Both the position numbers and the translations under genes were made by a program. This document shows positions 1 to 34,966 of a DNA stretch of 34,966 nt, piece by piece. Every line of letters starts with the position of its first letter. Within the stretch, counting starts at the first letter, position 1. The DNA lies in contig JAQWCN010000007.1 in the NCBI GenBank assembly GCA_028705955.1, positions 1-34,966 on the forward strand. Reading direction: 5' to 3'. The notes below the pieces were generated by a model that was given only the letters and a program-made list of their open reading frames with translations, did not search any database and had not been told where the DNA came from. The stretch is from Eubacteriaceae bacterium (GTDB lineage Bacteria; Bacillota; Clostridia; Eubacteriales; Eubacteriaceae).

Positions 1-33
1 AAAAAAAGGGTTAAACCAGTTTCGGTCTAACCC
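1..33 (-). terminator. Rho-independent terminator after rplQ
   Basis: Read on the minus strand, a 10-bp stem (GGGTTAGACC pairing with GGTTTAACCC, one G-U pair) with a 6-base loop is followed by seven T at the window edge. It lies 12 bases after the rplQ stop and is the natural end of the whole ribosomal protein cluster. Confidence 0.9.
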
Positions 34-45
34 CCTTGCAATTGA

Positions 46-387
46 TTATACTAATTCAATCACTGCCACTTCCGCAGCATCACCACGGCGAGGCCCTATA
101 CGGTAAATACGTGTGTATCCACCTTGACGATCTTCATATTTAGGTGCAATTTCTTCAAACAAATGGGTCACTACATCTTCTTTTGTAATGTAGGCCAATG
201 CTCTTCTTCTTGCGTGTAAATCGCCTTTTTTACCTAGCGTTACCATCTTGTCGGTCATCCGTTTAACTTCCTTGGCACGGGTCACGGTGGTTTCGATCTG
301 ACCCTTTTCCAGCAAGGCAGTGGTCAGATTTCTCAACATCAATTTTCTCTGATTTGTTGGGCGTCCTAACTTTCTATAACCAGCCAT
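46..387 (-). CDS. rplQ: 50S ribosomal protein L17
   Basis: L17 is a large-subunit protein near the exit of the peptide tunnel. The 113-residue product has the family's N-terminal [17 protein letters not shown] segment and the typical C-terminal [14 protein letters not shown] end, and it is the usual bacterial length. It is the last gene of the cluster, 3 bases after rpoA, the standard alpha-operon order. ATG start. A hairpin terminator follows the stop codon, so transcription probably ends here. Confidence 0.98.
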
Positions 388-390
388 TAC

Positions 391-1347
391 TTACTCCTTT
401 GTCTTCTCTTCCTGACTCAGGGATAAACCGATTTCGGACAGCTTGTGCTTGATTTCATTCAAGGATTTACGCCCCAAATTACGCACCTTAATCATGTCTT
501 CTTCTGTTTTCTGTGTCAGTTTTTCTACTGTATCAATATTCGCTCTTCTCAAACAATTACTGGATCTGACAGACAGTTCCAGTTCTTCAATGGACATTTC
601 ACGAATACGTTCTTTTTCGCTTTCTTCTTTTTCAACCATAATTTCAACATTGCTGGCTGTGTCCGTCAAGTCAATAAATAATTTTAGATGTTCATTTAAG
701 ACTTTTGCGGACAAGGATAAAGCTTCTTCCGGCGTTGTTGTTCCGTCGGTCCAAACTTCCAGGGTAAGTTTATCAAAATCCGTCACCTGGCCAACACGGG
801 TATCTTCCACCCGGAAGATAACCTTCCGGATCGGTGAAAAAATAGAATCCATTGGCAAGGTACCAATGGGCATCCCCGGATATTTGTTCTTTTCAGACGG
901 AACATAACCCCGTCCGTTTTCCAAACACATTTCCATCCGTAGTTCTGCATCACTGGCCATTGTACAAATATGCATTTCCGGATTAATAATTTCTACATCC
1001 GCATCTGCAATGATATCCCCGGCTGTCACTTCCCCTTCCCCCTTCGCTTCAATGCGAATGGTCTGAGGTTCATCGGTGTGCATCACTGCACACAGACCCT
1101 TTAAATTTAGCAATATTTCAATGACATCTTCTTTAATGCCCGGAATGGTCGAAAATTCATGGAGAACACCATCAATCTTGACAGTCGTAATTGCAACTCC
1201 TGGTAATGAGGACAGCATGATTCTTCTTAAGCTGTTGCCTAAGGTTGTCCCGTAGCCTCTTTCCAAAGGTTCAACAACGAATTTTCCATAAGTATTATCT
1301 TCAGATTTGTCGACTATTTCGATAATTGGTTTTTCAAATTCGATCAT
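391..1347 (-). CDS. rpoA: DNA-directed RNA polymerase subunit alpha
   Basis: The alpha subunit dimerises to nucleate RNA polymerase assembly and contacts UP elements and activators. The 318-residue protein has the N-terminal dimerisation domain (motif [18 protein letters not shown] near residues 34-51), an acidic/basic linker near 240-250 and an alpha-CTD whose [13 protein letters not shown] segment carries the Arg, Asn and Cys positions that contact DNA in well-studied homologues. The length is normal. ATG start with GGAGGG upstream. It lies between rpsD and rplQ. The 70-base gap before it contains a repeat that could pair with its ribosome binding site. Confidence 0.99.
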
Positions 1348-1356
1348 TAAATCGTG

Positions 1357-1396
1357 ACCCTCCTAATATCTTATCCATCTTCCATAACGTGAGGGT
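1357..1396 (-). promoter_or_regulatory. Possible hairpin masking the rpoA ribosome binding site
   Basis: In the rpsD-rpoA gap, the transcript has ACCCTC (complement of 1391-1396) that can pair with GAGGGT (complement of 1357-1362). The latter is the rpoA Shine-Dalgarno itself (AGGAGGG). The stem is only six pairs with a 28-base loop, so it may be chance. Confidence 0.3.
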
Positions 1397-1417
1397 GAGC
1401 AACTCAAAAACAATACC

Positions 1418-2047
1418 CTACTTAGAATATAATTCAACGATGAGATGTTCGGCAATTTCAACGTCAATATCTTCACGGGTAGGTTTGCCTGTCACTTTGC
1501 CGCTTAAGTTTTCCAAATCCGCGGATAACCAAGGTGCGATTGCTCTGTTTTCAGTTGTTTCGACGATTTCTTTAAACTTAGGAGATTTTCTACTTGTTGA
1601 CTTAACTTCGATGCTGTCCCCTTCTCTAACCTGATAAGAAGCAACATTCACTTTTTTACCGTTAACAAGGAAATGTTCATGAAGAATCAGTTGACGTGCT
1701 TCTTTTCTGGATGTTGCCAAACCAAGACGGTATACCGCATTGTCCAGCCGCGTTTCCAAAATACAAAGCAGGTTTTCACCAGTGATGCCCTTTTGTTTTT
1801 CCGCTACATCAAAGTAATGGCTGAATTGTTTTTCCAAAACGCCGTAAATTCTCTTGACCTTCTGTTTTTCACGAAGCTGCATTCCATATTCAGAAAGCTT
1901 TGTTCTTCGCTTTGGACTACCACCTGGTGGCGTCGGTCTCTTATCAAAGGCACATTTATCCTTTGAATAACATCTTTCACCTTTTAAGTATAATTTCATG
2001 CCCTCGCGTCTGCATTGACGGCATGAAGCTTCTGTATATCTTGCCAT
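1418..2047 (-). CDS. rpsD: 30S ribosomal protein S4, zinc-binding form
   Basis: S4 is a primary 16S rRNA-binding protein that starts 30S assembly and in several bacteria also represses its own operon. The 209-residue product has four N-terminal cysteines (C9, C12, C26, C32) of the zinc-binding form and an S4 RNA-binding domain around residues 98-160 ([11 protein letters not shown], then [11 protein letters not shown]). It is placed in the alpha operon between rpsK and rpoA. This differs from Bacillus, where rpsD is a separate gene. ATG start after an AGGTAAT-type site. Confidence 0.98.
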
Positions 2048-2061
2048 ATCATTACCTCCAA

Positions 2062-2454
2062 TCAGACTCTTCTACGTTTCGGCGGGCGGCAACCATTGTG
2101 AGGAATTGGAGTAACGTCACGGATGACGGTAATTTCCAACCCAGCTGCCTGCAGGGCACGAATCGCAGCTTCACGTCCGGACCCTGGTCCTTTGACGTTT
2201 ACTTCCACTGTTCTCAGACCATGTTCCATCGCCAGCTTTGCTGCCTGTTCGGATGCCATCTGTGCTGCGAAAGGTGTGCTTTTCTTTGAACCACGGAAGC
2301 CCATTTCTCCTGCACTTGCCCAAGATAACGCATTTCCAGCCGTATCTGTGATTGTTACAATTGTATTATTAAAAGAAGATTGAATATGAGCATGGCCGCG
2401 TTCAATATTCTTTTTGATCTTTCTTTTTTTGGATCTAACTACTTTTTTAGCCAA
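2062..2454 (-). CDS. rpsK: 30S ribosomal protein S11 (TTG start)
   Basis: S11 lies on the 30S platform near the mRNA exit. The 130-residue product shows the family signature [20 protein letters not shown] near residues 90-109 and the conserved C-terminal [18 protein letters not shown]. The start codon is TTG (complement of 2452-2454), fixed by AAGGAGG seven bases upstream and by the normal MAKK N terminus. It is 12 bases after rpsM and 14 before rpsD. Confidence 0.98.
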
Positions 2455-2466
2455 CTTTCAACCTCC

Positions 2467-2844
2467 TTAAAGTGTTGTCTTTTTACTGCGACCAACGGTC
2501 TTCTTTGGACCTTTTCTGGTTCTCGCATTGGTCTTACTTCTTTGTCCCCGGACTGGCAGTCCGCGACGATGTCTATACCCTCTGTACGATCCAATTTCGA
2601 TCAGTCGTTTAATGTTGAGATTGACTTCCCGACGCAAGTCACCTTCTACGGTATATTTTTCATCTAAAATATTCCGAAGTGCGTTAACTTCGCCTTCTGT
2701 CAGATCCTTACCCCGGGTGTCAGGGTTGATTTTTAATTCTGCCAAAATCTTTTTGGAAGTGCTTCTTCCAATGCCATAAATATAAGTTAAGCCGACTTCG
2801 ATGCGCTTATCACGCGGTAAGTCAACTCCGGCAATTCTTGCCAT
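2467..2844 (-). CDS. rpsM: 30S ribosomal protein S13
   Basis: S13 sits in the 30S head and bridges to the 50S subunit and P-site tRNA. The 125-residue product starts [19 protein letters not shown], has the IYGIG helix-turn element, and ends in the basic [17 protein letters not shown] tail that reaches tRNA. ATG start with AGGAGG upstream. It is preceded by an unusually long, structured 168-base gap after rpmJ, so it may head a separately controlled block (rpsM-rpsK-rpsD-rpoA-rplQ). Confidence 0.98.
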
Positions 2845-2879
2845 ACGGTTTGTACCTCCTAAAAATCATGTGAATAATG

Positions 2880-2990
2880 ATCTGGACTGCTGAAGTGAGT
2901 AGTTTCAGTCCATGTCCGCCGGGCCATAATAAAACCCGAACCTCTTTATATCATAAGTGTGGGCAAATGCCGCGGCCACACTTTTGTTGT
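2880..2990 (-). promoter_or_regulatory. Structured rpmJ-rpsM intergenic region, candidate r-protein autoregulatory leader
   Basis: The 168-base gap (2845-3012) is by far the longest inside the ribosomal cluster. The transcript can form one hairpin with outer stem AAGUGUG/CACACUU (complement of 2955-2983), a GCCGC bulge and an inner GGC-AUUU-GCC cap. A second hairpin has stem GGACUG/CAGUCC (2884-2911), with an alternative register in which CUGAA pairs with UUCAG. No T-tract follows either hairpin, so they are not terminators. S4 regulates the alpha operon at this site in E. coli. A similar role here is inference. Confidence 0.5.
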
Positions 2991-3012
2991 CACTTTATTA
3001 TAAGTGATCAAA

Positions 3013-3126
3013 TTACCCTTGTCTTTGTTTGTGTTTTGGATTTTCACAAATAACCATAACACGTCCGTTGCGTTTAATGACTTTGCATTTTTCGCACATT
3101 GGTTTAACTGATGGTCTTACTTTCAT
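3013..3126 (-). CDS. rpmJ: 50S ribosomal protein L36, zinc-binding form
   Basis: This is a 37-residue product read directly from the minus strand: [20 protein letters not shown] continuing to a HKQRQG end. Cys11, Cys14, Cys27 and His32 form the zinc site of the C+ form of L36. L36 is the smallest 50S protein and helps organise 23S rRNA near the base of the L7/L12 stalk. ATG start with an AAGGAGTC site. It lies 28 bases after infA, the conserved order. Confidence 0.95.
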
Positions 3127-3154
3127 CTTTGACTCCTTTATCCTTTTTGATCGA

Positions 3155-3382
3155 TTAAGATCTGCCTTTACCACGCCATACAATACGGCCACGGTTTAAA
3201 TCATAGGGTGATAACTCCAAACTGACTTCATCACCAGGTAAAATTCGAATATAATTCATCCGAAGCTTACCGGAAATATGAGCAGTAATCTGATGCCCAT
3301 TCTCTAATTCTACTAGAAAAATAGTATTTGGTAAAGCCTCAATTACTTTTCCTTTTACCTCAATAACGTCTTTTTTCCCCAC
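3155..3382 (-). CDS. infA: Translation initiation factor IF-1 (GTG start)
   Basis: IF-1 is an OB-fold protein that binds the 30S A site during initiation. The 75-residue product matches the family along its length, with [32 protein letters not shown] and the C-terminal [11 protein letters not shown]. The start is GTG (complement of 3380-3382) with AAAGGAGG eight bases upstream. It follows the KOW-domain gene by 3 bases and precedes rpmJ, as in many Clostridia. Confidence 0.97.
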
Positions 3383-3385
3383 TGA

Positions 3386-3682
3386 TTAAACCTCCTTTAT
3401 TGTTTCAGCACTGGTTTTCAATTGCCAAGGCTTGAGAATCTTTCTAATTTCTGCATTTTGTATCTTTTTTCCAGCTCGCAACTTTTCCTGAATTTCGATG
3501 TTGATTGTTTTTGTTGCGGCCAAATGTTTTAGCTTTTTCTTCTTCGGATGACTGATTTTACGAATATTTCCATCACAAAGTAATACCTGACCATCTTCCA
3601 GAAATCCAACGACAACCATAAATGTATTTTTGTCTCTTCCGGCGATGGATTTAACAATCTGACCTTCCACACAATCGCTCAT
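3386..3682 (-). CDS. KOW domain RNA-binding protein, L14e-like
   Basis: This 98-residue protein begins GQIVKSIAGRDKNTFMVVVG, a KOW-type beta-barrel start like that of the archaeal/eukaryotic ribosomal protein L14e family. A basic segment HPKKKKLKH lies near residues 45-53, followed by a charged helical tail. Such genes are known between map and infA in Clostridia, but their role is unsettled; RNA or ribosome binding is inferred from fold and position. ATG start, with an AGGTGAT site that overlaps the map stop codon, which suggests coupled translation. Confidence 0.85.
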   Translation of the reverse strand: MSDCVEGQIVKSIAGRDKNTFMVVVGFLEDGQVLLCDGNIRKISHPKKKKLKHLAATKTINIEIQEKLRAGKKIQNAEIRKILKPWQLKTSAETIKEV

Positions 3683-3689
3683 AGATCAC

Positions 3690-4442
3690 CTATTGGCAAA
3701 GTGTAAGAATTTCCGGATCGCCTTTTCCGGTAATCGTAATTGTATTTTCGTAATGAGCCGCATACTTACCATCCTGGGTAACAACGGTCCAGTCATTATC
3801 CAATACTTCCACGTCATAAGTCCCAACATTAACCATCGGTTCAATAGCCAGGCACATACCTGGAACCAACCGCGGGCCGTGACCTGGTTTCCCGTAATTT
3901 GGAATGGGTGGATCTTCATGCATTTGACGCCCGATACCGTGTCCCACATAATCTCGAACAACTGAAAAGCCATTCGATTCTACGTACTCTTGAACGGCAT
4001 GGGAAATATCCGATAAACGATAGCCTTCTTTAGCGAAAACAATTCCTTTAAAAAAGGATTCTTGTGTCACGTCAATCAGGCGCTGCGCTTCTTCTGATAT
4101 TTTACCCACCGCGTGCGTCCTGGCTGCATCTCCAACATAACCATCCAAAGTTGCACCTAAATCAATGGAAATGATATCACCATCTTTCAGGCGACGATCC
4201 CCGGGAATGCCGTGGACCACTTCATCATTAATGGATGCACAAATGGATTTTGGAAAGCCGCCATACCCCAGAAATGTGGGGATAGCCCCATGATCCCGAA
4301 AATATTTTTCAGCTATCGTATCCAGCTCCAAGGTTGAAACACCGGGTTTAATGGCATCTTTTAATAATTCGTGGCACTGACCGACCAAATGGCCGGCAGC
4401 GCGCATTTTGTCTATTTCATTCGCATTTTTAATGCTAATCAT
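3690..4442 (-). CDS. map: Type I methionine aminopeptidase
   Basis: The enzyme removes the initiator methionine from nascent proteins. All family residues are present in the 250-residue form: His77, metal ligands Asp94, Asp105, His168, Glu201 and Glu232, and the GHGIGRQMHEDPPIPNYG segment. I chose the ATG at 4442 because it gives the usual MISIKNANEIDKMR start and has GGTGG about 10 bases upstream inside the end of adk. An in-frame ATG at 4460 would add six residues. It follows adk by one base, the usual secY-adk-map order. Confidence 0.96.
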   Translation of the reverse strand: MISIKNANEIDKMRAAGHLVGQCHELLKDAIKPGVSTLELDTIAEKYFRDHGAIPTFLGYGGFPKSICASINDEVVHGIPGDRRLKDGDIISIDLGATLDGYVGDAARTHAVGKISEEAQRLIDVTQESFFKGIVFAKEGYRLSDISHAVQEYVESNGFSVVRDYVGHGIGRQMHEDPPIPNYGKPGHGPRLVPGMCLAIEPMVNVGTYDVEVLDNDWTVVTQDGKYAAHYENTITITGKGDPEILTLCQ

Positions 4443-4443
4443 G

Positions 4444-5097
4444 CTATTTTGCACCACCATCTAATATGTTAAAAACTGCCGATGTCACTTCATCTGGTTT
4501 TTGATTTCCATCTACGTTGACAAGAACTCCTTTAAAATGATAGTAGTCAACCAATGGCGCCGATTCTGAATTATACACGTTGAGTCTTGTCTTAACCGTC
4601 TCTTCAGAATCATCCGCTCTCTGAACCAGATCCGCCCCATCAATATCGCATTGACCATCAACTTTTGGCGGGTTGAATTCTATATGATATGAAGCGCCAC
4701 ACTTTGGACAAACCCGTCTTCCAACAATCCGTTCGATGAGTAGTGATTCAGGCACATCAATATTCAAAGCATAATTCAATGGCTTGCCAAGTTTTTCGTT
4801 GAATGTCGCCAGTGCGGAAGCCTGTGCAACCGTTCTTGGAAAACCATCCAGCAAATATCCTGACCGACAATCGTCTTTTGTAATACGATCTTCAACCAGA
4901 GCAATCACCAATTCATCAGGCACAAGCTTTCCTGCATCCATATATGCTTTCGCTTTTTGTCCAAGTGGTGTTTTGTTTTTCAAATTTTCTCTGAATAAAT
5001 CTCCGGTGGAAATATGAGGAATGTTATAACGTGTAGCGATCTTTTTTGCCTGGGTCCCTTTTCCGGCCCCTGGAGGTCCTAATAGAACGATTCTCAT
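4444..5097 (-). CDS. adk: Adenylate kinase, zinc-LID type
   Basis: The enzyme catalyses ATP + AMP = 2 ADP in the cytoplasm. The 217-residue product has the P-loop GPPGAGKGTQ (7-16), the DGFPRT motif (84-89) and a long LID domain. The LID zinc site is Cys130, Cys133, Cys150 and Asp153, the Cys3-Asp variant known from Gram-positive enzymes. ATG start; it lies 19 bases after secY. Its last codons contain the ribosome binding site of map. Confidence 0.98.
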   Translation of the reverse strand: MRIVLLGPPGAGKGTQAKKIATRYNIPHISTGDLFRENLKNKTPLGQKAKAYMDAGKLVPDELVIALVEDRITKDDCRSGYLLDGFPRTVAQASALATFNEKLGKPLNYALNIDVPESLLIERIVGRRVCPKCGASYHIEFNPPKVDGQCDIDGADLVQRADDSEETVKTRLNVYNSESAPLVDYYHFKGVLVNVDGNQKPDEVTSAVFNILDGGAK

Positions 5098-5116
5098 TGT
5101 AATTCACACTCCATTC

Positions 5117-6376
5117 TTATTTTAAGAATCCTTGATAATTTCGCATGGTCATTTCAGATTCCAACTGCTTGACAGTTTCTAAAGCTACCCCCACGACGAT
5201 GAGTAAACTGGTTCCTCCAAATTGTACACTGACTCCGCCCATAAAGCTTCCCACAATAATAGGAATAATGGCAATCAATGCGAGGAAAATACCGCCAAAT
5301 AATGTCAAACGATTCATGATTTTTGTAAAATATTCTACTGTTGGTTTTCCTGGACGAATCCCTGGAACATATCCCCCTTGCTTTTTGATATTATCAGCAA
5401 TATCAAATGGATTAAAGGTTACAGCAGTATAAAAATACGTGAATGCAATGGTAAGCACCACATAAATGATTGTGGTAATTGGTTTACCCCATGCCAGATA
5501 ATTTGAAACCCACTGACTAAATCCCGAATTTGGGAAGAAGTTGGCTAACGTTGCCGGCAATAAAGTCAACGAACTGGCAAAAATAATTGGAATAACACCT
5601 GCCATGTTAACACGTAATGGAATATGTGTACTTTGACCGCCGTACATCTTCCGTCCAACCACGCGTTTGGCATATTGGATTGGAATCTTACGCTGCCCTT
5701 CTGTTACAGCAACAACTGCAATCGTCGCTACCACAATAAAAATAAGCAACAATAGGAGAGAAACGACATTGAGTGTTCCAGCTTGAATATATTGACTGAT
5801 ACTACTGATTCCATTAGGAATCCGGGAAATAATACTTATGAAAATAATAAGTGATATCCCATTTCCAATGCCATTTTCTGTGATTTCTTCTCCTAAGTAC
5901 ATCAGGAATGTTGTCCCGGCTGTGACAACCAGAACGACAACAAACACCGTAAATACATTTTTATCAACCAACAAATCTGAATATGACAGACTCATTCCCA
6001 ATGCTTGAACGATAGCCAGCAGGATTGTTAAGTAACGGGTATATTGAGCGATTTTTTTTCGCCCTTCTTCCCCTTCTTTTTGCAAACTTTCCAATGCAGG
6101 AATTGCAAATGCCAGCAAATTCATGATAATGGATGCATTGATATAAGGCGTTATCCCCATTGCAAAGATTGTAAAGTTCCCGAAGTTACCACCGGAAATA
6201 ATATTAAACAATCCAAATATTCCGCCATCATCAATTAGAGTTGCCAATTGTGTTGAATCAATATACGGTACTGGAATGAATGAACCCAGCCGGTAAATGA
6301 ATAGCAATAACAGCGTATACACAATTTTTTTGCGTATTTCCGGCACACTCCAGGCATTCTTTAAAGTAGAAAGCAT
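5117..6376 (-). CDS. secY: Protein translocase subunit SecY
   Basis: SecY is the channel of the Sec translocon in the cytoplasmic membrane. The 419-residue product has about ten hydrophobic segments, the N-terminal VPEIRKKIVYTLLLL and conserved GIGNGISLIIF, the cytoplasmic loop with GQRKIPIQYAKR, and a late TMRNYQGFLK end. Its ATG overlaps the rplO stop by one base (TAATG), so translation is probably coupled. The length is normal. Confidence 0.99.
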   Translation of the reverse strand: MLSTLKNAWSVPEIRKKIVYTLLLLFIYRLGSFIPVPYIDSTQLATLIDDGGIFGLFNIISGGNFGNFTIFAMGITPYINASIIMNLLAFAIPALESLQKEGEEGRKKIAQYTRYLTILLAIVQALGMSLSYSDLLVDKNVFTVFVVVLVVTAGTTFLMYLGEEITENGIGNGISLIIFISIISRIPNGISSISQYIQAGTLNVVSLLLLLIFIVVATIAVVAVTEGQRKIPIQYAKRVVGRKMYGGQSTHIPLRVNMAGVIPIIFASSLTLLPATLANFFPNSGFSQWVSNYLAWGKPITTIIYVVLTIAFTYFYTAVTFNPFDIADNIKKQGGYVPGIRPGKPTVEYFTKIMNRLTLFGGIFLALIAIIPIIVGSFMGGVSVQFGGTSLLIVVGVALETVKQLESEMTMRNYQGFLK

Positions 6377-6819
6377 TAAACCACCTCTACCTTCCCCCCA
6401 CGAGCAACTATTTTTTCTTCAGCTGATTTACTTACTTTATCGACCTTAATGGTCAATGTTTTTTCTAAATCCCCTTCGCCAAGAACTTTGACTCCGGCTA
6501 ATTTTTTTCTAATGAACCCATATTCCAAAAGAAGTTCTGGTGTAACAACAGTATTGTCTTCAAAAGCGTTAAGATCGCCAACATTGACAATCGCATATTC
6601 TTTCTTAAATCTGTAATTAGAAAAACCTCTTTTAGGAACCCGTCTTGAAAGCGGCATCTGGCCCCCTTCAAATCCTAATCTAACGCCACCGCCTGAACGT
6701 GACTTCTGACCATCCTGGCCTCTGCCGCCTGTTTTCCCTTGACCGGTTGCAGTACCCCGGCCTTTACGCTTGGTATTCCGGCGGGATCCTTTTGCAGGAC
6801 TTAATGTATGTAACTTCAT
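6376..6819 (-). CDS. rplO: 50S ribosomal protein L15
   Basis: L15 is a late-assembly 50S protein. The 147-residue product begins [20 protein letters not shown] and has the long Gly/Arg/Lys-rich N-terminal extension ([20 protein letters not shown]) that penetrates 23S rRNA, then [18 protein letters not shown]. Its length matches the family. The stop codon overlaps the secY start, and the gene follows rpmD by 10 bases. Confidence 0.98.
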
Positions 6820-6829
6820 GCGGACCCTC

Positions 6830-7012
6830 CTAAATTTCTTTTACATCGAGCATAAAATCTGTCTTATGGATCATACCCCGAATTTGTGGTGTATCATCAT
6901 GGGTTACCGTATGACCGATTTTTCTGAGCCCCAGTGCCTTGATGGTCGCGCGCTGTCTCGGATTACGGCCAATCAGACTTTTCTTTAGTGTAATTTCCAA
7001 TTGCTTAGCCAT
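6830..7012 (-). CDS. rpmD: 50S ribosomal protein L30
   Basis: The 60-residue product has the L30 features [20 protein letters not shown] and a conserved [10 protein letters not shown]30 is a small 50S protein contacting 23S rRNA domain II. ATG start, with AGGAGG overlapping the gap to rpsE. Position rpsE-rpmD-rplO is the standard spc order. Confidence 0.97.
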
Positions 7013-7021
7013 GACTACCTC

Positions 7022-7528
7022 CTAACCGAAAATTTCTTCTGGTTTCTTGCCACGTTTTGCAGCAACTTCTTCAACCGTTGTTAAACGATCTAAACCTTCT
7101 AAAGTTGCATTAACCATATTCTGCGCATTGTTCGATCCCAATGACTTAGTCCGGATATCTTTAATGCCAGCTAATTCACAGACGGCACGAACAGCACCCC
7201 CTGCAATAACCCCAGTTCCTTTTCCAGCTGGTTTAAGTAATACTTTTCCAGCACCGTCAATTCCCTGGACTTGATGAGGAATGGTCGTTCCCACCAAAGG
7301 AACGCGAATCAAATTCTTTTTCGCTGCTTCAATGCCCTTGCGAATAGCATCGGGAATTTCCATTGCTTTCCCTTTGCCCATTCCAACTAAACCATTACCA
7401 TCTCCAACAATAACCAAACAGCTGAATCGAAAGTTACGGCCGCCTTTGACAACCTTAGTAACGCGGTTGATGCTGACCACTCTATCCTGAAGATCCAAAC
7501 CGGTTGGGTCAATAATATTTCTTCTCAT
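7022..7528 (-). CDS. rpsE: 30S ribosomal protein S5
   Basis: S5 lies at the mRNA entry channel and affects decoding fidelity. The 168-residue product contains the S5 double-stranded RNA-binding segment [19 protein letters not shown] (residues 27-45), [10 protein letters not shown], and the C-terminal domain [22 protein letters not shown]. Length is as expected. ATG start. It lies 17 bases after rplR. Confidence 0.98.
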
Positions 7529-7545
7529 TAAAAGACCTCTTTCTC

Positions 7546-7914
7546 TTAGAATTTCAAGCCAGCTTCACGTGCGGCATCAGCTAATTCTTTGACTCGGCCG
7601 GCATAGATATAACCGCCTCTGTCAAATACGACATTGTCGATGCCAGCTGCCAATGCTTTTTTGGCAATACTTGTTCCAACTGCTTTAGCAGCATTTTTAT
7701 CCCCACCATTGGAAATTTCTGACTTAACATCTGCATCCAGTGTTGAAGCAGATACCAGGGTTTTTCCCTGAACGTCACAAATAATCTGAGCGGAAGTGTT
7801 CTTATTGCTGCGAAACACGCATAAACGCGGGCATTCTGCCGTACCAGAGATCTTTCTGCGTACTCTTTTATGTCTGTTAATACGAACTTTGTTTTTATCG
7901 ATTTTCTTTAACAT
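7546..7914 (-). CDS. rplR: 50S ribosomal protein L18
   Basis: L18 binds 5S rRNA with L5 and anchors it in the central protuberance. The 122-residue product begins with a basic extension ([13 protein letters not shown]) and continues with [11 protein letters not shown] and the C-terminal [28 protein letters not shown], all typical. ATG start. It lies 38 bases after rplF. Confidence 0.98.
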
Positions 7915-7952
7915 TGACTATTCCTTTCTTACCTGTCGGGCATGGTTAATTA

Positions 7953-8486
7953 TTAACCAGTTTTACCAACTTTACGTCTAATATGTTCATCGACGTATTT
8001 GATACCATGTCCCTTGTAAGGTTCGGGCAATCTTTTGGCACGAATGTTGGCTGCATGTGCACCAACTGCTTCTTTACTGATTCCTTTGACGATGACTTTA
8101 TTCTGTCCATCACAGACAGTTTCAATATCTTCAGGATCTTCCATTTCTACTGGATGGGAATATCCTAAATTCATAACAAGTTTCTTGCCCTTCTTTTCAG
8201 CACGATAACCAATGCCATTAATTTCCAATGCTTTTTCAAATCCCGTAGTGACACCGGTTACCATATTCGCAATCAAGGCACGGGTTAAACCATGCAATGA
8301 TTTATTATATTTTGAGTCTGATGGTCTTGTCACAATAACTTCGCCATCTTTAATTTCAATGCCCATATCCGGATGCAAGTCTCTTGTTAAAGATCCTTTT
8401 GGACCTTTAACCGTGATGGTGTGTCCGTCAAGTTTAACATCGACCCCATCGAGGATTGCAACTGGCGCTTTTCCTATTCTCGACAT
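7953..8486 (-). CDS. rplF: 50S ribosomal protein L6
   Basis: L6 is located near the factor-binding site of the 50S subunit. The 177-residue product begins [11 protein letters not shown], has two repeated beta-alpha domains, and ends with the signature [20 protein letters not shown]. Length is normal. ATG start with AGGAGG upstream; it lies 17 bases after rpsH. Confidence 0.98.
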
Positions 8487-8503
8487 AATGCATTCCTCCT
8501 TGT

Positions 8504-8902
8504 TTACCAGACGTAACAGATAACTTCGCCACCAACACCGGCTTTTCTGGCTTCTTTATCTGTCAGAACACCCTTTGATGTGGAAATAATTGCTACCCCT
8601 AAACCATTCAATACTTTTGGTACATCTTCTTTACCAACATAAACGCGAAGCCCAGGTTTTGAAATACGTTTTAAGCCAGCAATTACCCGGCTTTTTTCTT
8701 CCCCGTATTTCATAGTAATCTTGAGTACTCCCTGTTTTTCATCGTCAATCACTTCTGTTTTTTTTATGTAACCTTCTTCCAAAAGAATGGCAGCAATAGC
8801 CTTTTTCTCATTGGAAGCTGGAATCTCAACCGTTTTATGACCTGCATTATTGGCATTTCTGATTCTCGTGAGCATATCTGCAATTGGATCAGTCATTGTC
8901 AT
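8504..8902 (-). CDS. rpsH: 30S ribosomal protein S8
   Basis: S8 binds helix 21 of 16S rRNA and, in E. coli, represses the spc operon. The 132-residue product begins [18 protein letters not shown] and ends in the signature [20 protein letters not shown]. The first ATG is chosen because AGGAGG lies seven bases upstream; the second in-frame ATG, two codons later, would be farther. It follows rpsN by 36 bases. Confidence 0.98.
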
Positions 8903-8938
8903 GCTAGTCCCTCCTTTTCGTTAGATACTCTACTTCGC

Positions 8939-9124
8939 TTACCAGCTGGCTTTGCGGACACCAGGGATTTCTCCCTTGTAGGCCATTTCTCTGAAACAAA
9001 TTCTGCAAATCCCATATTTTCTTAAATATGCATGGGGTCTGCCGCAAATTCTGCAGCGATTGTATTCACGTGTTGAATACTTCTGCTTCTTTTGCTGTTT
9101 TTCTTTCATTGCTTTTTTAGCCAT
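8939..9124 (-). CDS. rpsN: 30S ribosomal protein S14, type Z (zinc)
   Basis: This is the 61-residue short form of S14. It has two CxxC pairs (C24/C27 and C40/C43) that bind zinc, and a conserved end [12 protein letters not shown]14 sits in the 30S head near the A site. The short zinc form in the spc operon is typical of Firmicutes. It carries a few more Lys/Gln residues at the N terminus (KEKQQKKQK) than the usual MAKK start. It is placed between rplE and rpsH. Confidence 0.97.
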
Positions 9125-9136
9125 TAATTATCTCTC

Positions 9137-9676
9137 CTATCTTTCAAAAGGCAAGCCAAGTTGTGCCAATAATTCATGAGCTTCTTCATCGGTTTTTGCC
9201 GTTGTAACGAACATAATGTCCATCCCACGAATTTGTTCAACTTTGTCATATTCAATTTCCGGGAAGATCAGCTGTTCTTTGATCCCAAAAGCATAATTAC
9301 CCCGACCGTCAAATGATTTATTTGACAATCCATGGAAGTCACGAACGCGTGGAAGCGCTACATTAAAAAGCTTATCACAGAATTCATACATTCTGTCACT
9401 TCTAAGTGTCACTTTTGCACCAACGCTTTGACCTTCACGAACCTTAAAGTTAGCAACTGATTTCTTTGCCTTAATTACAATTGGTTTTTGTCCTGAAATG
9501 ATTGTCAGATCACCAACCGCTGCTTCAAGCAGTTTTGTATTATCTTTACAATCACCCAACCCCATGTTGATGATGACTTTGACCAATTGAGGCACTTCCA
9601 TGTTATTTTTGTAATGGAATTTATCCTTGAGAGCTGAAATAGCTTCATTTTGGTATTTTTCCTGCATTCTTGTCAT
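9137..9676 (-). CDS. rplE: 50S ribosomal protein L5
   Basis: L5 binds 5S rRNA and contacts P-site tRNA in the central protuberance. The 179-residue product has [47 protein letters not shown] and the late [20 protein letters not shown], all family hallmarks. ATG start; it lies 15 bases after rplX. Confidence 0.98.
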
Positions 9677-9691
9677 AACAAAACTCCTCTA

Positions 9692-10015
9692 TTAATCCAG
9701 TACCTTGCCGCATTTTTTACAAACACGAACTTTTTTGCCATCATCCTGAATGGTAATTCCCGTACGGACACCTTTTCCGCAGGCATCACACATCAACAGA
9801 ACATTGGACGCGTCAATAAAACCTTCTTCTTTGACAATACCGCCCTGCTGCATCTGCTGAGTTGGTTTTTTATGCTTTGTCTGAATGTTAATTCCTTCAA
9901 CCTTTACTTTGCGTTTTTCAGAATCAACAGCCATCACTTTGCCAGTTTTTCCGATGTCTTTTCCGGAAATCACCTGAACGACATCCTCTTTTTTTACATG
10001 CATCTTATTTGCCAT
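9692..10015 (-). CDS. rplX: 50S ribosomal protein L24
   Basis: L24 initiates 50S assembly. The 107-residue form starts with MANKMHVKKEDVVQVISGKD, a KOW motif, and has a C-terminal zinc-ribbon-like CDAC...CKKC pair. I chose ATG at 10015 because GGGAGGTGA lies just upstream. A frame-open TTG at 10030 would put that ribosome binding site inside the coding region. It is close to rplN, whose stop is at 10031. Confidence 0.96.
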   Translation of the reverse strand: MANKMHVKKEDVVQVISGKDIGKTGKVMAVDSEKRKVKVEGINIQTKHKKPTQQMQQGGIVKEEGFIDASNVLLMCDACGKGVRTGITIQDDGKKVRVCKKCGKVLD

Positions 10016-10030
10016 ATGGTCACCTCCCAA

Positions 10031-10399
10031 TTATAATACTTCAGGAGCCAAAGACACGATTTTCATGTATTTTTTGTCTCTTAACTCTCTTGCCACAGGT
10101 CCGAAAATACGTGTCCCTCTGGGATTCTGATCATCCTTGATCAAAACAGCAGCGTTTTGATCAAATTTGATATAGCTGCCATCGTCACGACGAACGCCGC
10201 GTTTGGTACGAACAACAACTGCTTTTACGACGTCACCTTTTTTGACTTCTCCACCGGGAGCAGCACTCTTCACGGAGCAAACAATGACATCACCGATATT
10301 TGCATAACGTCTGCCTGATCCCCCCAGAACACGGATACATAACAGTTCCTTTGCTCCAGTGTTATCAGCGACTTTTAATCGAGTCTCTTGTTGAATCAT
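10031..10399 (-). CDS. rplN: 50S ribosomal protein L14
   Basis: L14 lies at the subunit interface and forms intersubunit bridges. The 122-residue product begins [19 protein letters not shown] and contains the family segments [15 protein letters not shown] and [16 protein letters not shown]. Length is exactly that of most bacterial L14 proteins. ATG start with GGAGG upstream; it follows rpsQ by 25 bases. Confidence 0.98.
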
Positions 10400-10424
10400 T
10401 TGGAATTACCTCCTATCGCGCCGA

Positions 10425-10679
10425 TTATAATGCTTTTTCCACAATTTCGACGAGTCTCCAGCGCTTATGCTTGCTTAAAGGTCTCGTTTCCATAATCTTA
10501 ACTTTATCGCCAATCTGACATTCATTTTTTTCGTCATGGGCTTTAAATTTAACCGTATTTTTAACACGTTTATTATACAGCGGGTGTTTAATAAATGATT
10601 CGACGGCAACTACAATGGTTTTATCCATTTTATCGCTGACTACCCGGCCAATACGTGTCTTTCTTTCGTTACGTTCCAT
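10425..10679 (-). CDS. rpsQ: 30S ribosomal protein S17
   Basis: S17 is an OB-fold primary rRNA-binding protein. The 84-residue product contains the signature [17 protein letters not shown] near residues 12-28, the [19 protein letters not shown] loop and [22 protein letters not shown] start with AGGAAGGAT upstream. It is between rpmC and rplN as usual. Confidence 0.98.
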
Positions 10680-10695
10680 CAGCTATCCTTCCTTC

Positions 10696-10905
10696 CTATG
10701 CCTGTGTCCCAGTCATTTCACGTTCTGTGATAATGGTTTTGATGCGGGCATATGTTCTTTTAACATCCCGGATTCTCATGGGGTTATCGAGCTGACCGGT
10801 TGCATGTTGAAAGCGTAAGTTAAAGAGTTCTTCTTTGAGATCTCCTAATTTGCTTTCCAGATCAGCATTGGTTAAATCTCTTAATTCTTTCATCTGCTTA
10901 TTCAT
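10696..10905 (-). CDS. rpmC: 50S ribosomal protein L29
   Basis: L29 is a two-helix protein at the tunnel exit, close to the trigger factor and SRP docking sites. The 69-residue product has [19 protein letters not shown] and [20 protein letters not shown], both typical. ATG start. It starts 2 bases after rplP ends, so translation is probably coupled. Confidence 0.97.
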
Positions 10906-10907
10906 GC

Positions 10908-11336
10908 TTATTCACCTGCAACTTCCTGTTCGGCCTTGGATACAATTTTGGTTTTGATCGGCAACTTATGTTCTGCCAGTCTCAACGCTTCTTTGGCCAT
11001 ATTTTCGGGAATTCCCGCAATTTCAAACATGATACGGCCCGGTTTGACAACTGCTACCCAATATTCCGGGGCCCCTTTTCCAGAACCCATTCTGGTTTCA
11101 GCTGGCTTTGCTGTAACAGGCTTATCCGGGAAAATCTTGATCCAAACCTGACCGCCTCTTTTGACATAACGTGTCATAGCGACACGAGCTGCTTCAATCT
11201 GATTTGAAGTGATCCATGCAGGTTCCAAAGCCTGGATGCCATATTCACCGTAGGTCACTTTATTGCCGCGGGTTGCTTTTCCCTTCATGCGGCCTCTATG
11301 TACTCTTCTGCGTTTTACACGCTTAGGCATTAACAT
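10908..11336 (-). CDS. rplP: 50S ribosomal protein L16
   Basis: L16 helps shape the A-site tRNA region of the 50S subunit. The 142-residue product starts [19 protein letters not shown] and contains [20 protein letters not shown] and the [19 protein letters not shown] signature. The first ATG is chosen because AGGAGG lies eight bases upstream. It lies between rpsC and rpmC. Confidence 0.98.
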
Positions 11337-11350
11337 CTTAACATCCTCCT

Positions 11351-12070
11351 TTAGTTTGCTTCTGCACGCGGAGTCCTGCGACGGTTGTTCTTTTCACCTT
11401 TGCTGTCTTTCTTTTCTGATTCAGCCAGGATATCTTCTCTTCCCGTCAGGATTTCACCCTTATTAACCCATACTTTGATACCGATCTTACCGTATGTGGT
11501 GTCCGCTTCTGCAAAACCATAAGAGATATCTGCACGCAACGTCTGCATCGGAACATTACCCTGAGCATAATGTTCACGGCGAGCCATTTCAGCTCCGTTC
11601 AAACGACCGGCAACAGCCGTTTTAATTCCTTTTGCTCCTGCCCGCATCGTCCGTTGCATTGATTGTTTCATTGCCCGGCGGAATGAAATTCTTCTTTCCA
11701 ATTGTCCAGCAATATTTTCTGCAATCAACTGTGCATCTAAATCGATATTTTTAACTTCGACGATATTAATATATACCGTCTTTTTTGTCATTTTTTCCAG
11801 TTCAACTCTCAGGGCTTCAATTCCTGCACCCCCGCGGCCAATAATCATTCCTGGTTTTGCGGTGTGAATATGAATCTTGATTTTATTACCAAAACGTTCG
11901 ATAACAATCTTGGAAATTCCGGCCTGGAATTGACTTTTCTTAATATAATGGCGAATTTTATTGTCTTCAATCAGGTAGTCTGCGAAATCTTTATCGTTCG
12001 CATACCATTTGGCATTCCAGTCTTTGATAACGCCAACCCGAAAACCATGCGCATTTACTTTTTGACCCAA
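11351..12070 (-). CDS. rpsC: 30S ribosomal protein S3 (TTG start)
   Basis: S3 forms part of the mRNA entry tunnel. The 239-residue product has the KH-type RNA-binding segment [18 protein letters not shown] (near residues 74-91), the [19 protein letters not shown] helix and a basic/acidic C-terminal tail. The start codon is TTG (complement of 12068-12070), which gives the expected [15 protein letters not shown] terminus; a weak GGGGG site is upstream. It follows rplV by 14 bases. Confidence 0.97.
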
Positions 12071-12084
12071 ATCTCGTTACCCCC

Positions 12085-12420
12085 TTATTCCTGTTCTTTC
12101 AATACGGCCGTGATATGTGACGTTCTCTTCTTGATTGGAAAAGCTCGTCCCTGCGGGCCAGCTTTGTATCTTTTCAAGGTTGGTCCCTGGTTGGCGTAGA
12201 TTTGATCAATATATAATACGTCTGTGTTCATATTGTGATTATTTTCCGCATTGGCATAAGCTGATAGAACCACTTTTTCAATGACTCTGGCAGCTTTATT
12301 CGGTGTTAATTGAAGAATACTCAGTGCTTCCCCAACTCTTTTTCCCCGAATAGCATCTGCAACCAGTTTAGCCTTTCTGGATGAAACGCGGACAAATTTT
12401 GCTGTTGCTTTAGCTTCCAT
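12085..12420 (-). CDS. rplV: 50S ribosomal protein L22
   Basis: L22 lines the peptide exit tunnel; its extended loop is a known site of macrolide resistance mutations. I take the 111-residue form beginning MEAKATAKFVRVSSRKAKLV because AAAGGAGG lies just upstream of this ATG and the length is standard. The open frame extends 96 bases upstream into rpsS but has no family similarity there. The C-terminal GPTLKRYKAGPQGRAFPIKK loop is present. Confidence 0.97.
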   Translation of the reverse strand: MEAKATAKFVRVSSRKAKLVADAIRGKRVGEALSILQLTPNKAARVIEKVVLSAYANAENNHNMNTDVLYIDQIYANQGPTLKRYKAGPQGRAFPIKKRTSHITAVLKEQE

Positions 12421-12436
12421 GTTTTTCCTCCTTTGG

Positions 12437-12715
12437 CTACTGTACAGTTGTTTTCTTTTCGCCGGCATGGCCGCGGAAAGTTCTGGTTGGTGCAAATTCG
12501 CCAAGCTTATGACCAACCATGTCTTCTGTTAAATATACCGGAACGTGTTTACGGCCATCATGGACCGCAATGGTGTGACCTACCATCTGAGGAAAAATTG
12601 TAGATGATCTTGACCAGGTCTTAATCACTTTCTTTTCTCCCTTTTCGTTCATTTCTTCTATTCTTTCAAGTAACTTTTCGCTGACGAAAGGTCCTTTTTT
12701 TAATGATCGACTCAT
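12437..12715 (-). CDS. rpsS: 30S ribosomal protein S19
   Basis: S19 sits in the 30S head with S13. The 92-residue product begins [19 protein letters not shown] and contains the highly conserved [20 protein letters not shown] and [19 protein letters not shown] start with AGGAGG upstream, 15 bases after rplB. Confidence 0.98.
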
Positions 12716-12730
12716 TTGATAAACCTCCTA

Positions 12731-13564
12731 TTACTTGGCATTACGACGTCTGATAATATGTTTATCTGACGCTTTATTCTTCTTACGTGTCTTGAAACCA
12801 AGTGTTGGTTTACCCCAAGGCGTAACTGGCCCTGGACGACCAACTGGTGCACGTCCTTCACCACCACCATGGGGATGGTCATTAGGATTCATAACAGATC
12901 CACGAACTGTCGGGCGAATGCCCATATGACGTTTCCGTCCTGCTTTACCAATTCGCACGTTTTGGTGATCCAAGTTTCCAACGGTTCCAATGGTTCCACG
13001 GCATTCCAACCGCACCATACGCATTTCGCCAGAAGGCAAGCGAAGCGTTGCATAATCGCCTTCTTTAGCCATCAACTGGGCCGATGCACCAGCTGAGCGA
13101 ACCATTTGACCACCTTTGCCTGGTTTGAGTTCAATATTATGAATCAATGTACCAACCGGAACATGCTTGAGCTGAAGACAGTTGCCTACAGTAATATCTG
13201 CATCTTCTCCTGACATGATGGTATCTCCCACCTTTAACTTAAGCGGTGCAAGAATATAACGTTTTTCACCATCCAGATAGTGGATCAGGGCGATGTTTGC
13301 GCTGCGGTTTGGATCGTATTCAATCCCCGCAACTTTGCCTGGAACACCATCTTTATTTCTTTTAAAATCAATAACTCTATATTTTCTTTTTACTCCGCCC
13401 CCCTGATGACGAACGGTGATACGGCCATAAACGTTACGGCCGGCTTTTGATTTGAGTGGTTGTAGCAATGCGCGTTCTGGCTCATGCTTTGTTACTTCTT
13501 CATAAGTATTGACACTCATATTTCGACGTCCAGGTGACGTCGGTTTATATTTCATAATGCCCAT
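12731..13564 (-). CDS. rplB: 50S ribosomal protein L2
   Basis: L2 is required for subunit association and peptidyltransferase activity. The 277-residue form begins [18 protein letters not shown]. It holds the conserved [17 protein letters not shown] and the C-terminal [20 protein letters not shown], which contains the functional His. I chose ATG at 13564, with AAAGGAGG ten bases upstream. An in-frame TTG nine bases earlier would lie too close to that site. It precedes rpsS. Confidence 0.98.
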
Positions 13565-13609
13565 TATTCGCAAACCTCCTTTTCATTTTGCTTATCGGGT
13601 TAAACCAGA

Positions 13610-13900
13610 TCATACACCTTCAAAGAATTCAATGCTTTTGCTGTCTGGTGTTAATTTAACAATCGCTTTCTTCCAGTTTGGACGTCTGCCTTCATTTCTG
13701 CCCTGTCTTTTTACTTTTCCGTTCATGTTCATGGTATAAACCTTCATGACCGTCACGTCAAAGATTTCTTCAACAGCGTTTTTAATTTCAATCTTATTGG
13801 CTTCTTTGGCAACCTGGAATGTATATTTATTATTTTCACTTTCATCCATACTTCTTTCAGAAATAATTGGACGAAGGATAACGTCTCGAGGATCTCTCAT
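13610..13900 (-). CDS. rplW: 50S ribosomal protein L23
   Basis: L23 is the tunnel-exit docking protein for trigger factor and SRP. The 96-residue product contains [40 protein letters not shown] and [13 protein letters not shown], all typical. Its ATG overlaps the rplD stop by one base (TAATG), so translation is probably coupled. Confidence 0.98.
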
Positions 13901-14520
13901 TATGCATATACCTCCTCAATTTTATCTAAAGCATCTTTTGTTAAAACGAGAATATCATATTTTAACATGTCATATACATTAAGTTCACTTACTGTCGATG
14001 CTGTAACCTTGGGAATATTGTGTGCAGAACGATAGACCGTTTCAATTTTGTCTGGTGTTACGATCAGTGCTTGTTTTGCATCAATCGCGCTCAATAATTC
14101 AACCATGTCTTTTGTTTTAGGCGCATCCATATTAATGGCATCGACAACCCGGAGTTCCTTGTCAGCATATTTTGCTGAAAATACTGAACGCATGGCAAGA
14201 TTACGTACTTTTTTATTGACTTTTTTGCTGTAATCTCTGGATTTTGGTGCAAACACAACCCCACCACCTATCCACAGTGGTGAACGGCTTGTACCTGCAC
14301 GGGCGCGGCCAGTTCCTTTTTGACGCCATGGTTTTCTTCCACCGCCACGAACTTCTGAACGGGTTTTCGACCCTTTGGTCCCCTGGCGCTTATTTGCTAA
14401 TTGGGCAACAACGACTTCATGAACAACAGGTTCATTCGGTTCAATACCGAACACGCGTTCGCTCAGTTCTACATCGCCAACCACGTTGCCTTTCATATCT
14501 AATATATCCATCTTTGGCAT
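13900..14520 (-). CDS. rplD: 50S ribosomal protein L4
   Basis: L4 forms part of the exit tunnel constriction and, in E. coli, represses the S10 operon by binding its leader. The 206-residue product contains the extended loop [20 protein letters not shown] followed by [17 protein letters not shown], and [19 protein letters not shown]. Length is standard. Its stop codon overlaps rplW. The rpsJ leader of this cluster has a hairpin that could be relevant to L4 control, which is speculative. Confidence 0.98.
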
Positions 14521-14545
14521 TTGACTTCCTCCTTCTTCCTGGTTC

Positions 14546-15175
14546 TTAAGCCTTTACGCTGCTTTTAATGGAAACAACGCTGCCTTTAGGGCCAGGAACA
14601 GCACCTTTGATTAGTAACAGATTATTTTCAGCGTCAACCTTAACCACTTCAAGATTTAATGCCGTCACATTTTTGTTACCCATCTGGCCTGGCAACTTCT
14701 TTCCTTTAAGAACACGGGATGGAGAAGCAGATGTACCCATGGATCCTGGGCTTCTGTGATACTTTGAGCCGTGAGCCATTGGGCCTCTTTGCTGACCATG
14801 ACGTTTGATTGACCCTGCGTATCCCTTCCCTTTGGATTTACCGGAAACATCAACTTTATCCCCAATTTCGAAGACATCTGCTTTAAGTTCCTGACCAGAT
14901 TCCAACGGGCCACAGTCATCCAAACGGAATTCGCGGATGGTGCGCTTGTAGCCAACGCCATATTTATCATAATGGCCTTTAACCGGCTTGACAACATTCT
15001 TATCTTTGATGTCCCCAAACGCTAATTGAACAGCTTCATAACCGTCATTTTCCATTGTCTTCTTCTGAAGAATGGTGCATGGTCCTGCTTCAATCACCGT
15101 AACGGGAACAACAGTTCCGTTTTCCGTAAAAATCTGCGTCATGCCGATTTTCTTACCAATAATTGCTTTCTTCAA
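14546..15175 (-). CDS. rplC: 50S ribosomal protein L3 (TTG start)
   Basis: L3 is an early assembly protein reaching the peptidyltransferase centre. The 209-residue product starts [20 protein letters not shown] and has the loop [19 protein letters not shown] (near residues 127-145) that approaches the active site, and [17 protein letters not shown]. The start codon is TTG (complement of 15173-15175) with AGGAGG five bases upstream. It lies 59 bases after rpsJ, the gap holding a small inverted repeat. Confidence 0.97.
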
Positions 15176-15195
15176 TTTTTCCTCCTAGATCATTG

Positions 15196-15210
15196 GATCG
15201 CTAAGCGATC
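15196..15210 (-). repeat. Inverted repeat in the rpsJ-rplC gap
   Basis: GATCGCT and AGCGATC face each other across one base, a 7-bp perfect inverted repeat (six pairs with a 3-base loop in RNA). There is no T-tract, so it is not an intrinsic terminator. It may be a processing or stability element. Function unknown. Confidence 0.45.
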
Positions 15211-15234
15211 ATAATACTTGGCTGAGCTTCCACT

Positions 15235-15543
15235 TTATAACTTGATTTCGATATCCACACCTGCCGGCAGATTCAAGCGCATCAGCGCATCGACCGTTTT
15301 AGGTGTTGGGTTAATGATATCAATCAAGCGTTTATGTGTACGCATTTCAAATTGTTCTCTTGAGTCTTTGTACTTATGTACAGCCCTCAGAATTGTTACC
15401 ACTTCCTTATCCGTAGGTAATGGAATGGGTCCTGAAACAGAAGCACCTGTGCGTTTTGCTGTTTCAACAATTCGCTGGGAAGACTGATCCAACAATTTGT
15501 GATCAAAAGCTTTCAGCCGGATTCTAATTTTTTGTTTGCTCAT
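15235..15543 (-). CDS. rpsJ: 30S ribosomal protein S10
   Basis: S10 is in the 30S head and doubles as the antitermination factor NusE. I take the 102-residue form [20 protein letters not shown] onward, with AAAGGAGG about ten bases upstream; the frame is open for ten more codons. The signature [18 protein letters not shown]-type segment (here [14 protein letters not shown]) and the C-terminal [12 protein letters not shown] are present. It is the first gene of the cluster and has its own promoter; no tuf or fusA precedes it. Confidence 0.97.
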
Positions 15544-15595
15544 ACCTAAATTTCCTCCTTTTGTACGTAGCATTTAGGCACATCAATCACTTATC

Positions 15596-15609
15596 CACCC
15601 ATCCGGGTG
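15596..15609 (-). repeat. Small hairpin in the S10 leader near the rpsJ start
   Basis: A CACCC/GGGTG five-pair stem with a four-base loop lies about 50 bases before the rpsJ start codon. It is GC-rich, but short enough to arise by chance. Confidence 0.35.
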
Positions 15610-15628
15610 TTTCCTTATTTTTCCTTAG

Positions 15629-15650
15629 AAAAAAGCTGTATAATACAGCT
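15629..15650 (-). terminator. Hairpin plus T6 in the S10 leader, possible attenuator
   Basis: On the minus strand AGCTGTA-TTA-TACAGCT is followed directly by TTTTTT. It lies about 100 bases after the predicted transcription start and about 85 before rpsJ, so it could end transcripts early. The stem is AT-rich (three GC pairs), so termination would be partial at best. Regulation by a ribosomal protein is inference. Confidence 0.5.
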
Positions 15651-15757
15651 CTGATAAATGATTGTCGCCCGATTCGATGATCGTGACATACTCCTTAAGA
15701 ATTACCTGAATTAGTAACAGCAACTTCTTAATTCATCGCAGACAGCCAACTTTTTCT

Positions 15758-15786
15758 AGTATAAATGAATGCCTATCATTGTGCAA
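15758..15786 (-). promoter_or_regulatory. Promoter of the S10 ribosomal protein cluster
   Basis: TTGCAC (complement of 15781-15786), a 17-base spacer and TATACT (complement of 15758-15763) form a near-consensus sigma-A promoter. Start is near 15751, giving a leader of about 208 bases before rpsJ. Just upstream are two A-tracts, each in the repeated context AAAAAAACTTGCA, resembling UP elements. The rest of the 358-base gap (15544-15901) holds the hairpins listed and the ilvB terminator; no gene is seen in it. Confidence 0.85.
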
Positions 15787-15868
15787 GTTTTTTTTGATTT
15801 AATTTGCAAGTTTTTTTCAGTTTGCTTTTCATTTAAGATTCATTTAAGTTTGTAAGGCGTCATTCAAT

Positions 15869-15898
15869 AAAAAAAGGCAGAGATCTCTGCCTTTTTTT
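15869..15898 (-). terminator. Terminator after ilvB
   Basis: This is a perfect 30-base palindrome: seven A, GGCAGAGA, TCTCTGCC, seven T. It starts four bases after the ilvB stop and can work in both directions. It separates the branched-chain amino acid cluster from the ribosomal cluster. Confidence 0.93.
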
Positions 15899-15901
15899 TA
15901 A

Positions 15902-17566
15902 TTATTCATAATAGATTTCATCAATAGGTTTTCCTGCTGGAACCATGGGGTACACGCCTTCTTCATTGGAGATCGCGCACCGAACTAAAACGGGTTCCTT
16001 CAAATTTTTAATTTCCGATAATGTTTGGTCCAAGTCATTCAGATTTTCGACATTATAATGTCGGATGTGAAATGCATCTGCCAGTTTGAGATAATCAACA
16101 GCACCTTCATTAAGATCGGTTTGAGCATACCGTCTGTCGTTAAAGAGCTTCTGCCATTGCCGAACCATTCCAAGCGTTCCATTATCGAAGAGAATGATTT
16201 TAATGGGTAAATTATAGCGCTTTACTGTTGTAAGTTCCTGAAAATTCATTCGGAAACTGCCATCTCCAGCCACCAGAAGCACATCCTTCTCTGGCTTTGC
16301 CAATTGAACCCCAATAGCCGCACCAAGTCCAAATCCCATTGTGCCAAGACCACCAGATGTGACATATTGTCCTGGAAATTTGAAACGCCAGTATTGTCCA
16401 ACCCACATTTGATGCTGCCCAACCTCTGTAACCACATAAGCATCTTTATAGGTATTGTTTAAATGTGTCAAAATGTTTTTAGGACAATATTCATCTTTAG
16501 AGCGTTCCGGTAACGGCCATTCTTTGATTTTGGCAATCCATTCCGGATGGGTAGCCGGCTTGACAATCTTATTCAACATCGGCAATGCGTCCAAAATATC
16601 AGCACAAATATGAACGTTGGCCTCAATATTCTTTTCAAATTCTGTTGGATCCACATCAATTTGAATGATCTTTTTGTCCCGCATAAACGCGTTTATATTC
16701 CCGGTAACCCGGTCTGAAAAACGGGCTCCAATGGCAATCAATGTATCACAATTAATAACTGCCAGATTACATTCCTGAGAACCATGCATACCCACAAATC
16801 CCAGGGAAAGTGGATTGTCCCTTGGAATGCATCCTAACCCCATCAGGGAATTAGCTACTGGAATTCCTGCTTTTTCAGCAAATTCAACGAGCATCTTACT
16901 GGCTCCTGATTTAAGGACTCCCCCGCCGGCATAAATAACCGGCCGTTTTGCCATATTGATATATTCTGCAGCCCTGGTTACGGCATCGCGTTGCGGTCTT
17001 GGATTGGAAGTCCCCAGTGCATAGGGTTTTTCTTCCCCATATTCTGTTTGCGCAAGAAAAATATCTTTTGGAATATCAACGACAACAGGGCCTGGACGAC
17101 CACTTTGAGCAATTCGAAAAGCCTCCCGAATGGTCGGTGCCAACATCGTGATGTCTTTTATAATAAAATTATGCTTGGTAATCGGCAACGTAATGCTTGT
17201 GACATCCACTTCCTGAAAAGAATCCTTGCCCAATAACTGCTGGGTTACTTGTCCCGTGAAAACAACCAGTGGTGTTGAGTCCAAATGCGCGTTGGCAATA
17301 CCTGTTACCGCATTGGTCGCTCCCGGTCCTGAGGTGGTAATGCCAACGCCAACTTTTCCACTGACTCTCGCATATCCTTCGGCCGCATGAATACCATTTT
17401 GTTCATGGCATGGTTCAATTTGCGTGATAGCGTGATCCATTCTGTAAAATGCATCAAACAGTGGAATAACACTCCCTCCGGGATAAGAAAAAACATATTC
17501 CACACCTTGTTCCTGTAAACAGCGAACAACGATTTCGGAACCCCTCAATATTTGTTTATTTATCAT
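15902..17566 (-). CDS. ilvB: Acetolactate synthase, large (catalytic) subunit
   Basis: This ThDP-dependent enzyme makes acetolactate from two pyruvates, or acetohydroxybutyrate from pyruvate plus 2-oxobutyrate. The 554-residue protein has the N-terminal ThDP-activating Glu (E55 in PCHEQNGIHAAEGYAR), the FAD/middle domain, and the C-terminal ThDP/Mg motif GDGSFRMNFQEL ending in FDNGTLGMV. The residue before HEQ is Cys, where most homologues have Arg. No small regulatory subunit (ilvN) is next to it. It is the last gene of the citramalate cluster, 26 bases after ilvD, and is followed by a terminator. Confidence 0.95.
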   Translation of the reverse strand: MINKQILRGSEIVVRCLQEQGVEYVFSYPGGSVIPLFDAFYRMDHAITQIEPCHEQNGIHAAEGYARVSGKVGVGITTSGPGATNAVTGIANAHLDSTPLVVFTGQVTQQLLGKDSFQEVDVTSITLPITKHNFIIKDITMLAPTIREAFRIAQSGRPGPVVVDIPKDIFLAQTEYGEEKPYALGTSNPRPQRDAVTRAAEYINMAKRPVIYAGGGVLKSGASKMLVEFAEKAGIPVANSLMGLGCIPRDNPLSLGFVGMHGSQECNLAVINCDTLIAIGARFSDRVTGNINAFMRDKKIIQIDVDPTEFEKNIEANVHICADILDALPMLNKIVKPATHPEWIAKIKEWPLPERSKDEYCPKNILTHLNNTYKDAYVVTEVGQHQMWVGQYWRFKFPGQYVTSGGLGTMGFGLGAAIGVQLAKPEKDVLLVAGDGSFRMNFQELTTVKRYNLPIKIILFDNGTLGMVRQWQKLFNDRRYAQTDLNEGAVDYLKLADAFHIRHYNVENLNDLDQTLSEIKNLKEPVLVRCAISNEEGVYPMVPAGKPIDEIYYE

Positions 17567-17592
17567 ATTGCTCCTCTTTTCCGCTGCAAATC

Positions 17593-19245
17593 TTATTTTA
17601 GAATTGCTCCTTCATTGGCAGATGAAACCTGCTTGGCATAACGGGCCAAATATCCGGTGGTAATGCTTGGCTTCTTTGGTTTCCAGTTTGCTTTGCGTTT
17701 AGCCATTTCTGCTTCATCGACTTCCAAATCAAGTTGGCGGTTCGGAATGTCAATTTTAATCAGATCGCCGTCTTTAACAAAAGCAATCGGTCCTCCCGCT
17801 GCTGCTTCCGGTGAAACATGACCGACACAGGCTCCCCTCGTCGCGCCACTAAAACGACCATCCGTAATTAAAGCCACCGAATTTCCAAGTCCCATTCCCA
17901 TAATTGCTGAAGTCGGATTAAGCATTTCCCGCATGCCCGGGCCACCTTTTGGTCCTTCATAACGAATAACCAATACATCCCCTGGAACAATTTTACCCGC
18001 ATTGATCGCTTCCTGTGCTTCTTCTTCGCTTTCAAAAACCCGGGCTGGTCCTTCATGGACTAACATTTCCGGCAAAACAGCCGATTGTTTGACAACAGAT
18101 GTTTCTGGTGCAAGACTCCCACGAAGCATCGTCAGACCGCCCACAGGACTAAATGGATGATCAATCGGACGAATCGTCTCGGGATCTCTATTTTCAACTC
18201 CCTGAATATTTTCTCCGACTGTTTTACCGGAAACCGTCATGCAGTCGGTATGAAGCAGCTGTTTTTTGTTGAGCTCATTCATAACAGCATAAATCCCACC
18301 AGCTTCGTTGAGATCTTCCATATGTGTCGAACCTGCCGGTGCCAAATGACATAGATTTGGCGTTTTATCTGAAATGGCATTGACCATATCCGGATTTATC
18401 GTCACATCACATTCATGAGCAATGGCTGGAAGGTGAAGCATGGTGTTGGTACTGCATCCCAGAGCCATGTCCACTGTAAGCGCATTGTAAAATGCTTTTT
18501 CAGTCATGATATCTCTTGGACGAATGTCTTTTTCGATCATTTCCATCACCTGCATTCCAGCATGTTTAGCCAGTCGAAGCCGTTCAGAATACACTGCCGG
18601 AATGGTTCCGTTTCCTTTAAGCCCCATTCCTATGGCTTCGGTCAAACAATTCATGCTGTTAGCCGTGTACATTCCGGAACAAGATCCACAGGTTGGGCAC
18701 GTGTTGCATTCATAATCATCCAGGGCTTCTTTTGAAAGCTTTCCTGCTGTATACGCTCCAATGGCTTCACAAATTTTTGAAAAGCTGACTTTTTCTCCTG
18801 AAACATGACCAGCCATCATCGGACCGCCACTGACAAAAACCGTGGGTAGATTAAGACGGGCTGCTGCCATCAGCAGTCCCGGTACATTTTTATCACAATT
18901 GGGAACCATCACCATGGCATCAAAGCGGTGCGCAATTGCCATACATTCGGTGGAGTCTGCAATTAAATCCCGGGTAACAAGAGAATATTTCATTCCCTGA
19001 TGTCCCATCGCAATACCATCACAAACCGCAATTGCCGGAAATTCAATCGGGGTTCCACCGGCAATTCTGATACCGGCTTTAACCGCTTCAGTAATTTTAT
19101 CCAAGTTCATATGACCCGGCACAATTTCGTTAAAAGAATTAACCACACCAACCAAAGGCCGGTTCATTTCTTCTTCCGTTAAGCCCAATGCATTAAATAA
19201 AGCAAACGCGGCCTGTGTCCGCTGAACTTTTTTGGTTTCTTTCAT
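17593..19245 (-). CDS. ilvD: Dihydroxy-acid dehydratase
   Basis: The enzyme dehydrates dihydroxyisovalerate or dihydroxymethylvalerate to the 2-oxo acids, the last step before transamination to Val or Ile. The 550-residue protein has NCDKNVPG (Cys117) and [16 protein letters not shown] (Cys183-Cys189), and late [14 protein letters not shown]. The first cluster position reads VPGH, as in E. coli IlvD, rather than a Cys, which suggests the oxygen-sensitive [4Fe-4S] type and fits an anaerobe. ATG start with AAAGGGG; 10 bases after leuB. Confidence 0.97.
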
Positions 19246-19255
19246 TTTATCCCCT

Positions 19256-20317
19256 TTATAAATTTGCGATTATTTTTTCGCCCATTTCCACACAGCCAAT
19301 GACCGATTCTTTTTCGGTAGCAATATCACCTGTACGATACCCTTGATCCAACGTTTTTTGTACTGCTTCTTCTACCGCTTGAGCTTCTTTTTCAAGTCCA
19401 AAGGAATAACGCAACATCATCGCCGTTGATAAAATTGTCGCAATAGGATTCGCTTTATTTTGCCCTGCAATATCCGGAGCTGATCCGTGAATCGGTTCGT
19501 ACATTCCAAAACTGCCTTCTGCCAGACTGGCTGATGCCTGCATTCCAATGGAACCCGTTAATGTACTGGATTCGTCTGACAGGATATCTCCAAACAGATT
19601 ACCCGTTAAAATAACATCAAATTGATGCGGGTTGAGCACCAGTTGCATGGCGGCATTGTCAACATATAAATATTCAACATCCACTTCCGGATAATCCTGC
19701 GCAACTTCTGTAACGATTTTACGCCACAGGCGGGACGTTTCCAATACATTGGCTTTATCAACACAGTGAAGTTTTTTATTTCTTTTCATTGCGCTTTCAA
19801 AACCAACCCTGGCAATACGTTCCACTTCCGGGCGGGAATAATTCATCAAGTCGGAGGCAAATTCATCCCCTTCGCGATGTTTTTCCCCAAAATAGACATC
19901 CCCGGTCAATTCGCGAACAACCAAAATATCCAAGCCGTCTCCAATGATTTCAGGTTTCAAAGGTGAAGAATCCCGAAGAACATTAAAGAGAACTGCAGGT
20001 CGTAAATTGGCAAATAACCCTAAAGCTTTACGAATTCCAAGAAGACCGGCTTCCGGGCGTTTATCCCCTGGCAGATCATCCCACTTGGGACCTCCCATAG
20101 CGCCCAAAAGAACGGCATCGCTTGCTTTGCAAATATCTACAGTTTCCTGGGGAAGCGGCGTACCGCACTGGTCAATAGCAATCCCACCAGCCAAAACCTG
20201 AGAATAGTCAAAGGTATGATCAAATATTTCTCCTACCCGATCGAGTACCCGCGTACTTGCTTCCACAATTTCTGGACCAATACCGTCCCCTTTTATTACT
20301 GCTATTTTATAATTCAT
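19256..20317 (-). CDS. leuB: 3-isopropylmalate / methylmalate dehydrogenase
   Basis: This is an NAD-dependent beta-decarboxylating dehydrogenase. The 353-residue product begins [20 protein letters not shown] and has [25 protein letters not shown], the metal-binding [18 protein letters not shown] and the NAD-binding [16 protein letters not shown]. It oxidises 3-isopropylmalate in leucine synthesis and, in the citramalate route, 3-methylmalate to 2-oxobutyrate. Its place with cimA points to the second use. 13 bases separate it from leuD. Confidence 0.96.
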
Positions 20318-20330
20318 TTTGTCCTTTCCT

Positions 20331-20819
20331 TTATAATGTTTTATTGATGTAGTTTACCAAACCACCAGCCGAGATTAATTCCTGCATAAATTCAGGAAAG
20401 GCCTGTCCTTGAAAAGTCTGATTTTTAGTAACATCTGTTATCTTGCCTGAATCAAAATCAACTTCGACTTCATCCCCACTTTCGATGGTATTGACCGCTT
20501 CCGGACATTCCAAAATAGGCAGCCCAATATTAATGGCATTGCGGTAGAAAATCCGGGCGAAACTATTGGCAATAACGCAAGACACGCCGGATGCCTTAAT
20601 GGCTATAGGTGCATGTTCCCTGGAAGAACCACAGCCAAAATTATCATCGGCTACAATAATATCGCCTTTGTGAACATTATTCACAAATTCTTTATCGATA
20701 TCTTCCATGCAATGTTCTGCCAATTCCAAAGGGTCACTGGTATTTAAATAACGGGCTGGGATAATGACATCCGTATCAACATTATCTCCATAACGAAAAA
20801 CTTTTCCTTTTGCGTTCAT
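20331..20819 (-). CDS. leuD: Isopropylmalate/citramalate isomerase, small subunit
   Basis: This is the 162-residue swivelling subunit that pairs with LeuC in an aconitase-type isomerase. It has the typical [20 protein letters not shown] start, [14 protein letters not shown] and [16 protein letters not shown]. This short form goes with the 420-residue LeuC class found in archaea and many anaerobes, which often handles both isopropylmalate and citramalate. ATG start; 11 bases after leuC. Confidence 0.95.
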
Positions 20820-20830
20820 GAATTTCCTCC

Positions 20831-22093
20831 TTACACTTCATCAGGAGCAGCAATGCGTCCTAAAATAGCCGATGCCGCAGCAACCTCTGGATTGGCCAGG
20901 TAAACTTCTGAATCCACATGACCCATTCTGCCAACAAAATTACGATTTGTGGTGGAAACACAACGTTCTCCCGCCGCTAAAATCCCCATGTGACCTCCTA
21001 GACATGGGCCACAGGTCGGTGTACTTACTGTCCCCCCTGATTCAATAAAATCCTTTAAAAATCCGGCTTCCATACAATCCAAATAAATTTGTTGTGTCGC
21101 TGGAATAATAATCAGGCGAACCCCTTTGGCCACATGTTTTCCTTTAAGGACATCATGGGCCTTTTTAAAGTCCGAAAAGCGGCCATTGGTACAAGAACCA
21201 ATGACAACCTGATCAATTTTTACAGGTTCTTTTATTGCATCCACTGTTTTTGTATTTTCCGGTAAATGCGGAAACGCGACAGTTGGTTTAAGATCACTTA
21301 AATTGATATCAATAACCTGATCGTATGAGGCATCATCATCGGCTTCATAAACAGTATATGCTTTATCAGAATGTTCTTTCATATAAGCAATGGTCTGATC
21401 ATCCACAGGGAAAATACCATTTTTCCCACCCGCTTCAATGGCCATGTTTGAAACCGTAAACCGATCGTCCATTGTCAGACTCGCCACACCATCTCCAACA
21501 AATTCCATTGATTTGTATAAAGCCCCATCAACGCCAATCATTCCGATGATGTGCAGAATTAAATCTTTGCCGGAAACTCCTGGTTTAAAAGCTCCCGTAA
21601 GATTAAATTGAATAGCCGAAGGCACTTTAAACCACGCTTTTCCTGTCGCCATTCCAACCGCCATGTCGGTAGAACCCACACCGGTGGAAAAAGCCCCAAG
21701 AGCCCCATAAGTACAAGTATGTGAATCTGCTCCTATGACAAGATTCCCCGCTACAACAAGTCCCTTTTCTGGCAACAGTGCGTGTTCCACGCCCATTTCA
21801 CCAATTTCAAAATAATTGGTAATGTCCTGATCACAAGCAAAGCAACGAACCTGTTTGCATTGTTCCGCCGCTTTGATATCTTTATTTGGTGCAAAATGAT
21901 CCGGTACTAAAGCAACTTTATTTTTATCAAACACTTCATCCCGTTTGATTTTTTTTAAGACATTAATTGCAACCGGCGATGTAATATCATTGCCAAGCAC
22001 CATATCCAAATCGGCCATAATTAAATCGCCGGCTTTAACAGAATCGACCCCGGCGTGGGCTGCCAGAATCTTCTGAGTCATTGTCATTCCCAT
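20831..22093 (-). CDS. leuC: Isopropylmalate/citramalate isomerase, large subunit
   Basis: This is the aconitase-like [4Fe-4S] subunit. The 420-residue product has [32 protein letters not shown] (Cys301) and [11 protein letters not shown] (Cys361, Cys364), the cluster ligands. With LeuD it converts citramalate via citraconate to methylmalate, or 2- to 3-isopropylmalate. The first ATG is used, with AAGGAG nine bases upstream. It directly follows cimA (16 bases), which suggests that citramalate is a substrate. Confidence 0.95.
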
Positions 22094-22109
22094 GATTTTT
22101 TCTCCTTTA

Positions 22110-23702
22110 TTAATATAGATGATATTCTTTTATCTGGCGTTCCATATCGATGAGCAGCTTATACTCAATGGAATCAACCAAAGCAATCAGACTGGCTTCA
22201 ATCACATCGGTTGAAACCCCGACATTGGTCCAGATGTCAACCCCATCTGTACTTTCAATCAGCACTCTGACTTTTGAGGCGGTTGCCCCCTGATCAATGA
22301 CACGAACTTTAAAGTCTGTAAGCCGCAATTCCTTGATCTTTGGGAAAAATTCTTCCAGAGCTGTCCGAAGTGCTTTGTCCAGGGCGTTGACGGGTCCATC
22401 GCCTTCCGCCGCATTAACTGCTTCTTTGCCATCAACCATTACTTTAACCAAAGCAGAGGCACTCAAAGCCCTTCCATCAACGGGCTTTTCCCCAATCGTT
22501 TTAAAATCTGCAATGGTAAAGAAAGGCTTAAATCTCCCAAGTTCTTTACGAATAAGCAAACGCACACTGCTTTCTGCGCCTTCAAATTGGTATCCCTCAT
22601 ATTCCAGTTCTTTAATTTTATCCATAACTTGTGTGGTTTCTTTGGATTTTTTATCAATCGTCGGATCAATTTCATTAATCATTTGAATAATGGTACTGCG
22701 TCCGGAAACTTCTGACATCAGTATTCTGCGTTCATTTCCGACTTTTTCCGGTACAATATGTTCAAAAGAACTGGGAGACTTCATCACAGCATCAATGTGC
22801 ATTCCTCCCTTATGTGCGAACGCACTTTTGCCAACATAAGGTTCTCTGCCCGTAAGGCTGTAGTTTGAAATTTCAGCAACCCGAATAGCTGAACTTGTCA
22901 ATTTTTCCAGAGATTTTTCAGGCATGCAGTCATACCCCATTTTAAGCTGTAAATTTGGAATGATGCTTGAGAGGCTTGCATTGCCGCAGCGTTCCCCAAA
23001 TCCTAAAAAAGTTCCCTGAACTTGCCGGGCCCCGGCATCGACGGCCATAAGGCTATCCGCCACACCCAAGCCAGAATCGTTATGGCAATGAATTCCGATC
23101 TCCGCGGTTACCTGACTTTTAATTTCAGTAATAATTTGATGAATTTCCATAGGTAAGGTGCCTCCGTTGGTATCACAAAGCACCAAAACTTTAGCTCCGC
23201 CTCTTTCGGCCGCTTTTAATACATCGACTGCATATTTAGCGTCCAGTTTGTAGCCATCGAAGAAATGTTCTGCATCAAAATAAACTGTTTTATCATTATT
23301 GGTCAAATAAGCAATGGTATCTTCAATCATTTCCAGGTTTTCTTCCAGTGTCGTCCGAATCACTTTTTTGATATGAAACGTTGATGTTTTTCCAAAAATA
23401 GCTACTGCCGGTGTTCCCGCTTCCAGAAGTGCCTGGACATTTGAATCATCTTCAACTTTCACATTGCTGCGTCGGGTGCTGCCAAAGGCGCAAAGCTGGG
23501 CGTGTTCCAGTTTCACATCTTTCAGACGTTCAAAGAAAGAAATATCTTTAGGATTTGAGCCCGGGTTTCCGGCTTCAATGATGTCAATGCCTAATCGGTC
23601 CAGTGTTTTTAGAATTTTAATTTTATCCTCAACTGAAAATGAAATTCCCTCAGCCTGAGCACCATCCCGCAACGTTGAATCAAAAGTTTCTATTTTTTCC
23701 AT
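22110..23702 (-). CDS. cimA: (R)-citramalate synthase
   Basis: The enzyme condenses pyruvate and acetyl-CoA to citramalate, the first step of threonine-independent isoleucine synthesis. The 530-residue protein is a DRE-TIM metallolyase: [16 protein letters not shown] (Arg12, Asp13), metal site HCHNDSG (His205, His207), [11 protein letters not shown], and a C-terminal LeuA-type allosteric domain (about residues 400-520). Length and the AQAEGISF start fit the CimA/NifV-like long citramalate synthase subgroup rather than LeuA. ATG with AGAGAGGTGAG upstream; a terminator lies 33 bases before it. Confidence 0.93.
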
Positions 23703-23734
23703 AGGCTCACCTCTCTAAACTTCTTCGATTTTAG

Positions 23735-23777
23735 AAAAAAACTGCCGCATTAAGGATAAACGCTCAAAATGCGGCAG
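23735..23777 (-). terminator. Terminator between ilvC and cimA
   Basis: CTGCCGCATT and its complement form a perfect 10-pair stem with a 16-base loop, followed by seven T, just after ilvC. Only 32 bases remain before the cimA start, and I see no convincing promoter there, so some read-through is expected. Confidence 0.88.
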
Positions 23778-23794
23778 CCTTTTTTAATCGGTCA

Positions 23795-24829
<1,035 letters not shown>

Positions 24830-24859
24830 TTATTAAAATAGTTACTAAATATATTATAT

Positions 24860-24905
24860 AAAAAAACCGTCTCTTTGTATACACATATTGTATACAAAGA
24901 GACGG
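24860..24905 (-). terminator. T-box regulated terminator
   Basis: A perfect 16-pair stem (complement of 24867-24882 and 24890-24905) with a 7-base loop is followed by seven T. Its 5' arm contains the CCGTCTCTTT segment that alternatively pairs with the T-box region to form the antiterminator, the standard switching arrangement. Confidence 0.95.
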
Positions 24906-25173
24906 ATAATATATACCAATCCGCGGTACCACTCTTTTTGATGAAAAACCTTTCATCCGCTTCAGGTCGGAGCTGTGCTCTTAACCCTATTCCGTTAACG
25001 CCGGAAATTCTAATATGAATTTCGTCTTTCCCTACTTTGTCTCCATTTCGAGTCAGCTGCTCCCAAGTGATTATTCCACGTTTGCCCACTGCCAGCTTTT
25101 CACCATCCGCCGGTTCTCTGTAGAAAGCATACAACGTCTTTCTCTTGCTCATCGCATTTACTTTAATTGATTA
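24860..25173 (-). promoter_or_regulatory. T-box riboswitch leader of ilvC, probable Ile specifier
   Basis: T-box leaders sense uncharged tRNA and allow read-through when an amino acid is short. The T-box core AGTGGTACCGCGG is at the complement of 24921-24933. Its flank AAAGAG...CGGAT can pair with AUCCG..CUCUUU in the 5' arm of the terminator, giving the antiterminator. In Stem I the specifier side reads GGAATAATCACTTGGGAG; aligned with known T-boxes the triplet is ATC (complement of 25069-25071), isoleucine. An open frame through here (24811-25152) is not a protein. Confidence 0.9.
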
Positions 25174-25179
25174 ATGTAT

Positions 25180-25207
25180 AGTATAGCATTCTGTATTATT
25201 TTGTCAA
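25180..25207 (-). promoter_or_regulatory. Promoter of the T-box-ilvC transcript
   Basis: TTGACA (complement of 25202-25207), a 16-base spacer and TATACT (complement of 25180-25185). Start is near 25173, giving a leader of about 365 bases to ilvC. Between this promoter and the tadA end (25208-25279) I see no clear terminator. Confidence 0.8.
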
Positions 25208-25279
25208 CCCAAAAATCAATCTTTTCAGATGGCGCCGGTTTCATTTTTTAAAAAGTCGTACTAACTCTTTTTTATAGCT

Positions 25280-27163
25280 TTACTTCTTAAAAAATTCTTG
25301 AATGATTTCCCGGCATTCCGGTTCACAAATTCCCGAATAAAATTCTGTTTGATTGGAAAGCATGGGATGTTTGCCCAATTCACACGTCGTCTCGACACTG
25401 CCATACCGGGTTTCCGACACGCCATACACAATTTTTTTGATCCGGCTTTGAATAATTGCTCCCATACACATTGGACAGGGTTCCGCTGTCACATACAATT
25501 CACAATCATCCAAACGCCACCGTTGAAGCACATTTGCCGCTTCACGAATAACGAGCATTTCTGCATGAGCTGTCGGATCCTGCATTCCTTCTTTACGATT
25601 ATGATTTCTGGCTATTATTTTTCCATCTTTAACCAGCACGGCACCAACAGGGACTTCCCCTTCATCAAGAGCTCTTCTGGCTTCTGTTATTGCCTTCGCC
25701 ATATAATCGCTCATTTTCAAAGGCACATTTTTTTTTGTTTTTTCTCCCCGGTCACCGGTCTTTCTATCTTTTTCTGGGTTTAATCTTTGTCCCGGGACCA
25801 TGGCTTGATCAAAGCCAAGCTTTGGAATCTCTGGTGCTTGATCTTTTTTCATCAAAATCAGGCCGCTTTTAGCTGGAATACTAATGGCACCAAAGAGGGT
25901 TTGATCTTCTCCTGAATAAAGATCAGTGAATTCTCCTGTAAACTGGTCATCCCTTATCTGCACATCCCCAGCTTCACAATTAAACAAAACCCAAACCCTT
26001 TGATCCCCACAGGTTCGCAAAAATCCCATTTGGCAGGATGCCACAAACAGCTGTTCATAACTTCCCTCTCTCAGTGCTTTTACTGAACGCCGGATCGCTC
26101 CCATTCTTGCAATTTTCTGGTAAAGCTCCGTTTTAGAATCAAAATGCATGCTTTCATAACAGGGACGTAATGGCGCATCTGTATCCTTTCCCTTTTCACC
26201 TTTAGCCCCTTGTTCGCTCCCGTAATAAACACTCGGAATTCCCGGCATCGTATAGAGCATTAAATAGAGGGGTTCTAAATCCCTCTCATCTTTTAAGGTT
26301 GAAGCTACCCGATTTACATCATGATTATCAACGAAATTATACGTCAGAAATTGGCTGTACAATCCCCCGGCTCCAAACAACCGGTTTAAAGAGTAGGCAA
26401 TTTCGAAATAGTTTTTATCATTCAGACTGGAGTACATCCCTTTATAATCTTCATAATTAGTCACTGAATCCAAACCACCATTTTGAATCAGCTGACGATA
26501 ATCGCCACTGACGCTTTCCCCCACCATATAAAAATCCGGTTTGCGGTTCCGGGCTGCGTCACCAAGCTCTTTGATAAAACTGAGATCCATCACATTGGCG
26601 GCATCCATCCGAACCCCATCAATATCAAAAGTTTCTATCCAGAAAAGCATGGTCTCTTTGAGGTACTGACGAACTTCCGGATTATGAAGATTCAGTTTCA
26701 CTAAATTGTCACATCCGGCCCAATTATGATATTGAAACCCATCATTGTAGCCATTGTTTTCCCAAAAATTAATTCCATCATACCAATCTTTATAGCGTGA
26801 CTGATCCCGGTATGCTTGTATATCCTGAAACGCAAAGAATTCCCGGCCTGTATGATTAAAAACACAATCTAAAACAACGTTAAATCCCAGTTGATGACAT
26901 TGGTCCACCAATTCTTTGAGATCGTCATTGGTTCCCAGTCGTGGATCCACCGTCCGGTAATCTGTCGTGTCGTAACCATGGGATACCGAACTAAAAACCG
27001 GCCCCAAAAGCAGTGTATTGATCTGCATTTCCTTTAGATAAGACAAAATAAAAGCAATTTTTTTTAGCCGGTGTTTCACCCCGTCACATTGGACTTGAGT
27101 GGCTTCGGCTCCACAATAACCCATTGTAAAAATATGATAAATCGTCATTTCTGAGTGTTTCAT
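25280..27163 (-). CDS. GH13 alpha-amylase-like protein fused to tRNA adenosine deaminase TadA
   Basis: This is one uninterrupted 627-residue frame with two unrelated domains. Residues 1-440 are a GH13 alpha-amylase fold: region I DCVFNH (99-104), nucleophile Asp187 in DGVRMDAAN, acid/base Glu216 in VGES, Asp282 in FVDNHD, then a beta-sandwich ending SGLILMKK. A polar linker (about 441-483) leads to a complete TadA: MSDYMAKAITEARRALDEG, zinc/proton site HAE (533-535) and PCPMC (562-566), IVYGVSETRYG. TadA makes inosine at the tRNA wobble position. No signal peptide, so it is cytoplasmic. ATG with AAGGAGG seven bases upstream; no ribosome binding site is visible before the TadA part. Confidence 0.9.
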   Translation of the reverse strand: MKHSEMTIYHIFTMGYCGAEATQVQCDGVKHRLKKIAFILSYLKEMQINTLLLGPVFSSVSHGYDTTDYRTVDPRLGTNDDLKELVDQCHQLGFNVVLDCVFNHTGREFFAFQDIQAYRDQSRYKDWYDGINFWENNGYNDGFQYHNWAGCDNLVKLNLHNPEVRQYLKETMLFWIETFDIDGVRMDAANVMDLSFIKELGDAARNRKPDFYMVGESVSGDYRQLIQNGGLDSVTNYEDYKGMYSSLNDKNYFEIAYSLNRLFGAGGLYSQFLTYNFVDNHDVNRVASTLKDERDLEPLYLMLYTMPGIPSVYYGSEQGAKGEKGKDTDAPLRPCYESMHFDSKTELYQKIARMGAIRRSVKALREGSYEQLFVASCQMGFLRTCGDQRVWVLFNCEAGDVQIRDDQFTGEFTDLYSGEDQTLFGAISIPAKSGLILMKKDQAPEIPKLGFDQAMVPGQRLNPEKDRKTGDRGEKTKKNVPLKMSDYMAKAITEARRALDEGEVPVGAVLVKDGKIIARNHNRKEGMQDPTAHAEMLVIREAANVLQRWRLDDCELYVTAEPCPMCMGAIIQSRIKKIVYGVSETRYGSVETTCELGKHPMLSNQTEFYSGICEPECREIIQEFFKK

Positions 27164-27189
27164 TCAGACACCTCCTTATATTTGATTTC

Positions 27190-27218
27190 ATTATAAACGA
27201 TTTTATTCCATCCGTAAA
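27190..27218 (-). promoter_or_regulatory. Promoter of the GH13-TadA gene
   Basis: TTTACG (complement of 27213-27218), 17 bases, then consensus TATAAT (complement of 27190-27195). The leader is short, about 20 bases. It lies just after the lon terminator. Confidence 0.6.
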
Positions 27219-27259
27219 ATAAAAAGAGGCCTGGCATCAAAAGATACCATTGCCTCTTT
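27217..27259 (-). terminator. Terminator after lon
   Basis: On the minus strand AAAGAGGC pairs with GCCTCTTT, with an inner GGTATC/GATGCC stem and a TTTTTATTTT tract. It begins 17 bases after the lon stop. Confidence 0.88.
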
Positions 27260-27276
27260 GCAATTTTCTTATTTCT

Positions 27277-29655
27277 TTACAGAATAACGGACGTCAAATC
27301 AGATTCTTCTCTTTTTTTATTTAATGCGACATCAAAGCGGATGTCATATTTCGGCAATTCAATCCCCAGGGCTTCTTTTAATACATCATCGATGTTTTTG
27401 ACAAAGCAAAAGCTCAATTGATCCGTTACCTCCTGGGGAATGTCTTCCAAATCCTGTTCGTTTTCTGCCGGCAATATAATTTTCTGAATGCCGCTGCGCT
27501 GGGCTGCCATTACTTTTTCCTTAATTCCACCCACAGGCAAAACCTGTCCACTCAGGGTGATTTCTCCCGTCATCGACAATTTACTATCAACCGGTTTACC
27601 CAAAATAAGTGAAGCCAAAGCCGTTGTGATGGTCACCCCTGCGCTGGGGCCATCTTTGGGCGTTGCTCCCGCCGGAACATGAATATGCGTGTCATAAGAC
27701 TGATAGTTAAAGCCCACCGTCTGTTTACCCAGACGGGAACGAATCAAACTCATGGCAATCGTTGCGCTCTCTTTCATGACATCACCCAATTGTCCGGTCA
27801 TGATGAGTTGCCCACTCCCTGGCATAAACGTGGCCTCTGTAAAGAGGATTTCACCTCCTACGGTTGTCCAGGCCATCCCGGTTACAACCCCCGGTCCATT
27901 GTGTTCTCCTGCTTTTTCATGATGCCGCTTTTTATGTCCCAAAAGCGCTTCCAGATCTTCTGGTTTCACATGGACAGATGACGCGGTTTCGGACACAATT
28001 TTTTCTGTCGTCGCCCGGGCAATTTTAGCCAATTCCTTGGTCAATCCCCGGACCCCGGCTTCTGCAGTGTAATCCTCTATAATTTTAGCCATCGCTTCAT
28101 GATCAATCGAAAGCTGTTCTGACGTTAAACCGTGTTCTTCCAAAACTTTAGGCATTAAATGTTCTTCGCCAATATGCATTTTTTCATTATTGGTATAGCT
28201 GCTCAGCTCAATGATTTCTGCCCGGTCTAAAAGCGGTCCCGGAATGGTGCTCGCATCATTGGCCGTCGCAATAAAAAAGACATTTGATAAATCGTAGGGA
28301 ACTTCCAAATAATGATCAGAAAAGCTTGCATTCTGTTCGGGATCCAAAACTTCAAGTAACGCTGCCGATGGATCCCCTTGATTGGAAATACCCAATTTAT
28401 CAATTTCGTCCAAAACGAAAACCGGATTCATCGTTCCAGCATCTTTAATTCCCTTAATGATCCGGCCAGGTAGTGCCCCGATATAAGTCCTGCGGTGCCC
28501 GCGAATTTCGGATTCATCCCGAACCCCACCAAGACTCGCCCGAATATATTTTCGATCCAATGCTTCAGCAATACTCCGGCCCAGACTGGTTTTGCCCGTT
28601 CCCGGAGGGCCAACCAACAGTAAAATGGAACCCTGCCGTTCTTTTTTCAGTTCCATAACCGCCAGATGTTCAATCACTCTTTTCTTAACATCGTCGATGC
28701 CATAATGATTGGCATCCAATACTTTTCTTGCATTTCCAATATCAATATCATGAATATCACAATGCCAGGGCATTTCCAAAAGCAGATCCAGATAATTCAT
28801 AATGACATTAATTTCGGCACTTCCCGGAGGGGCTGCTTCAAGTTTTTTTAGCTCTTTAAGTGCAACCTTTCGCACATTGTCCGGCATATCCGATGCGTCA
28901 ATTCGATTGCGGTAATCATCTTCATCACTCTCATCTTCCCCCAGTTCCGCTTCAATGTTTTTAAGCTGTTCCCGGAGCATTGCATCCCGGTAATTTTTAT
29001 CCTTTTCTCTGGAATACTTTTTACTGATTTCCAATTGTAGATGAACAGAATCTTTTTCCCGAATCAAATAATCAATAAATTTAAGGGCTCTGCGCTTTTG
29101 AGAATTAATTTCAAGCAAATTTTGCTTTTCTTCCATAGACATGCCCATCATTGGGACAAGGTATCCGATTGTTTCCTGTACTGAATGCAACTCATCCAAT
29201 ATTTTGAGAAAATAATCCGCGCCCTTAAAATTTTGGCCGATCTCTCTCAGCAAATGCTTAATATATTCGGTCATTTCCCGATTGTCATCTTCAGAAAGAT
29301 CCGGCCAATCCGGCTGTTCCAAATATTCGGCCTGAAGACCGTCTAGATTATTAGTCACGTTAATAATATTGACCCGGCGAAGCGTATAAATATCAATAAT
29401 ATAGCCGTTATCCGCCTCTTCAATTTTATCAAACCGGAGCAACACACCGATCCGATAGAATGAATCATCCGTCAATGTATTATATTCACTATATTGTTTT
29501 GTAGAAACGCCAACCGCTAAGGTATTACTCTCGCCAATATATTTTTTTATATTTTTACCAATGACATCATTGACAAAAATTCGATTTTTTATTCCGGGAA
29601 AAATGACTGTTTCCGTAATTGGAATGACTGGTGCTTTTGCCACTTTATCCATCAT
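27277..29655 (-). CDS. lon: ATP-dependent protease Lon (LonA)
   Basis: Lon is a cytoplasmic AAA+ serine protease degrading misfolded and regulatory proteins. The 792-residue protein has the N-terminal substrate domain (1-200), a coiled region near 205-240, Walker A GPPGTGKT (349-356), Walker B VFVLDE (412-417), and the protease dyad Ser671 (PKDGPSAG) and Lys714 (GGIKEK). Length and order are typical of LonA. The first of two ATGs has AAGGAGG just upstream. It starts 17 bases after marR, so the two form an operon and lon is probably repressed by the MarR protein. Confidence 0.98.
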   Translation of the reverse strand: MMDKVAKAPVIPITETVIFPGIKNRIFVNDVIGKNIKKYIGESNTLAVGVSTKQYSEYNTLTDDSFYRIGVLLRFDKIEEADNGYIIDIYTLRRVNIINVTNNLDGLQAEYLEQPDWPDLSEDDNREMTEYIKHLLREIGQNFKGADYFLKILDELHSVQETIGYLVPMMGMSMEEKQNLLEINSQKRRALKFIDYLIREKDSVHLQLEISKKYSREKDKNYRDAMLREQLKNIEAELGEDESDEDDYRNRIDASDMPDNVRKVALKELKKLEAAPPGSAEINVIMNYLDLLLEMPWHCDIHDIDIGNARKVLDANHYGIDDVKKRVIEHLAVMELKKERQGSILLLVGPPGTGKTSLGRSIAEALDRKYIRASLGGVRDESEIRGHRRTYIGALPGRIIKGIKDAGTMNPVFVLDEIDKLGISNQGDPSAALLEVLDPEQNASFSDHYLEVPYDLSNVFFIATANDASTIPGPLLDRAEIIELSSYTNNEKMHIGEEHLMPKVLEEHGLTSEQLSIDHEAMAKIIEDYTAEAGVRGLTKELAKIARATTEKIVSETASSVHVKPEDLEALLGHKKRHHEKAGEHNGPGVVTGMAWTTVGGEILFTEATFMPGSGQLIMTGQLGDVMKESATIAMSLIRSRLGKQTVGFNYQSYDTHIHVPAGATPKDGPSAGVTITTALASLILGKPVDSKLSMTGEITLSGQVLPVGGIKEKVMAAQRSGIQKIILPAENEQDLEDIPQEVTDQLSFCFVKNIDDVLKEALGIELPKYDIRFDVALNKKREESDLTSVIL

Positions 29656-29672
29656 TATGAACCTCCTTATTT

Positions 29673-30092
29673 TTAAGACAGTTTGTTGAGTAGTGTAATC
29701 AACTGATGTATTTCACTTTCAGTCAAACACCCCTCAATACGCTCAACCAAACGCAATTGGGTCATTTCTTCAGCTTGAGCAATTTTCTTGCCCTTTTCCG
29801 TCAACCGGATAAAAGAAACTCTCCGATCATTCTGAGATCGCTCTTTATAAACACAATCCCGTTCCATTAAACGGCTAATCATCTCCGTCACCGTTGGTTT
29901 GGAAATTGCTTCATAACGGGCCAAATCACTAAAAGTTACATCACCGTGTTGATCAATGATCCGAAGCACGCTTACCTGCTTATGCGTCAGCTTGATATCA
30001 GGACAGGCTTTCTTTGTCAGTTCATCACATTGACAACCCAAATTTAAAAAATTTAAATATGCCTCAAATAGACTTTGCTTGATACACGCCAT
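29673..30092 (-). CDS. MarR family transcriptional regulator
   Basis: A 139-residue winged-helix protein with the MarR pattern: LTHKQVSVLRIIDQHGDVTFSDLA, recognition helix region ISKPTVTEMISRLMERD, wing ERSQNDRRVSFIRLTEKGKK. It has an unusual number of cysteines: C3, C20, C22, C30, C80 and C122, with a CxC at 20-22 in the dimer region, which would suit a thiol or metal sensor (inference). It is the first gene of a marR-lon operon. A perfect inverted repeat at its own promoter suggests autorepression. The ligand is unknown. Confidence 0.92.
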   Translation of the reverse strand: MACIKQSLFEAYLNFLNLGCQCDELTKKACPDIKLTHKQVSVLRIIDQHGDVTFSDLARYEAISKPTVTEMISRLMERDCVYKERSQNDRRVSFIRLTEKGKKIAQAEEMTQLRLVERIEGCLTESEIHQLITLLNKLS

Positions 30093-30114
30093 TGAACTCT
30101 CTCCATTTAATTAG

Positions 30115-30129
30115 TTAGGTCTTACCTAA
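30115..30129. promoter_or_regulatory. Probable MarR operator
   Basis: TTAGGT-CTT-ACCTAA is a perfect 6-3-6 inverted repeat lying at about +3 to +17 of the marR promoter, 23 bases before the marR start codon. Binding here would block transcription of marR and lon. The size and position match known MarR boxes; binding is inferred. Confidence 0.7.
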
Positions 30130-30138
30130 TAATGGATT

Positions 30139-30167
30139 AGTATAACCACCTTTTTTTACTTTGTCAA
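30139..30167 (-). promoter_or_regulatory. Promoter of the marR-lon operon
   Basis: Consensus TTGACA (complement of 30162-30167), a 17-base spacer and TATACT (complement of 30139-30144). Start is near 30132, so the operator overlaps the first transcribed bases. It is a strong unassisted promoter, as expected for a repressed operon. Confidence 0.88.
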
Positions 30168-30197
30168 GTACCCGAAAAAAATAAAGAATTCTTTTAG

Positions 30198-30242
30198 AAA
30201 ATAAAACTGACCAGCTCCGGGATTTTTCGGAACTGGTCAGTT
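30198..30242 (-). terminator. Terminator after pckA
   Basis: AACTGACCAG pairs with CTGGTCAGTT, extended inward by TTCCG/CGGAG with a wobble pair, followed by TTTTATTTT on the minus strand. It lies about 12 bases after the pckA stop. T-rich on both sides, so it may work in both directions. Confidence 0.92.
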
Positions 30243-30253
30243 TTTTACACCCA

Positions 30254-31831
30254 TTATTTTGCTTGAGGTCCTGCATCAATGATGTTTTGGGGCATATTTG
30301 TATATTTTTTAAAGTTGTCGACAAAATGGTTCGCCAAATTCTGAGCAACACGGTCATAATCTGCCTTATCTTTCCATGTGTTCCGGGCAATCAATACGTC
30401 TGAAGGAACACCCGGACATGAGGTTGGAATTTCCACATTAAAGATATCGTCGTGAATAAATTCAGCATTTTCCAATTCACCGCTGGTAGCCGCTGCAACA
30501 ATCGCTCTGGTATATGCCAGTTTCATTCTCTTGCCCACACCATAAGCACCACCGGACCAGCCGGTATTAACCAAATAAACATTGCAATTATAGGTATCAA
30601 TCCGTTCCCCGAGCAGTTCTGCATAACGTGCTGCCGGTAATGGCAGGAAAGGAGCACCAAAGCAAGTGCTAAATGTGGTCTGGGGTTCAGTAATGCCTCT
30701 TTCTGTACCCGCAAGTTTACTGGTATAACCACTGACAAAATGATACATTGCCTGATATTTATTGAGCTTGGCTACTGGTGGCAATGCACCAAATGCATCC
30801 GCTGTTAAAAATATAACTGTTTTGGGATGTCCGCCTACACTGGGAATGACAGCATTGGGAATGTAGTCCAGTGGATAACCCACCCGCGTATTTTCGGTAT
30901 ATTTGCTATCGGCGTAATCGGGAACCCCATTTTCATCACACACAACATTTTCAACAACAGAACCAAAACGAATTGCTCTGTATATTTCGGGTTCGCTTTC
31001 TTCTGTTAAATCGATGCACTTGGCAAAACAGCCACCTTCAAAATTAAAAATACCATTCTTACTCCAGCCGTGTTCATCATCACCAATTAATCCACGGTTT
31101 GGATCCGCCGATAAGGTTGTCTTCCCCGTCCCGGATAAACCAAAGAACAAAGCCGTGCGACCATCATCGTCCATATTGGCCGAACAATGCATCGGGAACA
31201 CATCCTGTTGCGGCAATAAACCATTCATCACCGAAAAAATTGACTTTTTAATTTCTCCACAGTAACGTGTCCCAGCAATTAATACAATTTTCCGTTTAAA
31301 ACTGATAATCACTGCCGCTTCACTATGGGTTCCATCTACAGCCGGATCGCAAAGATACCCAGGCGCTGCAATTATTGTAAAGCCTGGATTAATTTTTTTG
31401 GCTTCGTCGTCTGTTTTGGGATCAATAAACAAATTATGGACAAACAAATTTTGACTGGCAAACTCGTTAATCACCCGGATTGGAAGCTGGTATTGCGTAT
31501 CGGCACCGGCAAATCCGTTAAATACATAAATATCATCGAGCTTTGAGACATAATCTGTCATCTTATTATACAATGACTCAAACTTGTCTTCACCAATGGG
31601 CATGTTTATTTTACCCCATTCGACCATATCATGACTGACTTCATCATCAACAATGAACCGGTCGTCTGGTGAACGTCCCGTATATTTGCCTGTGCTGACA
31701 ACAAAAGCCCCGGTATTTGACAAAAAGCCTTCTTCTCCCGCCAAAGCTTTTTTGACTAGTGTCGGTGCTGTTGCATTCGCTAAACCTTTTTTCCCCTTTA
31801 TCCCTAAGTAAGATAAATCAATTTCATACAT
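30254..31831 (-). CDS. pckA: Phosphoenolpyruvate carboxykinase (ATP)
   Basis: The enzyme interconverts oxaloacetate + ATP and PEP + CO2 + ADP, linking C4 acids with gluconeogenesis. The 525-residue product has [16 protein letters not shown] (46-61), [12 protein letters not shown], the P-loop [16 protein letters not shown] (229-244), GDDEHGWS (250-257) and the C-terminal [17 protein letters not shown], as in ATP-dependent enzymes. ATG with AAGGAGAG. It follows gltA on the same strand with a 125-base gap, so it probably has its own promoter. Confidence 0.98.
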
Positions 31832-31860
31832 TTTGAACTCTCCTTGTAAAACTTTTCTCT

Positions 31861-31866
31861 ATTATA
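31861..31866 (-). promoter_or_regulatory. Candidate -10 element upstream of pckA
   Basis: A perfect TATAAT lies 30 bases before the pckA ATG. The -35 region is poor (no TTGACA-like sequence at 16-18 bases), and a short GCAT-ATGC repeat lies there (31883-31894), so an activator may be needed. This is inference. Confidence 0.45.
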
Positions 31867-31956
31867 GATACTAAATGAAAAAGCATGATTATGCAACATA
31901 AAATTCTTGCTATTCATGACTTATTCAGACAATTTCAATTAATTGCAGAAAGACGA

Positions 31957-33318
31957 TTACCGGTCATTAAGGTTTGTATACGGTACTCTTTCGTGAATAG
32001 AACGATAGGCCGGACGAATAATTTTACTGGAATTCATTAATTCTTCCAGACGGTGAGCACTCCATCCTGCTATCCTGGCAATTGCAAAAATAGGTGTATA
32101 TAATTCCGTTGGCAACCCTAACATATGATAAACAAATCCACTGTAAAAATCCACGTTGGCACTTACACCCCGATACATCTTTCTGTCATCCGCAATCACC
32201 TGTGGGGCAAGTTTCTCAACATTTGAATAGAGTACCAGTTCATCCATACAGCCTTTTTCCTGCGCAAGCTTACTGACAAATTTTCGAAGGACTTCTGCCC
32301 GGGGATCCGATACGGTATAAACCGCATGTCCCATTCCATAAATGAGCCCGGATTTATCAAAGACTTCTTTATGTAAAATCCTTCGAAGGTATTCTTTGAT
32401 TTCTTCCTCATCGCTCCAGTCGTGAATGTTTTGTTTCATATCTTCAAACATTGCAGAAACTTTGATATTAGCTCCCCCATGTTTTGGTCCTTTAAGAGAA
32501 CCAATGGCAGCGGCAATGGCAGAGTAAGTATCGGTCCCGGAAGATGTAACAACATGACAGGTAAACGTCGAATTGTTGCCCCCGCCATGCTCTGCATGAA
32601 GCATCAGGGCAATATCCAAAATACGGGCTTCAAGTTCCGTATATTTGCTGTCCGGGCGCAGAATATAAAGCAGGTTTTCAGCCGTTGACAGTTCTGGCTT
32701 CGGCGGATGGATAAACAAACTCTGGCCGTGTTCATAATGACGGTAAGCCTGATAGCCATAAACGGCTAAAAGTGGAAATAATGCAATTAACTCGATACAT
32801 TGACGTAATACATTAGGAATTGAAGTGTCACTGGCATAATCGTCGTAAGAATACAAAGTAAGGACACTTCTTGCCAGTGTATTCATCATATCTTTACTGG
32901 GTGCCTTCATAATAATATCCCGAACAAAGCTGGTTGGCAACGTTCTGTAATGGGCTAAAACTTTCGTGAAAGTTTCCAGTTTTTCTTTATTCGGCAACGC
33001 TCCAAATAAAAGTAGATAAACCACTTCTTCGTAACCAAACCGTTTATCTTTCACACAGCCCTTAACCATATCTTCAATATTAACGCCCCGGTAAAAAAGA
33101 CGGCCCGGACATTGAATCACCATGTCCCCTTCAATTTTTGTGGACATAATCTCTGATATTTCTGTTAATCCGGTCAATACTCCTTTACCACGCAAATCCC
33201 GGAGTCCCCGATACACCCGATACTCACTGTAAAGGTCTGGACTGATGCTTCCATGATCTTCAATCATTTTCGCATATTCCAGAATTTCAGGCTTAACTTT
33301 TGAATAAACACTGGTCAT
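31957..33318 (-). CDS. gltA: Citrate synthase
   Basis: The enzyme condenses oxaloacetate and acetyl-CoA to citrate. The 453-residue form has LHAEHGGGNNSTF (240-252), and catalytic His280 (PKHGGAN), His331 (GMGHAVYTVSDPRA) and Asp390 (ANVDFYSG), the si-type citrate synthase fold. I chose the ATG at 33318 with AGGAGG seven bases upstream; an in-frame TTG ten codons earlier lacks such a site. The neighbour pckA handles oxaloacetate, so the pair likely feeds glutamate synthesis. A methylcitrate synthase activity cannot be excluded. Confidence 0.94.
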   Translation of the reverse strand: MTSVYSKVKPEILEYAKMIEDHGSISPDLYSEYRVYRGLRDLRGKGVLTGLTEISEIMSTKIEGDMVIQCPGRLFYRGVNIEDMVKGCVKDKRFGYEEVVYLLLFGALPNKEKLETFTKVLAHYRTLPTSFVRDIIMKAPSKDMMNTLARSVLTLYSYDDYASDTSIPNVLRQCIELIALFPLLAVYGYQAYRHYEHGQSLFIHPPKPELSTAENLLYILRPDSKYTELEARILDIALMLHAEHGGGNNSTFTCHVVTSSGTDTYSAIAAAIGSLKGPKHGGANIKVSAMFEDMKQNIHDWSDEEEIKEYLRRILHKEVFDKSGLIYGMGHAVYTVSDPRAEVLRKFVSKLAQEKGCMDELVLYSNVEKLAPQVIADDRKMYRGVSANVDFYSGFVYHMLGLPTELYTPIFAIARIAGWSAHRLEELMNSSKIIRPAYRSIHERVPYTNLNDR

Positions 33319-33471
33319 ATTAATTCCTCCTGATGCTTTAACCTTCAAAAATGAAATTGTATATTGTATTTTTGAATAGCAAAGAAATCATACTTCATTT
33401 TTTTACTATTTTAACATAAAACATCCATAATAATTTGTTTTTTTGAAAAAAAGTTATTTTATTATTCATTT
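33319..33471 (-). promoter_or_regulatory. AT-rich gap upstream of gltA
   Basis: There are 153 bases with no gene. An extended -10-like TGTTAAAAT (complement of 33408-33416) has no good -35, and I see no GC-rich terminator for the preceding gene. gltA transcription could start here or read through. Confidence 0.3.
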
Positions 33472-34182
33472 TCATGGAAGCCATCCTTCATCTTCAATCC
33501 TTTTTGCTAAGCCTTTGAGTTCTTTTTGATGCCGTTTATATTCCGGGCAATATTGAGCCACCAAATTCCAAAAGCTTTTTGAATGGTTAAATTCGGATAA
33601 ATGACACAATTCATGAATCACAACATAATCGATCGTTTCAAGCGGCGCCATGATCAGCACCCATGAAAAATTCAAACTTCCTTTTTCCGAACAGGACCCC
33701 CACCGTGTTTTTGCACTTCCCACCCTCACTTTATCGGGTATCCATCCTGTTTGCTTTGAATATTTATTCACCCGGTCAGGGATAAATAATTCGGCATATT
33801 CTTTATACGCTCTACCAATTTCCCGTTTTCTTTCCGAAAGGGACAAATCCACCGGTCCACAAAAACAGGGCTCTTTCAGACTCAGAAAAAATGATGTGCT
33901 TTTACTTAAACCAGAATCCATTCGAAGTGGCACTTCATTGCCGAGCAACAAAAGATTTGTCCCATTATTTAATTTAAAATGCTGTTTTTTAATCCTACTG
34001 TTTTGAACCAACTGTTGATGTTCGGTTATCCATCGTGTTTTCTTATTTAAAAAACCTTCGATTTCTGCCACAGGCATCCGTTTTGGTGCTCTTACTTCGA
34101 CACTCCCATTATCGCGGATATATATTGCCAAAGTTCGTCGATTGGTTCGGATCAAATGGTATGTTTTTTTATTATTTGTCAT
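33472..34182 (-). CDS. YgjP-like metal-dependent hydrolase (DUF45 / M48-related)
   Basis: The 236-residue protein has the zinc-metalloprotein motif HELCH (190-194) followed by NHSKSFW (200-205), with RWGSCS (160-165) and [11 protein letters not shown] before it, all diagnostic of the YgjP/DUF45 family. No signal peptide or membrane segment. It also has an N-terminal barrel-like region ([15 protein letters not shown]). The E. coli relative has been linked to nucleotide hydrolysis, but the cellular role here is unknown. ATG with GGAG four bases upstream. It is divergent from coaBC across a 122-base gap. Confidence 0.88.
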
Positions 34183-34220
34183 TTTGCTCCATTTTTATAT
34201 GTTCTGTTTTCCATGCACTG

Positions 34221-34233
34221 GCCAATAATTGGC
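34221..34233. promoter_or_regulatory. Perfect 13-base palindrome in the divergent gap
   Basis: GCCAAT-A-ATTGGC lies just upstream of the coaBC -35 element and between the two divergent genes. It could be an operator for either. No T-tract follows, so it is not a terminator. Confidence 0.4.
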
Positions 34234-34241
34234 GTTATCCC

Positions 34242-34270
34242 TTGTTCAACTCACCTTTTTTTGTTATACT
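34242..34270 (+). promoter_or_regulatory. Promoter of coaBC
   Basis: TTGTTC (34242-34247), 17 bases and TATACT (34265-34270), with a TGT just before the -10 (extended -10). The start is about 28 bases before the AAAGGAAAA ribosome binding site and ATG. Confidence 0.75.
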
Positions 34271-34304
34271 TCCCATTAATATTATTGTTATAAAAGGAAA
34301 AAAT

Positions 34305-34966
34305 ATGAATTTAAAAGATAAAACCGTCATTCTTGGTATTACCGGCAGTATTGCCGCTTATAAGATGGCTGATGTTGCCAGTGCACTTTCTAAAATGCAT
34401 TGCGATGTTCATACCATAATGACCAAAAATGCAACTGAGATCATTACACCACTGACCTTCTCAACCTTAACCAGCCATCATTGTATCGTTGACACCTTTG
34501 ATAAAAATATCAATTATAATGTGGCTCACGTCGCATTGGCAAAAAAAGCCGATGCGCTTTTAATCGCTCCTGCCACAGCAAATATAATCGCCAAGCTCGC
34601 TTGTGGTCTGGCGGACGATATGCTCACAACGACAACTTTGGCCTGCACTTGTCCCAAAATAATCGCTCCGGCAATGAATACCGCTATGTTTGAAAATCCT
34701 GTTGTGCAACGTAATATTGAAACGTTGCGTCAGGATGGTTGGGTTGTCATTGAACCTGCTTCCGGCGTGCTGGCCTGTAAAGATACGGGTAAAGGCAAAT
34801 TACCTGACCCCTCTGTTTTAATGGATTATGTATTAAAAGAAGTTGCCTGTAAAAAAGATTTAAACGGGAAAAAAATTCTGGTCACTGCCGGCCCTACCTA
34901 TGAAGCATTGGATCCTGTCCGGTTTCTTTCGAATCATTCCAGCGGACGCATGGGGTATGCTATTGC
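34305..34966 (+). CDS. coaBC: Phosphopantothenoylcysteine decarboxylase / phosphopantothenate-cysteine ligase, 5' part
   Basis: CoaBC makes 4'-phosphopantetheine for coenzyme A: the N-terminal flavoprotein CoaC decarboxylates and the C-terminal CoaB ligates cysteine. About 220 codons are seen before the window ends. Visible are [10 protein letters not shown] (11-20), the catalytic His75 in [35 protein letters not shown] (122-132), the Cys158 loop [13 protein letters not shown], and the start of CoaB with [23 protein letters not shown] after AAAGGAAA. It is the only gene on this strand, divergent from the YgjP-like gene. The 3' end lies outside the window. Confidence 0.96.

Follow-up and report, generated by a model that had tools for sequence, protein, structure and literature searches.

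Both protein families that meet at the locus described here are known. The neopullulanases, cyclomaltodextrinases and maltogenic amylases of GH13 (1j0h, 1sma, 1ea9) are built around a catalytic barrel followed by a C-domain, and the N-terminal domain of neopullulanase-type enzymes mediates dimerisation. Standalone relatives of the GH13 considered here occur in Clostridia, and such a GH13 was detected in 90 of 391 sampled genomes of the class (about 23%), three family members counted. The other partner, the tRNA-editing deaminase TadA (PDB 7cph, E. coli 1z3a, 2b3j), is elsewhere a standalone protein of ~150–170 aa. Its product is of consequence for arginine decoding, as an ACG tRNA requires inosine to read CGU, CGC and CGA. 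An E. coli TadA mutant with almost no editing of tRNA-Arg2 was reported to grow in minimal medium and to be impaired in rich medium (PMC13170351). The pairing of both domains in one protein is apparently undescribed: no relevant paper on TadA fusions or on this protein in Eubacterium was found in the open-access literature, the coverage of which is incomplete. The fused open reading frame (ORF) is presumably listed in automatically annotated E. limosum genomes.

In the present study a stretch of 34,966 nucleotides of contig JAQWCN010000007.1 from a Eubacteriaceae bacterium, hereafter the window, was analyzed, in which a first-pass annotation had proposed an in-frame fusion of a GH13 amylase-like enzyme with TadA.

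Materials and Methods

The fusion was searched for in 40 genomes of the family together with a scan of genome contigs. TadA-grade genes were sought with NF008113 in 15 genomes and tRNA-Arg(ACG) by a pattern search, and the structure was predicted from a 7-sequence alignment. A species tree was computed from ribosomal proteins with FastTree, some deep nodes of which are weakly supported; a tree of the TadA domain was set aside for the ordering of events, being too short and weakly supported.

Results

Layout of the fusion gene and its expression signals

The features of the locus are as follows.

25280..27163, (-) strand: GH13-TadA fusion ORF, 627 aa, ATG to TAA, backed by full-length relatives
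25838..27163, (-) strand: GH13 part, residues 1–442, catalytic barrel with D187/E216/D282 and beta C-domain
25715..25837, (-) strand: polar linker, residues 443–483 (41 aa), predicted with low confidence or as disordered, fast-evolving
25283..25714, (-) strand: TadA part, residues 484–627, with H533, E535, C563 and C566
27170..27177, (-) strand: Shine-Dalgarno (SD) sequence AAGGAGGT before the GH13 ATG, read from the sequence
27190..27218, (-) strand: sigma-A-type promoter-like site TTTACG-17-TATAAT just upstream of the fusion, 10/12 matches
27232..27249, (-) strand: terminator-like hairpin between lon and the fusion gene; the total of such sites in the region is not above that of shuffles
24895..25161, (-) strand: T-box leader of the downstream ilvC/leu operon, RF00230, 94.9 bits
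25180–25207: promoter-like site of the ilvC/leu operon's own, downstream of the TadA stop of the fusion

The proposed fusion was borne out by an open frame of 627 codons, by Pfam domains of both families, with PF00128 at residues 39–328 (1.5e-52, whole protein) and PF14437/PF00383 at residues 485–627 (7e-39), and by 12 further genomes that carry it. The catalytic residues D187, E216 and D282 as well as HAE 533–535 and PCPMC 562–566 lie at the positions that had been given for them, and all are invariant across an alignment of 13 proteins, except at a single site in UBA7485, at which the frame is interrupted by an ambiguous base. The two halves are indeed joined by a polar linker, although its length is 41 aa (residues ~443–483) rather than the ~43 residues first estimated; in the window genome it contains an A9 run.

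A strong SD and a promoter-like site stand ahead of the GH13 start only. It had been claimed that a ribosome binding site is present at this start alone, and this agrees with our reading of the window: AAGGAGGT is strong, the TadA methionine is preceded by no usable SD, and the stretch from the GH13 end to the first TadA helix offers no usable pair of SD and start codon. The codons GTG480 and ATG484 are present in the window fusion, both without a well-placed SD. Relatives of g4, g5 and g7 have an equivalent SD ahead of GH13, and the 5' end of the gene, with an SD before the start codon, is kept in most genera. As the earlier reading had it, expression of TadA would be tied to the GH13 promoter and start. 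Transcripts of lon and of the fusion gene would be separated by the terminator-like hairpin after lon.

Some further observations concern the surroundings. An apparent ORF of 113 aa (24811–25152) lies mostly inside the T-box leader and is probably no gene, and an S10-Clostridia ribosomal protein leader (RF03136) was located at 15662–15744 on the (-) strand, upstream of the S10 operon. A set of ABC transporter genes, by eye a substrate-binding protein, a permease and an ATPase, lies between lon and the fusion in g9 and the E. limosum group (L159, L158, L039) and immediately precedes the fusion.

The GH13 half

The PF00128 barrel possesses the Asp nucleophile (D187), the Glu acid/base (E216) and the Asp stabiliser (D282) of the family, all of them invariant. 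Barrel and C-domain align with those of neopullulanase-type enzymes (1j0h, 1.8e-55), with catalytic triad and NHD motif conserved, but identity is about 25%, a TadA domain is borne at the C-terminus and an N-terminal CBM34-type domain is lacking: the match begins at chain residue 178 of 1j0h and is preceded by only ~35 residues in the fusion protein, too few for the classical N-terminal domain of the group. The NCBIfam cut-offs for cyclomaltodextrinase and maltodextrin glucosidase were not reached by the fusion protein. Foldseek likewise returned alpha-amylase II (TVA II) and neopullulanase as best matches for the predicted structure, which displays barrel elements with a beta C-domain, a linker with pLDDT of about 30 at residues 450–480 and an alpha/beta deaminase; with a mean pLDDT of 69 and a pTM of 0.57 it is of moderate confidence only. 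This half would be an intracellular alpha-glucan hydrolase of the neopullulanase/cyclomaltodextrinase type.

Closer in sequence are the standalone clostridial GH13 proteins (L127, L130–L156; mostly 40–47% identity over the GH13 part), which differ in that they are not linked to tadA and in that some carry another conserved C-terminal tail. This tail, EEMTVEELQEAILEKM..GPVTEQMKKDVYENVYHNSLVTWIKSF, was seen in many of the relatives L130–L146 (e.g. L131:1489–3147) and gave no Pfam match in L131. From its presence in many clostridial relatives it seems that this GH13 family gains C-terminal additions repeatedly.

The TadA half

The deaminase part corresponds to a full-length TadA domain (5.8e-39 to 2.8e-35; the top PDB matches are TadA) with the zinc and catalytic motifs HAE and PCxxC, and differs from known members in forming the C-terminal part of a 627-aa protein. 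Against the curated NF008113 cut-off of 150 bits the fusion scored 144.0 bits in the whole-protein scan and 150.1 bits in the genome search, a threshold which only five of 12 matching control genomes reach; its TadA part stands far above the remaining deaminase matches, which are ORFs of RibD length (371–424 aa) and weak matches in ORFs of ~163–195 aa. One TadA-grade gene per genome was found in the 15 genomes. A second tadA, the presence of which had been raised as a question, was not detected in the window genome, which is 88% complete, and the single-contig relatives close the remaining gap for their own species.

This sole copy occurs alongside tRNA-Arg(ACG), which was found in the window genome (G000 contig C238) and in the fused relatives tested. 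The pattern gave no match in G021 (g3, 92% complete, split tadA), which may be due to a sequence variant or a gap. In 27 genes of the window 220 CGT, CGC and CGA codons were counted, and since the second CGN-type tRNA of the relatives has the anticodon CCG, reading of CGU, CGC and CGA depends on the ACG tRNA. The fusion would then supply the only TadA of the cell and would deaminate A34 of tRNA-Arg(ACG) to inosine. The first-pass annotation had called TadA essential for wobble inosine in most bacteria; strict essentiality is not to be assumed, because the E. coli mutant nearly devoid of editing was viable in minimal medium (PMC13170351).

Conservation and history of the pair

The same architecture was recovered at full length and with 50–68% identity in 12 other genomes from four further genera, namely Pseudoramibacter (P. 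porci and relatives), the E. limosum/callanderi group, E. barkeri/E. aggregans and UBA7485, so that five genera carry it in all. G039 is likewise a fused genome, and three of the fused genomes are single-contig assemblies (G024, G025, G034). With 12 further fused genomes, neither chance nor a single assembly error accounts for the architecture. Pairwise dN/dS amounted to 0.03–0.10 for GH13, 0–0.08 for TadA and 0.21–0.71 for the linker where computable, values that are approximate because several pairs are near synonymous saturation, while the contrast of domains and linker remains large. Both domains are under strong purifying selection and the linker is not; the latter varies between about 18 and 110 aa among relatives without conserved sequence. 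Some apparent exceptions were dismissed. A frameshift in UBA7485 (L039/L014), considered as a natural fission, coincides with an ambiguous base; a match in Methylobacterium (L103, 63–580) resolves into a GH13 fragment in one frame and, separate from it, a different deaminase in another; and the long TadA frames in G368, G100 and G265, in which no second domain was seen, are apparently just long open frames.

Within the family this GH13 is present in 16 genomes, in all of which tadA is fused to it or lies directly downstream (16/16). Outside the family, coordinates were compared in 80 genomes with such a GH13 (a TadA match was obtained in 75), and tadA was located elsewhere except in G366, where both genes are ~1.5 kb apart with two opposite-strand genes between them, an incidental neighbourhood.

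All stages of association are met at the same locus. Upstream of ilvC and/or cimA-leu, tadA stands alone in the Acetobacterium-like g2, in g8, in S27M and in P. alactolyticus. In g3 (G020, G021, G022) GH13 and tadA are separate ORFs in the same order, with junctions of an 11-nt overlap, a 4-nt ATGA overlap and a 1-nt gap and an SD-like sequence ahead of the tadA start; for these overlapping or abutting neighbours translational coupling is predicted from sequence. The N-terminal extension of the g3 TadA is homologous to the G039 linker (E 3e-07; 0 of 1000 shuffles reach the score).

In the GH13 tree all family members form one clade (support 1.0), and this tree agrees with the ribosomal-protein tree in placing g3 with g9 and g1 with g7, some nodes being weakly supported. 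P. alactolyticus, S27M and g8, which possess TadA without GH13, fall inside the fused clade, and therefore GH13 was most simply lost three times. For g3, one fusion followed by a split and two independent fusions from adjacent genes are equally parsimonious. The pair would have arisen once, when tadA at the ilvC/leu locus acquired a clostridial GH13 gene as its immediate upstream neighbour; both genes would next have become translationally coupled, and finally the boundary would have been lost to yield one reading frame.

Discussion

As judged from sequence comparison, the GH13-TadA fusion is real and inherited. That a missed stop or frameshift had joined two separate genes might have been suspected from the fragmentation of the window genome (245 contigs, 88% complete) and from the homopolymer in its linker, yet 12 other genomes, single-contig assemblies among them, share this open frame and differ in their linkers, and the comparative data already refute such an artefact, the likelihood of which is negligible. 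The suggestion of a trapped read-through, as an accident of the window genome, is not supported either, because the architecture has been kept in five genera with purifying selection on both domains. The conserved active sites and the low dN/dS of both halves favour instead the other possibility named at the outset, a truly bifunctional protein. A stable bifunctional chimera that arose from translationally coupled neighbours, with the linker as a tether and the halves probably acting independently, is in our view the probable explanation; each domain would most likely do its own job, and physiologically TadA would be produced 1:1 with GH13, under the promoter and start site of the latter. Chance neighbourhood followed by coupling and loss of the boundary is the most economical account. 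Within this account we infer that both halves are catalytically active and free of cross-talk, and likewise what GH13 acts on and in which order the steps occurred. Against it stands that linker proteolysis or some internal initiation is possible in the window species. If these were the rule, the fused frame would be mostly a coding convenience that frees a working TadA, and to this the fast evolution of the linker, its prediction at very low confidence as for a disordered stretch, and its A9 run, which could slip, would all lend themselves. At residue 447 the G039 fusion (L015), moreover, retains an in-frame ATG with SD, which corresponds in position to the point where the unfused g3 tadA begins, so that fused and free TadA are both possible there. 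However, a well-placed SD before the TadA start is absent in the window and in most relatives, and in E. barkeri and E. aggregans no ATG, GTG or TTG occurs at the TadA boundary, the first start codon lying inside helix 1. The only source of TadA in these two species is the fusion ORF, whole or cleaved, so that internal initiation cannot be a general route, and we regard release of TadA as the main purpose of the arrangement as distinctly unlikely.

Persistence of the fusion at family level, with GH13 never found away from tadA in the family, is more than a purely neutral fusion needs, and the strict co-occurrence (16/16) speaks most strongly for some advantage in expressing the two together. 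It could also point to functional or regulatory coupling, by which GH13 senses or processes alpha-glucan and controls, localises or stabilises TadA, so that sugar state would reach inosine-dependent arginine decoding; GH13 and tadA are adjacent even where unfused (g3), and editing by TadA matters mainly in nutrient-rich growth in E. coli (PMC13170351), a nutrient connection which says nothing about the fusion protein. Tight interdependence sits poorly with the recurrent lack of GH13 where TadA persists and with a linker that changes freely: three lineages among the fused ones carry TadA without GH13, which counts against the sensing protein once considered for this gene, and neither length nor sequence of the linker is conserved. 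The intact GH13 triad is more in keeping with an enzyme than with a mere sensor, and in the 80 other clostridial genomes GH13 is away from tadA wherever both were found, the one pair within 1.5 kb, in G366, being separated by two opposite-strand genes. Coupling is an unlikely reading, and an integrated device in which intracellular binding or hydrolysis of alpha-glucan controls activity, dosage or location of TadA is more doubtful still.

The bifunctional chimera would mean that a core translation enzyme has no gene of its own but forms the tail of a sugar enzyme, and has done so stably across a family-level clade, which includes the tractable acetogens E. limosum and E. callanderi and also gut bacteria. 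As the family holds TadA alone, abutting or overlapping neighbours, the fusion and apparent secondary losses of GH13, it provides a natural test of how fusions without obvious functional logic arise and persist. It is likewise a ready system for probing a possible link of tRNA editing to carbon status; if an integrated device were true, inosine-dependent arginine decoding would follow carbohydrate status in Eubacterium-type bacteria.
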